Source of the DNA: an uncultured Methylophilaceae bacterium
GTDB taxonomy: Bacteria > Pseudomonadota > Gammaproteobacteria > Burkholderiales > Methylophilaceae
Direction of reading: 5' to 3'
DNA length: 60,093 bases
Assembly (NCBI GenBank): GCA_903953055.1
Contig: CAJBIA010000069.1
Span: 1 to 60,093, forward strand
The notes beneath the pieces were generated by a model, which did no database searches, had not been told where the DNA came from, and saw nothing but the letters and a program-made list of their open reading frames with translations. A program made the translations under genes and the position numbers. Position 1 is the stretch's first letter. Each line of letters opens with the position of its first letter. This document shows positions 1-60,093 of this stretch, piece after piece.

Positions 1-465
1 ATGCGAGAACGTATTCAATTATTTGGAAAAGCTTTCGAAAATATCGTATTTGCACAAATCAAAATTTCAGCAATCAATACCCTCCTCACGGGCATCTTTT
101 TATTGATTGTATTGCCGCATTTCGGGTTCAATTTACCTTATAACAAAACCTTAGTTGTCGTAACCTTCTTTGCGGGCTTGTTACCTGTAATCGGAAATTT
201 AATTTCTAATAGCCTCATTACGGTTATTGGCATCGGTGTATCGTTCAAAGTCGCGATAGCCGCATTATTATTTTTAGTGGCTGTCCATAAACTTGAATAT
301 TTTATTAACGCGAAAATCGTCGGTAGTAAAATACACGCGGCAGCTTGGGAGCTTCTGCTAGCTTTACTAATCATGGAATCATTATTTGGCATTACTGGAT
401 TATTAATTGCACCCATTCTTTATGCTTATATTAAATCCGAGCTTTTACTTGCAAAGTTGATTTAG
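1..465 (+). CDS. AI-2E family (PerM/DUF20-type) membrane permease, C-terminal part
   Basis: This is the C-terminal 154 residues of a polytopic inner-membrane protein of the AI-2E exporter family. The visible part has about four strongly hydrophobic segments, including the stretch around residues 75-100 and the terminal ELLLALLIMESLFGITGLL segment. Family members are usually about 350 residues, so the gene almost certainly begins upstream of the window and the ATG at base 1 is not its start. Only 12 bases separate its stop from the DUF455 gene, which suggests co-transcription. The substrate is unknown: some members export autoinducer-2, others are Na+/H+ antiporters, and nothing visible here decides between them. 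Confidence 0.7.
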   Translation: MRERIQLFGKAFENIVFAQIKISAINTLLTGIFLLIVLPHFGFNLPYNKTLVVVTFFAGLLPVIGNLISNSLITVIGIGVSFKVAIAALLFLVAVHKLEYFINAKIVGSKIHAAAWELLLALLIMESLFGITGLLIAPILYAYIKSELLLAKLI

Positions 466-477
466 AAAGTATGCCAG

Positions 478-1272
478 ATGGAACTTCGTGCACAGGCGCT
501 TATTTGTCTAGCGCAAACTGATTTCTTACAGAAAACAAAGTTCGTTAATGATTTAATCTCCGCTTGGCAGTCGGGCAATTGTAACCTGGATACCAAGGTC
601 TTATTTAGGCCGCCAAATAACATTCCTGGAAAGCCAACCAAGCCAGATCTAGTGTCGCCAAAGGATGTAAAACGCCGTAACATGAGAACCTTAGAAGGCC
701 GTGCGGTGATGATTCATGCCCTTGCACACATTGAATTTAATGCAATTAATTTAGCATTAGATGTCATCTGGAGATTTGCTAACATGCCAGAGCAATATTA
801 CAGTGACTGGCTTAAAGTAGCCGCTGAGGAGGCTTATCACTTTACTTTATTAAATGACCACCTAATCAAAATGGGCTATATTTATGGCGACTTCCCTGCA
901 CACAATAGTTTATGGGAGATGGCAGCAAGAACAGCAGATGATATCTTAGCCAGGATCGCATTAGTTCCTCGGACCATGGAAGCACGTGGACTAGATGCTT
1001 CTCCACCACTGCGCTCTAAAGTCGCTCAAGTTGGGGATATGGAAGCGGCTGGCATTTTAGATATTATTCTACGAGATGAGATTGGCCATGTTTCGATTGG
1101 AAATCATTGGTTTAATTGGCTATGCAAAACACGTAACCTTGACCCAATTAATACTTATGCCGAGCTTGCCCAGCAATATGAAGCGCCAACGCCAAGAAAA
1201 CCTTTCAATCATCAAGCAAGGTTGGCCGCTGGGTTTACTGAACAAGAGCTTGTATGGTTAGAGAATGCATAA
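478..1272 (+). CDS. DUF455 family ferritin-like protein
   Basis: A 264-residue soluble protein of the DUF455 family, which has a ferritin-like four-helix fold of unknown function. Possible metal-ligand motifs of a di-iron helical bundle are visible: E86 in AHIEFNAINLALD, EEAYH at 117-121 and DEIGH at 200-204. There is no signal peptide, so it is probably cytoplasmic. An ATG at 471 is out of frame, so 478 was kept as start although the ribosome-binding site is weak. The last 8 bases overlap the start of the SUV3-like helicase gene, implying translational coupling. Ferritin-like di-iron proteins often act as oxidases or RNA-modifying enzymes, but no substrate can be assigned here. Confidence 0.85.
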   Translation: MELRAQALICLAQTDFLQKTKFVNDLISAWQSGNCNLDTKVLFRPPNNIPGKPTKPDLVSPKDVKRRNMRTLEGRAVMIHALAHIEFNAINLALDVIWRFANMPEQYYSDWLKVAAEEAYHFTLLNDHLIKMGYIYGDFPAHNSLWEMAARTADDILARIALVPRTMEARGLDASPPLRSKVAQVGDMEAAGILDIILRDEIGHVSIGNHWFNWLCKTRNLDPINTYAELAQQYEAPTPRKPFNHQARLAAGFTEQELVWLENA

Positions 1273-2794
1273 GCAACTGACAGAGACGCTCGCGCTGCAT
1301 GATTTTCCCAATAGTTTCAAAGTAGCACGGAGCTTAAATCGGCATATTCACTTCCATTTAGGCCCCACCAACTCTGGTAAAACATATCAAGCTTTACTCA
1401 AACTACAAGCAGCAAAATCAGGCATTTACCTCGCTCCCCTTCGTTTATTGGCCATGGAAATACGCGACCGGCTGATGGAGGCTGGCGTACCTTGCAACTT
1501 AATTACAGGCGAAGAACGACAGGTCATTCCTGGGGCAAAACATACCGCTTGCACAATCGAGATGATGAATCCTATTCAGGCGGTAGATGTTGCCATTATT
1601 GATGAAATTCAAATGCTACAAGACGAAGCGAGAGGCTATGCTTGGACTGCCGCGCTAATAGGGGCGCCAGCTAAAGAGGTTTTTGTTTGTGGCGCTAACA
1701 GTGTGACTGCACCATGCGTTAGCGCTATTAAAGCACTAGGTGAAGCTTACGATATAACGCATTTAGAAAGAAAAACGCCTTTATTACTTGAGCATGAGGG
1801 CCTAAGCGGTAAAAAATATAATCGCTTCAACCTCAAAGGGAAACTGCAAAAAGGCGATGCGATCATTGCCTTCAGTCGCAAGGATGTACTCACCCTAAGC
1901 GCAAGATTCCGGCAATGGGGCCATGGTGTTGCCTCCATTTATGGGGCTTTATCTCCCGAAGTAAGACGTACCGAATCTAAACGATTTTGTGAAGGCAATG
2001 CCGACATCTTAGTGGCGACTGACGCTATTGGGATGGGTCTTAACTTACCCATACGTCGGATAATTTTTTCTACTATAGATAAGTTTGATGGCGTTGCCAG
2101 CCGCCCCATTAATGCCACAGAGGTCCGTCAAATTGCAGGTCGCGCAGGTCGGTTTGGCATTTACGAAACTGGCTTTGTCACTGCTTTTGAAGACGATGAG
2201 CTAATCCATCTTGAACACATGCTAACCACTTCCGATTTAGCTCACTTAGAAAAGCTTCCTATATCCCCAAGCTTTCAACATCTAACAGAAATCGCAGAAA
2301 AACTTCATACCCTTAAAATTAGCGAAATCCTTACCTATTTTTCTGAACGCATCAGCATCAATAGCGATTTCTTTGAAATTGCCCCCTTAAAAACTCAAAC
2401 TCAGCTAGCGCTTCTAGTCGATGAACATGCGCCCAAGCTCAATTTAAAAGACAAATTTATCTTCTCAACTGCACCTGTTGGCTGGGACAAGTCTAGCGAA
2501 AAAGATTACTTTTTAAACTGTTTGGATTGCGTAGCGCATCATCAAACCAAAGCACTTCCTAGCAATATTGCTTGGCTAAATTCGAGTAGCCCCAAACATC
2601 TGGAGGAAGCTGAGGACTTAAGCAAAGACATCAGCCTTTACGCATGGCTAGGTCACAAATTTCCTAAGCACTTTTATCAGTTAGATGAATTGCCTGCACT
2701 CAGAAATATGATAAGCAGATATATTGAAGCCGCATTATTAGTCCAGGCGGGATACAAAGACACCTCTAAAGAGCTGATGTATCAACTGATATAG
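1265..2794 (+). CDS. SUV3-like superfamily 2 RNA helicase
   Basis: A 509-residue superfamily 2 helicase resembling mitochondrial SUV3. Walker A is GPTNSGKT at 33-40, the form typical of SUV3. Motif II is DEIQ at 113-116, also a SUV3 hallmark. ATDAIGMGLN lies at 251-260 and motif VI QIAGRAGRFG at 289-298. The remaining ~200 residues resemble the SUV3 helical C-terminal region. In mitochondria SUV3 unwinds RNA for the degradosome; a role in RNA turnover here is inference. The start overlaps the DUF455 stop by 8 bases, so the two are probably made together. The gene ends 2 bases before the convergent LexA-type gene, with no terminator seen between them. Confidence 0.85.
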   Translation: MHKQLTETLALHDFPNSFKVARSLNRHIHFHLGPTNSGKTYQALLKLQAAKSGIYLAPLRLLAMEIRDRLMEAGVPCNLITGEERQVIPGAKHTACTIEMMNPIQAVDVAIIDEIQMLQDEARGYAWTAALIGAPAKEVFVCGANSVTAPCVSAIKALGEAYDITHLERKTPLLLEHEGLSGKKYNRFNLKGKLQKGDAIIAFSRKDVLTLSARFRQWGHGVASIYGALSPEVRRTESKRFCEGNADILVATDAIGMGLNLPIRRIIFSTIDKFDGVASRPINATEVRQIAGRAGRFGIYETGFVTAFEDDELIHLEHMLTTSDLAHLEKLPISPSFQHLTEIAEKLHTLKISEILTYFSERISINSDFFEIAPLKTQTQLALLVDEHAPKLNLKDKFIFSTAPVGWDKSSEKDYFLNCLDCVAHHQTKALPSNIAWLNSSSPKHLEEAEDLSKDISLYAWLGHKFPKHFYQLDELPALRNMISRYIEAALLVQAGYKDTSKELMYQLI

Positions 2795-2796
2795 GA

Positions 2797-3372
2797 CTAG
2801 TATTTTCTAAATTGGCCGACGACCACGCCAAAAATCTCCAACTGGCCTTGAGGTCGAATCGTTGGGAAAGCTTTGTTGGCAGGATAAAGAACAAACTCTT
2901 TACCTTCTCGTCCGAGTGTTTTAAGCGTGAATTCATTATCTACAATTGCGACAACAATCTCGCCTATGTTTGCGGTTTGTTTTTTCTCGATGATCACAAC
3001 ATCTCCCTGAAAAATGCCCGCATCTATCATCGAGTCACCCTTCACAGTAATTAACACCGTATCTGACGGGCGCTCAATCAAGTAATCATCAATACTCAAA
3101 GCCTCATTTCTGTCGCTTAAGGCCGCAGTTGCAAATCCAGCTTGCACAGTACTCTCCGCCAGCACGCGATCAAAAAACCGCCGTCCTGGTTTTAATCTAC
3201 CATCAGGCGCCGACTCAATGAAGCTCAACAACTTAAGTCTTGCCACCAAGGCTGTCACTGCATTTTTAGACTTGAAGCCTAATAATTGTGCAATTACGGC
3301 ATAAGAGGGCAAGATTTTATGATCTGCATAATAATCCTGAAGCTTGCCTAAGTAGTCTATATCATTTGCCAT
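2797..3372 (-). CDS. LexA-type self-cleaving repressor (S24 peptidase)
   Basis: A 191-residue repressor with an N-terminal DNA-binding region (about 1-70) and a C-terminal S24 peptidase domain. The autocleavage dyad is Ser114 (GDSM) and Lys151 (FTLK), 37 residues apart as in E. coli LexA (S119/K156). An Ala78-Gly79 bond in VQAGFA fits the cleavage site. The N-terminus (MANDIDYLGK) is not that of classical LexA, so this may be a LexA2-type paralogue. The frame opens with a TTG at 3408, but the ATG at 3372 was chosen because a perfect palindrome at 3387-3400 then sits in the leader. RecA-stimulated cleavage and an SOS role are expected from the family. Confidence 0.8.
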   Translation of the reverse strand: MANDIDYLGKLQDYYADHKILPSYAVIAQLLGFKSKNAVTALVARLKLLSFIESAPDGRLKPGRRFFDRVLAESTVQAGFATAALSDRNEALSIDDYLIERPSDTVLITVKGDSMIDAGIFQGDVVIIEKKQTANIGEIVVAIVDNEFTLKTLGREGKEFVLYPANKAFPTIRPQGQLEIFGVVVGQFRKY

Positions 3373-3386
3373 AGACTTAACGATAC

Positions 3387-3400
3387 TGTACGAACGTACA
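3387..3400. promoter_or_regulatory. Candidate operator of the LexA-type repressor
   Basis: TGTACGAACGTACA is a perfect inverted repeat with 6-bp arms around AA, 14 bases upstream of the chosen ATG of the repressor gene. It contains GTAC-N4-GTAC, close to the GTAC-N4-GTGC box I recall for Pseudomonas putida LexA2. Position and symmetry suggest negative autoregulation; this is inference. Confidence 0.5.
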
Positions 3401-3428
3401 TCAGTCAAGCGTTTCGTTCACTTAAAAT

Positions 3429-3456
3429 AAATAAGGGGCGACTTCGCCCCTTATTT
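3429..3456 (-). terminator. Intrinsic terminator of the OFA transporter gene
   Basis: Perfect 12-bp stem (AAATAAGGGGCG and its complement) with a 4-base loop, followed on the minus strand by a T-rich tract. It lies between the stop of the transporter gene and the repressor gene, separating the two minus-strand units. Confidence 0.85.
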
Positions 3457-3471
3457 GCTTCTAGGGCAATA

Positions 3472-5136
3472 TTAACTAAATAATGCCCATGCCTTTTCTA
3501 TCGTGCTCCACACACCATAGCCAATTGGAATTAATACAGCAAGCCAAGCAACTGCTGCAATAGCTGATCCACCAATTGCTACTGTAGATCCTCCTTTTTT
3601 TACTGGTGCCGCTTGCTCATGCGCTAATTTCTTTTCTGCTGCTAATTCAGTGTCTGTCATGAAGTATTTATCAGCGACCGGTCGGACTAACAAGTTCGCG
3701 ACAAAGCCCACCACCAACATCCCAGCTAACACATAGAAAATAGGGGCATAGATTTGATCGAATGGCACCCCGGCTTCTTTACGAACATCATGCATATAGT
3801 TCACGATCACAGGGCCTAAAATACCAGCTGTTGACCATGCAGTAAGCAAGCGCCCATGGATTGCCCCCACAAACTGCGTACCAAACATATCCGCCAAGTA
3901 GGCTGGAATCGTTGCAAAACCACCACCATACATCGAAACAATAATGCATAAAGACGCACCAAAAATCGTTAACGATTTCACATCTGCACCATATCTTGCT
4001 AATGAGTAGAGCAATGCACCCAGTACAAAAAAGATAAAGTAAGTTTGTTTGCGACCGAGCTTATCAGATGAAGTTGCCCAAGCGATGCGACCAAAAATGT
4101 TAAAAAGAGAAATTAAACCAACAAACCCTGCCGCAATTGCTGCGGCCGCAGCAGTCAGTGCGTCATCTTTCTTAATATCCGCAAAACCAATATCAGGTTG
4201 ATGAATCAAGATCCCACCAAAGGTTTCTTGTAACATTGGTGCAGCTGCGCCAATAATACCTATACTCGCTGAAACGTTCATACAAAGCACCAGCCAAAGA
4301 AGCCAAAACTGTGGAGTTTTATGAGCATTTTTAAGATGTACATGGCGCGTCGCAATCATCCCATTAGTCGCCTTTGTTGCTACAGGCTTCCAACCTGCCG
4401 GCTGCCAACCTGTTGGGGGTACGCGGTAGCCTAATGAGCCACAGATCATAAATAATGCATATACGACTGCGAGCACTAAAAATGTTTGCCAGACGCCAAC
4501 CTCTGTTGGGCTAGCAAAATAAGACATTAGTTTAGTGGCTAATGGTGATCCGACTAAAGCGCCACCGCCAAATCCCATAATAGCTAGTCCCGCAGCCATC
4601 CCACGATGATCTGGGAACCATTTAATGAGTGTAGAAACAGGTGAGATATAACCTAACCCAAGCCCAACCCCACCAATCACTCCAGATCCAAGCCACATCA
4701 TCCAAAGCTGATGGGTATAAACGCCAAATGCAGAAAAGAGCAAGCCCCCAACCCAACATAACGTTGCAACAGAGCCTGCCTTGCGAGGACCTGAGCGTTC
4801 CAACCAACCACCCCAAAGGGCTGCAGAGCATCCAAGTAACACAAAGAATAATGTGTACATCCAGCCCAAATCAAATTGGGTCCAATTACAGTCAGTCGCA
4901 AATAATGCACGTCCTGTACCACTTAATTTTTCAGCGAAAGTAGTGGCGCCAGCAGCACATTCGGCAAGTGGTTTGCCATCCGCACCCATTAATGCTTTAC
5001 CAAGTGGTTTCCAAAATACTGAAAAACCATAAGCCATGCCAATACATAGGTGTACCGCTAAAGCTGCGGGCGGAATAAGCCAACGATTATATGAAGAAGG
5101 CGCGATAATGCGCTCTTTTGAAAAAAAGCCTGCCAT
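3472..5136 (-). CDS. OFA-family (oxalate/formate antiporter-like) MFS transporter
   Basis: A 554-residue major facilitator with about 12 membrane segments, matching the OFA branch (opening RWLIPPAALAVHLCIGMAYGFSVF). A periplasmic insertion of about 50 residues after the first segment (including ECAAGATTFAEKLSGTG) and a C-terminal extension ending in one more hydrophobic segment make it longer than canonical OxlT. The frame extends to a TTG at 5166, but the ATG at 5136 follows AGGGGAAA at good spacing and is the likely start. Family members exchange small carboxylates such as oxalate/formate, but the substrate here is not shown. It is a single-gene unit closed by the terminator at 3429-3456. 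Confidence 0.85.
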   Translation of the reverse strand: MAGFFSKERIIAPSSYNRWLIPPAALAVHLCIGMAYGFSVFWKPLGKALMGADGKPLAECAAGATTFAEKLSGTGRALFATDCNWTQFDLGWMYTLFFVLLGCSAALWGGWLERSGPRKAGSVATLCWVGGLLFSAFGVYTHQLWMMWLGSGVIGGVGLGLGYISPVSTLIKWFPDHRGMAAGLAIMGFGGGALVGSPLATKLMSYFASPTEVGVWQTFLVLAVVYALFMICGSLGYRVPPTGWQPAGWKPVATKATNGMIATRHVHLKNAHKTPQFWLLWLVLCMNVSASIGIIGAAAPMLQETFGGILIHQPDIGFADIKKDDALTAAAAAIAAGFVGLISLFNIFGRIAWATSSDKLGRKQTYFIFFVLGALLYSLARYGADVKSLTIFGASLCIIVSMYGGGFATIPAYLADMFGTQFVGAIHGRLLTAWSTAGILGPVIVNYMHDVRKEAGVPFDQIYAPIFYVLAGMLVVGFVANLLVRPVADKYFMTDTELAAEKKLAHEQAAPVKKGGSTVAIGGSAIAAVAWLAVLIPIGYGVWSTIEKAWALFS

Positions 5137-5321
5137 GTTATTTCCCCTGGGTATTAATTTACCCAACTTTTTATATTAATTTGAGCTGAAGCTTTTTGCT
5201 TCTTGAGCAATACTATATATCCAAGATCAAACTTTTTCCACTTTTATAGGGACTATAAGTTTTGATATGAGATTTTTAAAAATATTATGTCAAGAAAAGG
5301 CGAGAGTGAATCTGAGATAGC

Positions 5322-5852
5322 TTATAAAGCATTTTTAGAATTTTTAATATTGCTTAACTTCTTCTTTGTCTTAGAATTATCCGGCTCAGGGGTGTCAGCT
5401 TTATAGGTGGCCACACGTTGACGTTCAGCAATCTTAGCCTGCAATGCTTCCAACTCATCTAAGGTAATTAAATGGTCGCTGTTCAAATCAACAGCGCTAA
5501 AATGACGCGCTAATTGAGGCATCAAGTCATATGCCTCTTCAATAGAAATTGCCCCATCATTGTCTCTATCTGTCTCGGAAAACCGCTCTTGCAAGCGTTT
5601 ATGCATTACACGACGACGCTCCTCAATTTGCACATGAGCCGGATCAACTGTACGTGAGTATTCATCTAAGTCACGGCGCAATCGAATGTTTTCGTCCATA
5701 TTGACGCCAATAGGTTCATTTGAAGATTTTGAGGCGTCAGTCGATTGAGGTTTACTAACTTCATCATTGCTATTTTGGTTATCACGCGTTCCAGCCATCA
5801 TGATTTCAGAGCTTGAAAAAATCAAAAATAAAATAGCTAAAAGACGCAACAT
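5322..5852 (-). CDS. Exported EF-hand calcium-binding protein
   Basis: A small protein with an N-terminal hydrophobic export signal (MLRLLAILFLIF), a Ser/Asn-rich linker, a charged helical stretch and two EF-hand loops. Loop 1 (residues 95-106) is canonical: Asp at positions 1, 3 and 5, Gly at 6, Ile at 8 and Glu at 12. Loop 2 (122-133, DLNSDHLITLDE) keeps the ligand positions but has His instead of Gly at position 6. The tail is Lys/Asn-rich. The frame also has an ATG at 5939 with AAAGG close by, giving 205 residues; 5852 was chosen because it puts the signal at the very N-terminus. Likely periplasmic calcium binding; partner unknown. Confidence 0.7.
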   Translation of the reverse strand: MLRLLAILFLIFSSSEIMMAGTRDNQNSNDEVSKPQSTDASKSSNEPIGVNMDENIRLRRDLDEYSRTVDPAHVQIEERRRVMHKRLQERFSETDRDNDGAISIEEAYDLMPQLARHFSAVDLNSDHLITLDELEALQAKIAERQRVATYKADTPEPDNSKTKKKLSNIKNSKNAL

Positions 5853-5982
5853 AAAATTAGTGCGATTGAATTTAGAAAAACTAAACGCCTCTAGACTTAT
5901 TAAATTGCAACAAACATTAAAGTTTTGATTGAATAACATGCGCCTTTAACCGTATTAACAATACCAATAATGATTGTGACCT

Positions 5983-6119
5983 AGTAACTTTATCCTAGTT
6001 CAAGTTACTAAAACGTGAACGATGTAACTTGAGAAGTCTTCTAGCCAAGTTCGTCATCATCCTATACGAATGTAAATCTAATGTTTCAAAAAAAGGCGTG
6101 TTTGTAAAAAAATGTAACT
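5983..6119. promoter_or_regulatory. Alternating GTAACTT repeats upstream of ompR
   Basis: AGTAACTT (5983-5990), its inverse AAGTTACT (6002-6009) and GTAACTT (6024-6030) form two overlapping 7-8-bp inverted repeats. Further on, TGTAA occurs at 6103 and 6113, a 10-bp direct phasing like OmpR-class half-sites. A TATAAT at 6153-6158 lies downstream, before ompR. Autoregulation by OmpR is inference. Confidence 0.4.
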
Positions 6120-6198
6120 AATTTAATATACAAAATAGCTCGCATCAAATCGTATAATAAGCAATAAATAATACGCAAGCTAATGGAGCGATTTTAAG

Positions 6199-6942
6199 AT
6201 GAACACACCAGCACCAACGCAAAACTTAAAAAAAATACTCATGGTAGACGATGATGTTCGAATGCGTGAGTTATTGCAACGCTACCTAACAGAACAAGGC
6301 TTTAATATAAAAACTGTAGCCGACTCTACAGAAATGGACACCGTGCTCGCACAAGAGCATATTGATTTATTGGTGCTTGATTTGATGTTGCCTGGCGAGG
6401 ATGGTTTAGCAATTTGTCGACGCCTAAGATCTAACGGTAATGCTATGCCTATCATTATGCTAACAGCACGCGGTGATGAAGTAGACCGTATTATTGGCTT
6501 AGAAATGGGGGCTGATGACTATTTACCAAAACCATTCAATCCTCGCGAATTGCTTGCTAGGATTAATGCAATCATGCGAAGACAAATACGCACAGAGCCT
6601 AGCGCACCTGGCCTTGCTTCAGGAAGCCTTACTTTCGGAGATTTTTTATTCGACCCATCAACCCGCCGCTTAAGCCGAAACGGTGAAAACATCACAATCA
6701 CCAGCGGAGAGTACGCTTTGCTAAAAGTGTTTATTGACCACCCGAGACAACCTCTCTCGCGTGACAGATTGATGCAACTAGCACGCGGTAGAGAGCTCGA
6801 TGTATTCGATCGAAGCATTGATGTTCAAGTCTCGCGTTTACGTCGACTGATTGAATCAGACCCAGCTCATCCACGTTACCTACAAACCATGTGGGGATTT
6901 GGTTACGTATTTGTTCCCGACGGCGAAGCGGGCAATCATTAA
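6199..6942 (+). CDS. ompR: OmpR-type response regulator
   Basis: A 247-residue response regulator with an N-terminal receiver domain and a C-terminal winged-helix DNA-binding domain. The acidic pocket is VDDD at 16-19, the phospho-acceptor is Asp61 (VLDLMLPGEDG), and the conserved Lys is K111 (LPKPFNP). The C-terminal domain ends with the winged-helix signature VSRLRRLIESD...TMWGFGYVF. The adjacent sensor kinase gene starts 33 bases downstream, so they form an operon. As in the OmpR family, it should control envelope functions in response to osmotic or envelope signals. Repeats in the 260-base upstream gap may be its own binding sites. Confidence 0.92.
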   Translation: MNTPAPTQNLKKILMVDDDVRMRELLQRYLTEQGFNIKTVADSTEMDTVLAQEHIDLLVLDLMLPGEDGLAICRRLRSNGNAMPIIMLTARGDEVDRIIGLEMGADDYLPKPFNPRELLARINAIMRRQIRTEPSAPGLASGSLTFGDFLFDPSTRRLSRNGENITITSGEYALLKVFIDHPRQPLSRDRLMQLARGRELDVFDRSIDVQVSRLRRLIESDPAHPRYLQTMWGFGYVFVPDGEAGNH

Positions 6943-6975
6943 AACGCCCAACTATTCAATTAAACTCGATCCAAA

Positions 6976-8280
6976 ATGAAGCTTCTTCCACGTACGCTAC
7001 TCGCTCGCTTAATGTTGCTTATCGCCATTTTGTTGACAGTCGGCCAATTTGCAGCACTCAAGCTATTTGATTATTTTGAACGTGAGCCACGTGCAAATGC
7101 CGCCGCTTTACAAGCAATCACTATTGTCAACTATACTAAAGCATCATTATTAGCCGCACATGAAAATCGACGAATTGCATTGTTATCTGAACTATCCGGT
7201 AGGGAAGGTGTTCACATTTATGCCGCAGATATGCTTGAAGAAATTGAACCACTGCCTAATGACGCCTTCATTCAAATTCTTGCAAAAAAAATCCGCAATA
7301 CTTTAGGTAGCGATACGATTGTCGCCATCAATCATTTTGGCGTCCCTGGCCTCTGGATAAGTTTTAATATTGATCAGGACGACTACTGGGTAGTTATTCC
7401 TCGACTGCAAGCAGAACGTCATTTTCCTTGGCAATGGCTCAACTGGGGAGCATTGGTTATTTTACTTTCTTTGGTAGGCGCCTATCTCATCGCAGCAAGA
7501 ATTAATCGACCACTAAAGCTATTAGTCAAAGCAGCAGAGCGTATTCGAAGCGGTCTAACACCAATGCAACTGCCAGAAGAAGGGGTGGATGAACTTCGCG
7601 CAGTAAGCCACACCTTTAACCAAATGACCGAGTCACTAGCCTTGCTTGATTCAGAAAGAACACTCTTACTAGCTGGGGTATCGCATGATTTGCGAACTCC
7701 CCTTGCTAGAATCCGTCTAGCCATTGAAATGCTCCCCGACGAACAATGTAAGGTATATAAGGAAGGGATGATTCAAGACATCGCTGACATGGATGGGATC
7801 ATCAATCAATTCTTAGACTTTGTTCGGGGGGTAGAGGGAGAACCCACACAAATGTTAGACCTAAACCAGTTACTTCAATCCCTTTATCAGAGGCATGTTC
7901 GATCAGGAAGAAAACTCACCCTAAATCTCGCTCCTACTCACCTGATAGCATTACGACCACTCGCAATGCAAAGACTTTTGGGTAATTTAATTGATAATGC
8001 CTTCGCATACGGAAAGGGCGATGTCATCATAAAAACTAAAATTGAAGCAGAGAATATTATTGTAAGTGTTTTAGACAATGGACCTGGCATTCCAGATGCT
8101 CATAAAAATAGACTTCTAAGGCCCTTTGAGCGGCTTGATATTGCAAGGGGCAATACAAAAGGTAGCGGCCTTGGATTAGCAATTTGTGATCGCATTACAA
8201 AGTTACATAGAGGAAAATTAGATTTAATTAACCGACCAGAAGGCGGCCTAGAAGTAAGAATTACGCTTCCATTAAATTAA
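6976..8280 (+). CDS. envZ: EnvZ-type sensor histidine kinase
   Basis: A 434-residue inner-membrane kinase. TM1 spans about 8-30, a periplasmic sensor loop follows, and TM2 is about 154-173. Then come a HAMP region (INRPLKLLVKAAERI), the phospho-acceptor His237 in SHDLRTPLARIRLA, and a GHKL ATPase domain with NLIDNAFAYG, DNGPGIPD and GSGLGLAI boxes. It is encoded directly after ompR and should phosphorylate that regulator. Its TAA stop shares bases TTAA (8277-8280) with the stop of the convergent cysG gene, and no terminator separates them. Confidence 0.9.
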   Translation: MKLLPRTLLARLMLLIAILLTVGQFAALKLFDYFEREPRANAAALQAITIVNYTKASLLAAHENRRIALLSELSGREGVHIYAADMLEEIEPLPNDAFIQILAKKIRNTLGSDTIVAINHFGVPGLWISFNIDQDDYWVVIPRLQAERHFPWQWLNWGALVILLSLVGAYLIAARINRPLKLLVKAAERIRSGLTPMQLPEEGVDELRAVSHTFNQMTESLALLDSERTLLLAGVSHDLRTPLARIRLAIEMLPDEQCKVYKEGMIQDIADMDGIINQFLDFVRGVEGEPTQMLDLNQLLQSLYQRHVRSGRKLTLNLAPTHLIALRPLAMQRLLGNLIDNAFAYGKGDVIIKTKIEAENIIVSVLDNGPGIPDAHKNRLLRPFERLDIARGNTKGSGLGLAICDRITKLHRGKLDLINRPEGGLEVRITLPLN

Positions 8281-9686
8281 TCACGCTTTGTCTCAAACCA
8301 AGCAAGTTTTTTCCGCAAGGTAACTACATGGCCGACAATAATCAAGCAAGGCGGCTTTAGCTGAGCAGAATTCACCAAACTTGCCAAATCACTTAAATCT
8401 CCGACAACAACTTTCTGCTTAGGTGTTGTACCTTGTTGAACAACCGCTGCCGGCGTGGTCGACTCCAACCCATGTTTAATCAATTGAAGACATATCTCCT
8501 CTAATCCAACTAGACCCATGTAAATTACCACCGTTTGATTAGGTCTCACCAAGGCAGGCCAGTCAAGCTCCACCAAATGCTTCTGCTGGTCGCCACTAGG
8601 TTTTAAATGGCCAGTAGTAAATATACAAGACTGAGCATAATCTCTATGGGTGAGCGGTATGCCAGCATAAGTAGAAACGCCATTCGCCGCAGTAATCCCA
8701 GGCACCACTTGAAATGGCACGTCATTTTCCATGAGAGTTTCGATTTCCTCGCCACCTCGTCCGAAAATGAATGGATCCCCACCTTTCAAACGCAAAACAC
8801 GTTTTCCTTCTTTGGCAAGCTGAACTAATAACGAATTAATTTCTTCCTGTGGCAATGTGTGCCTGTCTCGCGCCTTGCCAACATACATTAATTCAGCATC
8901 TCGGCGAACCAACTCCATCACTTCTTTACTAACCAACTTATCGTAAACACAAACATCACATTGTTGCATAAGTCTCAACGCCCGAAATGTAAGCAAATCA
9001 GGATCTCCAGGGCCACCGCCGACTAGATAAACTTCACCATGCTGTTTATTGTGATCCCCAGACTTAATCGCCTCAGTTAATGCAATTTCCGCAGCCTGCT
9101 CCTGTCCTGAAAAAAACAATTCAGCAACTGGCCCCTCAAAAATCCTTTCCCAAAAAATACGACGTGACTGAGTATCTAAAAATCTCGCTTTTACTAAATC
9201 TCGGAAGTCCCTTGCCAGGACGGCAAGTCGTCCATATGAAGCAGGAATCATCGTTTCAATTTTTGCACGAATTAATCTTGCTAAAACTGGGGCAGCCCCA
9301 TTGCTTGAAATTGCAATAACAACCGGCGAACGATCTACAATCGAAGGCATTGTGAAAGTACAAAGGGATGGAGCATCTACAACGTTCACTGGGATATTTT
9401 TTGTTATTGCCGCACTTGAAACCGCAGCATTTACAGTTTCATCATTAGTGGCTGCGATTACCAACATCGCTCCTGTCAATTGATTCGGCTCAAAATCTGC
9501 TTGGCAATACTGGATCTCACCAGAAATAACTTTCTCATTTAGGGCATTACATATTGCTGGTGCAACCACCACCACAAAAGCTTCTGCCCTAAGCAACATA
9601 GCAACTTTTCGCATTGCAACATCACCCCCGCCAACAACAACGCAGCGTGAGCCTTTAATTCTCATGAAAATAGGCAGGGACTCCAT
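8277..9686 (-). CDS. cysG: Siroheme synthase CysG (multifunctional)
   Basis: A 469-residue fusion like enterobacterial CysG. The N-terminal ~200 residues are the precorrin-2 dehydrogenase/sirohydrochlorin ferrochelatase half, with an NAD-binding VVVGGGDVAMRK motif near residue 16. The C-terminal half is the SAM-dependent uroporphyrinogen-III methyltransferase (VYLVGGGPGDPDLLTFRA, then GDPFIFGRGGEE). Together they convert uroporphyrinogen III to siroheme, the cofactor of sulfite and nitrite reductases. It lies 62 bases downstream of mutM on the same strand, with no obvious terminator between, so it may be read from the mutM operon or its own promoter. Confidence 0.95.
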   Translation of the reverse strand: MESLPIFMRIKGSRCVVVGGGDVAMRKVAMLLRAEAFVVVVAPAICNALNEKVISGEIQYCQADFEPNQLTGAMLVIAATNDETVNAAVSSAAITKNIPVNVVDAPSLCTFTMPSIVDRSPVVIAISSNGAAPVLARLIRAKIETMIPASYGRLAVLARDFRDLVKARFLDTQSRRIFWERIFEGPVAELFFSGQEQAAEIALTEAIKSGDHNKQHGEVYLVGGGPGDPDLLTFRALRLMQQCDVCVYDKLVSKEVMELVRRDAELMYVGKARDRHTLPQEEINSLLVQLAKEGKRVLRLKGGDPFIFGRGGEEIETLMENDVPFQVVPGITAANGVSTYAGIPLTHRDYAQSCIFTTGHLKPSGDQQKHLVELDWPALVRPNQTVVIYMGLVGLEEICLQLIKHGLESTTPAAVVQQGTTPKQKVVVGDLSDLASLVNSAQLKPPCLIIVGHVVTLRKKLAWFETKRD

Positions 9687-9748
9687 AACTACATTTTACC
9701 TCTGATTTTATTCAAGTTTATTTAAATAGGTCTTGAAATGAGGGCAGC

Positions 9749-10585
9749 TTAAGCCTGGCAGCAAGGGCAATAGAAAGTTGATCGCTGACCTTGTTTGATC
9801 CTACTGATCGGTGCACCACATTCTCGACATGGAGCATCAGTTCGCCCGTATACAAAATAAGTCTGCTGAAAATAACCAGGATTACCATCAGCCCCAAAAA
9901 AATCACGTAGGCTACTTCCCCCCGCTTCAATAGCAGCAGTAAGTGTTGCCTTAATCTCACGAACTAGACTTTCACATTTAGAAAAGCTTACTTTATTAGC
10001 TGAAGTTTTAGGATTTATTTTGGCGCGAAATAAAGATTCACTCGCATAAATATTTCCGACACCAACCACTAAATGACTATCCATAATGACCGTTTTAATC
10101 GCAACACTGCGACTGCGGAGTTGTTGATATAAATAATCAGCAGTGAAACTTGTATCAAGCGGCTCAACGCCCAGCGTTTTCATCAAGGGATGAGCCCCCA
10201 CACTCTCATTAGCATCCACCCACAAAACTGCTCCAAACCTACGAGGGTCTCTTAATCGAAGCACTTGCCCGCCAAGAAAGCAAATATCGAAATGATCATG
10301 TTTTGCAGCAGTTTCATCTTGAGCCAACAAACAAATTCGTCCCGACATCCCAAGATGCAAAATCAAAGTGCCAATAAGAATGTCGTTAGCATCATTAAAT
10401 TCCGCCAATATATACTTAGCTCGGCGCGTTAATCGAGATAGCCTGCTATTAGGGAGAGTGTCTACAAGAAGCCTAGGAATTGGCCAACGTAAACTAGGAC
10501 GCCGAATATTAACCTGACTAACCGTTAGTCCGATTAGCGGGGCGATACCCCGCATGGTTGTCTCAACTTCAGGTAATTCTGGCAA
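9749..10585 (-). CDS. mutM: Formamidopyrimidine-DNA glycosylase MutM
   Basis: A 278-residue Fpg/MutM glycosylase-AP lyase that removes oxidised purines such as 8-oxoguanine. Pro2 (nucleophile) and Glu3 are present in MPELPEVE, Lys57 in RAKYIL fits the conserved lysine, and the C-terminus is a four-cysteine zinc finger (CRECG...CPCC). It starts 3 bases after the DUF4340 gene, so it is the last member of the Gld-type transporter operon. No functional link between the repair enzyme and the transporter is evident; the pairing may simply be inherited gene order. Confidence 0.95.
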   Translation of the reverse strand: MPELPEVETTMRGIAPLIGLTVSQVNIRRPSLRWPIPRLLVDTLPNSRLSRLTRRAKYILAEFNDANDILIGTLILHLGMSGRICLLAQDETAAKHDHFDICFLGGQVLRLRDPRRFGAVLWVDANESVGAHPLMKTLGVEPLDTSFTADYLYQQLRSRSVAIKTVIMDSHLVVGVGNIYASESLFRAKINPKTSANKVSFSKCESLVREIKATLTAAIEAGGSSLRDFFGADGNPGYFQQTYFVYGRTDAPCRECGAPISRIKQGQRSTFYCPCCQA

Positions 10586-10588
10586 GAA

Positions 10589-11473
10589 TTACTTACCAAG
10601 ATTGATAGGCGGATTCAACAACGTAAACCCAATGTCGGGTGGCACATGATACATCAGACCTTCATCCGGACGGCCTAACAATAACTCCGGAGACTCCTGA
10701 ATTTTATCAAAGTGCACTTTACGACCATCACTTAACTTAACTTCAAAGGATGGGTAGTTAATCTTACGATCGGGGGTATATGTTTCAACACGCTGCACAC
10801 TCATATTCCGCCAATAAGAGTCAAACCATTCATTCATATCATTTTGTGTTGGTTTAGCTTTTGGAACAGACACATTCCATTTGCCATCTACTAAGTCAAC
10901 ATTTAAGCGGACATCTTCCCATTGCTCCAAATGAGTAAAATCAAATCCCGTAATTTTCTTTTGCTCATCAGGTTTAAATGGATTCTTATCTAAAAATTCT
11001 TCAACTGGTGACTGAGCATTTTCTGCGTAGCTCACTGGCAACAAATAAACATAGTTTTGGTGAGCAACATATTGTTCCGATGTCACAGGATTAAATGTAC
11101 CAAAGGTAAAGTCTTCATTATCAAATTTAAGCTTTAATTTAGGCTGATCCAACCCAAATTGAGCCAAATCTGTTGTTGCAAATTTTTCTGTGCTTTTTGC
11201 CGCCAACAACGATAAGACACGCAACACCAACATTTGATCAGCACGAGCCTTGTATGGCTTAACGATAAACCAATATCCATCAATTTTTTCAAATGCTACT
11301 GGGGCTTTTGCAGGAAACTCAACACTGATTTTAGAAAAAGATCCTAGTTTCAACGTTGAAACTTCATAAACTGTTTCCTTAACGACTTCCTGCTGTGGAC
11401 GAAATTTAAGGAAGGCAACAATGCCCAATACCAGCACCAAAAGCAAACCATTAACCAACCAACGTGACTTCAT
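10589..11473 (-). CDS. DUF4340 domain protein linked to Gld-type ABC transporter
   Basis: A 294-residue protein with one N-terminal membrane anchor (about residues 6-24, WLVNGLLLVLVLGIVAFLKF) and a large extracytoplasmic part matching DUF4340. Such proteins are repeatedly encoded beside GldG-like subunits and are thought to be accessory parts of these ABC systems, without a defined activity. The gene lies 32 bases downstream of the GldG-like gene and 3 bases upstream of mutM. The periplasmic domain contains many short beta-type segments but no catalytic motif I recognise. Confidence 0.8.
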   Translation of the reverse strand: MKSRWLVNGLLLVLVLGIVAFLKFRPQQEVVKETVYEVSTLKLGSFSKISVEFPAKAPVAFEKIDGYWFIVKPYKARADQMLVLRVLSLLAAKSTEKFATTDLAQFGLDQPKLKLKFDNEDFTFGTFNPVTSEQYVAHQNYVYLLPVSYAENAQSPVEEFLDKNPFKPDEQKKITGFDFTHLEQWEDVRLNVDLVDGKWNVSVPKAKPTQNDMNEWFDSYWRNMSVQRVETYTPDRKINYPSFEVKLSDGRKVHFDKIQESPELLLGRPDEGLMYHVPPDIGFTLLNPPINLGK

Positions 11474-11505
11474 TCTCGAATCCTTTAACTCATAAGCTCT
11501 ATCAA

Positions 11506-12924
11506 CTAAGCTTTACGACGTTTCCACCACAACATCACCCCGGCTAACAATAACGCTAAGGGAATAATGACTTGGAATAATCCAAATGAAACACCAAAAA
11601 TCGGCATAAATACGATAAGGGCCCAAATATGGCCCCAGCCATGCTGTGGAATCGTCACATTCATATCCTTAAGGGGCTTAGGCTGAATTGTTATCAAACT
11701 GTCATCTCCCGCTAGCCAGTTCACTATATTCACACCCAAATCAAGATTTGATTCGCTGGTGATGTGCGTGTTTGAAAGAAAGTTAGCGTTTCCCACCACC
11801 ACAATACGTTGACCTCTCTTACCATATTTGCGCTCTAACGCCACAGCAATATTAATCGGACCATGCACATCTTCTTTTTCATCAAATACAGCTTTGCTTG
11901 CTTTTGATTCTAATTCTTTTGGATTATTTTCGAGCCATCCATTAGGGGCAACATCAATAATATTGCTAACTTGCCAACCATTATCATCTGTACCTTGAGC
12001 GCTAATTTTCCTTGCCTCTGGAAACATAGTACGTAACATAAAGTTTTTAGTAATCGCGTGATCACCATATTGGCTTGCAAAAGCAAACTTTGGATCAACC
12101 CCATAATCAGCTGCTGATCCATCAATCACCATACCTTTAGACACCTCTAAGCCAATGTATTTGCCAATTTCATCAAGTCCGTGCAAATTATTGTCATCTA
12201 GCAACCAAAGTAAGTTTCCGCCATTATCAAGGTAAGTTTTAATTTTCTGGACTTCGACAGCGCCCACATTTACTTGAGGGCTAGCAATAACAAGCATCGA
12301 ACCAGTCATCGGCACACCTTGAGCGATTGTTAAATCAGGATTGAATAATTTAAATCCTTTCTTTTGAAGCTGCTCACCAAATCCACCAAGATCATTATCT
12401 TTAACTCCAATCAAATTACGCTCACTATGGCCATCAAGGTACATTACTGGCTTCTCATGACTTCGTGACAAGCGAACTAATAAATTGGTCATTTCTTGTT
12501 CTGCGTATGGCGGCAATAAATGCTCACTTCGTTTTTGATATTCAACAACTAATTCGCCTTCTGCTTTGATGCCAGCATCTTGTGCCAATTTAGGTTTTTC
12601 TGCAGGACTAACGAAAGAAACATGGATATCTGGTTTAGTACGTTGGAATCGTGAGATAAAGTCACGAACCCCTTTACGATAATTTTCACCGTGGGCTGTA
12701 TTATCTTCTGAGGCAAAAACCGTTACATTCACTTCCCCCTTCATTTGTTTAAGGACATTAATACTACCCTCTGTCAAAATATTCCGATTACTTTGGGTGA
12801 TATCACGCGATAGATGATATTCATGGCTTAAATAACCAATCAAACAAACCAAAACCAAAAATAAAATAACGAAAAAACTATTTTGCATCAGAAGTTGCAA
12901 GCGTAGCTTGTGATTAATTTTCAT
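11506..12924 (-). CDS. GldG-like auxiliary subunit of ABC transporter
   Basis: About 472 residues: an N-terminal membrane segment (QNSFFVILFLVLVCLIGYL), a long periplasmic region of the GldG/ABC-2 auxiliary type, and C-terminal membrane segments ending in WWKRRKA. The domain includes a LLWLLDDNNLHGLDEIG region typical of the family. The frame runs back to an ATG at 12960, overlapping the permease gene by 23 bases; the ATG at 12924, just after the permease stop, was preferred because the protein then starts with a normal MKINHK n-region. GldG proteins pair with GldF permeases; in Bacteroidetes they support gliding, but elsewhere their cargo is unknown. Confidence 0.8.
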   Translation of the reverse strand: MKINHKLRLQLLMQNSFFVILFLVLVCLIGYLSHEYHLSRDITQSNRNILTEGSINVLKQMKGEVNVTVFASEDNTAHGENYRKGVRDFISRFQRTKPDIHVSFVSPAEKPKLAQDAGIKAEGELVVEYQKRSEHLLPPYAEQEMTNLLVRLSRSHEKPVMYLDGHSERNLIGVKDNDLGGFGEQLQKKGFKLFNPDLTIAQGVPMTGSMLVIASPQVNVGAVEVQKIKTYLDNGGNLLWLLDDNNLHGLDEIGKYIGLEVSKGMVIDGSAADYGVDPKFAFASQYGDHAITKNFMLRTMFPEARKISAQGTDDNGWQVSNIIDVAPNGWLENNPKELESKASKAVFDEKEDVHGPINIAVALERKYGKRGQRIVVVGNANFLSNTHITSESNLDLGVNIVNWLAGDDSLITIQPKPLKDMNVTIPQHGWGHIWALIVFMPIFGVSFGLFQVIIPLALLLAGVMLWWKRRKA

Positions 12925-12937
12925 AAGTTGTACCCGA

Positions 12938-13684
12938 TTAGCCACGAAGACGGTCAGCATCTAAGCGACGCACCGTTAAAGTTAAAAATGTCACAATAAA
13001 CAATAAAAAGTATGCAATATCAGCTGTGTCAATCAAACCTCGGGCGAATGGCTGAAAGTGATGCATTAATGATAAGTAATTGATCACGCTAGCTTCATCA
13101 CCAGTTAAAAAACGATCAACGATCAATAATCCGAATAAAGCAATAAAAGTAATAATTGCAGCGACGACTGGCTGAGCAGTTAAACTTGAGAAATATAGAC
13201 CCATTGCTGAAAAACTAGCCACAAGAAGCCACAATCCAAGCACGTTAGAAAACAAGTAGCCAATGTCAATGTCCGCCCATACGTTTAATGTACAAAGCAT
13301 CACAGCAATCATGGCAACCAAAATGCTTAGAAAAGAAACCAGGCCAATAAATTTACCAAGAACAATTTCAGACAAAGAAATTGGTGCACTAAACAAGAAA
13401 GTCAAAGTATTGCTTCTTCGCTCTTCACTAATTAATCGCATCGAGAGTAAAGGTACAGAAAACAACATCACGAAAGATGCTAAGCCAAATACACTTTGCC
13501 CAATAAACATTGTTACACCCGTCCGCTCCGCTGGACGAATGGCTCCAGACATTACCTCGAAGTACTCATTGACCCCATTTAAAAAATAAGTACCGAATGC
13601 AAACTGCAACAAGGCCAAAATCACCCAGCCCATAGGCGATGCGAATACGCTATTAAGCTCTTTTCTTGCGACTTTTAAAATCAT
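12938..13684 (-). CDS. GldF-like ABC transporter permease
   Basis: A 248-residue inner-membrane ABC-2-type permease with about six hydrophobic segments. It starts MILKVARKELNSVFASPMGW, the usual opening of this family, in which a cytoplasmic amphipathic helix precedes TM1. It lies between the ATPase gene (35 bases upstream) and the GldG-like gene (13 bases downstream), completing a three-part exporter. The transported substrate cannot be deduced from the sequence. Confidence 0.88.
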   Translation of the reverse strand: MILKVARKELNSVFASPMGWVILALLQFAFGTYFLNGVNEYFEVMSGAIRPAERTGVTMFIGQSVFGLASFVMLFSVPLLSMRLISEERRSNTLTFLFSAPISLSEIVLGKFIGLVSFLSILVAMIAVMLCTLNVWADIDIGYLFSNVLGLWLLVASFSAMGLYFSSLTAQPVVAAIITFIALFGLLIVDRFLTGDEASVINYLSLMHHFQPFARGLIDTADIAYFLLFIVTFLTLTVRRLDADRLRG

Positions 13685-13719
13685 GACTTTTACTTTCTAA
13701 AAATTCTACTTAAGGGTGC

Positions 13720-14652
13720 TTACGCTGCAACGTCTTGATAAGTCAATTGAACGAACACATCTTCAAGGCTAGTTTGGTCTGGATTGATTTGATGCAAACC
13801 CCATCCTTTCGAAACTGCAACTTGCGCCAACATCTCAGCTGGCATTTGACCGGCGGTATAACGCACCCTTAATAGTCCATTTGGCAAGGCTTCAACTGAC
13901 TCAACACCTGCCAATCCTAGCAACTCATCATGTGATGGCGGATTATTCAAACCTATTAATAGTTTATTGCCATGGCGTTGTTTCTTAAGAACATCAATCG
14001 AACCATTAAATACCAACTTACCTTTGTCAATAATTTGTACGTGATCACAAATCATTTCCACTTCAGGCAAAATATGCGTGGAAAGAATCACGCTATGTTC
14101 TCCCCCAAGCTCTTTAATTAAAGCTCGAATATCACGAATTTGAATCGGATCCAGACCAACGGTTGGCTCATCTAGAATGACCACCATTGGATTATGAATA
14201 ATCGCTTGGGCGATTCCAACCCGCTGTTGATAGCCTTTAGACAAGTTTTCAATCAAACGCTTACTCATTTCGGTCAAGCCACAGCGTTCTTTCGCCCGCT
14301 GGACTGCAGCTCTGATGTGTTTAGCGCTAACCCCATGTAAACGCGCAGCAATTGCCAAAAATTCGTCGACTGTAAATTCACGATAAAGCGGGGGGGTTTC
14401 TGGCAAATACCCAATCAGTGCTTTAGCTTCTTTTGGATTTTCTATCATATCCACACCACAAATTTTAACGCTTCCATTACTAGGTGCTAAGTTGCCTGTA
14501 AGCATTTTCATAGTGGTTGATTTTCCTGCACCATTGGGCCCAAGAAAACCAAGCACTTCACCTTTGCTCAGGGTGAAACTAACATCACTGACCGCCTCAC
14601 GGCCGCCATAGAGACGCGTTAAATTACTCGCTTCAACTGTTAAAATAGTCAT
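13720..14652 (-). CDS. GldA-like ABC transporter ATP-binding protein
   Basis: A 310-residue ABC ATPase. Walker A is GPNGAGKST at 38-46, the signature is LSKGYQQRVGIAQA, and Walker B is VVILDEPTVGLD followed by the H-loop (STHILPEVE). The C-terminal ~90 residues are the extension seen in ABC-2 export ATPases. It is the first gene of the minus-strand operon with the permease, GldG-like, DUF4340 and mutM genes. Upstream lies a terminator-like hairpin (14721-14753) and a minus-strand promoter (14841-14869), so expression may be attenuated. Confidence 0.9.
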   Translation of the reverse strand: MTILTVEASNLTRLYGGREAVSDVSFTLSKGEVLGFLGPNGAGKSTTMKMLTGNLAPSNGSVKICGVDMIENPKEAKALIGYLPETPPLYREFTVDEFLAIAARLHGVSAKHIRAAVQRAKERCGLTEMSKRLIENLSKGYQQRVGIAQAIIHNPMVVILDEPTVGLDPIQIRDIRALIKELGGEHSVILSTHILPEVEMICDHVQIIDKGKLVFNGSIDVLKKQRHGNKLLIGLNNPPSHDELLGLAGVESVEALPNGLLRVRYTAGQMPAEMLAQVAVSKGWGLHQINPDQTSLEDVFVQLTYQDVAA

Positions 14653-14720
14653 AAAAAATTAAGGCTCCACATTGCTTGGCAAGGCCAAATCAAAAGCTAA
14701 ACTCGAAGGCATGTTAAATT

Positions 14721-14753
14721 AAAAAAACGCCCGACACTTGTCAAGCGCCAGGC
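14721..14753 (-). terminator. Intrinsic terminator between minus-strand promoter and ATPase gene
   Basis: The minus-strand RNA folds GCCTGGCGCTTG against CAAGTGTCGGGC (with several G-U pairs) and is followed by GTTTTTTT. No annotated minus-strand gene lies upstream, so it ends either a small RNA or an attenuated leader. Confidence 0.6.
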
Positions 14754-14804
14754 AATCAATGAATGATATTTTAATAACAATTTTAATCTTTGAAACATGT
14801 CCTA

Positions 14805-14832
14805 TTGGAAAGTTTCAATTAAAAAGCTATAG
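14805..14832 (+). promoter_or_regulatory. Candidate promoter of the TPR-lolB-ispE operon
   Basis: TTGGAA (14805-14810), a 16-base spacer and TATAGT (14827-14832) give a plausible sigma-70 promoter about 92 bases before the TPR start. It lies inside the divergent minus-strand transcript proposed at 14721-14834, so the two promoters may interfere. Confidence 0.45.
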
Positions 14833-14924
14833 TCAGCTCTCATTATGGATGAACTTGCCTAAGGTGTCACGGACTAAGGAGTATGTAGTTCACTCAAAAT
14901 CAGCCATGAAAACAACTTTACACA

Positions 14925-16679
14925 ATGCAAAAAAAATCGAAAAACTTGTTACCCATTAAAAAAAATCTATTAGTTGCCGCAATTGCATTTGGCTTTAGCT
15001 GCTTAACAAGCGCGCCTAAGGCGTTTGCCGAAGAAGCTTCCAACCCGGAAATTAAATTAGAATCACAAGGTCAGTTTAATGCTGAATTTGTGTTTCGATA
15101 TTTAACAGCCGAAATTGCAGGACAAAGAGGTGAACTTGGCCTCTCAACAAAACTATTTTTTGAATTGGCCAAATCAACCCGAGACGTTAGATTGGCAGAA
15201 AGAGCAGCCAAAGTAGCAATTTATAGTAAAAATCCCCAAGCAGCCTTAGAAACAACGAGGCTTTGGGTTGAGTTAGATGCGAACTCAACGGATGCAAAAC
15301 AAGCTGCCACGCAGATTTATTTGATGAATGGTGATTTAATTGCTGCAAAACCATTAATCCAACAACTGCTTGAAAAAGAAGAAACTCGTGCAAATGGTTT
15401 TTTATATTTAAATAACCTGTTATCACATCAATCGAACAAGAACGCTGTCTTACAATTAGTGCAAGAATTAGCAGCCCCTTATTCACACTTGGCGGAAGCT
15501 CACTTCACCATTGGCCAAGCTGCATTTCAAGCAGACAATCAAGAGCTTGCGCTTAGTGAAATTAAGCGCGCAAATCAATTACATCCTCATTGGGAAATGG
15601 GAGCAATTCAACAAGCAGATATTTTGTTTACCATTTCTCCAAACCAAGCAATTGATTTCTACCGAAGCTTTTTGACTGACAATCCAAACGCAAATGATGC
15701 TCGATTAAACTTAAGTCGCATGTTGATAAAACAATTGCGTTTTAATGAAACAAAGCCTGAGCTTGTGAAATTATCTAAACTTTCTAATAGCAACCCAGAA
15801 ATTTTAGTGGTTGTTGGCTTAATGTCGGTTCAAATTAATGAATTTGGCGATGCAGAAAAGTATTTTAAACAAGCATTAAGTTCTAATATTAAACATAAGG
15901 ATCCTATTTACATATATCTAGGTCAAATTGCTGAAAAAAATAAAAATGATACAGAGGCCATTAATTGGTATAGCCAAGTCCAACAATCTGAACCAAACGC
16001 ACTCCCCCAGCAAACGGACCACTATTTAGATGCCAAACTTAGCATCGCTAATGTGATATCACGCAATCAAGGATCTGATGCTGCCATCAAAATGCTTGAT
16101 GAGTTAGAAAACTTGAATAACATAGAATTAGCTCAAGTGATTTCAGCACAAGCGAATTTATTGGCACAAAGCAAACGCTTTCAAGAGTCCTACGAGCTTT
16201 TAAGCAAAGCGGTTGCGAACATGCCAGATTCATCGGAATTAATTTACGACTTAGCGATGTCAGCTGAGCGTGTAAATCAATTTACGGTGTTAGAAACACA
16301 ATTACGAACGCTTATCAAAATTAAACCTTCCTTTGCTCAAGCATACAACGCTCTAGGATATTCATTCGCAGACCGAAACATTAAGCTGGAAGAAGCAAAC
16401 AAGCTCATTAGTAAAGCATTAGAACTAAGCCCAGGCGACCATTACATTTTGGATAGTATGGGATGGGTGCAATATAAATTAGGCAATCTAGAAAAAGCTT
16501 TTGAATACTTGAATAAAGCATATAACCTTCAAAATGATAGTGAAATAGCGGCTCATTTAGGCGAGGTGCTCTGGAAACAAGGCAAACAAAATGAAGCATC
16601 CAAGTTATGGGAAGATGCGTTAAAAACCAGCCCGGAAAATGAAGTGCTGGTCAAAACAATCAAAAAATTCAAATACTAA
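14925..16679 (+). CDS. Exported tetratricopeptide repeat protein upstream of lolB
   Basis: A 584-residue protein with a signal peptide (residues ~1-35, cleavage near AFAEEAS) followed by many TPR-type helical repeats from about residue 60 to the end (e.g. AYNALGYSFADRN, YILDSMGWVQYKLGN). It should be periplasmic or outer-membrane associated and act as a protein-binding scaffold. A TPR gene directly before lolB is a conserved betaproteobacterial arrangement, and only 21 bases separate it from the chosen lolB start. An ATG at 14906 opens a 17-codon frame that overlaps this start out of frame; the main start was kept because of the signal peptide. Confidence 0.85.
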   Translation: MQKKSKNLLPIKKNLLVAAIAFGFSCLTSAPKAFAEEASNPEIKLESQGQFNAEFVFRYLTAEIAGQRGELGLSTKLFFELAKSTRDVRLAERAAKVAIYSKNPQAALETTRLWVELDANSTDAKQAATQIYLMNGDLIAAKPLIQQLLEKEETRANGFLYLNNLLSHQSNKNAVLQLVQELAAPYSHLAEAHFTIGQAAFQADNQELALSEIKRANQLHPHWEMGAIQQADILFTISPNQAIDFYRSFLTDNPNANDARLNLSRMLIKQLRFNETKPELVKLSKLSNSNPEILVVVGLMSVQINEFGDAEKYFKQALSSNIKHKDPIYIYLGQIAEKNKNDTEAINWYSQVQQSEPNALPQQTDHYLDAKLSIANVISRNQGSDAAIKMLDELENLNNIELAQVISAQANLLAQSKRFQESYELLSKAVANMPDSSELIYDLAMSAERVNQFTVLETQLRTLIKIKPSFAQAYNALGYSFADRNIKLEEANKLISKALELSPGDHYILDSMGWVQYKLGNLEKAFEYLNKAYNLQNDSEIAAHLGEVLWKQGKQNEASKLWEDALKTSPENEVLVKTIKKFKY

Positions 16680-16700
16680 GCATCGAGGATGCAATCCTTA

Positions 16701-17390
16701 ATGAAAATAAATAAGAAATGTTGCTTGGGCATTTATTTGTTAATTATTGGGCTGCTAGCAACTGGCTGTTCTACCGTCAGCACAACACCTTCTGGCGAGT
16801 CTCCTCACCAAGCGATAATTGAATCTCAGACCATCCCCGCTGAAGCACAACAGCATCAAGCAGAAATTGCCAGGATAACTAATTTTAAGATTAAGGGCCG
16901 AATGGGAGTCCAAATTGAAAACCATGGTGTTTCAGGCAACATTCATTGGAAGCACTCTAATGATAACGACATCATTGATTTAATCTCCCCATTCGGTAAT
17001 AAAATCGCCGACATCGTAAAAAATGATACTGGGGTGAGTTTAACTACAAAAGATGGAAAAACTTTAAAAGCACCGGATGTAGAAAGCTTAACGGAGCTTA
17101 CTCTCGGATGGAGATTGCCGCTTGCCAAACTATCAGACTGGATAATAGGACGCCCCGGAAAAGGAGTTGTAACCTCTTATACTTTTGACGAAAAAGGCAA
17201 CCTAAGTAAATTCAGCGAAGATGGCTGGGAAATTAGCTACATGCAATATCAAAATGAAATTCAACCAATTTTGCCAAGCAAGATTAATCTTAGCAATCCA
17301 AAAATGAACGTCAGAATTGTTATTGAAAATTGGGATACATCACTAGATCCATCAACGGCACAAGAAAATAACGTCTCAAAGAAGCCATAA
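16701..17390 (+). CDS. lolB: Outer-membrane lipoprotein receptor LolB
   Basis: A 229-residue lipoprotein that accepts lipoproteins from LolA and inserts them into the outer membrane. A lipobox LLATGC places the lipidated Cys at residue 23, followed by the LolB fold with the NFKIKGRMGVQ and ISPFGNKIADI stretches. An ATG at 16689 is also in frame but its GAGG abuts the codon with no spacing, so the ATG at 16701 is preferred. It lies between the TPR gene and ispE in one operon (9 bases to ispE), as in many beta- and gammaproteobacteria. Confidence 0.9.
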   Translation: MKINKKCCLGIYLLIIGLLATGCSTVSTTPSGESPHQAIIESQTIPAEAQQHQAEIARITNFKIKGRMGVQIENHGVSGNIHWKHSNDNDIIDLISPFGNKIADIVKNDTGVSLTTKDGKTLKAPDVESLTELTLGWRLPLAKLSDWIIGRPGKGVVTSYTFDEKGNLSKFSEDGWEISYMQYQNEIQPILPSKINLSNPKMNVRIVIENWDTSLDPSTAQENNVSKKP

Positions 17391-17399
17391 AATATAGTC

Positions 17400-18350
17400 A
17401 TGGAAGCATTTGAAAAACGATTGATTACCCAAGGATTCCAGGCTTTTTTGGCGCCCGCAAAAGTAAATCTATTTTTACACATTACAGGCAGACGTTTAGA
17501 TGGATATCATTTACTCCAAAGCGTTTTTTGCCTCATCAATTTATATGACACCATATATATCAAAGCACGAAAAGACATCCAAATTCAGCGCGTCACAGAC
17601 AACGCCAACATCCCAATAGAACAAGATCTATGTGTGCGTGCTGCAAAATTATTACAATCGCATTGCAACTGCACATTCGGAGCAGACATTGGGCTCATTA
17701 AGAATATCCCTATGGGAGCGGGGCTTGGCGGAGGTAGCTCCGATGCAGCAACAGTTTTAATTGTACTTAACCAGCTTTGGGATTTAGGTTTAAGTAAATC
17801 AGGGCTCATGGAATTAGGCTTGAAGCTAGGGGCAGATGTCCCATTTTTTATTTTTGGTAAAAATGCTTGGGTGGAAGGCGTAGGGGAAAAAATACAGCCT
17901 ATTGAGCTTCCAAGATTACATTTCGTGATTCTTACACCCCAAATACACGTTTCGACAGCTGAAATTTTTAGCGCTAAGGAATTGACAAGAAACACGTTTC
18001 GCACGACAATAGCGGCCTTTTCCGAAATGCTTAACTCAAGAAGAATCGGCAAAGAAAAACAAAGCCTAGTGTTTGATGATGAAAATAAAGTTTTTCACAA
18101 CGACCTCGAAGCGGTGGCTTGTCAGAAATACCCAGTAATAACTGCTTGTCTCAATTGGCTAAATCAATTTTCACAAGCAAAAATGAGCGGTTCTGGCGCA
18201 TCGGTTTTTGTGACGGTTAAAGATTTAGCTGAAGCAAATAACATTGTAAAAGCACAACCAAGAAAAATTGCAAATACTGAAATATTTTGTGAAGCAGCGC
18301 TCGGATTAGAAGAACATCCACTGTATAATTTGATTCCTGCAGTTTTTTAG
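17400..18350 (+). CDS. ispE: 4-diphosphocytidyl-2-C-methyl-D-erythritol kinase IspE
   Basis: GHMP-family kinase of the non-mevalonate isoprenoid pathway, phosphorylating CDP-methylerythritol. The opening APAKVNLFLHITGRRLDGYH carries the catalytic lysine region, and the ATP loop PMGAGLGGGSSDAA is at 104-117. KMSGSGASVFV near the C-terminus is the third GHMP motif. At 316 residues it is about 30 longer than E. coli IspE, with a longer N-terminus and an insert near 195-225. The gene follows lolB by 9 bases and is itself followed after 12 bases by tRNA-Gln, all apparently one transcript. Confidence 0.95.
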   Translation: MEAFEKRLITQGFQAFLAPAKVNLFLHITGRRLDGYHLLQSVFCLINLYDTIYIKARKDIQIQRVTDNANIPIEQDLCVRAAKLLQSHCNCTFGADIGLIKNIPMGAGLGGGSSDAATVLIVLNQLWDLGLSKSGLMELGLKLGADVPFFIFGKNAWVEGVGEKIQPIELPRLHFVILTPQIHVSTAEIFSAKELTRNTFRTTIAAFSEMLNSRRIGKEKQSLVFDDENKVFHNDLEAVACQKYPVITACLNWLNQFSQAKMSGSGASVFVTVKDLAEANNIVKAQPRKIANTEIFCEAALGLEEHPLYNLIPAVF

Positions 18351-18362
18351 GTAACGATCAAA

Positions 18363-18439
18363 TGGGGAGTCGCCAAGCTGGTTAAGGCACCGGATTTTGA
18401 TTCCGGCATGCGAAGGTTCGAATCCTTCTTCCCCAGCCA
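18363..18439 (+). tRNA. tRNA-Gln (anticodon TTG)
   Basis: A 77-base cloverleaf with encoded CCA. The acceptor TGGGGAG pairs with TTCCCCA (one G-U), the anticodon stem is CCGGA/TCCGG around the loop TTTTGAT (anticodon TTG), and the T arm is GAAGG-TTCGAAT-CCTTC. It sits 12 bases after ispE and 14 bases before an intrinsic terminator, so it appears to be the last member of the TPR-lolB-ispE operon. Confidence 0.97.
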
Positions 18440-18453
18440 GTATTGCAAGATGG

Positions 18454-18479
18454 AGCGTGTAACATTACACGCTTTTTTT
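18454..18479 (+). terminator. Intrinsic terminator after tRNA-Gln
   Basis: Stem AGCGTGTA/TACACGCT with loop ACAT, followed by seven T (18473-18479). It ends 26 bases before the prs start, so prs either has its own promoter overlapping the tRNA or relies on read-through. Confidence 0.85.
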
Positions 18480-18505
18480 GTTTTTATAGCATAAAGGAAT
18501 CCACT

Positions 18506-19453
18506 GTGGCCAAAGGCGACATGATGGTGTTTACAGGCACTGCCAATCCTCAACTTGCCAAAAAAGTGGTCAAACACTTGGGTATGAAATTGGGGCGTGC
18601 AACCGTTGACCGTTTTAGTGATGGCGAAGTCATGGTTGAACTGCAAGATAACGTCCGGGGCAAAGACGTATTTGTATTGCAATCAACTTGCACTCCAACA
18701 AATGACACCTTAATGGAAGTTATGGTGATCATTGATGCGCTTCGTCGTGCCTCAGCAGGCCGTATTACTGCAGCAATTCCTTACTTCGGTTATTCACGCC
18801 AAGACCGACGTCCTCGCTCTGCCCGCGTAGCAATTACTGCAAAAGTGGTAGCAAACATGCTAACAAGCGTCGGCGTAAATCGTTTGTTGACCATGGATTT
18901 ACACTCAGACCAAATTCAAGGATTCTTCGAAATTCCAGTTGATAATATCTACGCATCGCCTGTGTTGCTGGATGACCTCACGAAACAAAATCACCACAAC
19001 CTGGTGGTCGTTTCACCAGACGTTGGAGGTGTAGTACGTGCGCGAGCATTAGCGAAAGAGATGGGTTCGGATTTAGCAATTATCGACAAACGTCGTCCTA
19101 AAGCAAATGTGGCCAAAGTAATGAACATCATTGGTGATGTTACTGGTCGGACCTGTGTCATCATGGACGATATGGTGGATACAGCGAATACACTATGTGA
19201 GGCGGCATCAGCACTTAAGAAAAAAGGTGCCGTTAAAGTCCTAGCTTATTGTACCCACCCAGTACTTTCAGGAACTGCGATAGATCGAATTAGCGCGTCG
19301 GAACTTGATGAGTTAGTGGTGACTGATACAATCCCTCTCCGCAAAGATGCGCTAGCATGTAAAAAAATTCGACAGCTAAGTGTTGGTAAATTAATGGCTG
19401 AAACTATACGCCGTATTAGCAATGAAGACTCTGTCAGCTCATTGTTTGAATGA
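18506..19453 (+). CDS. prs: Ribose-phosphate pyrophosphokinase (PRPP synthetase)
   Basis: A 315-residue enzyme making phosphoribosyl pyrophosphate from ribose-5-phosphate and ATP, for nucleotide, His and Trp synthesis. Visible motifs are the [11 protein letters not shown]-like ATP loop ([21 protein letters not shown]), the metal-binding [11 protein letters not shown], and the PRPP loop [12 protein letters not shown]. The frame opens at a TTG at 18443 inside the tRNA trailer, but the GTG at 18506, preceded by AAAGGAAT, gives the standard family length and N-terminus ([11 protein letters not shown]). It is followed by its own terminator at 19496-19524. Confidence 0.95.
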
Positions 19454-19495
19454 TTATTAAAGTTTCGATGTATTCGGTAGCGAATGCATCACCCC

Positions 19496-19524
19496 CTGTT
19501 ATCTGGTCGCGGATAACAGTTTTT
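19496..19524 (+). terminator. Intrinsic terminator of prs
   Basis: CTGTTATC and GATAACAG form an 8-bp stem with an 8-base loop, followed by TTTTT. It lies in the 116-base prs-rplY gap, which also holds hairpins at 19469-19488 (with one G-U pair) and 19531-19548 (CCAAAATT/AATTTTGG), the latter just before the rplY ribosome-binding site. Confidence 0.7.
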
Positions 19525-19569
19525 AAAAAGCCAAAATTTTAATTTTGGTCAAATTTAGGAGCAGTAAAA

Positions 19570-20193
19570 ATGACTATTGAAATCTCAGCAGTAACACGTG
19601 CAGCGAAAGGTACGGGTGCGAGCCGCCGTCTTCGCCGCTCAGCTAAAGTTCCAGGTGTGGTTTATGGTGCGGGTAAAGATGCCGTAAGCGTTGAATTTGA
19701 TATGAAAGCATTGTTCATGGAATTTCGCCATGAAGCCTTCCACGCTTCCATCTTGACGCTTAACCTTGATGGTAAAAAAGAGTCTGTATTGTTGCGTGAC
19801 TATCAAATGCATCCAGTTCGTAACACTATTCAACACGTCGACTTTCAACGTGTTAGCGCATCAGAAAAAATCCACGTCAAAGTACCATTACACTTCATTA
19901 ATAGCGAGATTGCACCAGGCGTAAAAGTTGGCGGCGGAATCGTTGCTCACATTGCTACCGAAGCTGATGTAAGCTGCTTGGCAAAAGACTTGCCAGAATT
20001 CATTGAAGTTGATTTGGCAAAATTAGAAATGGGACATTCGGTTCATTTGTCCGAAATCAAATTACCTAATGGCGTTGAGTTTGTTCAATTAGTACATGGC
20101 GCTGACGTTGCTGTTGCTAGTATCGCAAAAACTCGTGGCGGTGCTGCTGCAGCAAATGAAGAAGTATCAACGGAAGCAACTCCAGAAGCTTAG
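19570..20193 (+). CDS. rplY: 50S ribosomal protein L25 (CTC/TL5 long form)
   Basis: A 207-residue ribosomal protein of the bL25 long (CTC) family that binds 5S rRNA. The N-terminal ~95 residues are the L25 domain (GTGASRRLRRSAKVPGVVYG) and the rest is the CTC beta domain (PLHFINSEIAPGVKVGG), ending with an Ala/Glu-rich tail. E. coli has only the short form of about 94 residues. A strong ribosome-binding site (TAGGAGCAG) precedes the ATG. The order prs-rplY-pth-ychF is conserved across many proteobacteria. Confidence 0.95.
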   Translation: MTIEISAVTRAAKGTGASRRLRRSAKVPGVVYGAGKDAVSVEFDMKALFMEFRHEAFHASILTLNLDGKKESVLLRDYQMHPVRNTIQHVDFQRVSASEKIHVKVPLHFINSEIAPGVKVGGGIVAHIATEADVSCLAKDLPEFIEVDLAKLEMGHSVHLSEIKLPNGVEFVQLVHGADVAVASIAKTRGGAAAANEEVSTEATPEA

Positions 20194-20215
20194 TTTCTTT
20201 TGTGATTGGTCTCAA

Positions 20216-20246
20216 AACGCGCGTTTCGGTTTCCCGAACGCGCGTT
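20216..20246 (+). terminator. Intrinsic terminator of rplY
   Basis: A 9-bp stem AACGCGCGT/ACGCGCGTT continues after a one-base bulge into TCGG/CCGA with a TTTC loop, then ATTATTTT. It separates rplY from pth. Confidence 0.8.
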
Positions 20247-20287
20247 ATTATTTTGAGGCATTCAAACAAGATGAGCGACAATAGAAC

Positions 20288-20866
20288 ATGAGTCAAATCA
20301 AATTAATTGTTGGACTAGGCAACCCAGGCGCCGAATATGAATCCACTCGTCACAATATAGGCTTTTGGTGGATCGATCAAATCTGTGCTCAAACAAACAG
20401 TAAACTCAAGGCTGAAGCAAAGTTTTTTGGATTTTCTGGTCGCTTAAATTCATATTCCGAAGAAGCATTGCTTCTCAAACCGACCACATTTATGAATGCC
20501 AGTGGCCGTTCAGTGGCTGCGCTGGCTAAGTTTTACAAAATTTCACCTGAGTCCGTTTTAATCGTACACGACGAACTAGACTTACCTCCGGGTACCGTTA
20601 AACTTAAAATGGGAGGCGGGCACGGAGGGCATAATGGCCTAAAAGATATCGCCGCACAGCTAGGCACAACTGATTTTTGGCGTTTGCGCTTAGGGATCGG
20701 ACACCCTGGGGATAAAAATGCTGTTGCCAATTATGTATTAAAAGACCCAAATCGTGATGAAATGCGCTCGATTGAAGAGAATATAGACCAAAGCACCATG
20801 CTTTTACCTTTGCTATTAAAAGGTGAATTTGAAGCAGCAATGTTAAAATTGCATACTAAAAATTAG
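20288..20866 (+). CDS. pth: Peptidyl-tRNA hydrolase
   Basis: A 192-residue Pth1 enzyme that recycles peptidyl-tRNAs released during translation. The family signature VGLGNPGAEYESTRHNIGF includes the catalytic His; LLKPTTFMNASGRSV and VHDELDLPPGTVKLKMGGGHGGHNGL carry the other conserved Asn, Asp and His residues. It is cytoplasmic and monomeric in the family. The gene lies 27 bases upstream of ychF on the same strand, with which it probably forms an operon after the rplY terminator. Confidence 0.96.
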   Translation: MSQIKLIVGLGNPGAEYESTRHNIGFWWIDQICAQTNSKLKAEAKFFGFSGRLNSYSEEALLLKPTTFMNASGRSVAALAKFYKISPESVLIVHDELDLPPGTVKLKMGGGHGGHNGLKDIAAQLGTTDFWRLRLGIGHPGDKNAVANYVLKDPNRDEMRSIEENIDQSTMLLPLLLKGEFEAAMLKLHTKN

Positions 20867-20893
20867 TCTCAAATTTATTAAATAGGAAAAATT

Positions 20894-21979
20894 ATGAAAT
20901 GCGGAATAGTCGGCCTACCAAACGTGGGTAAATCCACACTCTTCAACGCCATCACTAAAGCAGGCATTGCCGCAGAAAACTATCCCTTTTGTACGATTGA
21001 GCCTAATGTCGGCATCGTTGAAGTGCCTGACCCTCGCATGAAGCCACTGATTGATATCGTTAAGCCACAAAAAATTCAACCCGCAATTGTTGAGTTTGTA
21101 GACATCGCAGGCCTAGTGGCCGGCGCATCTAAAGGTGAGGGTTTAGGTAATAAGTTCTTAGCCAACATTCGTGAAACAGATGCAATTGCGCACGTGGTCC
21201 GTTGCTTCAACGACGCAAACGTTGTGCACGTTGCTAATAAAGTTGATCCACTTTCAGATGTTGAGACTATAAACACAGAGCTTGCACTTGCGGACATGGA
21301 AACCGTTGATAAAACCGTACAGCGCGAAACCAAAAAAGCAAAATCAGGCGACAAAGAAGCAATTGCACTTTGTGCTGTATTAACTAAAGTACAAAAAGGT
21401 TTGGATGAGGGAAAGGCTGTTCGTACGTTAGGTCTAGACGCTGATGAAATAAACCTGCTAAAACCCCTTTGTCTCATTACAGTTAAGCCAGTCATGTATA
21501 TCGCCAACGTCGATGAAACAGGCTTCACTAACAACCCTCTTCTCGACTCCATCGTTGAACTAGGTAAGAAAGAGGGATCCCCAGTAGTGAGTATTTGCGC
21601 CAAAATTGAAGCAGAAATCTCAGACCTGGAGGATGAAGACAAAGTCTTATTTTTAGAAGAGCTAGGCTTAAGTGAGCCAGGCTTAGACCGCGTAGTACGA
21701 GCTGCTTATAACCTACTTGGCCTAGAAACCTACTTTACAGCAGGCGTAAAGGAAGTGCGCGCTTGGACTGTCCGTAAGGGCTCAACTGCCCCGCAAGCCG
21801 CAGGGGTAATTCATACTGACTTTGAACGCGGCTTTATTCGCGCAGAAGTCATCGCCTTCAATGAATATGTTGCTCATAAAGGTGAACAGGGTGCAAAAGA
21901 AGCTGGGAAAATGCGCCTAGAAGGCAAAGAGTATATTGTGCAAGATGGCGATGTTATGCACTTTAGATTTAATGTATAA
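20894..21979 (+). CDS. ychF: Obg-family ATPase/GTPase YchF
   Basis: A 361-residue P-loop protein of the Obg-related YchF family. The P-loop GLPNVGKST is at 7-15, the switch region [18 protein letters not shown] follows, and a coiled-coil insert lies in the middle. The C-terminal TGS domain includes [32 protein letters not shown]. The G4 site has NVDE rather than NKxD, in line with the ATP preference known for YchF. Family members associate with ribosomes and stress responses. The gene is closed by a 21-bp perfect hairpin terminator. Confidence 0.96.
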
Positions 21980-21986
21980 ACGCAAA

Positions 21987-24562
<2,576 letters not shown>

Positions 24563-24564
24563 GT

Positions 24565-25068
24565 ATGAAAAACTACATAGCTCGCTGTCTGGCCACTCTA
24601 ATGCTAACCTTCTTCATTGTAGCCTGTGGGTTTCATTTGCGAGGTGTAGCAGATTTAGCCTTTAATAGGCTATATATCAAAGGCTCATCAAGCATCTCCA
24701 AAGATTTAGCAAGCACACTTAGAACCAATGGCGTTAACATCGTCAGTCAGCCAGAAGATGCTGAAATCCTGTTTGAGTTTATGAGCGACGGAGTTGAAAA
24801 ACGCATTCTTTCCTTAGGTGGCACTGGTTCAGTACGAGAATTTGAATTGTTTTATCGTGTCAAGTTTCGCATACGTGCAGCTTCAGAAGAGCTTTGGGGT
24901 CCAGAACAGATGATTGAGAGTCGTCGTGATTTTTCTTATCTAGACACAGAGTTGCTCGCCAAATCATATGAAGAAACGATGCTGTATGAAGATATGCGTC
25001 GCGATGCAACACGAGAACTAATGCGTCGTTTGGTTGCACAAAAACCTAAAGCTAAGACTTTAAAATAG
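24565..25068 (+). CDS. lptE: LPS-assembly lipoprotein LptE
   Basis: A 167-residue lipoprotein that plugs the LptD barrel in the outer membrane during LPS insertion. The lipobox FIVAC puts the lipidated Cys at residue 21, directly followed by GFHLRG, the diagnostic LptE opening. It starts 2 bases after leuS stops (GGGGTAAGT serves as ribosome-binding region) and precedes holA by 23 bases, the standard leuS-lptE-holA order. Confidence 0.93.
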   Translation: MKNYIARCLATLMLTFFIVACGFHLRGVADLAFNRLYIKGSSSISKDLASTLRTNGVNIVSQPEDAEILFEFMSDGVEKRILSLGGTGSVREFELFYRVKFRIRAASEELWGPEQMIESRRDFSYLDTELLAKSYEETMLYEDMRRDATRELMRRLVAQKPKAKTLK

Positions 25069-25091
25069 GCAAAAGCCTACATCGTTCAAGT

Positions 25092-26117
25092 ATGAATTTG
25101 ACGCCTCAACAAATCAACCAACACTTAAGTAACGGCCTTAAGCCTTTATATGTTCTAACGGGAGACGAGCCTTTATCTCAACGTGAATGTTTAGATGCTA
25201 TCCGCACTAAAGCTAGAGAACAAGGGATTGATGAAAGAACAAGCTTCAATATTGACCGTTATTTCAATTGGACGCAAATCGCAGAATTCGGCCAAGCCAT
25301 GTCGCTTTTTGCAAGCCAACGCTTACTTGAAATAAACATCCCCAGCGGCAAGCCTGGTCTTGATGGTAGCAAAGCGCTCCAAGCCTTAGCAACAGAATCT
25401 CTCCCTGACACAGTAACAGTGGTTACCCTGCCAGCAGTTGATTGGCGCGATACCAAAAGTGCTTGGTATATAGCGCTTCAACAAAACAGCATATTTATTG
25501 AGCTGCGTGAAATTGGGTCTGCGCAATTGCCGCAATGGATTGCCTCTCGTTTGGCTTTACAAAAGCAAAAAACAGACACAGAAACATTAAATTTTATGGC
25601 AAACCAAGTCGAAGGCAACTTGCTTGCAGCACATCAAGAAATTCAAAAGTTAGGATTACTTTACCCTGCTGGAGAAATTGCTGGCGATGATGTCCGTGCC
25701 GCAGTGCTAAATGTTTCACGCTTTGACGCTGCGCAACTCGGCGAGGCTGTCTTATCTGGCGACGTTGACCGCACAGTGCGTATTTTGGAAGGGCTTAAAG
25801 ATGAAGGTGCACAACCTGTTGCTGTGATGAATCCACTGATTTGGGCGATTACGCCATTGGTAAAAATAAAACAGGCGGAAGCACGTGGCGAGAATTTAAA
25901 CAATGCAATGGTGCAAGCCAAGGTCTATGGACCAAAACAAGCGCTTGCCAAGCAAACCCTAGCGCGATTAAGCTTGAAACAATTACAAGCCGCACTAGTC
26001 AAGCTGGCCGATATTGATAAAACGGCTAAAGGCATGATGCAAGGCGATGCTTGGCTTGAGATTTCTCGATTGTGTTTTGGTTTGGCGAAAATATCGCCAC
26101 GACCAACAACTCGATAA
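25092..26117 (+). CDS. holA: DNA polymerase III delta subunit HolA
   Basis: A 341-residue subunit of the clamp loader that opens the beta clamp. The N-terminal [23 protein letters not shown] and the [16 protein letters not shown] region fit the family; the C-terminal third is the helical collar domain ([29 protein letters not shown]). It is third in the leuS-lptE-holA run, and proA begins 26 bases after its stop if the ATG at 26144 is used. Confidence 0.95.
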
Positions 26118-26143
26118 AAAAGATTCACCCATTTGGATTGAAT

Positions 26144-27400
26144 ATGGACATTAAAAAATACATGCACGATGTTGGGGTTGAAGCCCGTAAAGCTTCACGC
26201 GCCATGGCAAAAGCTGAAACGAATATAAAAAACCTAGCGCTCACCTCGATCGCCAAGGCGATCATGCGTGAAAAAAACGCTTTACTTGCCGCTAACCAAC
26301 AAGACCTTGCTGCGGCAAAAATTGCAGGCATGGAGCCAGCCATGTTAGACCGCCTCGCGCTCACTGAAAAATCTATCGCCGCCATGGCTGAGGGGTTAGA
26401 ACAAATTGCTAGACTTACTGACCCAATTGGTGAAGTGAGTGATATGAAATTTCGCCCATCAGGCATTCAAATCGGCAAAATGCGCGTGCCGCTTGGTGTG
26501 ATTGGCATCATTTACGAAGCACGTCCAAATGTTACGGTGGATGCGGCTGGCTTATGTATTAAATCGGGGAATGCCGCCATTCTTCGTGGCGGCTCTGAAG
26601 CAATTTATTGCAACCAAGCCTTGGCTAGATTAGTGCATGAAGGCTTAGTGGCAGCAGGTTTGCCAAAGACCGCAGTGCAAGTGATAGAAACCACAGACCG
26701 CGCTGCGGTTGGCGAGCTCATCACCATGAAAGAGTTTGTGGATGTTATTGTGCCACGTGGTGGAAAAGGATTGATTGAGCGCATTTTGAATGAGGCACGC
26801 ATCCCTGTAATTAAACATTTGGATGGGAATTGCCACGTTTATGTGGATGACGAAGCTGATTTTGACAAAGCCATTCGCATTATTGAGAACTCGAAAACAC
26901 AGCGCTTAGGTACTTGCAATACAACAGAATCTCTTTTGGTTGCGCGCAGCGTTGCCAAAAGTATGTTGCCAAAAATTGCTGAGATGCTTATTAGTAAAGG
27001 CATTGAAATTCGCGGGTGCGTAGAAACATGTTCATTAGTAAAAGCGGCCAACCCTGCAACGGACGATGACTATTACACTGAGTATTTAGATGCAATTATT
27101 TCGTGCAAAGTAGTTGAAGGATTAGATGAAGCAATTTCACATATCAACCAACACTCCTCACAGCACACAGAAGCAATTGTGACTGAGAACTACACAAAAG
27201 CACGTCGCTTCTTACGTGAAGTTGATTCTAGCAGCGTAATGGTTAACGCATCAACACGCTTTGCAGATGGCTTTGAATATGGCTTAGGTGCAGAAATTGG
27301 GATCTCCACTGACAAGCTACACGCACGCGGTCCTGTTGGCCTTGAAGGCTTAACCTCGCTCAAATACATCGTATTGGGTGATGGGCATGTTCGCAATTAA
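26144..27400 (+). CDS. proA: Gamma-glutamyl phosphate reductase
   Basis: A 418-residue NADPH-dependent enzyme of proline synthesis, reducing gamma-glutamyl phosphate to the semialdehyde. The Cys nucleophile lies in [10 protein letters not shown], and [23 protein letters not shown] is a family signature. The open frame begins at 26072 inside holA, but the ATG at 26144 ([11 protein letters not shown]) gives the family length and clears the holA stop. The partner kinase gene proB is not in the window. nadD follows after 9 bases. Confidence 0.96.
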
Positions 27401-27409
27401 ATATCTTCC

Positions 27410-28042
27410 ATGATAGGCATTTTAGGTGGCACATTTAACCCCATCCACAATGGTCACCTTCACATTGCTGAGCGCCTACTGAAATCATTAGATTTTCAAG
27501 AGATACGCTTCATGCCTGCGGCCATTCCAGCAATTAAAGACGCCCCTATCATTAGTGCAAAACAACGTGCAGATATGGTGAAGCTGGCAATTCTTGACCA
27601 TCCAAAATTAAAGATTGATCTCCGCGAGCTCCAACGTTCAGGGCCCTCTTACACCATTGACAGTCTGATTTCATTACGGCAAGAATTAGGCGAAAAGGTA
27701 AGCATTTGTTGGCTGATAGGTTCGGATGCTTTTGCCAAACTCAACACATGGCATCGCTGGAATGAGCTTCTCGAGTATTGCCATTTTTTAGTGATCAAAA
27801 GGCCCCACTCTGAACACTTAAATTGCAATGCTGAAGTTAAAGCACTGATTGCAGCGCATCAAACGAATGACGCAAGCATCCTTAGAGAATTTCCCAGTGG
27901 AAAAATATTAATACAAGAAATTGCAGCATTAAATATTTCATCAACAGAAATTCGTCAGCACATCGCATCAAAGTTCGATATCAGCCATTCGTTGCCAGTG
28001 AATGTAATAAACTACATTCAACAACATCTTCTTTATAAATAA
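27410..28042 (+). CDS. nadD: Nicotinate-nucleotide adenylyltransferase
   Basis: A 210-residue nucleotidyltransferase that adenylates nicotinate mononucleotide in NAD synthesis. The N-terminal GILGGTFNPIHNGHL holds the (H/T)xGH motif and the C-terminal ISSTEIRQHI the ISxTxxR motif. It sits 9 bases after proA; the proA-nadD pair is common in beta- and gammaproteobacteria. A small membrane-protein gene follows 5 bases downstream. Confidence 0.95.
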   Translation: MIGILGGTFNPIHNGHLHIAERLLKSLDFQEIRFMPAAIPAIKDAPIISAKQRADMVKLAILDHPKLKIDLRELQRSGPSYTIDSLISLRQELGEKVSICWLIGSDAFAKLNTWHRWNELLEYCHFLVIKRPHSEHLNCNAEVKALIAAHQTNDASILREFPSGKILIQEIAALNISSTEIRQHIASKFDISHSLPVNVINYIQQHLLYK

Positions 28043-28047
28043 GACTT

Positions 28048-28530
28048 ATGGATACGTTTAGCCACGCACTTTGGGGGTATGGGTTATTCGGCTACAAACG
28101 TCATGCATGGCTAGCCATACTATTTGGTGCAGCGCCTGATCTAATCTCATTCGGCGCATTTATGCTATTTAACATGGTGTCAGGCTCTTGGCAGTTTGGC
28201 AAACCCCCACTTGAAACTATCCCGCCGTGGCTATTTACTAACTACGCCTTAGGACACAGCGTACTGATTTGTTTTCCAATCATTGGCTTAGTAAGTTTTT
28301 GGCGCAAAGACATCGCTTTTGCCATGCTAGCTTGGCCTTTTCACATCCTTCTCGACTTCCCGTTTCATTCCAAAGCCTACTTTGCCACGCCCCTATTCTG
28401 GCCCCTTTCAGACTTTAGTATTGATGGCATCCCATGGTCACATTGGTATATTTGGTACCCAAATATCGCCGGCTTAATCATTTTGCTAACTTATCGATTT
28501 AAGCAAAAACGTAAAGCTAGAAATCAATAA
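28048..28530 (+). CDS. YdjM-like (DUF457-type) membrane protein, putative hydrolase
   Basis: A 160-residue integral membrane protein with about four hydrophobic segments. MDTFSHALWGYGLFG and ILFGAAPDLISF near the N-terminus, plus HILLDFPFHS in the middle, contain the conserved His and Asp residues of the YdjM family, annotated as membrane-bound metal-dependent hydrolases. Activity has not been shown for most members. It starts 5 bases after nadD, so it is likely the operon's last gene. Its final 14 bases overlap the end of the convergent bioD gene. Confidence 0.75.
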   Translation: MDTFSHALWGYGLFGYKRHAWLAILFGAAPDLISFGAFMLFNMVSGSWQFGKPPLETIPPWLFTNYALGHSVLICFPIIGLVSFWRKDIAFAMLAWPFHILLDFPFHSKAYFATPLFWPLSDFSIDGIPWSHWYIWYPNIAGLIILLTYRFKQKRKARNQ

Positions 28531-29173
28531 ACTGAGGCTTAGCACCCCAAGCAACATCTGCGAGACAAGGCGCTTTAATCATTGCTTTTAGAGTCGCAAC
28601 ATTTTCTTCTTTGGCTTGCATACTTGGATCAGTTTGATTCGCCACCCAGCCCACCAAAGTAAGCCCTGCTGCTCGAATAGAGCCAACCGTTAGTAATGCA
28701 TGGTTGATGCAGCCCAAGCGAATACCCACCACCAAAATCACTGGGAGATTAAGTTTTACTGCTAAATCAGCCATTGTTTCTTGGCGATTAATCGGCACAC
28801 GAAACCCCCCTGCCCCCTCGACCACGACAACATCAGCTTGCTGTTGCAGGGCTTCGAAAGCTATTTTTATTTTATCTAATGAAATCTCTACACCAGATTG
28901 TTCAGCGGCGATGTGCGGCGCAATCGAAGAGGCAAAAACATAAGGATTAATCAACTCTATATCGGCAACCACATTGCCCGATTTAACCAGTTCAGCCACA
29001 TCACTATTAAGCAAGCGTCCCTCTACTAATTCAGCGCCAGCGGCGACAGGCTTCATACCAAGAGCTTTGAAGCCTTGTTGCGCAAAATGTCTCACCAAAG
29101 CCTTCGCAATGTAGGTTTTACCGACATTGGTATCGGTACCGGTTACAATAAATGCCTGTTTATTTTTTGCCAT
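28517..29173 (-). CDS. bioD: Dethiobiotin synthetase
   Basis: A 218-residue ATP-dependent carboxylase that closes the ureido ring of dethiobiotin from diaminopelargonate and CO2. The P-loop GTDTNVGKT is at 12-20, and VVVEGAGGFRVP matches the family's VEGAGG motif. It is the last gene of the biotin operon; its start overlaps the bioC end by 14 bases, and its end overlaps the convergent membrane-protein gene by 14 bases. Confidence 0.96.
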   Translation of the reverse strand: MAKNKQAFIVTGTDTNVGKTYIAKALVRHFAQQGFKALGMKPVAAGAELVEGRLLNSDVAELVKSGNVVADIELINPYVFASSIAPHIAAEQSGVEISLDKIKIAFEALQQQADVVVVEGAGGFRVPINRQETMADLAVKLNLPVILVVGIRLGCINHALLTVGSIRAAGLTLVGWVANQTDPSMQAKEENVATLKAMIKAPCLADVAWGAKPQFIDF

Positions 29174-30077
29174 GGAATGTTACAGGCGCAAAGCCAGCCT
29201 CTAGGTCAATCTTCGTTTTAGGTCTGGCGACGGGCTTCCAAGCGTGTCCATAAACCACCTCAAAAGTGGCGGGTAATTTGCCATCCTTTCTATAGCGTTC
29301 ATAATTTGCAGTGAGTTGTTTGAGGAAGCCTCGACCTTGCAAACTTCGACTGCGTCCATCAGCAGCATTGTGAGCACCAATAGACTTCAAGTCACGCATC
29401 ACCGCCATCACATCATTATAAGTGAGCGTAATACGTTCTACATCTAAAACTGGCGCTGAAAAACCAGCGCGCACCAAAGCATCGCCAATATCATGCATAT
29501 CAATAAAACGGCTCACGTGCACATGCTCACGATCCATACTTGAAGCGGCACGCAACTCTTTAAGCGTATCCGGACCAAGTGTACTAAAGATTAGTAAACC
29601 GTCAGTACGAAGTACGCGGTGTATATCAGTAAATGCAGCATCTAAATCATTACACCATTGAATGGCGAGATTAGACCACACCATATCTAAGCTCGCATCC
29701 GCCAATGGAAGCTGCTCAATATCTGCGCAAAGCAAGTGTTGCTTATTTAATCCAAATCCTTGCTTGATACGTTGTGTAAAAGACGTATTTATCAACTGCG
29801 TCTTGTGCAGCATACCCATCGCTAGATCCAGCGAAACGACCTGTGCTTTTGGATACTTTTGCATCAAAGCTTTGCTGGCATGGCCTGTGCCGCAGCCAGC
29901 ATCCAAAATGTTTTCCGGCTTTAGGCTCACTAAATCTAAACGACTTAGCATTTCCTCACGGACCAATTTTTGCAACACAGCAGCAGCATCATAAGATTTT
30001 GCAGCACGGTCAAACGATGCGCGGACTCTCGCTTTGTCTAGGTGGTAAATATCTTGCTGACGGAGAGCCTGGCTCAT
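29160..30077 (-). CDS. bioC: Malonyl-ACP O-methyltransferase BioC
   Basis: A 305-residue SAM-dependent methyltransferase that methylates malonyl-ACP so the fatty acid synthesis machinery can build pimeloyl-ACP methyl ester. The SAM loop ILDAGCGTGHASKAL is near residue 60, followed by VVSLDLAMGML and the DMVWSNLAIQWCND motif of the BioC family. It is translationally coupled: its start overlaps the bioH stop by 4 bases (ATGA-type) and its end overlaps bioD by 14. Confidence 0.94.
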   Translation of the reverse strand: MSQALRQQDIYHLDKARVRASFDRAAKSYDAAAVLQKLVREEMLSRLDLVSLKPENILDAGCGTGHASKALMQKYPKAQVVSLDLAMGMLHKTQLINTSFTQRIKQGFGLNKQHLLCADIEQLPLADASLDMVWSNLAIQWCNDLDAAFTDIHRVLRTDGLLIFSTLGPDTLKELRAASSMDREHVHVSRFIDMHDIGDALVRAGFSAPVLDVERITLTYNDVMAVMRDLKSIGAHNAADGRSRSLQGRGFLKQLTANYERYRKDGKLPATFEVVYGHAWKPVARPKTKIDLEAGFAPVTFHGKK

Positions 30078-30832
30078 GATTGTAAGAACTCAGTGACTCT
30101 GGCCGAGAATATTTCGGGGTGAGAAATAAATGGCTCATGCGCGGCACTTTGCAGCACAAATAACTCAGCATTCGGCAAAGCTTTTACAGTCCACTCAGCC
30201 GCACTTAACGAGGCTAATTTGTCATGGGCCCCATGAATCAACAAAGTAGGTATTTCCAAGCTTGTTAAAGCTTCACGTAAATCATCAGTGCGCAGAATAT
30301 CCAAAGCACCTAGCAAGCCTTGCTGATTGGCGGCTGGGCGAAGATTTAGTGCCTCACGCAATATTTTTGAAGAAGTGCGAGCGTTGCCACTCCCCATCGC
30401 AATTAAAGCCAATAGCTTATTCATAGTGCTTTGATAATCTTGCATCGCACCCGCAAAAAAACTCTCAAAGACATCACTTTCCATCCCATGTTGCCAGCCT
30501 TCACGTGCAACAAAACAAGGCGTACTTCCAACCAAAATGAGCTTCTTAATTGGGGTAATTAAAGCGATTTTTGTGGCAATCAATCCCCCTAAAGACCACC
30601 CTAAAACAAAAGAATTTGCGGGTATTTTCTGAACGATTTCTTCAGCGACAGTATTCAAATTATAAACATCTAAGTTTCCGCTATTCCCCATACCTGGCAA
30701 GTCAACCAAGTGCAATTCAAAATGCTGACTTAGCAAATCACGGGCTTGCATCCACATGCCACTGTGCATGCCCCAACCGTGAATCATCACTAATGGCTGA
30801 CCCTGCCCTATTTTTTCAATATACAAACTCAT
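30074..30832 (-). CDS. bioH: Pimeloyl-ACP methyl ester carboxylesterase BioH
   Basis: A 252-residue alpha/beta hydrolase that removes the methyl ester from pimeloyl-ACP methyl ester, ending the BioC/BioH pathway. The catalytic triad is Ser80 (GWSLGG), Asp204 (HGAHDKL) and His232 (AAHEPF), matching E. coli BioH S82/D207/H235 in spacing. The oxyanion region is MIHGWGMHSGMW. It overlaps bioF by 4 bases upstream and bioC by 4 bases downstream, so bioF-bioH-bioC are coupled in translation. Confidence 0.95.
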   Translation of the reverse strand: MSLYIEKIGQGQPLVMIHGWGMHSGMWMQARDLLSQHFELHLVDLPGMGNSGNLDVYNLNTVAEEIVQKIPANSFVLGWSLGGLIATKIALITPIKKLILVGSTPCFVAREGWQHGMESDVFESFFAGAMQDYQSTMNKLLALIAMGSGNARTSSKILREALNLRPAANQQGLLGALDILRTDDLREALTSLEIPTLLIHGAHDKLASLSAAEWTVKALPNAELFVLQSAAHEPFISHPEIFSARVTEFLQS

Positions 30833-31992
30833 GCGAGCAAAGCCTTTTCCGCTTGCTGCAGATGGTGAATCAGCGATTTCACATCATCAAAACTGTGTGA
30901 GGCCGATAAAGAAACACGAAGACGTGCGGTATTTTTTGGAACAGTTGGCGGACGGATAGCAGGTACCAAAATATCTCTGTCCAGCAGATAGTCACTTAAA
31001 CCCAATACGGCTTCATTACTGCCCAAAACTATAGGTTGTATCGCTGTACAAGATGGCATTAACTGCCATCTTTTTAGACTGAGATTTTGTTTGAAATAAG
31101 CAATTAAATCTCGCAAATGCTGATGACGTCCAACTTCTTTTTTCATCACATCAACAGCTGCAACCAAAGCCGCTGCCAATGCGGGTGGGCTAGCCGTAGT
31201 GTAAATATAAGTTTTGGCCGACTGAATCAAATATTGAATAATGGTTTCATCTCCAGCCACGAAAGCCCCTGCTACCCCAGCAGCTTTACCCAAAGTAGCC
31301 ATATAGATAATGCGAGGTGATGCCGCATTAAAATGGCTCAAAATACCTCGGCCTTGGCTCCCCAATACTCCAAAACCATGAGCATCATCAAGTAACAAAT
31401 AAGCATCGTACTTTTCACATAGTGCTATGAGTTCAGGCACAGGGGCGATATCGCCATCCATGCTAAACACAGCATCCACAATTACTAATTTTCTTGATGC
31501 ATTGCTGGCCGCTAACATTTTTTCTAGCTGAGCCAAGTCTTGATGTGCATAGCGGTTTACCTCTGCGCGTGCTAAAACAGCTGCGTCATTCAATGAAGCA
31601 TGGTTAAGCTTATCCGCAAAAATTGCATCATTGCGACCAAGCAAAGTAGCTACCACCCCCATATTGGCCATGTATCCGTTGCTAAAGAGCAAAGTAGCGG
31701 GCAAGCCTACAAAGCTCGCTAATGATTGCTCTGCAATGTGGTGGAGTTGGTGATGTCCTGTAATGAGATGTGAAGCTCCACTTCCCACCCCAGCTTCTGC
31801 AGTAGCTTGTTGAAGCGCTGAGATTAAATCAGGATGATTCGCCAATCCCAAATAGTCATTACTCGCGAATGAGACTAGGCGGCGCTCATCAGCGACCAAA
31901 TGTGCGCTTTGGGGACTTTGCAACAAGCGGCGCTTACGCTTTAATCCTGCTTGCTCGCGCTCCGCTAATTCTGCTTTAAGTTGTTCAATCAT
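30829..31992 (-). CDS. bioF: 8-amino-7-oxononanoate synthase BioF
   Basis: A 387-residue PLP enzyme of the alpha-oxoamine synthase family, condensing pimeloyl-ACP with alanine. The PLP lysine is K236 in ATLGKAAGV; LLDDAHGFGVLG and the SNGYMANMGV stretch are family motifs. It lies 40 bases downstream of bioB and overlaps bioH by 4 bases. The following enzyme BioA is not encoded in the window. Confidence 0.96.
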   Translation of the reverse strand: MIEQLKAELAEREQAGLKRKRRLLQSPQSAHLVADERRLVSFASNDYLGLANHPDLISALQQATAEAGVGSGASHLITGHHQLHHIAEQSLASFVGLPATLLFSNGYMANMGVVATLLGRNDAIFADKLNHASLNDAAVLARAEVNRYAHQDLAQLEKMLAASNASRKLVIVDAVFSMDGDIAPVPELIALCEKYDAYLLLDDAHGFGVLGSQGRGILSHFNAASPRIIYMATLGKAAGVAGAFVAGDETIIQYLIQSAKTYIYTTASPPALAAALVAAVDVMKKEVGRHQHLRDLIAYFKQNLSLKRWQLMPSCTAIQPIVLGSNEAVLGLSDYLLDRDILVPAIRPPTVPKNTARLRVSLSASHSFDDVKSLIHHLQQAEKALLA

Positions 31993-32032
31993 TTATAAAA
32001 TTAGCGCGACGCATGGTCACCGCGCGGAATGA

Positions 32033-33028
32033 TTAAATAGGATGCAGGCCCAATTTGGCAAACAGTTGCTTATCTGTTGCCGCTTCTGGGTTAGCCGTGG
32101 TGAGTAATTTTTCACCGTAGAAAATTGAATTAGCGCCTGCAATAAAACAAAGGGCTTGAATTCCCTCGTGCATATTTTGACGACCTGCTGAAAGACGCAC
32201 AAAACTCTTAGGCATAGTGATACGCGCCGCGGCAATCGTACGAATAAATTCGAACGGATCTAAATCATCTGTACCGTGCAATGGCGTACCTTCAACTTGA
32301 GTAAGTAAATTGATCGGCACACTTTCAGGCGGGCGGTCCATATTCGCCAGCTGCGCAATCAGTCCAGCGCGCTGATTACGGCTTTCACCCATCCCAATAA
32401 TACCGCCACAGCAGACATTTATATCTGCGTCACGGACACTATCAAGGGTATCTAAGCGATCTTGATATGTGCGCGTGGTAATCACGTCGCCATAAAATTC
32501 CGGAGCTGTATCTAAGTTATGGTTGTAATAATCAAGACCAGCTTCTTTCAATTGCGTGGCTTGACCTTCTTTTAACATGCCTAAAGTTGCGCAGGTTTGT
32601 AAACCCATCGCCTTTACTTCGGAAATCATTTTAAGCACCGGCTCTAAGTCTTTTTGCTTAGGACTCCGCCAGGCTGCACCCATGCAGAACCGGCTAGCAC
32701 CACTTTCCTTAGCAGCACGGGCTGCAGATAAAACCTCATCTAACTGCATTAGCGGTTCATTTTCCACATCCGTGTGATAACGGGCAGCTTGAGGACAGTA
32801 GCCGCAGTCTTCAGAGCAGCCCCCTGTTTTAATCGAAATCAATGTGCTGATTTGTACCGCATTTGGATCAAAATTATCACGATGAACAGTTTGTGCCAGG
32901 TGCATTAAATCGCTAAAAGGCAATTCAAATAACTCCACAATTTTCGCAACACTCCAGCGTTTTTCTACAAGCGGAATGTTGCGTTTAATAAATGACGTAT
33001 CCACTACACTAGCATTTAATTCAGTCAT
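32033..33028 (-). CDS. bioB: Biotin synthase BioB
   Basis: A 331-residue radical SAM enzyme that inserts sulfur into dethiobiotin. The [4Fe-4S] motif is C71-x3-C75-x2-C78 (CSEDCGYC), and the rest is the biotin synthase TIM barrel ([28 protein letters not shown]). The frame opens with a GTG at 33034, but the ATG at 33028 has GGAG seven bases upstream and was chosen. The start overlaps the preceding membrane-protein gene by 8 bases, indicating coupling. Confidence 0.96.
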
Positions 33029-33443
33029 ACTCACTCTCCATTGTCATGTCCTGCCAATCCTCTTTTGAAGCCCGCAGCATATCTCTTAGTCCCAAAGGAA
33101 CAACCAATAAGACACTGATGCCCCAAACTAAAAACAATACGTTTAAAACGCCAATTTTTTCACCCAACATAAAACCAAAAAAAGCCATTACAACCAGCAA
33201 AGCAAAGGTTGAATAAAATCGATACCCTGACTGCTTAATGTATTCACACACTTTTGGATTTGGATGATTAGCCGCTGCCGCATACATAAAAATCGATGCG
33301 GCCACCCAAATGAATAGTGGTATAGCGAAAGGAAGCAATATCACTGCCAAACAGGAAAAAAAAGTGAAGCTTTGCGCTGCCCGCTTTTGTTGTTTAGCGG
33401 TGATTATGTGTTGATTAGAACTTGTTTCGGCTTTTATTTCCAT
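33021..33443 (-). CDS. Small membrane protein at the head of the biotin operon
   Basis: About 141 residues with two pairs of hydrophobic segments ([53 protein letters not shown]) and charged ends; not assigned to a family. The frame opens with a non-ATG codon at 33506, and the ATG at 33443 ([11 protein letters not shown]) was chosen as a soluble N-terminus before the first membrane segment. Its 3' end overlaps bioB by 8 bases, so it is translated together with the biotin genes. A role in biotin or precursor handling is possible but unsupported. Confidence 0.6.
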
Positions 33444-33637
33444 TTTGGACCGCTTTAATCTTCTAATAATCATACAATTATATCTTGTTAAGCGGAAAGC
33501 AAGCAATAGAATTACAAATGATTAAAATTTAATCATTTGTTAAAGCGTCTGAATTTATAATTCATAGAAAAGCCATTAAAGTGAAATGAAAAGCTCATGT
33601 AGAATGCTTGCATCACACCAGTTCATTGCAAAGTAAA

Positions 33638-34102
33638 ATGTTTAACCTCGTCTTATTTGAACCAGAAATTCCACCAAATACTGGCAACATTATTAGGTTA
33701 TGTGCCAATACTGGCTCTAAATTGCATTTAGTAAAGCCCTTGGGATTTTTACTGGAAGACAAACAACTTAAGCGCGCAGGATTGGATTATCACGAATATG
33801 CTAACTTAGAAGTCTATGAAAACTGGATAGCATGCAAAGCGGCATTAGCTGATAAGCGGATGTTTGCAATTACAACAAAAGGGGGTGGTTCATATTGTAA
33901 AATCAAATTTCAAAAGGATGATGTCTTTATTTTTGGGCCTGAAACGCGCGGCCTTCCAGAAGAAATACGCAATGAATTTAGCAGGGATCATTTATTAAGA
34001 TTACCGATGTTGCCTCAAAGTAGAAGCTTGAATTTATCTAACTCAGCAGCAGTGCTCTTATATGAGGCGTGGAGACAGATTGATTTTGAAGGAGGAGTTT
34101 AA
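33638..34102 (+). CDS. trmL: tRNA (cytidine(34)-2'-O)-methyltransferase TrmL
   Basis: A 154-residue SPOUT methyltransferase that 2'-O-methylates the wobble base of tRNA-Leu. The N-terminus FEPEIPPNTGNIIRLCANTG and the C-terminal knot (FIFGPETRGLPEE, RLPMLPQSRSLNLSNSAAVLLYEAWRQ-type end) are diagnostic. The frame can open at a TTG at 33608, but the ATG at 33638 gives the usual length (E. coli 157) and N-terminus MFNLVLFEPE. It converges with gpsA with a 1-base gap. Confidence 0.93.
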   Translation: MFNLVLFEPEIPPNTGNIIRLCANTGSKLHLVKPLGFLLEDKQLKRAGLDYHEYANLEVYENWIACKAALADKRMFAITTKGGGSYCKIKFQKDDVFIFGPETRGLPEEIRNEFSRDHLLRLPMLPQSRSLNLSNSAAVLLYEAWRQIDFEGGV

Positions 34103-34103
34103 A

Positions 34104-35093
34104 TTAAAAAATCTCTTCTTTTTGTTCACGACTGAGCAAGTCCATCACCGCTTCGCGGGGTGATTTTCCTTGAGATAGCACTTGGTCAACCTGATGTGTA
34201 ATAGGCATATCCACCCCCAGCTCTTTTGCCCGCTTAACCACTTCCCTAGCGGTATAAACACCTTCAGCCACATGACCCAATGTTTCTAAAATTGCCTCTA
34301 GCGGCTTACCACTAGCAAGCTGCAAACCAACTTCACGATTTCGAGAATATTGACCCGTACAAGTCAGTATGAGGTCACCAGCCCCAGCCAATCCCATAAA
34401 GGTATCCTTTTGCGCGCCCATGGCAAGACCAAAACGTGTCATTTCAGCTAGTCCACGAGTAATCATGGCAGCACGCGCATTATTGCCAAACTGCATGCCA
34501 TCTGAAATACCTGCTGCAATTGCCATCACATTCTTAAGTGCTCCGCCAACGGCAACACCAACAACATCAGTGCTGGTATAAACACGTAAAGAACCACCAT
34601 GAAGTGCAGCGCCAGCATGTTTTGCAAAAGCAGCATCATTCACCGCCAAAGAAACCGCTGTTGGCAAACCTCGAACTAACTCTGCAGCAAAACTTGGTCC
34701 TGAAAGTGCACCCCAAGCTTGATTTTCCCCTAACTCTTCAAGCGCAACCTCATGTGGCAATTTCGCCGTCACTGGTTCAAGGCCTTTATTTGCCCAAATT
34801 AAAGGCACTTCAATCCCAAGCGCTCTAATCGATTGCAACATAGTCCTGAACCCAGAGGTGGGCACAACTGAAACAATAAAATCAACGCCTTGCAAGGCAA
34901 GGTCTAAATCACTCTCCAAGCTAAGATTGTCATTGAATTTGAAATCACCAAGATACATTGGGTTGGCACGCACTTTTCTCATACCATCAACATGAGCAGC
35001 CTTGCGTGCCCACAAGCAAACTTGGTGTTGCTGGCTAATATGCATTGCCAACGCAGTTCCCCAAGCACCAGCACCCAGTACAGCTATCTTCAT
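34104..35093 (-). CDS. gpsA: Glycerol-3-phosphate dehydrogenase [NAD(P)+]
   Basis: A 329-residue enzyme making sn-glycerol-3-phosphate from DHAP for phospholipid synthesis. The Rossmann motif VLGAGAWGTALA is at 4-15. The substrate-binding region VGGALKNVMAIAAGISDGMQFGNNARAAMITRGLAEM and the GLAGAGDLILTCTGQYSRNR stretch are family signatures. It is last in grxC-secB-SH3-gpsA; the SH3 gene ends 9 bases upstream. Confidence 0.96.
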   Translation of the reverse strand: MKIAVLGAGAWGTALAMHISQQHQVCLWARKAAHVDGMRKVRANPMYLGDFKFNDNLSLESDLDLALQGVDFIVSVVPTSGFRTMLQSIRALGIEVPLIWANKGLEPVTAKLPHEVALEELGENQAWGALSGPSFAAELVRGLPTAVSLAVNDAAFAKHAGAALHGGSLRVYTSTDVVGVAVGGALKNVMAIAAGISDGMQFGNNARAAMITRGLAEMTRFGLAMGAQKDTFMGLAGAGDLILTCTGQYSRNREVGLQLASGKPLEAILETLGHVAEGVYTAREVVKRAKELGVDMPITHQVDQVLSQGKSPREAVMDLLSREQKEEIF

Positions 35094-35102
35094 CGCGTTT
35101 CC

Positions 35103-35558
35103 TTAGAGGCCCCAAACAGCTGTGGTTTGGATAAATCCAGCCAATCCGTCATGATGCATCACCTTCACCCAACCATTCTTGGGTGCTTCAAATAATTCTA
35201 GCACCACATCTTTTTCCACCCGCCCTATAACAACACCCCCAGAATCTGGTGTTTGTTTAATTTCAGCCACTTGCGGAATAATCAACAAAAATCGCTTAGT
35301 GCTTAATTGCTTAGCATCTATCCAACTTAAACCACCCTGCTGATCTCGCACCTTAATCCAATCAGCGAGATTAACAATTACTTCAACAGGGTATCCCTGA
35401 CCAAGCAAATATAACTTTTTACCTTGTGCGGAAGGTGAGTCATAGACAATGGCTTTTTGAACTGCGACCGACCTAAATTCAGCTGCTGCCAAATTTGGCA
35501 ACAGCATAAATAATGTCGAAAACAATAAAAATTTAGTGTGTTGTTTTGGAAGCTTCAT
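35103..35558 (-). CDS. Exported bacterial SH3-domain protein
   Basis: About 151 residues: a signal peptide (MKLPKQHTKFLLFSTLFMLLPNLAAAE) and two SH3-like beta regions (SVAVQKAIVYDSPSAQGKKLYLLGQGYPVEV; QTPDSGGVVIGRVEKDVVLEL). Such domains bind peptides or murein; it should be periplasmic. The frame extends upstream to 35672 within secB, but the ATG at 35558 places the signal peptide first. It overlaps the secB end by 26 bases and precedes gpsA by 9, so it is embedded in the secB operon. Confidence 0.75.
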   Translation of the reverse strand: MKLPKQHTKFLLFSTLFMLLPNLAAAEFRSVAVQKAIVYDSPSAQGKKLYLLGQGYPVEVIVNLADWIKVRDQQGGLSWIDAKQLSTKRFLLIIPQVAEIKQTPDSGGVVIGRVEKDVVLELFEAPKNGWVKVMHHDGLAGFIQTTAVWGL

Positions 35559-36039
35559 CTTGCGCTTGTTGTTGTTTTTGTTGTGCATATAACGCTTCAA
35601 AATTAATTGGGCTAAGCACAACTGGTGGGAAGCCGGCACGAACCGACAAGTCCGAAACAACTTCTCGCGCATAAGGGAACAAGATATTTGGGCAAGTAAT
35701 GCTGAAAATAATTTCTAGATTTTCTTCTGGCACATTGCGCACTTGGAAAATACCAGCTTGTGCGACTTCAATTAAGAATGCAGTTTTCTCAGCAATTTTT
35801 GAAGTTACCGTAATTGTTAGTACAACTTCGTATATGCCCTCATCAATTTTACTTGCAGAGTTGCTAATTTCGATGCCGATTTGCGGCGCATCACGCTCTG
35901 TAAAAATTTGTGGTGCATTAGGTAACTCTAATGACAAATCTTTCACATACAATTTTTCAATGCCAAAACCTGGCGCCTGATTTTGTTCTAGCGCTTGATT
36001 TTCTGTAGTTTGCTCAGCAAGTGTTTCTTTATTTGCCAT
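35533..36039 (-). CDS. secB: Protein-export chaperone SecB
   Basis: A 168-residue tetrameric chaperone that keeps preproteins unfolded for SecA. The KLYVKDLSLELPNAPQIF opening, AGIFQVRNVPEENLEIIFSITCPNILFPYAREVVSDLSVRAGFPPVVLSPINFEALY region and a Gln-rich C-terminus fit SecB. An acidic/Gln-rich N-terminal extension of about 20 residues precedes the core. It lies downstream of grxC, as in E. coli. Confidence 0.95.
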   Translation of the reverse strand: MANKETLAEQTTENQALEQNQAPGFGIEKLYVKDLSLELPNAPQIFTERDAPQIGIEISNSASKIDEGIYEVVLTITVTSKIAEKTAFLIEVAQAGIFQVRNVPEENLEIIFSITCPNILFPYAREVVSDLSVRAGFPPVVLSPINFEALYAQQKQQQAQDEASKTTH

Positions 36040-36106
36040 GATTTTCCCTAAAAAAATTCAAAAAATTGCGTTAATTAACCTAAACGCATATATACGATAA
36101 TAAATA

Positions 36107-36131
36107 AAGCATCACATTTTAACCGATGCTT
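36107..36131 (-). terminator. Possible weak terminator after grxC
   Basis: On the minus strand AAGCATC and GATGCTT form a 7-bp stem with an 11-base loop, followed by TATTTATTAT. It lies between grxC and secB. The long loop and broken T tract make it weak; partial read-through would still serve secB. Confidence 0.35.
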
Positions 36132-36159
36132 ATACTAATTGCTTGAGTTGCTTAATTTT

Positions 36160-36417
36160 TTACGCACCTAATAACTGATCAAGGTCTCCAGCCAAATCCA
36201 AAGCACGTAAGTCATCAAATCCGCCAACATGATGCTCCCCAATATAGATCTGAGGCACAGTCCGACGTCCAGTCTTTGCCATCATTGCAATTCTTAACTC
36301 CGGCGCACTATCGACTTGGATTTTTTCAATATCAGTTACGCCTTTGCTGCTAAGTAAGCGTTCTGCATTAGTGCAATATGGACAATACGCACTGGTATAC
36401 ATTAAAACTTTAGCCAT
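36160..36417 (-). CDS. grxC: Glutaredoxin 3
   Basis: An 85-residue glutaredoxin with the dithiol active site C12-P-Y-C15 (TSAYCPYCTNAERLL), the cis-Pro region TVPQIYIGEHHVGG and the GGFDDL glutathione-binding end. The frame opens at a TTG at 36435, but the ATG at 36417 has AAAGGGC upstream and gives the standard length. It uses glutathione to reduce protein disulfides and supports ribonucleotide reductase. It is first of the grxC-secB-SH3-gpsA group. Confidence 0.94.
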   Translation of the reverse strand: MAKVLMYTSAYCPYCTNAERLLSSKGVTDIEKIQVDSAPELRIAMMAKTGRRTVPQIYIGEHHVGGFDDLRALDLAGDLDQLLGA

Positions 36418-36597
36418 GAAATGCCCTTTAGACAATTAAGCGCTTCGCGCTAAGATTAACTAGAATGATGAATTGTACCTAAAGAGCGCTCAAAATAAGA
36501 ATTGGCAAATAGAATTTAAGGCAAATAATGCAGATTTATTAAGCAAAAATCACTAAAATAGTCACACACACGATCCCACTCTAAGAAAACACTCTGC

Positions 36598-38139
36598 ATG
36601 AAGATTACACCGGTTATATTGTTGATATTAGATGGCTTTGGATATCGGGAAGAAATTACTGATAATGCCATTGCCCAGGCAAAAAAGCCCAACTGGGAAA
36701 GACTCTGGAAACAATATCCGCACATGCTTATTAATGCATCAGAAGGCTTTGTCGGCTTACCAGAAGGTCAAATGGGTAACTCTGAAGTTGGACATCTTAG
36801 CATGGGGTCTGGTCGAGTCATATATCAAGAGTTTGAACGCATCAATAATGCAATTGCTACAGGTGAAATCAATCAAAACCCGTTACTTCTAGAGGCCATA
36901 AGTGCTGCAAAAGATAATGGCAAGGCTTTACATATCTTTGGGTTACTCTCTGATGGCGGAGTTCATAGCCATCAAGACCACATCTATGCAGTTATCAACA
37001 TGGCTGCAAAACAGGGCTTAAACAAAATCTATGTGCATGCCTTCTTAGATGGTCGCGACACCCCCCCCGTTAGCGCAAAGCCATATCTAAAAGCATTAGA
37101 AACAAAATTACAATCCATTGGTGTAGGCGAAATTGCTTCTATCTGTGGTCGCTACTTCGCGATGGATAGAGACAAGCGATGGGAACGAATCGAACCGGCT
37201 TATCGATTGGTCACTGAAGGCAAGGGTGAGTTTTCAGCCACTACTGCCATTGAAGGTCTTGAAGCAGCTTATGCGCGCGGCGAAAATGACGAGTTTGTCA
37301 AAGCCACATCCATTACCAAATCTGGCAAAGACCCTGTTTTCATAGATGACGGGGACGTCATTCTATTTATGAACTTTCGTTCAGATCGGGCACGTCAGAT
37401 GACGACATGCTTTTTAGATCAAAACTTTGAAGGCTTTCAGCGCAACAAACTTCCTAAGCTGGGTGGCTATTACACACTCACCATGTATGACAAAAATGAA
37501 GCGAATGCTAAGGCGATCTTTCCGCCAACCAACATTCAAAACACTTTTGGCGAATACATCGCCAACCAAGGCTTAAATCAACTTCGAATTGCTGAGACTG
37601 AAAAATATCCTCACGTCACCTTTTTCTTTAACGGTGGTGAAGAAAAAACATTTCAGGGTGAAAGTCGCATTCTCATCCCTTCACCAAAAGTAGCAACTTA
37701 TGACCTGCAACCTGAAATGAGCGCATTTGAACTGACAGAGAAATTAGAGGAAGCTATTCTAAGCCAAAAATATGCCGCCATTATTTGCAATTACGCTAAC
37801 TGCGACATGGTCGGCCATACAGGCATTATGTCAGCCGCTATAAAAGCAGTTGAAGCACTTGACGTATGTATTGGTCGATTAGTCCCTGTCGCACAAAGCG
37901 CGGGTGTGGAAATCATCATTACTGCTGACCATGGAAATGTAGAAATGATGCAAGACTTAGAAAATAACCAACCTCACACTCAACATACAACTAACTTAGT
38001 ACCGCTTCTTTATATCGGCCGTGATGCCGAAATGCAAAAAACAGGTTCTCTGTCAGATATCGCTCCAAGCTTGCTAAATATGATGGGACTGCCCCAGCCA
38101 GCAGAAATGACTGGCCATTCATTGATACAAATTAAATAA
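36598..38139 (+). CDS. gpmI: 2,3-bisphosphoglycerate-independent phosphoglycerate mutase
   Basis: A 513-residue two-manganese alkaline-phosphatase-superfamily enzyme interconverting 3- and 2-phosphoglycerate. The catalytic Ser62 lies in GQMGNSEVGHLSMGSGR; LLILDGFGYRE at the start and ITADHGNVEMM, CNYANCDMVGHTG near the end carry metal ligands. It is divergent from grxC and followed after 2 bases by envC, the same gpmI-envC pairing as in E. coli. Confidence 0.96.
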   Translation: MKITPVILLILDGFGYREEITDNAIAQAKKPNWERLWKQYPHMLINASEGFVGLPEGQMGNSEVGHLSMGSGRVIYQEFERINNAIATGEINQNPLLLEAISAAKDNGKALHIFGLLSDGGVHSHQDHIYAVINMAAKQGLNKIYVHAFLDGRDTPPVSAKPYLKALETKLQSIGVGEIASICGRYFAMDRDKRWERIEPAYRLVTEGKGEFSATTAIEGLEAAYARGENDEFVKATSITKSGKDPVFIDDGDVILFMNFRSDRARQMTTCFLDQNFEGFQRNKLPKLGGYYTLTMYDKNEANAKAIFPPTNIQNTFGEYIANQGLNQLRIAETEKYPHVTFFFNGGEEKTFQGESRILIPSPKVATYDLQPEMSAFELTEKLEEAILSQKYAAIICNYANCDMVGHTGIMSAAIKAVEALDVCIGRLVPVAQSAGVEIIITADHGNVEMMQDLENNQPHTQHTTNLVPLLYIGRDAEMQKTGSLSDIAPSLLNMMGLPQPAEMTGHSLIQIK

Positions 38140-38141
38140 GC

Positions 38142-39419
38142 ATGTTAAAGCATACCAACCGTTTTTTAGTTGCATTTACTTTGCTCGCGCTTACGTTAAG
38201 TTCGTCATTTTCTTTTGCGGCTAATAAAGCCGAAAAGCCGAAAGAAAAACTGAATAACATCCATGATCGTATTGAGTCGCTTACAAAAGAATTAGGGAAA
38301 ACAAAAGAAGCCCATGCCGATGCTTCTGATGCTCTAAAAGAAAGTGAAAAAGCTATTAGTGAAACTAATCGGAAACTATTCGAATTAAAGCAACGGCAGC
38401 AGCAGCAAAGCGAATCATTACAAGCATTGCAAACTCAAAAAGCTAGTCTAGAAAAGACGATTGAAGGTCAAAAATCTCAATTAAGTAAACAAATTTACGA
38501 ACAATACTTACATGGCCAACAAAATTACCTACAAGTTATTTTGCAGGAACAGGACCCGAGTGAGCTTACACGCCAACTGCAATATTTTTCATATATTGCA
38601 CGTGCCCGTCAGGCTCAAATTATGAATATGCAATCAAATTTGGGGCGCGTCACAAAACTGAATGAAGAAACTGCGAATGCTCTTAAAGAAGTAGTGAATC
38701 TTAAAAGCAAACAAGAAATGGAACGCAAAAATCTTGAGTCGCAGAAACAGGCTCATAGCAAAGTTTTAGAAAAGCTTTCATCTCAAATCAACGCGCAACG
38801 CAATGAAATTGAAAAGCTAAAACGCGATGAAAAAAGCTTATCCCAATTAGTTGATCGTTTAGCAAGAGCATCTCAACCAAAACCACAAAAGTCTTCACCA
38901 ACAAACAAGCCTTCAGATTCATCTCGCGAAGCTGCAACAAGTAAAACAGAAACTGAACCCCACACCCAACTGCCGTTGGCCACAAATGAATCACTTCCAA
39001 ATAATGCTTTTGATGGCAGCAGTTTTGAGTCCCTCAAGGGAAAACTTAACTTACCCGTTCGAGGTGAAGTCACCAATAAATTTGGCAATAGTCGTCAGGA
39101 CACAGGGCTTACTTGGAAGGGTTTGTTTATCAAATCTAATGAGGGCAATGAAGTAAAATCGATCGCCAATGGTCGCGTAGTATTTGCAGACTGGATGAGA
39201 GGCTTCGGTAACCTCATCATTGTTGACCACGGTGGTGGCTATATGAGCTTATATGGCAACAACCAATCCTTGCTTCGCAAAATTGGAGACACAATAAAAG
39301 GTGGCGATACAATCGCCAGCGTAGGCAACAGCGGCGGTAATGAAACCTCAGGCCTGTATTACGAACTTCGAAGCCACAGCAAACCTTTTGACCCGATGAG
39401 CTGGAGCGTATTGCGCTAG
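38142..39419 (+). CDS. envC: EnvC-like murein hydrolase activator (degenerate LytM domain)
   Basis: A 425-residue exported protein. A signal peptide (ending near SFSFAANK) is followed by a long coiled coil (about 30-250), a low-complexity linker rich in Ser, Thr and Pro, and a C-terminal LytM/M23 domain from about 305. The usual zinc-ligand positions are altered: WKGLFI stands where HxGxD is expected, YGNNQ where YxH occurs, and LYYELR where HxH occurs. It is therefore probably a non-catalytic activator of amidases at the division site, as in EnvC. It follows gpmI by 2 bases. Confidence 0.88.
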   Translation: MLKHTNRFLVAFTLLALTLSSSFSFAANKAEKPKEKLNNIHDRIESLTKELGKTKEAHADASDALKESEKAISETNRKLFELKQRQQQQSESLQALQTQKASLEKTIEGQKSQLSKQIYEQYLHGQQNYLQVILQEQDPSELTRQLQYFSYIARARQAQIMNMQSNLGRVTKLNEETANALKEVVNLKSKQEMERKNLESQKQAHSKVLEKLSSQINAQRNEIEKLKRDEKSLSQLVDRLARASQPKPQKSSPTNKPSDSSREAATSKTETEPHTQLPLATNESLPNNAFDGSSFESLKGKLNLPVRGEVTNKFGNSRQDTGLTWKGLFIKSNEGNEVKSIANGRVVFADWMRGFGNLIIVDHGGGYMSLYGNNQSLLRKIGDTIKGGDTIASVGNSGGNETSGLYYELRSHSKPFDPMSWSVLR

Positions 39420-39449
39420 CTTGAGCTAAAGCTACTAAGCTAGCGTTTT
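39414..39449. terminator. Terminator hairpin overlapping the envC and pyrD ends
   Basis: CGCTAGCTT (39414-39422) pairs perfectly with AAGCTAGCG (39437-39445) around a 14-base loop, followed by TTTTA on plus. It overlaps the envC stop codon and the last codon of the convergent pyrD, so the terminator is built into the gene ends. Confidence 0.55.
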
Positions 39450-40451
39450 ACAAATATCACGCACCAAGCTTGGTCCACGATAAATTAAGCCGCTATATAT
39501 CTGAACCAAGCTCGCACCCGCAGCAATCTTCTCAGCAGCATCAGCGCCATTTGAAATGCCGCCCACGCCAATAATAGGCAATTCCCCAGCTAATTGTTTT
39601 GAAAGTTGAGAAATAACCAGCGTTGATTTTTCACGGACTGGCGTCCCAGAGAGACCGCCGGCTTCATCGGCATTGGACAAACCAACCACAGCATCTCGCG
39701 CCAAGGTTGTATTCGTCGCAATTACACCATCAAACTGATGCGCTTTCAATAAATCAGCAATATCAACAACTTGAGACTTATCCAAATCAGGCGCGATTTT
39801 TAAAGCAATCGGTACATATTTACCGTGCTTACCAGCTAATACCTGTTGCTCAGCCTTTAAAATTGCAAGCAAAGCATCCAAGGCATCTTTTTCCTGCAAT
39901 TGACGCAAATGCTTAGTGTTTGGAGAGGAAATATTTACAGTGATGTAGCTTGCATGGGCATAAACTTTACGCATACAAACGAGATAATCATCAACAGCAC
40001 TTTCGTTAGGCGTATCAAAATTCTTACCTATATTAATACCAAGAATGCCTCGGTATTTAACGGTTTCAACGTTTTGAATGAGATTGTCGACCCCCAAGTT
40101 ATTAAAGCCAAAACGGTTAATGATGGCTTCCGCTTCCTTTAACCTGAAAAGTCTTGGTTTAGGATTTCCTGGTTGAGCACGTGGAGTAATCGTCCCGATC
40201 TCAAGAAAGCCAAATCCTAAGGCCGCTAAACCATCTATAACTGCGCCATTTTTATCCAGTCCAGCCGCCAAACCAACAGGATTAGGGAAAGTAAGACCCA
40301 TCACCTCTTTAGGCTCACATTGGACAGGCTTGGGAAGTAAAGACAGCACACCTGTTTTTTCAGCAAACCTGAGACTCTTTAAGGTCAAGTCATGGGCGTT
40401 TTCAGCATCAAGCTGAAATAAAAACGGCTTTGCGAATTTATAGAGGTTCAT
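39435..40451 (-). CDS. pyrD: Dihydroorotate dehydrogenase (quinone, class 2)
   Basis: A 338-residue membrane-associated FMN enzyme oxidising dihydroorotate to orotate with ubiquinone in pyrimidine synthesis. The N-terminal helix ([27 protein letters not shown]) is the quinone-side extension of class 2 enzymes, and [14 protein letters not shown] carries the catalytic Ser and substrate Asn. [28 protein letters not shown] binds FMN. Its start overlaps the cysS end by 4 bases. Confidence 0.95.
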
Positions 40452-41809
40452 CTGCGCCAGATTGTGCCTTGGGAATTATCTTCCAGGATAATTCCTTGAT
40501 CTAACAAATCCTTGCGAATACGGTCCGCCTCTGCAAAGTCTTTAGCTTTTTTAGCTTCTGAACGCGCAAAGATTTGTGCTTCGATCAGCGCCACATCTAA
40601 ACTAGATGAGGATCCCGCTTGCATAAAATCTTCCGAACTTCGCGCAAGCAAGCCAAGAATGTTTGCCAGGCCTTTAAGCTGCGCAGCCACAGCAAGGTCA
40701 CCTGATTTATTTAATGTGTTAGCTAAATCAAACAGAACAGCAAGCGCCTCAGGTGTATTAAAGTCATCATCAATGGCCGTTTTAAATGCTTCGTAAGAAG
40801 CAGCACTCTTATCGACTTTAGCGACAACATCAATGCCACGCAATGCCGTGTAAAGACGGCTCAATGCTTGCTTAGCGTCATCTAAATGCTTGTCTGAATA
40901 ATTAAGGGGACTACGGTAATGAGCGCGCAAAATAAAAAAACGCACGACTTCTGCATCGTATTTTTTAAGTACCTCGCGGATCGTAAAAAAATTGCCCAAA
41001 GACTTGGACATTTTCTCATCATCAACGCGCACAAAACCGTTATGCATCCAATAGTTAACGAAAGTGCAATCGTTCGCGGCTTCGGACTGCGCTATTTCGT
41101 TTTCATGATGCGGAAATTGCAAATCCTGACCACCCCCGTGAATATCAAAATGCTTGCCCAAATGACATGCCCCCATCACTGAACATTCAATATGCCAGCC
41201 TGGACGACCCTTACCCCAAGGGGAATCCCAACTAGGCTCATTTGGCTTTACAGATTTCCACAACACAAAGTCCATTGGATCACGTTTAAAAGTATCTACT
41301 TCTACACGTTCTCCGGCACGTAAATCTTCTAAAGACTTGCCAGAAAGTTTCCCGTAATTTTGAAAGCTATTAACCGCATAAAATACATCGCCATTTTCTG
41401 CTTGATAGGCATGGGATTTCTCAATCAAGGTAGAAATCATTTCAATCATGCCCAGCACATGTTCAGTTGCGCGTGGCTCAATATCAGGACGCAATACGCC
41501 AAGCAAGGCAGAGTCTTCATCCATTGCATCAATAAAACGTTGGGTCAGCACGCTAATATCTTCGCCATTCTCCCTTGCGCGCTTAATAATCTTATCGTCG
41601 ATATCAGTAATGTTGCGAACATAAATCACATCTAACCCAGATGCTCTTAGCCAGCGACTAACCATATCAAATACCACCATTACCCGCGCATGACCAAGGT
41701 GGCAGAAATCGTAAACCGTCATCCCGCAAACATACATGCTGACTTTACCTGCCACCATAGGAACAAAAGTTTGTTTTTCACGTGCGAGGGTATTGTAGAT
41801 TTTGAGCAT
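40448..41809 (-). CDS. cysS: Cysteinyl-tRNA synthetase
   Basis: A 453-residue class I synthetase. The HIGH motif is HLGH in [21 protein letters not shown], where the Cys is also the first zinc ligand; the other ligands appear in [13 protein letters not shown] and [16 protein letters not shown] is exact ([12 protein letters not shown]). It is the first gene of the cysS-pyrD pair, with a 4-base overlap. On the other side the TPR gene is divergent across a 161-base gap. Confidence 0.96.
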
Positions 41810-41923
41810 TTAATTTTTTACTAAGAACTTAAGGCTTAAATAATGAGCATTGAAAGATGTAACACTTAAATGTCTAAATAAATATGGTTTATTGTGTTGC
41901 GCTACTAGAGCAAAGACGTGGTT

Positions 41924-41938
41924 TTTGATAGAATCAAA
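41924..41938. promoter_or_regulatory. Palindrome in the cysS/TPR divergent gap
   Basis: TTTGAT-AGA-ATCAAA is a perfect 6-3-6 inverted repeat, with another ATCAAA about 10 bases downstream. It lies 33 bases before the TPR start. Its function as an operator is a guess from position and symmetry. Confidence 0.25.
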
Positions 41939-41970
41939 CACCTCATCAAACTGCGAAAAAGTATATCACA

Positions 41971-42969
41971 ATGGTTATATCACGCGCTTTATCAATTCGT
42001 TTACTGCTGCTAGCAACACTGATCTTGTCATGTTCAGTTAATGCTGACGACCTGAAAGACATTGCGCAACAAGCAAGCCAAGGTCAGCAGTCTGCAGCGT
42101 TGGATCGAATTAACAATCACATTACTGCCAATCCAAACGACGTTCAAGCACTCTTTATGCGGGGCGTAATGCTTGCTGAGCAAGGTAAAAAAGATGACGC
42201 AATTAAAGCTTTTTCTGACATCACACAACGCTTCCCTGCTTTGCCAGAGCCATATAACAATTTAGCTGTACTTTATGCTGATCAAGGACAGTTTGATAAA
42301 GCAAAACAAGCCCTTGAAAGCGCAATTAAAACACATCCAAGCTACGCAACTGCGCACGAAAACCTTGGCGATATCTACGCAAAAATGGCATCCGAAGCTT
42401 ATGGGAAAGCTCTACAACTAGACACAAGCAACGCTCGCGCTCAAAACAAACTTCTTTTAATTAAAGACTTGTTTAGTGTCAGTGGGAAAAGTGGGTTAGC
42501 TGTAGCTGCAAAACCTGCAAATAACAATACAACCTTGTCAGCCACGCATGAATCAAACGCAACAACAAAAGCGCCTGAACCAACAAAAGGAAATAACAAA
42601 CCAGAGACAAGCGAAACAGCATCCAATGATTCACAAAGCGTTGTAAATGCCGTCAACAAATGGGCAGCCGCTTGGTCTAACAAAAATGTTGATGCTTATT
42701 TAGAAGCATATGCTGAGTCATTCAAAACGCCAGATGGGGTGAGCCGTAAAGCATGGGAAGAAACACGCCGCGAGCGCATCAACAAGAATGTAAAAATCGA
42801 GATTACTATCTCAAAAATTAACGTGCATATGGATGATAATGTACATGCTAAAGCCAGCTTCAAACAAAACTACCACTCTGGAAGCTTGGCCCAAAAAACA
42901 TCAAAAACTTTAATGTTTGTCCTTTCTAACGGCAAATGGCTAATTGAGCAAGAGAAAGCCGATCATTAA
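41971..42969 (+). CDS. Exported TPR protein with Cds6-like NTF2-fold C-terminal domain
   Basis: A 332-residue protein: a signal peptide (cleavage near SVNADD, residue ~25), three to four TPR units (about 30-165), a Thr/Asn/Pro-rich linker, and a C-terminal ~110-residue NTF2-like domain (AVNKWAAAWSNKNVDAYLEAY). This domain is clearly related to the end of the next gene's product, an L,D-transpeptidase, suggesting a shared binding target such as murein or a common partner. The two genes are adjacent on the same strand. It should be periplasmic. Confidence 0.8.
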   Translation: MVISRALSIRLLLLATLILSCSVNADDLKDIAQQASQGQQSAALDRINNHITANPNDVQALFMRGVMLAEQGKKDDAIKAFSDITQRFPALPEPYNNLAVLYADQGQFDKAKQALESAIKTHPSYATAHENLGDIYAKMASEAYGKALQLDTSNARAQNKLLLIKDLFSVSGKSGLAVAAKPANNNTTLSATHESNATTKAPEPTKGNNKPETSETASNDSQSVVNAVNKWAAAWSNKNVDAYLEAYAESFKTPDGVSRKAWEETRRERINKNVKIEITISKINVHMDDNVHAKASFKQNYHSGSLAQKTSKTLMFVLSNGKWLIEQEKADH

Positions 42970-42994
42970 ACTTAAGGATATTATTAATAAGATC

Positions 42995-44236
42995 GTGAAA
43001 CTTTTTGGACACCACCCTAAGTTGAAATTTAAGCTATGTACAGCTTTTATATTGATTCTAGTTGCAGTATGTCCCTGGAATGCAACTGCGCTAAATCGCC
43101 CAGAAGTGAATCCGCTTATACGTGCCACCATTTTTGAATCCAATAAAACAGAGGAACTACTTGCTCAAAGTTTGATAGCAATTTCATCCGGTCAAATTGA
43201 TTCTGCATTAAACACGCTTGATAAAGTCATTGTCGCCACCCCTAATTTCAAACTTGCTCATCTAGTCAAAGGCGATTTGCTGTTAGCGCAGGGCCAGCAA
43301 TTCCAAGGCTTTGGAAGCCCCAATCCAACGTCTGAAGATGTTGCTGGTTACCGCGATGAGGCACGAAAAAGAATAGAGCGTTATTTTGATAAAAGCTCTA
43401 ACAATCTAATTCCAGAACCTATTTGGCAACTGGACCGCTCACAGCACTATATCTTTGTAGTTGATACAGATAAATCTCGCTTGTTTGTATATCGTAACGA
43501 CAACGGCACCCCACAATACATTGCAGACTTTTACGTCACGATTGGTAAAAATGGAAGTGAAAAAAAATATGCCGGCGATAAAAAAACACCGCTTGGAGTT
43601 TATTTTACATCCGCAAAACTGACACACAAACTTGCGGACATGTATGGCGAAGCCGCCTATCCATTAAGCTATCCTAACGAATGGGATAAACGACAAGGCA
43701 AGACTGGCAGCGGCATATGGCTTCATGGAACACCTCATGACACCTACAGTAGAGCTCCGCTATCAAGCGATGGTTGCTTGGTCATATCAAACCAAGACTT
43801 AAGCATTCTCACGCCTATATTGCAACAAGGGAATGTCCCAGTTATCGTCAGTAAAGACATGGAATGGCTGAAGCCTGACCAAGCACCAAAAGACAAACAA
43901 GAATTATTGGGGAGCCTTGAGTCCTGGCGAAAAGACTGGGAGTCACAAGAAACTGACATCTATTTAAAGCACTATGCCAATGGGTTTTCTAATGGCAGCT
44001 TGGACTTCAATCAATGGGCTGAAGAAAAGCGTCGCATTCAAGCAAGCAGGCTAAAAGTTGATATCAAGTTATCGAACTTAAGCATATTCCGTTATCCAAA
44101 TAATCAATTACCAATGGCGGTTGTGACATTCGACCAATCGTTCCATAGCAATTTACTGGATAGCCAAATGCGGAAGCGTCAATATTGGATTTTCGAAAAT
44201 CAACAATGGAAAATTATTTACGAGGGGGCCGCTTAA
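42995..44236 (+). CDS. L,D-transpeptidase (YkuD) with Cds6-like C-terminal domain
   Basis: About 413 residues: a signal or anchor segment (CTAFILILVAVCPWNATA), a TPR-like helical part, a YkuD domain and a Cds6/NTF2-like domain. The YkuD catalytic site is complete, with HGTPHDTY followed by SSDGCLVIS; the nucleophile is Cys261 from this start. It should make 3-3 cross-links in murein or attach lipoproteins to it. The start is uncertain: the frame opens at TTG 42944 within the TPR gene, GTG 42995 was chosen, and TTG 43021 (with KFKLCTAF as a typical signal) is also possible. Confidence 0.82.
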   Translation: MKLFGHHPKLKFKLCTAFILILVAVCPWNATALNRPEVNPLIRATIFESNKTEELLAQSLIAISSGQIDSALNTLDKVIVATPNFKLAHLVKGDLLLAQGQQFQGFGSPNPTSEDVAGYRDEARKRIERYFDKSSNNLIPEPIWQLDRSQHYIFVVDTDKSRLFVYRNDNGTPQYIADFYVTIGKNGSEKKYAGDKKTPLGVYFTSAKLTHKLADMYGEAAYPLSYPNEWDKRQGKTGSGIWLHGTPHDTYSRAPLSSDGCLVISNQDLSILTPILQQGNVPVIVSKDMEWLKPDQAPKDKQELLGSLESWRKDWESQETDIYLKHYANGFSNGSLDFNQWAEEKRRIQASRLKVDIKLSNLSIFRYPNNQLPMAVVTFDQSFHSNLLDSQMRKRQYWIFENQQWKIIYEGAA

Positions 44237-44280
44237 AGGGCTCTTTTTAAAACTTTTACTTAAATTTATAAGGAAATAAC

Positions 44281-44772
44281 GTGGTTAAGTTACATACAAA
44301 CTTTGGTGCATTTACAATTGAATTAGATGCAGAAAAAGCACCTATCACCGTAGCCAACTTTCTAACTTATGTAGAAAGTGGCTTTTACAGCAATACCATC
44401 TTCCATCGCGTGATTGATGGCTTCATGATTCAAGGTGGTGGCTTTACGGCTGAAATGTCACAAAAAGATACGAATGCAACAATTAAAAATGAAGCTAACA
44501 ACGGCTTAAAAAACAAGACATATACAATTGCTATGGCAAGAACACCTGCCCCTGATTCAGCCAGCAGCCAATTTTTTATTAATATTGCTGACAATGATTT
44601 CTTAAACTTTACTTCCCCAACCTCACAAGGCTGGGGCTACTGCGTGTTTGGTAAAGTAGTTGCAGGAACAGAAGTGATTGATAAAATCGCTAAAGTAAAA
44701 ACAGGAAGCCGCAGCGGACATCAAGACGTTCCAAGTGAAAGCGTCATCATTGAACGTGCTGAAGTTTGCTAA
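44281..44772 (+). CDS. ppiB: Cyclophilin-type peptidyl-prolyl cis-trans isomerase (cytoplasmic, PpiB-like)
   Basis: A 163-residue cyclophilin without a signal peptide, hence cytoplasmic. The catalytic Arg lies in [15 protein letters not shown] and the family motif [17 protein letters not shown] follows; E. coli PpiB has 164 residues. It starts at a GTG with AAGGAA upstream at good spacing. It precedes lpxH by 18 bases; ppiB-lpxH next to cysS is a conserved enterobacterial neighbourhood too. Confidence 0.93.
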
Positions 44773-44790
44773 AGTAGCATTAGTTTTAAA

Positions 44791-45543
44791 ATGACTGACA
44801 TCGGAAATGAAGTGAGCCACAGCCTGTTCATTTCCGATTTGCATTTATGCGCCTCACGGCCCGCTATAATTAAAGCATTCATCAATTTTTTGCAAAATAC
44901 AGCCAGTAAGGCCGAAAGGCTATACATTCTTGGAGATTTATTTGAGTACTGGGCGGGCGATGATGATATAGATCATGCCGACCATGCTGAAATTATCCAT
45001 GCATTAAAACTTCTTAGCGAGTCAGGTACCAAGCTTTTTTTTATTCATGGCAACCGTGATTTTCTGATTAACGACCAATTCTCAAAAGCAGCTAATATTA
45101 AGATACTTCCAGACCCAAGTGAAATTAACTTATATGGGAAACGCGTATTAATTAGTCATGGTGACAATTTGTGCACTGATGACAAAGACTACCAAGCTTT
45201 TCGCAAACAAGTGCGCATGGCAACATGGCAAGCCGAGTTTCTATCTCATCCGCTAAATGCTCGAAAATCACAAATTGAATCATTGAGACTACAAAGCGAA
45301 CATGCAAAGTCCAACAAGTCTCAAAAAATTATGGATGTAAATAACGAGGCGGTCTTCGCCATGATGCGCCAACATCAGTATCCTCAGATATTCATCCACG
45401 GCCATACCCACAGACCCAACAATCATAGGATGATAATTGATGAGCATTTATGTCAACGTATAGTCCTTGGGGATTGGTATGAGCATGGCTCATGTATACG
45501 ATTAGATGAAACCGGCTTATACAATCAATTTATAACTATTTAA
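44791..45543 (+). CDS. lpxH: UDP-2,3-diacylglucosamine diphosphatase LpxH
   Basis: A 250-residue calcineurin-like metallophosphatase that forms lipid X in lipid A synthesis at the inner-membrane surface. Metal-binding motifs appear in order: FISDLHLCASRPA, LGDLFEYWAGDDD, HGNRDFLI, SHGDNLCTDD and HGHTHRP. It follows ppiB by 18 bases and ends in a 20-bp perfect hairpin terminator shared with the convergent nusB. Confidence 0.95.
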   Translation: MTDIGNEVSHSLFISDLHLCASRPAIIKAFINFLQNTASKAERLYILGDLFEYWAGDDDIDHADHAEIIHALKLLSESGTKLFFIHGNRDFLINDQFSKAANIKILPDPSEINLYGKRVLISHGDNLCTDDKDYQAFRKQVRMATWQAEFLSHPLNARKSQIESLRLQSEHAKSNKSQKIMDVNNEAVFAMMRQHQYPQIFIHGHTHRPNNHRMIIDEHLCQRIVLGDWYEHGSCIRLDETGLYNQFITI

Positions 45544-45555
45544 TAGATAAAATTC

Positions 45556-45598
45556 GCACAATAAAAAAGCCAAGCTATGCTTGGCTTTTTTATTGTGC
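45556..45598. terminator. Bidirectional intrinsic terminator between lpxH and nusB
   Basis: Perfect 20-bp inverted repeat (45556-45575 and 45579-45598) with a 3-base loop; the core GCCAAGC/GCTTGGC is flanked by A6 and T6. It can stop both the plus-strand lpxH and the minus-strand nusB transcripts. Confidence 0.92.
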
Positions 45599-45609
45599 AT
45601 TTAATTCAC

Positions 45610-46074
45610 TTAACGACTAACTTCAGATGGTCTTGCTTCGGCTGCTAACTTATCCAATACTCCATTCACATATTTGTGTCCGTCAGTTCCACCATAAATT
45701 TTAGCAAGCTCCACCCCTTCATTAATAGCAACACGGTATGGAATACTGCTATCAAAAATTAATTCAAAAGATGAAATTAATAAAATCGCATGTTCAATTG
45801 GACTAAGCTCAGTAATCGGCCTATCTAAATATTTATTAATTCGCATATCTAGTTCTTGAATCTGACTGTACACGCCTTCCAATAAGCTTCTAAAATAACT
45901 TTCATCTGCACGAACAAAATCAGCTTCATCCGCCATTTCTCGGATGATCAGGCCCAATTCTTTGGGGCTCAATAAATATTGATACAGCCCCTTTAAGGCA
46001 AGCTCACGTGATTTACGGCGATTCCCTGCTGGCTTGCTAGATTTGCTGACGGTTTGCTTTTGATTGTCGCTCAT
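45610..46074 (-). CDS. nusB: Transcription antitermination factor NusB
   Basis: A 154-residue all-helical RNA-binding protein that acts with NusE (S10) at boxA in rRNA antitermination. The Arg-rich start ([19 protein letters not shown]) and the family end ([34 protein letters not shown]) are diagnostic. Its start overlaps the ribH stop by 4 bases, the widespread ribH-nusB pairing. Confidence 0.96.
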
Positions 46075-46523
46075 ATTGCCTTCAGTAAGTTGACCATTTC
46101 AATTGCAACTTCAGCGGCTTCCGCGCCTTTAATATCAATACGAGCTAACGCTTGCTCATCATTTTCTGTTGTTAGAATTGCGTTCGCAACTGGTATGCCG
46201 TATTGCAACTGAACTTCAGAAACTCCCCGCGCAGATTCATTTGAAACCACTTCAAAATGATAAGTCTCACCTCGAATAATGGCGCCTAATGCAACCAACG
46301 CATCAAATTTTTCACTGTTTGCCATCTCTTGCAATACTACGGGTGTTTCAAGGGCCCCAGGTACAGTAGCCAAGGTAATATCTTCTGCAGCGACACCTAA
46401 AGCCAACAATCTAGCTTCACAGGCTTTTAATAGTCCCTCGCCAACTTGGCTATTAAAACGAGAGAGTACAATCCCTATTTTAAGACCTGTACCATCAAAA
46501 TTTTTCTCTATGATATTCAACAA
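46071..46523 (-). CDS. ribH: 6,7-dimethyl-8-ribityllumazine synthase
   Basis: A 150-residue icosahedral enzyme that makes the riboflavin precursor lumazine. [17 protein letters not shown], the [15 protein letters not shown] substrate loop and [18 protein letters not shown] (catalytic His) match the family. It is coupled to nusB by a 4-base overlap. The 182-base gap upstream is shared with the divergent phoB promoter. The other rib genes are not here. Confidence 0.95.
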
Positions 46524-46628
46524 CGACCCCTTTTTTTATTCTTATACTTCAACAATGCGTAATGATAACACTAAGCAGCAAAGTGATTTAAAACGCGTCA
46601 GTTTCATTAACTTTAATTAGCCATATAA

Positions 46629-46662
46629 TTGTCATCAAGATGTCACAATTTATTCATATAGT
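46629..46662 (+). promoter_or_regulatory. Pho box and -10 of phoBR
   Basis: TTGTCAT (46629-46635) and ATGTCAC (46640-46646) are spaced by four bases, as in the Pho box consensus of two CTGTCAT units 11 bp apart (6/7 and 5/7 matches). A weaker third unit TATTCAT (46651-46657) keeps the phase. TATAGT (46657-46662) begins 10 bases after the second unit, the spacing expected when PhoB replaces a -35 element. This supports autoregulation of phoB. Confidence 0.7.
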
Positions 46663-46705
46663 GCAAAAATGTGATAAAACTTTATCTAAGTGAGAAACTA
46701 AACTT

Positions 46706-47392
46706 ATGGCTGCAAATATATTAATTGTTGAAGACGAACCTGCAATTCAAGAATTACTTGCGCTAAATCTATCGCAGGCAGGTCATAATCCAATCCGTGC
46801 ACTTTCTGTAGAACAAGCTCAAATGCTGATGCGAGATGCTTTGCCCGACCTCATCATCCTAGATTGGATGTTGCCAGGAATGAGTGGTATTGAGTATGCG
46901 CGAAAACTTAAAACAGATGAACTTACAAAAGTAATTCCTATCATCATGTTAACTGCGCGTGGAGAAGAGTCTGACAAAATTCGAGGTTTAGAGGTCGGCG
47001 CTGATGATTACGTCACTAAGCCTTTTAGCCCTCGCGAATTGAACGCTCGAATCAAGGCTGTACTTCGCCGCCGTGCGCCGCAAATGACAGACGATCCAAT
47101 TGAATCACATGGACTTCGATTAGATCCAATTACTCACCGGGTCACAGGCAATAAAAAAACAATTGAACTCGGCCCAACAGAATTTAAATTATTACATTAT
47201 TTAATGTCCAATCCTGAACGTGTTCATTCACGAAGCCAAGTGCTAGATCGCGTGTGGGGAGATAAAGTTTTTGTTGAGGATCGAACTGTAGATGTGCATA
47301 TAAGACGTTTACGACTTGCTCTTGAGCAAACGAGCCATGAAAATTTAATTCAAACTGTACGTGGTGTTGGCTACCGTTTTTCTGCACAATAG
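46706..47392 (+). CDS. phoB: Phosphate regulon response regulator PhoB
   Basis: A 228-residue OmpR-family regulator. Acidic pocket VEDE at 8-11, phospho-acceptor Asp53 (IILDWMLPGMSG), conserved Lys105 (VTKPFSPREL), and a C-terminal winged-helix domain (HIRRLRLALEQ...VRGVGYRFS). The receiver sequence DWMLPGMSGIEYARKLK is characteristic of PhoB. phoR follows after 39 bases, and a Pho-box-like array precedes it. It should activate genes of phosphate scarcity; a second candidate site in the window precedes olsB. Confidence 0.95.
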   Translation: MAANILIVEDEPAIQELLALNLSQAGHNPIRALSVEQAQMLMRDALPDLIILDWMLPGMSGIEYARKLKTDELTKVIPIIMLTARGEESDKIRGLEVGADDYVTKPFSPRELNARIKAVLRRRAPQMTDDPIESHGLRLDPITHRVTGNKKTIELGPTEFKLLHYLMSNPERVHSRSQVLDRVWGDKVFVEDRTVDVHIRRLRLALEQTSHENLIQTVRGVGYRFSAQ

Positions 47393-47431
47393 ATCATAAT
47401 AAGCAGGCCTTCTTTTAATGATTGAATAGCC

Positions 47432-48748
47432 TTGCAAGACATCCGCTGGAGAGCATTTTGGCTGATTCTCAGCCTCACTTTAATCTGCCTCATTATTTGG
47501 GAAGTACAAGGTGCTGAACTAGCGCTCTTAACTTTCGCCGTAAGCATCACACTCTATCTTTTTCACCATTTGTATTGGCTGGATAAACTTATAGGCTGGT
47601 ATAAAAAACCAGACCTCATTTCTATGCCAATTGCCACTGGCGCTTGGGAAGATATATTCGCCACTATTTATCATGAACAAAGACGTCATAATCTAAGCAA
47701 AGTTCAGCTAAGTGCTGCTTTAGAACGTTTTCGACACGCCGCTAGCGCACTGCCAGATGGCGTTATCCTTCTAGATGATAACAATAAAATTGAGTGGTGC
47801 AATAAACCTGCTGAACAACAACTGGGTTTACTGCTCAAACAAGACATTAACAAACCGATAGTCTATCTGGTTAGAAATGCAGAATTTATCAAATACCTAG
47901 AACATCACGTAGATATTGAGCCAATAAAGCTGAAATCCTGGATCAGACTAGACATAACCTTAGAAATTCAATTGGTCGCTTTTGGTAGTAGCCAAAAACT
48001 ACTTATTTGCCGGGATGTCAGCAATCAAGAAAAGCTGGAACATATGCGCAGGGATTTTATAGCGAATGTCTCACATGAACTTAGAACCCCGCTTACCGTC
48101 GTTGGTGGCTTTCTTGAAACCTTAAGTGACATGGAAGGGGCCGTGCCTGAAAATCTTCGCAATTACTTTGAAATGATGCAAGAGCAAACGAGCCGAATGC
48201 GTTTATTAATTGAAGACTTGTTAGCACTATCTCAATTAGAAAGTGGCGCAACATCTCCTGAAGAGACGGATTTAGATGTGTATGCACTACTAAATAACAT
48301 CCTAAATGAATCCAAAAGTCTCAGCAAAGGATGCCATAACATCACGCTTGACGCTGACCAATCTTTAGCACTAATCGCATCTAACCAAGAACTACACAGT
48401 GCTTTTGGTAATTTAGTCAGTAATGCAGTTCGCTATACTCCAAATGGCGGAACCATTGCGATGAAGTGGGAAGAACAAAATCAAGAAGCGATCTTTAGCG
48501 TTACAGATACAGGCCTAGGCATTGAGCAACACCATCTTGATAGACTGACTGAACGCTTCTATCGTGTTGACCGAAGTCGCAGTAGGGGAACTGGGGGCAC
48601 GGGCTTAGGCCTCTCTATTGTCAAACATATAATAAATCGACATCAAGGCCGCTTAGAAGTTACTAGTGAGTTTGGCAAAGGCAGTACATTTAAAGCCGTA
48701 TTTCCAAAATCGAGAATCATTCATAAACAAATCACAATGCTTCAGTAA
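47432..48748 (+). CDS. phoR: Phosphate regulon sensor histidine kinase PhoR
   Basis: A 438-residue inner-membrane kinase. Two membrane segments lie near the N-terminus (about 8-25 and 29-45) with almost no periplasmic loop, as in PhoR. A PAS-like domain spans about 95-195, the phospho-acceptor is His215 (NVSHELRTPLTVVGGFLETL), and the ATPase domain has NLVSNAVRYTPNGG, DTGLGIE and GTGLGLSIVKHI. The start is a TTG at 47432; no in-frame ATG occurs before the membrane segments. It ends in a terminator shared with the convergent flavo-iron-sulfur gene. Confidence 0.94.
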   Translation: MQDIRWRAFWLILSLTLICLIIWEVQGAELALLTFAVSITLYLFHHLYWLDKLIGWYKKPDLISMPIATGAWEDIFATIYHEQRRHNLSKVQLSAALERFRHAASALPDGVILLDDNNKIEWCNKPAEQQLGLLLKQDINKPIVYLVRNAEFIKYLEHHVDIEPIKLKSWIRLDITLEIQLVAFGSSQKLLICRDVSNQEKLEHMRRDFIANVSHELRTPLTVVGGFLETLSDMEGAVPENLRNYFEMMQEQTSRMRLLIEDLLALSQLESGATSPEETDLDVYALLNNILNESKSLSKGCHNITLDADQSLALIASNQELHSAFGNLVSNAVRYTPNGGTIAMKWEEQNQEAIFSVTDTGLGIEQHHLDRLTERFYRVDRSRSRGTGGTGLGLSIVKHIINRHQGRLEVTSEFGKGSTFKAVFPKSRIIHKQITMLQ

Positions 48749-48761
48749 TTTATTCAACAAC

Positions 48762-48805
48762 AATAAAAAAGGGTGACCTCTTAAAAGAGTTCACCCTTTT
48801 TTATT
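48762..48805. terminator. Bidirectional intrinsic terminator between phoR and the DUF3683 gene
   Basis: AATAAAAAAGGGTGA pairs with TCACCCTTTTTTATT, then after one mismatch CTCTT pairs with AAGAG, with a 2-base tip. T tracts on both strands allow termination of both convergent genes. Confidence 0.88.
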
Positions 48806-48817
48806 AATACTAATTTT

Positions 48818-51800
48818 CTAAAGAAGAACTTTCTCTATCCCCCCGTTGTTAGCCTTTTCAACATAATCCTGCATCCAATTTTCACCGAGCAAATGCTTTG
48901 CCATCTCCACAACAATATAATCAGATTTAATACCTGTATCTTCACCATAACGAGATAGGCCTTGCAAACAACTTGGGCAAGAAGTGAGAATCTTCACCTC
49001 TTGCTCTGGTAAGCCCGGGGTCAAACCAAGCTTAGTCATCCCCTTTTCTAATTCTTCTTGCTTACGCATTTTTACCTGCGTTGCAATATCTGGACGACTC
49101 ACGGCAAAAGTGCCTGATTCACCACAGCAACGTTCATTCAAGGTGACCTCTTGGCCCATTAAAGCATTCGTGACCTTAAGCGGAGCATAAGTCTTCATTG
49201 GGCTATGGCAAGGGTCATGGTACATATAGCGAGTCCCACTAATCCCTTCCAATTTCATGCCTTTTTCCATCAAATATTCATGAATATCAAGCAGGCGACA
49301 GCCTGGGAATATTTTCTCAAATTCATACTTTTGCAGTTGATCCATGCAAGTGCCACACGACACAATCACCGTTTTAATATCAAGATAGTTTAGAGTATTA
49401 GCAATTCGATGAAACTGCACACGATTTTCTGCCGTAATTTGCTGGCCTTTATCATGATTGCCGCTGGCTGTTTGTGGATATCCACAGCACAAGTATCCTG
49501 GGGGCAATACCGTTGTTGCACCAATCTCATAAAGCATGGCCTGCGTCGCCAAACCCACCGTTGAGAACAAACGCTCTGATCCACACCCTGGGAAATAAAA
49601 TACAGCATCACCCTCTTCGCCCATTTTTTTAGGGTCACGAATAACAGGCACCATCTTGTCATCTTCAATGCCTAACAAGGCACGGGAAGTTTTGGTTGGC
49701 ATGGCTTTGGGCATAGGACGGTTCAAGAAATGAATCACCTGCGATTGAATATCAGGCTTACCCAAGGTTGCTGGTGGCCGTTTTTTAAAGCCTGTTAATA
49801 AACCAAGTCTGTTAAGCAGTGCATGACCAAGTCTTTGTGCTCTGTAGCCTACGCCCACCATTAAACCTCGCATCAATTTAATTGTTGCAGGGTCTTTAAG
49901 GTTAAGGAATGTCATTGCGACAGAGGTTCCAGGATTAAAATGCTTTTTATTCTGCTCACGCAGAAAGTTACGCATCGCAATTGAAACATCCCCAAAATCA
50001 ATATCGACAGGGCATGGATTTAAACACTTATGGCAAACGGTACAATGATCAGCCACGTCGTTAAACTCATCAAAATGTTTAAGCGAAATACCACGACGCG
50101 TTTGCTCTTCGTACAAAAACGCCTCAATAAGTAATGAGGTCCCAAGAATCTTATTCCGAGGGCTATATAGCAAATTAGCACGTGGTACGTGAGTAGTACA
50201 AACTGGCTTACATTTACCACAACGCAAACAATCACTTATAGAATCAGCTATATCACCAATTGCCGACTGCTCCATAATAATAGACTCTTGCTCTAGCAAA
50301 CCAAAGCTTGGGGTATAGGCTCTTTCTAAGCCAGACCCAGCCATTAACTTACCTTTATTGAACCGACCTTCTGGATCTACCTTTTGCTTATAGGCTGCAA
50401 AAGTAGAAATCGTCTTTTCATCCAAAAAGGCCATTTTTGTAATGCCAATCCCATGCTCACCTGAAATGACACCATCTAAATCCCCTGCAAGTTTCATGAT
50501 CCGAACCACCGCTGCATGAGCAGCTTGCATCATTTCATAATCGTCTGAATTAACTGGAATATTAGTATGAACATTGCCATCACCCGCATGCATATGGAGG
50601 GCAACGAAAACACGTCCTTTAAGAACCTGTCGATGAATTTCATCGCATCGCTCAAGAATCCTCTGATATTCTCGACCTGCAAAAATTGATTGTAGTGGTT
50701 TCTTAATCTCACGTTTCCATGAGATTCGGACTTGATGCTCTTGCACCGCCCGAAAAACGTTTTCAACAGCAAGGTTTGCGTACTCCTGACCAAGGCTAGA
50801 TGTTGGCAAATCAAGAGTTGCTAAAACTTTCAGCCAATGCGACTTTACCTCTTGAAGTAGTTTTAATGATTGTACTTTTTTCGCTAGCAACATTTCTTGG
50901 TCAACTTGTGTATCGTCATCCTCATACAAAGGCAATTCGCCCTGCAAGAACGACTCAATCGAGTCGACTAATTTCAGTTTATTAGCAATTGAAAGCTCGA
51001 TATTAATACGCTCAATTCCATCAGAATAATCGCCTAAACGTGGTAATGGGATCACCACATCCTCGTTAATCTTGAAAGCATTAGTATGTTTAGCAATCGC
51101 AGCTGTTCTGGCACGATCAAGCCAAAATTTCTTTCGCGCTTCTGCGGAAACAGCAACGAAACCTTCACCACCCCGAGCATTAGCAAGCCGAACAATATGA
51201 GAGGCTGCTTCCCCTACAGCATTTTCATCATCACTTGCAATATCAGCGATCAAGACCATCTTTGGGCGTTCACTTCGGTTTGCTTTGGTGGCATAACCGA
51301 CTGCCTTGATATATCGTTCATCCATGTGCTCCAAACCAGCAAGCAATGTTGATTCTGTAGCGTCTAAGTAATCTTTTATTTCCACAATGGCAGGCACAGC
51401 AAGTGCGACGTGTCCAAAAAACTCCAAGCAAACTGTTCGCACATGCTTCGGCATGCGGTGCAAAATAAATGTCGCTGAAGTAATTAAACCATCACAACCC
51501 TCTTTCTGAATGCCTGGCAGGCCCGATAAAAACTTATCAGTCACGTCTTTGCCTAATCCTACTTTACGGAAACTTGGGCCAGCAATTTCTAAAACTTCAG
51601 GCTCGCCAAGCATGGTTTTACCATCTATATCAAAACGGGTAATACGAAACCTTGCCACAGCAATATCATGAATTTTTCCAAGATTGTGATCCAGACGCTC
51701 AACTTCTAACCAATTGGCATCAGGCGTCACCATGCGCCACGACGCTAAGATATCTAATGCCGTCCCCCAAAGCACCGCCTTTTTGCCGCCTGCATTCATT

Positions 51801-52630
51801 GCTACATTGCCGCCGATACAGCACGCATCAGCAGAAGTTGGGTCGCAGGCAAACTCTAATCCAGCCTCACTTGCAGTTTCCATGGCACGGCGAGTGACAA
51901 CCCCGGCACCGCAATGCAATGTAGGAACTTGGCGAGAAACCCCCGGCAATGTACGCATTTCAACACGGCCAATGGCGTCTAATTTTTCGGTATTAATGAC
52001 AGCTGATAATTTAGTTAATGGAACTGCGCCACCCGTATAACCCGTACCACCCCCACGAGGAATGATCGTCAAACCAAGCTCTATACATGCTTTAACAATC
52101 GAAGCTACTTCGATTTCAGTGTCTGGACTCACCACTACAAAAGGATACTCAACGCGCCAATCGGTCGCATCCGTAACATGAGAGACCCGAGCCAAACCAT
52201 CGAACTGGATATTATCTTTACGAGTAAATTTACCAAGCTTAATCAAGGCTTTTTTACGTAAAGTTTCAGTTTGTTTAAAGTCCTCTTCAAAGACATTGAC
52301 AGCCTCACGTGCTGCAACAACCAGTTTCAATACTAGGGGATTATCTTGCGAGCGTTCATGAATAGCGTGAATGCGATGATTAAGAGCGGCTATTAGCTCA
52401 TGTCTACGTTTTTTACTTGCAAGCAAATCATCTTGCAAATATGGATTACGTGTAACAACCCATAAATCGCCTAGCACTTCAAATAGCATGCGGGCTGAAC
52501 GCCCGGTTTTCCGCTCACCCCGAAGCTCATTAAGAACATTCCAAATATCCTCCCCCAAAAATCTTATGACAATTTCTCGGTCTGAGAATGAGGTGTAGTT
52601 ATATGGAATTTCGCGTAAGCGGCTGGCCAT
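48818..52630 (-). CDS. DUF3683/FAD-linked oxidase/4Fe-4S/CCG fusion protein (GlcD-GlpC-like)
   Basis: A 1270-residue multidomain oxidoreductase. Order: DUF3683 (about 1-125); FAD-binding PCMH domain (about 145-330, with [18 protein letters not shown]); FAD-linked oxidase C-terminal domain with the [14 protein letters not shown] motif near 690; two 4Fe-4S ligand clusters ([11 protein letters not shown] near 800, [14 protein letters not shown] near 865); and two cysteine-rich CCG domains ([32 protein letters not shown]) from about 1035 to 1240. This resembles D-lactate or glycolate dehydrogenase subunits fused into one chain, passing electrons from a 2-hydroxyacid to quinones. The substrate is not defined. 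Confidence 0.88.
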
Positions 52631-52669
52631 GAGTATTCACGTTGAATTAAAGAAGGAATTATATCATGG

Positions 52670-52688
52670 CGTTTAACGGCATTAAACG
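52670..52688. promoter_or_regulatory. Palindrome in divergent gap upstream of the TlpA-like gene
   Basis: CGTTTAA-N5-TTAAACG is a perfect 7-5-7 inverted repeat, 40 bases upstream of the flavo-iron-sulfur gene start and before the divergent thioredoxin-like gene. It could be an operator serving both; no regulator can be named. Confidence 0.3.
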
Positions 52689-52823
52689 GTTACAAGATTG
52701 TGGATATAAAGGGCACAGAAAGAAATCAAGCTTGTGGAATTAATGACATTTTTTTGAAAAAACCGCACAATGCAAATCTTACCTATGCAACAACACAACA
52801 TTCCATTGGCCAACAGCTTCAAT

Positions 52824-53336
52824 ATGAAATCAACATCAAAAATTCTTATTCCACTTATTATTGTGGCAACCTTACTAGTATTTCTATTTGTAAATTTAAA
52901 TGATAAAAAAAATGCTCCGAATGTTACTTTCACAACAATTGAAGGTAATTCAATCTCAATGGAATCACTAAAAGGCAAAATGATTGTTATTAATTTTTGG
53001 GCAACTTATTGCCGAGGATGTATAGAAGAAATGCCAGACTTAGTAAATGCCTATAAACAATATCATGATTCAGGCCTGGAAATTATAGCTGTTTCTACTG
53101 CAGATGATCCGCCGAATCACGTACTTAATTTTAGCAAAAAAAATGTACTCCCATTTCCTGTTGTTCATGACAGCGAAGAAAAGCTTAGCAGAGCCTTTGG
53201 TAACATTAGCCTTACGCCAACTTCGATCATTATCAATCAAGATGGCCAGATGATTGGGAAGACAATAGGCAAGCTTGATTTTGTATATTTACATAAGATT
53301 TTAGATATGGCACTAATCAATAAAGGAGCGAAATAA
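52824..53336 (+). CDS. TlpA/ResA-like membrane-anchored thioredoxin-fold protein
   Basis: About 170 residues: an N-terminal anchor (ILIPLIIVATLLVFLFV) and a periplasmic redoxin domain. The redox motif is C63-R-G-C66 in INFWATYCRGCIEEMPDL, with the cis-Pro region LTPTSIIINQDGQMIGK. Members reduce disulfides, often in cytochrome c or oxidase maturation. ATGs at 52770 and 52785 are also in frame; 52824 was chosen because it starts right at the anchor. None has a good ribosome-binding site. Its TAA stop shares one base with the hemJ ATG. Confidence 0.82.
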   Translation: MKSTSKILIPLIIVATLLVFLFVNLNDKKNAPNVTFTTIEGNSISMESLKGKMIVINFWATYCRGCIEEMPDLVNAYKQYHDSGLEIIAVSTADDPPNHVLNFSKKNVLPFPVVHDSEEKLSRAFGNISLTPTSIIINQDGQMIGKTIGKLDFVYLHKILDMALINKGAK

Positions 53337-53749
53337 TGTTATGGGTAAAAGCTGGGCATATTATTTTCATGGTGACTTGGTTCGCCGGTATGTTTTATTT
53401 ACCTAGACTTTTTGTTTACCATGCCATGTCAGACGATCAAATCAGCCACGAGCGCTTCAAAATTATGGAAAGAAAATTGTATTACGGCATTATGACGCCA
53501 GGCGGAATTTTAACCATTATTTTTGGGCTTTGGCTTTGGCTGGGTTATGGCATTTCTGGCGGGTGGCTTTATACAAAAATCGCAATCGTTATCGCACTAG
53601 TTTTTTATCACATTTACTGTGGGAAATTATTATTAGATTTCAAACACAACCGCAACCGCCACAGCCACATTTATTATCGATGGTTTAATGAAGCACCTGT
53701 CATAGCGCTTATTGCTATTATCATTTTGGTCGAAGTAAAACCATTTTAA
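53336..53749 (+). CDS. hemJ: Protoporphyrinogen IX oxidase HemJ
   Basis: A 137-residue membrane protein with four helices, matching HemJ (UPF0093). The opening LWVKAGHIIFMVTWFAGMFYLPRLFVYHA includes the conserved His8 and the haem-ligand region, and ERKLYYGIMTPGG is another signature. It oxidises protoporphyrinogen IX to protoporphyrin IX in haem synthesis. It is tightly coupled to the TlpA-like gene (1-base stop/start overlap, with TAAAGGAG upstream), linking haem formation and a redox protein. Confidence 0.92.
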   Translation: MLWVKAGHIIFMVTWFAGMFYLPRLFVYHAMSDDQISHERFKIMERKLYYGIMTPGGILTIIFGLWLWLGYGISGGWLYTKIAIVIALVFYHIYCGKLLLDFKHNRNRHSHIYYRWFNEAPVIALIAIIILVEVKPF

Positions 53750-53758
53750 GCCGAATAT

Positions 53759-54538
53759 ATGCAAATTCTTAATTCAGAATGGCTCATCAAAATGCTTGAG
53801 AAATCAGGCACAACCCCTGAAGCTCGAATATTGAACCTATTTAATATATTGTCTGACTGGCTAGATGCGCCTCAAATAAATTCATTAATTCAGCAAGGTC
53901 TTTTAGACAATACCCAGCCCAAATTATTACTGAGCTATTTAACCAATGAGGCCAAAAAAATGGGGAGCCCAATGCCTGAAGTTCTTGCAGAACAGCTTAT
54001 ATTCCTTGCTTCGAGCGCTTTAAATACCCAAATTGGACACACAAAAAACGAATCTCTTGATCATGCAAAACATGTAGCAAAAGCACTGATTGACGCACAA
54101 TGTGAACGTAAAAGTATTTACTTCAGCAAATCTAAATCTTTGAGCGCATTGGTCATATTGCTAGGCATCATCACTATCAGTATCTATGTATTCAAAATCC
54201 AGGGCACCAACTTAACACTAGACCCCATTGCAAAAAATGATGCTAGTACAGCCTTGTCTGAAATGCCTATGCTTACCCAAGCCAACAACCCTCCTGAAAC
54301 AAACGGGAACCCAAAAAATACGGCTGATATGTATGCTTCCATTGAGACAATGAGAGGCGGGGACTGCCAGTTTATCGAAGTATTACAGATACCCGATGCC
54401 GACAAAAAAATCTACCTAGAGGATGTAGTAGGTGGACAAGTTCCTACCAATGCGCACGATCAAATGATTGCACAACATTACATGCAAAAAATACGGTGCA
54501 ATTACACCCCAAAGCTTATGAAAAACTCGACGAATTAA
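53759..54538 (+). CDS. Unrecognised single-pass membrane protein
   Basis: A 259-residue protein of no family I recognise. Residues 1-120 are a soluble, helical, Leu-rich region (MLEKSGTTPEARILNLFNIL). A single hydrophobic segment (SALVILLGIITISIYVFKI) lies at about 131-149. The outer part is polar and has two Cys (GGDCQF, KIRCNY) that could form a disulfide, given a periplasmic location. It starts 9 bases after hemJ, so it is co-transcribed with hemJ and the TlpA-like gene, which would fit a redox or cytochrome-related role, but this is only context. Confidence 0.65.
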   Translation: MQILNSEWLIKMLEKSGTTPEARILNLFNILSDWLDAPQINSLIQQGLLDNTQPKLLLSYLTNEAKKMGSPMPEVLAEQLIFLASSALNTQIGHTKNESLDHAKHVAKALIDAQCERKSIYFSKSKSLSALVILLGIITISIYVFKIQGTNLTLDPIAKNDASTALSEMPMLTQANNPPETNGNPKNTADMYASIETMRGGDCQFIEVLQIPDADKKIYLEDVVGGQVPTNAHDQMIAQHYMQKIRCNYTPKLMKNSTN

Positions 54539-54589
54539 ATTTATACAATTCAGTATAGAAAATACCCATAAAATACTAGAGGCTTTATG

Positions 54590-54615
54590 TTTACCTATTA
54601 ATTTTATTAGGTAAA
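54590..54615. repeat. Inverted repeat between the unknown gene and tetR
   Basis: TTTACCTA and TAGGTAAA form perfect 8-bp arms around a 10-base AT-rich loop. It may be a weak terminator or a second regulator site in this 183-base gap; there is no good T tract. Confidence 0.3.
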
Positions 54616-54692
54616 TTGAAAATATAGAAATCAACTCGTAATAATTAATGACCAAACAGTAAATGCCAAATCAACAAAAATTTGTGCTAGAG

Positions 54693-54711
54693 TTTCTTCT
54701 TTAAGAAGAAA
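54693..54711. promoter_or_regulatory. Candidate TetR autoregulatory operator
   Basis: TTTCTTCTT-T-AAGAAGAAA is a perfect 9-1-9 palindrome ending 10 bases before the tetR ATG and including its AAGAAGAAA ribosome-binding region. A TetR dimer bound there would block its own expression. Confidence 0.45.
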
Positions 54712-54721
54712 GACAATCAAA

Positions 54722-55288
54722 ATGTCTGCTTTACGAGAAAAAATATTGCACGTTGCAACTGACCTATTTCATAGTCGCGGAATTAACTCTACGGGTGTTG
54801 ACACGATAGTCGCAGTTGCTGGAACAACCAAAATGACGCTTTACAAATATTTCAGATCTAAAGAAGATTTGATTTTAGAAGTGTTACAAAAAGGCCATGA
54901 AGATTTTCAAGCTTGGCTAAATGAGAACCTAAATCGTAGCAGCAAACACCCTGCCGAAAAAATCCAAAAACTTTTAGACTTTATTGAGGAGTGGGTTACA
55001 TCTCCTGATTTCAGAGGCATGGCCTTTATCAAAGCTTCGGCAGAATTTCCAAACGAAGAAAGCCCTGTTCATAAACTTTCTGCAGAGCATGCTAAAGAAT
55101 TCCGAACATACATTGCCAGCCTTGCTAGCGAAGCTGGCATTTCAGATTCAGATGGCCTTGCGCTTCAGCTATCCTTACTCATTGAAGGATCAATGCAAGC
55201 AGAGCAAATGAAAAGAGGATCTGGTGCAATAAAGTACGCAAAAAAAGCAGCCAAAATTCTAATCGACACTGCTCCAAGAAAACACTAA
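54722..55288 (+). CDS. TetR family transcriptional regulator
   Basis: A 188-residue regulator. The N-terminal helix-turn-helix is at about 8-50 (ILHVATDLFHSRGINSTGVDTIVAVAGTTKMTLYKYFRSKEDLI), typical of TetR, and a helical ligand-binding domain follows. A perfect palindrome covers its ribosome-binding region. The downstream PfkB-type gene is 82 bases away on the same strand and could be a target, but there is no direct evidence. Confidence 0.9.
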   Translation: MSALREKILHVATDLFHSRGINSTGVDTIVAVAGTTKMTLYKYFRSKEDLILEVLQKGHEDFQAWLNENLNRSSKHPAEKIQKLLDFIEEWVTSPDFRGMAFIKASAEFPNEESPVHKLSAEHAKEFRTYIASLASEAGISDSDGLALQLSLLIEGSMQAEQMKRGSGAIKYAKKAAKILIDTAPRKH

Positions 55289-55370
55289 TCAAAACAACTC
55301 CTAGCTTGCCTTGCTCTATTACAGTCCTATCAGGATAATAGTGTTTTAAATTAACTAACACTTTTATCTC

Positions 55371-56321
55371 ATGCAAATCCTTATATGCGGCTCTATGGCT
55401 TTTGACACTATCATGGTGTTTCCTGACCGATTTAAAAATCACATACTCCCTGAAAAAATTCACATGCTAAATGTGGCTTTTTTAGTCCCAGAAATGCGAC
55501 GTGAATTCGGTGGCACGGCTGGCAATATCGCATATAACCTCAAACTTCTTGAAGACGATCCTCTCATCATGGCAACGGTTGGGGAAGACTTTGTAGCCTA
55601 TGACAATTGGCTAAACACCAACAACATCTCCTCCACTCATATTAAAAAAATTGCCAACAATTTCACAGCGCAAGCGTTTATTACAACGGATATAGACGAC
55701 AATCAAATTACTGCATTCCACCCAGGCGCAATGAATGAATCTCATCTAAACAGTGTAGGTGAAGCTCAAGATGTAATGCTTGCTATCATAGCTCCCGATG
55801 GACGTGAGGGCATGTTCAAGCATGCCAAAGAATGCTTTGACGCTAAGATTCCATTCTTATTTGACCCAGGCCAGGGCTTGCCGATGTTTAATGGAAATGA
55901 ATTATTGAGTTTTATTGAGATGGCCGACTATTTGGCCGTCAATGATTACGAAGCGCAAATGCTTCAAGAAAAAACAGGATTGACACTCAGCGAACTTGCA
56001 TCGAAAGTAAAAGCAATGTTTGTGACATTAGGGGCTAATGGCTCACACATCTATGCCGATGGTCAACGTTTTGACATCCCATGCGTTAAAGCACATGATA
56101 TTGTAGATCCGACTGGCTGTGGTGATGCTTATCGTGCAGGCTTGCTTTTTGGAATTTCACGCGGCTGGGATTGGCCGACATGCGGTCGACTGGCTTCAGT
56201 CATGGGGTCAATTAAAATTGGCAGTCGCGGCGGTCAAAATCATCGCCCAACAAAAACTGAAATTGAGCAAATTTATACACAAGCTTTAGTTGATCAAACT
56301 AAGCTCGATGAAAATATTTAA
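55371..56321 (+). CDS. PfkB family carbohydrate/nucleoside kinase
   Basis: A 316-residue ribokinase-fold kinase. The N-terminal CGSMAFDTIMVFPDRF and REFGGTAGNIAYNLKLL (PfkB signature 1 region), and the catalytic DPTGCGDAYRAGLLFG (signature 2, with the Asp base), are complete. Substrate cannot be told from the sequence; adenosine kinase-like, ribokinase-like and fructokinase-like members share these motifs. Its stop is 19 bases before the glycine-zipper lipoprotein gene. Confidence 0.87.
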   Translation: MQILICGSMAFDTIMVFPDRFKNHILPEKIHMLNVAFLVPEMRREFGGTAGNIAYNLKLLEDDPLIMATVGEDFVAYDNWLNTNNISSTHIKKIANNFTAQAFITTDIDDNQITAFHPGAMNESHLNSVGEAQDVMLAIIAPDGREGMFKHAKECFDAKIPFLFDPGQGLPMFNGNELLSFIEMADYLAVNDYEAQMLQEKTGLTLSELASKVKAMFVTLGANGSHIYADGQRFDIPCVKAHDIVDPTGCGDAYRAGLLFGISRGWDWPTCGRLASVMGSIKIGSRGGQNHRPTKTEIEQIYTQALVDQTKLDENI

Positions 56322-56340
56322 ACACAGAAGAGGCCTTATC

Positions 56341-56802
56341 ATGAAGAATCATCATTTAGTAAAAACCCTTTTAATTTTTTTGATTGCAGGCTTGCTAAAT
56401 GCATGTGCAAGCTCTAATGCTGGGGACGTCTACAGCCGAGATGAAGCACGAAAAATTCAAACAGTCCGCAAAGGTATCGTTGAATCTGTGCGTTTAGTGA
56501 AGCTGGAAGGAACGAAAAGTCCTATAGGCACAGTCGCTGGCGCAGCGGTGGGTGGTGTTGCCGGAAGTACTGTTGGCAATGGCAAAGGATCAGCAATTGG
56601 AGCCGTTATTGGTGCTGTAGCTGGTGGACTTGCTGGATCAGCCATTGAAGAGGCTGTGACAAGAAAAGATGCTTATGAAATTACAGTTAAATTAGACAAC
56701 GGCTCATTAATCGCTATCGTTCAAGAAGCGACTGAAAAATTCTCGGCTGGTGACACTGTTCGTTTAATAGAAAATGGCGGCATAACACGCGTTAGTCATT
56801 AA
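56341..56802 (+). CDS. Glycine-zipper (SlyB/OmpA-like 2TM) outer-membrane lipoprotein
   Basis: About 153 residues. A lipoprotein signal with lipobox LLNAC (lipidated Cys22), a middle glycine-zipper segment (GAAVGGVAGSTVGNGKGSAIGAVIGAVAGGLAG) forming a helical hairpin, and a C-terminal beta domain (YEITVKLDNGSLIAIVQEA). It resembles SlyB-type lipoproteins that guard outer-membrane integrity. The frame opens inside the kinase gene at 56290, but the ATG at 56341 with AGAGG upstream is the lipoprotein start. A strong hairpin and a Pho-box-like array separate it from olsB. Confidence 0.85.
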   Translation: MKNHHLVKTLLIFLIAGLLNACASSNAGDVYSRDEARKIQTVRKGIVESVRLVKLEGTKSPIGTVAGAAVGGVAGSTVGNGKGSAIGAVIGAVAGGLAGSAIEEAVTRKDAYEITVKLDNGSLIAIVQEATEKFSAGDTVRLIENGGITRVSH

Positions 56803-56816
56803 GTTATAAACGAGCT

Positions 56817-56847
56817 CGATGAAACTATTTTGATGGTAGTTTCATCG
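56817..56847. repeat. 11-bp hairpin between lipoprotein gene and olsB
   Basis: CGATGAAACTA and TAGTTTCATCG are perfect 11-bp arms around a 9-base loop. There is no T tract after it on either strand, so it may be a transcript-stabilising hairpin, a factor-dependent stop or a protein site rather than an intrinsic terminator. It ends two bases before the olsB Pho-box-like array. Confidence 0.45.
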
Positions 56848-56849
56848 AA

Positions 56850-56894
56850 ACGTCAAAATTTAGTCACAGTTTTGTAATAAAAAGTTCGTAAAGT
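56850..56894 (+). promoter_or_regulatory. Pho-box-like array and -10 upstream of olsB
   Basis: Three 7-base units spaced by four bases: ACGTCAA (56850-56856), TAGTCAC (56861-56867) and TTGTAAT (56872-56878), matching CTGTCAT at 4, 4 and 5 positions. TAAAGT (56889-56894) begins 10 bases after the last unit, the same spacing as in the phoB promoter. The individual matches are modest, but the phasing and the target support PhoB control of olsBA. Confidence 0.45.
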
Positions 56895-56930
56895 TATTGC
56901 TGTTAAAAACCTATCAAACAGGGACATGAG

Positions 56931-57716
56931 ATGCTAAAACAGCAACACTCAGAAGACTTTTCAAACGAGAAAAATTCAAGCCTCAACGATCAACAGCAAA
57001 ATATAACAGGCGACCTATACATCAGCTTTGCGCGAAATCCAAATGAGATTGCTGAAGCACAACGATTAAGATACAAAGTATTTGCTGAAGAAATGGGTGC
57101 AAATATTGAAAGCATCGATGGTTTGGATCAAGACGGATTCGATCCATTCTGCGACCACCTTCTCATTCGTGAAAGCATCAATCATCAAGTGGTTGGTACC
57201 TACCGAATTCTTAATCCAACAATGGCAAATGAAGCTGGTGGTTATTACTCAGCTGGTGAGTTTGACATTAGTCGATTACAAAATTTATTTCCAAGAATGG
57301 TTGAAGCTGGCCGAGCTTGCGTACATCGAGACTACCGCAATGGCGGCACTATCACTATGTTATGGGCCGGCCTTGCAAAATACATGCAAATGAATCGATA
57401 TGAATACATGATAGGCTGTGCAAGCGTTCCAATGGCAGATGGTGGACATATGGCTGCAAGTCTTTATAACACTCTGCAAGAAAAGTACTTGTCGCCTCCT
57501 GAGTACAGAGTATTTCCGCATTGCCCATTGCCAATGGAGGCCTTGCAAAAAAACCTAGAAGTAGACTGCCCGCCCTTGATTAAAGGCTACTTACGATTAG
57601 GTGCTTATATTTGCGGCGAACCAGCTTGGGATCCAGATTTTAATAGTGCAGACATGCTTGTCATGCTGCCACTTTCACGTATCAACAAGCGTTATGCTGC
57701 CCATTTTTTTAAGTAA
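56931..57716 (+). CDS. olsB: L-ornithine N-alpha-acyltransferase OlsB
   Basis: A 261-residue GNAT-fold acyltransferase that attaches a 3-hydroxyacyl chain to ornithine to form lyso-ornithine lipid. The YISFARNPNEIAEAQRLRYKVFAEEMGA opening, CDHLLIRE, EAGRACVHRDYRNGGTITMLWAGLAKY and IGCASVPMADGG are characteristic of OlsB/hemolysin-like acyltransferases. It forms a two-gene unit with olsA, whose chosen start overlaps it by 23 bases. Ornithine lipids carry no phosphate and replace phospholipids under phosphate limitation, which fits the upstream Pho-box-like array. Confidence 0.87.
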   Translation: MLKQQHSEDFSNEKNSSLNDQQQNITGDLYISFARNPNEIAEAQRLRYKVFAEEMGANIESIDGLDQDGFDPFCDHLLIRESINHQVVGTYRILNPTMANEAGGYYSAGEFDISRLQNLFPRMVEAGRACVHRDYRNGGTITMLWAGLAKYMQMNRYEYMIGCASVPMADGGHMAASLYNTLQEKYLSPPEYRVFPHCPLPMEALQKNLEVDCPPLIKGYLRLGAYICGEPAWDPDFNSADMLVMLPLSRINKRYAAHFFK

Positions 57717-58482
57717 TGACACAAGCTCATCGCTGATTGTTCGCTTAACAAGAATTACTCGAATAGTTATCCACACTTTTTATGGTGGATTTTTAGGTAT
57801 GCTGATCATGCCTTCCGCAACAAGAAGACAGCGCAATTGGATTGTAAGTCACTGGTCGAGAACCCTACTTCGCATTATGAATATCAAAGTCATATCTGAG
57901 GGCCGCCTTCCAAATCAAGACTTAGTCAATACCATGTTTGTTGGAAACCACATCTCATGGGTTGATATTCATGCCCTCAACAGCATTCGTGCTGTACGTT
58001 TTATTGCAAAATCTGATCTTAAAAAATGGCCTATATTTGGTTGGCTTGCAAAAAAATGCAACACGCTATTTATTGAACGTGAACAAAAGAAAGACGCTGT
58101 GCGCATTATAGAAGAGGCCTCAAAAAGCCTTAAATTTGGTGATTGTTTGTGCTATTTTCCAGAAGGCACTACCACGGACGGCAGAGAATTGCTGCCCTTC
58201 AAAGGCAGTTTAATGCAAGCGCCAATTAACGCAAACTCAACGATATGGCCATTTGCTATTTATTATCCGGACTCCAGTAACCGCCCTGATACAAAAATGG
58301 CCTTTGCTGGTGAAACAACATTGATAGAATCCATTTGGCAGATTGTTTCAATAAGCAACCCTAGGGTAGTGTTAACTTTCCTACCAAAAATAGCCTCGCA
58401 TGGTCATGAGCGCCGAGGCTTAACAATTGCTGTTAGGCATTTAATATCAGATCATCTTGGATTTGGACACCAACCTTCTTAG
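57694..58482 (+). CDS. olsA: Lyso-ornithine lipid O-acyltransferase OlsA (PlsC family)
   Basis: About 262 residues. The PlsC acyltransferase motif HxxxxD is H86-D91 (NHISWVD) and the second motif is FPEGTTTDG (E157-G158-T159), with an N-terminal membrane helix (RITRIVIHTFYGGFLGMLI). It should add the second acyl chain to the OlsB product, giving ornithine lipid, though a general phospholipid role is possible. The frame opens at 57601 inside olsB; the ATG at 57694 was chosen because earlier codons look like shadow sequence. Its stop overlaps the convergent apaH stop by 4 bases. Confidence 0.83.
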   Translation: MLPIFLSNDTSSSLIVRLTRITRIVIHTFYGGFLGMLIMPSATRRQRNWIVSHWSRTLLRIMNIKVISEGRLPNQDLVNTMFVGNHISWVDIHALNSIRAVRFIAKSDLKKWPIFGWLAKKCNTLFIEREQKKDAVRIIEEASKSLKFGDCLCYFPEGTTTDGRELLPFKGSLMQAPINANSTIWPFAIYYPDSSNRPDTKMAFAGETTLIESIWQIVSISNPRVVLTFLPKIASHGHERRGLTIAVRHLISDHLGFGHQPS

Positions 58483-59315
58483 TCTGCAAAATGGATGCTG
58501 ATTGCTGCATCAAGCGGGTGACATGGAACATGAAAAATCGATTTATCTTCCAAACAAAATGCCGTCAAAGCCCCACCCCATAAACATCCCGTATCTAGCG
58601 CATAAACATTCTTAGTCATATGCAAACCTAATGCTGACCAATGCCCGAAAATAATTGGTGTAGAAGCCGATGCTCTTTCAGGCACTTCAAACCATGGAAT
58701 ATATCCCAGGGGCACATTCTGCAATTCCCCCTTAAACTTAAACTCCATCTCACCAGTTTCAGAAGCAATACGAATCCGTGTCATTGCATTCGTGATCACT
58801 CGAAGCCTATCCCAGCCAATTAAATTATCGTCCCAGCACACCGGCTGATTACCATACATATGCTTCAAAAATTCAGGGTAATTATCTGAACGCAATGCCA
58901 CATGAACTTCGTTGGCCAGTTCTTTGGCTTTTGTTGCTGACCATTGAGGCAGCAATCCTGCGTGCACCATTAGGTATTGTTGGTCCATGTGGATTAAGGG
59001 TTGATGCCGTAACCAGTTCAACAAAACAGGCGCGTCCGGGGCATCTAGCAAAGCTTGGATGGTATCACTGCGATGGGGACTGACAAATCCCTCAGCGACC
59101 ACAAGCGTATGGAGATCATGATTGCCGAGGACGGTAAAAACGGAAGACTGATGATCAAAAACCCAACGTAAAACTTCTAATGATCCAGAACCGCGATTAA
59201 TAAGATCGCCAACTAACCAAAGCTTGTCTTCGGAAGGATTAAAATGAATTTTCTTCAGGAGCGCCTGAAAAGAATGGAAACAACCTTGGATATCACCAAC
59301 TGCGTAAGTAGCCAT
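58479..59315 (-). CDS. apaH: Symmetrical bis(5'-nucleosyl)-tetraphosphatase ApaH
   Basis: A 278-residue calcineurin-like phosphatase that hydrolyses Ap4A to two ADP. Metal-binding motifs are YAVGDIQGCFHSF, LWLVGDLINRGSGSLEVLRW, VLGNHDLHTLV and the later FGHWSALG; the length matches E. coli ApaH (280). It is a monocistronic unit downstream of the cytochrome terminator and converges on olsA with a 4-base overlap. Confidence 0.96.
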   Translation of the reverse strand: MATYAVGDIQGCFHSFQALLKKIHFNPSEDKLWLVGDLINRGSGSLEVLRWVFDHQSSVFTVLGNHDLHTLVVAEGFVSPHRSDTIQALLDAPDAPVLLNWLRHQPLIHMDQQYLMVHAGLLPQWSATKAKELANEVHVALRSDNYPEFLKHMYGNQPVCWDDNLIGWDRLRVITNAMTRIRIASETGEMEFKFKGELQNVPLGYIPWFEVPERASASTPIIFGHWSALGLHMTKNVYALDTGCLWGGALTAFCLEDKSIFHVPCHPLDAAISIHFAD

Positions 59316-59320
59316 ATCAA

Positions 59321-59359
59321 TAAAAAATGGCCATCATGGGGTTAACCCAAGATAGCCAT
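59321..59359 (-). terminator. Intrinsic terminator of the cytochrome c gene
   Basis: On the minus strand ATGGC/GCCAT, ATC/GAT and GGG/CCC stack with two 1x1 mismatches, then TTTTTTA. It lies between the cytochrome stop and the apaH start. Confidence 0.65.
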
Positions 59360-59377
59360 ATCGTCTTTTAACAAAGC

Positions 59378-59872
59378 TTATTTCTTTTCAGCCTTAAAAT
59401 TAGCGCCGCCTTGATTCGCCATATAAGCAACTGCATTTGCGACTTCGCCATCAGTCAAATCAGCATTGCCCCCACGCGCTGGCATAGCTCGAATACCTGC
59501 AATCGCATGCTTGACTAGCGTTTCGTACCCTTGGGCAATTCTTGGCCCCCACGCTGATTTATCTCCAATCTTAGGAGAACCTAAAGCCCCGACTGCATGA
59601 CAGGCTGAACAAACCGCTTTAACCACTTCCTCACCACCTTTATCAACGTGAGGGCCCGCCTCAACTGTTGCTACAGCAACTTGCGCGACCGGTTTAATGC
59701 GCTCTTCAATCTTTGAAGCAGCAATTTTTGGGTCTTCTGGGACATGTGTTGAATCAACGCTCATAAATAGTTTAGCAATTAATACAATAACCAAAGTAGG
59801 TGCGAAAATACCACCTAAAATTGCCAACAGAACTTGGCTAATTGGGGTAGGGGGGAATTCATGCTCAGACAT
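59378..59872 (-). CDS. Membrane-anchored cytochrome c5-like protein
   Basis: A 164-residue c-type cytochrome. An N-terminal membrane anchor spans about 13-36 (VLLAILGGIFAPTLVIVLIAKLF), then a linker, then a cytochrome c5-type domain. Haem attaches at C88-S-A-C91-H92, and the axial Met is probably M130 in GIRAMPARGG. It should carry electrons in the periplasm. It is a single-gene unit with its own terminator and a gap of about 150 bases to tRNA-Arg on the other strand. Confidence 0.9.
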   Translation of the reverse strand: MSEHEFPPTPISQVLLAILGGIFAPTLVIVLIAKLFMSVDSTHVPEDPKIAASKIEERIKPVAQVAVATVEAGPHVDKGGEEVVKAVCSACHAVGALGSPKIGDKSAWGPRIAQGYETLVKHAIAGIRAMPARGGNADLTDGEVANAVAYMANQGGANFKAEKK

Positions 59873-59971
59873 ATCTATCTAATCCAATCTAATAAAATTT
59901 TATAAATGAAAGATTTTGTTAGTGAATTATACTGATAAGGTCGCCCGCTTAAAAGGGCAATGTGTCACATT

Positions 59972-60000
59972 CGGACAATCTTTACCCCATTTGCTATAAT
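59972..60000 (+). promoter_or_regulatory. Promoter of tRNA-Arg
   Basis: CGGACA (59972-59977, 4/6), a 17-base spacer and a perfect TATAAT (59995-60000) lie 20 bases before the tRNA start. Confidence 0.65.
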
Positions 60001-60020
60001 CCGCTTACTTCAATATACAT

Positions 60021-60093
60021 GCGCCCGTAGCTCAGCTGGATAGAGTGTTGGTTTCCGAAGCCAAAGGTCGTGGGTTCTAGTCTGAAATCTTTC
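60021..60093 (+). tRNA. tRNA-Arg (anticodon CCG), 3' half truncated or divergent
   Basis: The first ~54 bases fold as tRNA: acceptor strand GCGCCCG, D arm GCTC-AGCTGGATA-GAG, and anticodon arm TTGGT-TTCCGAA-GCCAA (anticodon CCG, Arg). From about 60076 the sequence no longer fits: GTGGG should be followed by a T loop and CCCAC, then CGGGCGC, but TTCTAGTCTG... is read to the window end. The 3' acceptor strand is absent. It is either a truncated gene, a junction, or poor terminal sequence. Confidence 0.7.

Follow-up and report, generated by a model that had tools for sequence, protein, structure and literature searches.

What does the DNA between a minus-strand gld-type operon and a plus-strand TPR-lolB operon do in an uncultured Methylophilaceae bacterium: is it the gene of a small RNA, an attenuating leader, or a site that acts as DNA? 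The window analysed here, meaning the whole stretch of 60,093 nucleotides, belongs to a host genome of 1.67 Mb in 159 contigs. Open reading frames and Pfam matches place the flagged stretch in the intergenic region between the two operons, and the gld-type operon runs on the minus strand from a GldA-like ATPase through an ABC-2 permease and ABC_transp_aux to DUF4340. The genes that matter for the region are the following.

13720-14652, minus strand: GldA-like ABC ATPase, with which the gld-type operon begins (open reading frame; Pfam ABC_tran)
14925-16679, plus strand: TPR protein, with which the TPR-lolB operon begins (open reading frame; Pfam TPR families)
16689-17390, plus strand: lolB (Pfam LolB, E 1.8e-43)

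An earlier note on this DNA had proposed that a strong minus-strand promoter makes an RNA of ~114 nt, which ends at a hairpin with a T-run and is either a small RNA or an attenuator of the gld-type operon. The elements that it named are present in the sequence. The promoter reads GTGACA (14870-14865), a 17-base spacer and CATAAT (14847-14842), with 10 of 12 consensus matches, and ranked first among the 8 promoter-like sites that a consensus scan gave for 13500-16000. The hairpin (14754-14728) is followed by T7 (14727-14721) and folds at -16.7 kcal/mol (z -4.82), and the second, inner hairpin lies upstream in 14772-14836 (-12.2 kcal/mol, z -2.60); the whole 116-nt minus-strand RNA folds at -30 kcal/mol, with z -4.14 against shuffles. 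The promoter-like sequence TTGGAA-17-TATAGT on the plus strand (14805-14833) bears out the overlap with a divergent TPR promoter. Both the minus-strand promoter and the terminator-like hairpin are present and conserved, but consensus matches alone do not beat shuffles, as the scan gave 8 promoter-like sites against 6.2 (sd 2.4) and 4 terminator-like sites against 2.6 (sd 1.8), no excess over chance in either case. Hence the promoter and the hairpin stand above chance because they are conserved, and not because of their consensus match. The statement that no coding frame lies between them is acceptable in view of 1-base insertions in the genus alignment, although a mechanically called 73-aa plus-strand ORF spans the stretch. 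The observation was confirmed in part, and its interpretation as a small RNA or attenuator was partly supported. Two features had been overlooked: the promoter boxes sit inside a longer near-invariant element that is also readable as a plus-strand sigma-E-like promoter, and the 5' arm of the hairpin contains TTGACA, 17 bases from a conserved TAATTT.

We compared the region in 187 genomes from 24 genera of Methylophilaceae, a family of methanol-consuming bacteria (the family set), and in 399 genomes of the order, 13 of the family and 386 outside it. In the genus of the window, 9 of 10 genomes gave a match and were aligned, the host genome counted (G001 gave none), and a 126-base query matched 105 of the 187 family genomes, 104 of them gap-free over the core and the 105th, G104, not. 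The genus alignment is near-invariant from TTAGTC via CATAAT to CCAATAGG, drifts in its middle, and is near-invariant again at the hairpin plus T7. The 36 bp from TTAGTC to CATAAT are called element A here.

14842-14877, not assigned to one strand: element A, 36 bp, near-invariant, on the minus strand TTAGTC-n-GTGACA-N7-CAAGTTC-N3-CATAAT (pattern search; column counts on 104 genomes)

With at most 3 mismatches, the pattern was found in 129 of the 187 family genomes, once in each and in 16 of the 24 genera, and 110 genomes in the 129-genome listing carry it without mismatch; the reversed pattern, as a control, gave 0 matches in the 187 genomes. Outside the family, a pattern search of 386 genomes from the order gave no copy; in the order set as a whole, the only genomes that had it were 7 of the 13 that belong to the family. 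Carriers include Methylotenera, Methylophilus, Methylobacillus, Methylovorus, Ca. Methylopumilus universalis and uncultured Methylophilaceae. Many small or incomplete assemblies are among the 58 family genomes that lack the pattern, so that its absence from them counts for less than its presence in the others. Promoters tend to drift. In element A, 25 positions are nearly fixed over 16 genera, and the adjoining TPR protein goes down to 45-48% identity (carriers L177, L180 and L221). By column counts in the 104 aligned genomes, the four boxes are near-invariant (CAAGTTC and CATAAT intact in 104 each, GTGACA in 103, TTAGTC in 100), and the N7 and N3 between them drift.

A shorter form of the pattern, searched over GTDB species genomes, found 113 stretches, from which 80 named loci were examined. 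At 69 of these 80 loci gldA and TPR are divergent within 600 bp, another 9 have at least one of the two genes, and the remaining 2 (L179 and L240) have neither and are probably chance matches. Moreover, 13 genomes without element A (g2, g5, g11, g16 and g21; both proteins read) keep the divergent gldA/TPR pair and RpoE; thus neither the gene pair nor RpoE implies element A, and the element is not essential to the arrangement. No description of element A was found among the matches listed in a partial literature collection.

The minus-strand sigma-70-type promoter leaves TTAGTC(C) and CAAGTTC unexplained, and on the plus strand these two boxes read GAACTT-N14-GGACTAA. By sequence, 14842-14877 therefore contains overlapping promoter elements of opposite strands.

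14842-14870, minus strand: sigma-70-type promoter GTGACA-17-CATAAT facing gldA, predicted start near 14836 (10/12 consensus; hexamers intact in 127/129 genomes)
14851-14877, plus strand: sigma-E-like promoter GAACTT-N14-GGACTAA facing TPR-lolB (pattern match; RpoE in the genome; consensus in excerpts of PMC1804206 and PMC2893595)

According to excerpts of the published work, the enterobacterial sigma-E promoter has the -35 GGAACTTTT and the -10 GTCAAA (PMC1804206), and the Neisseria sigma-E -10 is CGTCTAA (PMC2893595). The sigma-E -35 given in these excerpts, GGAACTT (PMC1804206, PMC2893595), occurs on the plus strand of element A in 31 of the 104 genomes, with TGAACTT in the rest, and GAACTT(G) is intact in all 104; in the 129-genome listing, four g18 genomes (G116, G125, G128 and G146) read GAACTC or GAACTA. 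The plus-strand -10 is GGACTAA or TGACTAA in most genomes, and where published sigma-E motifs have T it has A and never T in 129 genomes. Compared with the RpoE promoters of Enterobacteria and Neisseria, as far as these excerpts describe them, element A is alike in its -35 and, as in Neisseria, in the CTAA end of its -10, but the -10 as a whole is GGACTAA and not GTCAAA or CGTCTAA, and its use by RpoE is putative.

RpoE is encoded in the host genome (TIGR02939 above cut-off, G000:C99), and a match exists in all 24 genera. Upstream of rpoE (L042 and L286-L305), GAACTT-N15-[TG]GTC, with AGTGTA or AGTTTA inside its spacer, was found in 13 of the 21 genomes read, the host genome included, and 8 of the 21 upstream regions lack this motif. 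It is probably an autoregulated sigma-E promoter of the family, and the spacing in element A is 1 bp shorter. A search of 12 genomes for GAACTT-N13-15-GGWCTRA gave 15 matches, 9 of which are element A; because the 6 elsewhere fall below the 14 of the reversed-pattern control, this search by itself shows no sigma-E regulon.

Sigma-E-like sites were also seen at other places in the genus. At L047 and L057 (G004 and G007), GAACTT-N15-GGTCTGA stands ~77 nt before a gene whose translation, read by eye, resembles an M16-type peptidase; this gene is a possible sigma-E target, with the pattern matches overall not above control. The sigma-E-type, promoter-like pair GGAACTTT / CGGTCTGA, of GAACTT-N15-GGTCTGA spacing, is followed by matches to the Rfam family anti-hemB (RF02837) 64 nt (G005, L048) and 49 nt (G004, L058) downstream, which score 56.4 and 54.5 bits with a cut-off of 49.5; the two sites are at L048:1501-1670 and L058:1501-1655, both on the plus strand. 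By eye, the L048 site is flanked by frames resembling groEL and a Rep/UvrD-type helicase. The anti-hemB match is a candidate sigma-E-dependent small RNA of the genus.

We put at about even the chances that the region is a DNA-level control hub, with two interleaved promoters on opposite strands whose polymerases would be mutually exclusive, rather than an RNA gene. Element A would then be used by a sigma-70-type and by a sigma-E polymerase, with transcription of either strand.

Element A could instead be bound by a single protein dedicated to it, through which both operons are controlled, and its likeness to promoters would then be partly accidental. Such a protein would be consistent with near-invariance over 25 positions, stricter than that of the promoter blocks B and C described below or of the family rpoE promoters, and with non-consensus bases (the G of GTGACA, the C of CATAAT and the A of GGACTAA) that are never consensus in 129 genomes, so that TTGACA and TATAAT never appear, again a stricter pattern than in blocks B and C. 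However, none of the 129 genomes has a second site at 3 mismatches or fewer, and hence there is no sign of a regulon; by eye, element A contains no repeat or dyad; and the edges of its boxes coincide with two minus-strand hexamers at 17 bp and with the -35 and -10 of the sigma-E-like promoter on the opposite strand. We regard this explanation as unlikely. Sites of the XerCD dif, CRP and CsrA types presumably do not fit the region.

The proposal of a ~114-nt small RNA or attenuating leader concerns the DNA between element A and gldA, which contains the following features.

14721-14836, minus strand: candidate short RNA or leader of the earlier note, 116 nt (fold z -4.14; covariation not significant in 9 genomes)
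14805-14833, plus strand: block B, TTGGAA-17-TATAGT, a promoter of sigma-70 type directed towards the TPR operon (consensus scan; 78/104 and 83/104 genomes)
14721-14754, minus strand: terminator-like hairpin (14754-14728) with T7 (14727-14721), overlapping block C (consensus scan; fold z -4.82; stem counts)
14716-14744, minus strand: block C, probable gldA promoter, TTGACA (14744-14739), 17-base spacer and TAATTT (14721-14716) (TTGACA in 33/34 rows)

Within the genus, the minus promoter and the hairpin plus T7 occur together in all 9 members where the region was found, the fold is better than that of shuffles, and the MFE, centroid and consensus folds of the 116-nt RNA and the genus alignment all form the terminator. 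The inner 5' helix is 96.3% paired in the 9 genomes and has one doubly changed pair, but the outer 5' helix is 69.4% paired (74.6% of cells overall). Covariation, which had been suggested as a check, was 0.105 against 0.089 in shuffled alignments, a value reached by 33 of 500, and is not significant in these 9 close sequences, where power is low; doubly changed pairs numbered 3 against 2.3 shuffled, reached by 189 of 500. Rfam has no family at the gathering threshold in the region, and eight weak matches up to E = 10, the best being tsr26 with 26.9 bits against a cut-off of 141, were taken as chance. No report of Methylophilaceae small RNAs was found among the matches listed in the partial literature collection.

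Across genera the minus hexamers are kept in 127 of 129 genomes, but promoter and hairpin are not linked. By motif search, block C was found in 32 of the 104 element A genomes, 28 of these 32 with at most one stem mismatch, and it was found in none of the g15, g18, g19 and g7 genomes read. Moreover, block C is present where the minus promoter is not intact, in G106 (promoter eroded), G177 (element A absent) and G058 (element absent, stem decayed). One RNA would need promoter and terminator together, and because they are found separately across genera they are not a unit. A conserved unit that acts as small RNA or attenuator was therefore rejected as the main explanation, on account of the unlinked promoter and hairpin and of covariation that, at low power, was not significant.

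Promoter-like blocks lie at both ends of the supposed RNA. Its conserved 5' part in the genus, CTGACTATAGCTTTTT...AACTTTCCAATAG, matches block B. TATAGT is the top-scoring -10 in 78 of the 104 aligned genomes, and 83 of them have the motif ACTATA[AGT]C on the minus strand, its start lying between 8 and 106 nt from element A. Hence the position of block B in the RNA is not fixed, and the 5' conservation has a cause other than an RNA. An inverted repeat, TTGAAAC-N15-GTTTCAA at 14788-14820, surrounds the -35 of block B. By eye, a similar GAAAC/GTTTC repeat is found in g1 and also in g19 (13 of 14 rows) and g7 (2 of 5 rows) and is not clear elsewhere, and the 5' hairpin was rejected as a family-wide RNA feature.

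At the 3' end, the genus consensus of the hairpin, CGCTTGACA-nn-TGTCAGGCG-T7-AATTTAGCA, reads as a promoter TTGACA-N17-TAATTT that ends, in the window, 64 nt ahead of the gldA start codon. The hexamer 17 bp from TTGACA is TAATTT or TAACTT in 26 of 34 rows. Of these 34 rows, 25 have a perfectly paired 8-bp stem, 4 have a single mismatch in it and 5 have at least two (L038, L111 (g14), L060, L061 (g22) and L160 (g11)). All five stem-decayed rows retain TTGACA, the T-run and TAAnTT or TAACGT; L060 and L061 can form an alternative stem with one mismatch, and L038, judged by eye, a short stem. Thus the hairpin is usually kept, yet it overlaps a probable promoter. A G+C-rich stem is directly followed by a T-run, as in an intrinsic terminator, with at most one stem mismatch in 29 of the 34 rows, and the hairpin may well terminate transcription; block C is probably, from its position and persistence, the gldA promoter. 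Both signals occupy 39 bp of the minus strand (14716-14754) in many genera, with the -35 TTGACA in the 5' arm of the hairpin and the T-run ending at the -10.

Small RNA genes of the RybB and MicA type have a hairpin with a T-run downstream of their promoter. The region is like these trans-acting small RNA genes in having such a hairpin and, ahead of it, a promoter, which PMC1804206 describes for them, but no RNA body is conserved here and promoter and hairpin evolve independently. Because 9 close sequences give the covariation test little power, a minus-strand transcript limited to the genus is possible; that it serves there as the proposed small RNA or attenuating leader of the gld operon we consider improbable.

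Another explanation is that the sigma-E-like promoter on the plus strand, facing TPR-lolB, is all that counts and that the minus hexamers are a by-product. G055 and G106, in which the minus hexamers are eroded and TTAGTC and CAAGTTC are intact, keep GAACTT-N14-GGACTAA, so one set of boxes can be lost without the other, and RpoE is above cut-off in 169 of the 187 family genomes. However, counted from the listing, 127 of the 129 genomes have the two minus hexamers unaltered and 112 have TTAGTC plus CAAGTTC unaltered, and in 17 genomes besides G055 and G106 TTAGTC or CAAGTTC has changed with both minus hexamers kept. Moreover, the sigma-E consensus in the published excerpts (PMC1804206, PMC2893595) does not contain ATTATG or TGTCAC, and the family rpoE promoters read do not have these hexamers at the corresponding places. 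We see little chance that this explanation holds. A conserved plus-strand leader peptide in element A, ATG nnn GAA CTT Gnn nnn nnT GTC ACn GAC TAA, has its ATG and TAA in frame at a fixed distance in 100 of 104 genomes, but is ruled out, with hardly any probability left to it, by internal stops in 29 of 104, the host genome included, though a stop could arise at no more than two of the codons; the third positions of GAA, CTT and GTC also hardly vary.

The reading that we prefer is the one with two interleaved promoters of opposite strands. In this mechanism the core of the region, element A (14842-14877), would hold a minus-strand sigma-70-type promoter interleaved with a plus-strand sigma-E-like promoter into TPR-lolB, and one polymerase on the 36 bp would exclude the other. 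Because of this exclusion, envelope stress, in which sigma-E is active, would turn TPR-lolB up and the minus promoter off. Block B would supply the basal expression of TPR-lolB, and minus-strand transcription, which passes through block B, would interfere with this promoter. In the genus of the window, minus transcripts would end at the hairpin that overlaps the proximal gldA promoter TTGACA-17-TAATTT. We infer the sigma factor used at each site, and with it competition, interference and termination, from sequence, conservation, box positions and the presence of RpoE. Genomes differ in where blocks B and C lie or in whether they have them, and these differences do not follow element A. A more specific form of the proposal is tentative: a single-copy 36-bp switch, spread through Methylophilaceae, where housekeeping and stress sigma factors would compete head-on for one piece of DNA, envelope stress at once turning on the targeting of outer-membrane lipoproteins (TPR-lolB) and turning off the antisense or gld-directed transcript, and possibly with a protein that reads the whole element. 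Such a protein would account for the near-invariance.

Known systems resemble this arrangement in part. In the portion of the source consulted, the bidirectional promoters described by Warman, Grainger and colleagues are pseudo-symmetrical, were assayed in vitro with sigma-70 holoenzyme, and in E. coli show competition when one direction is substantially activated and not at basal activity (PMC12825309). Compared with these promoters as so described (PMC12825309), element A is interleaved and not symmetric, apparently involves two sigma factors, and hardly varies over a large part of a family. By eye, its four boxes are interleaved and not mirror images, and no -10 is shared or mirrored; hence we class element A as working like bidirectional promoters and not as a member of them. 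In Streptomyces coelicolor, a sigma-E motif that overlaps a housekeeping (HrdB) motif was proposed to block transcription (PMC10771440, in the excerpt consulted), and the likeness to element A lies in this overlap of a sigma-E motif with a housekeeping promoter motif. That sigma-E is a different one, from a distant phylum, and the excerpt (PMC10771440) describes no antisense pair feeding divergent operons.

Stacked promoters can mimic the calls of a small RNA with promoter and terminator, and the region offers an example of how such a call may arise. The proposed reading would be testable in cultured carriers, namely Methylophilus, Methylotenera, Methylovorus and Methylobacillus. If the proposed reading is true, Methylophilaceae would have a natural two-sigma switch made from one short overlapping sequence, and lolB and the gld-type ABC operon would be joined by a regulatory link.
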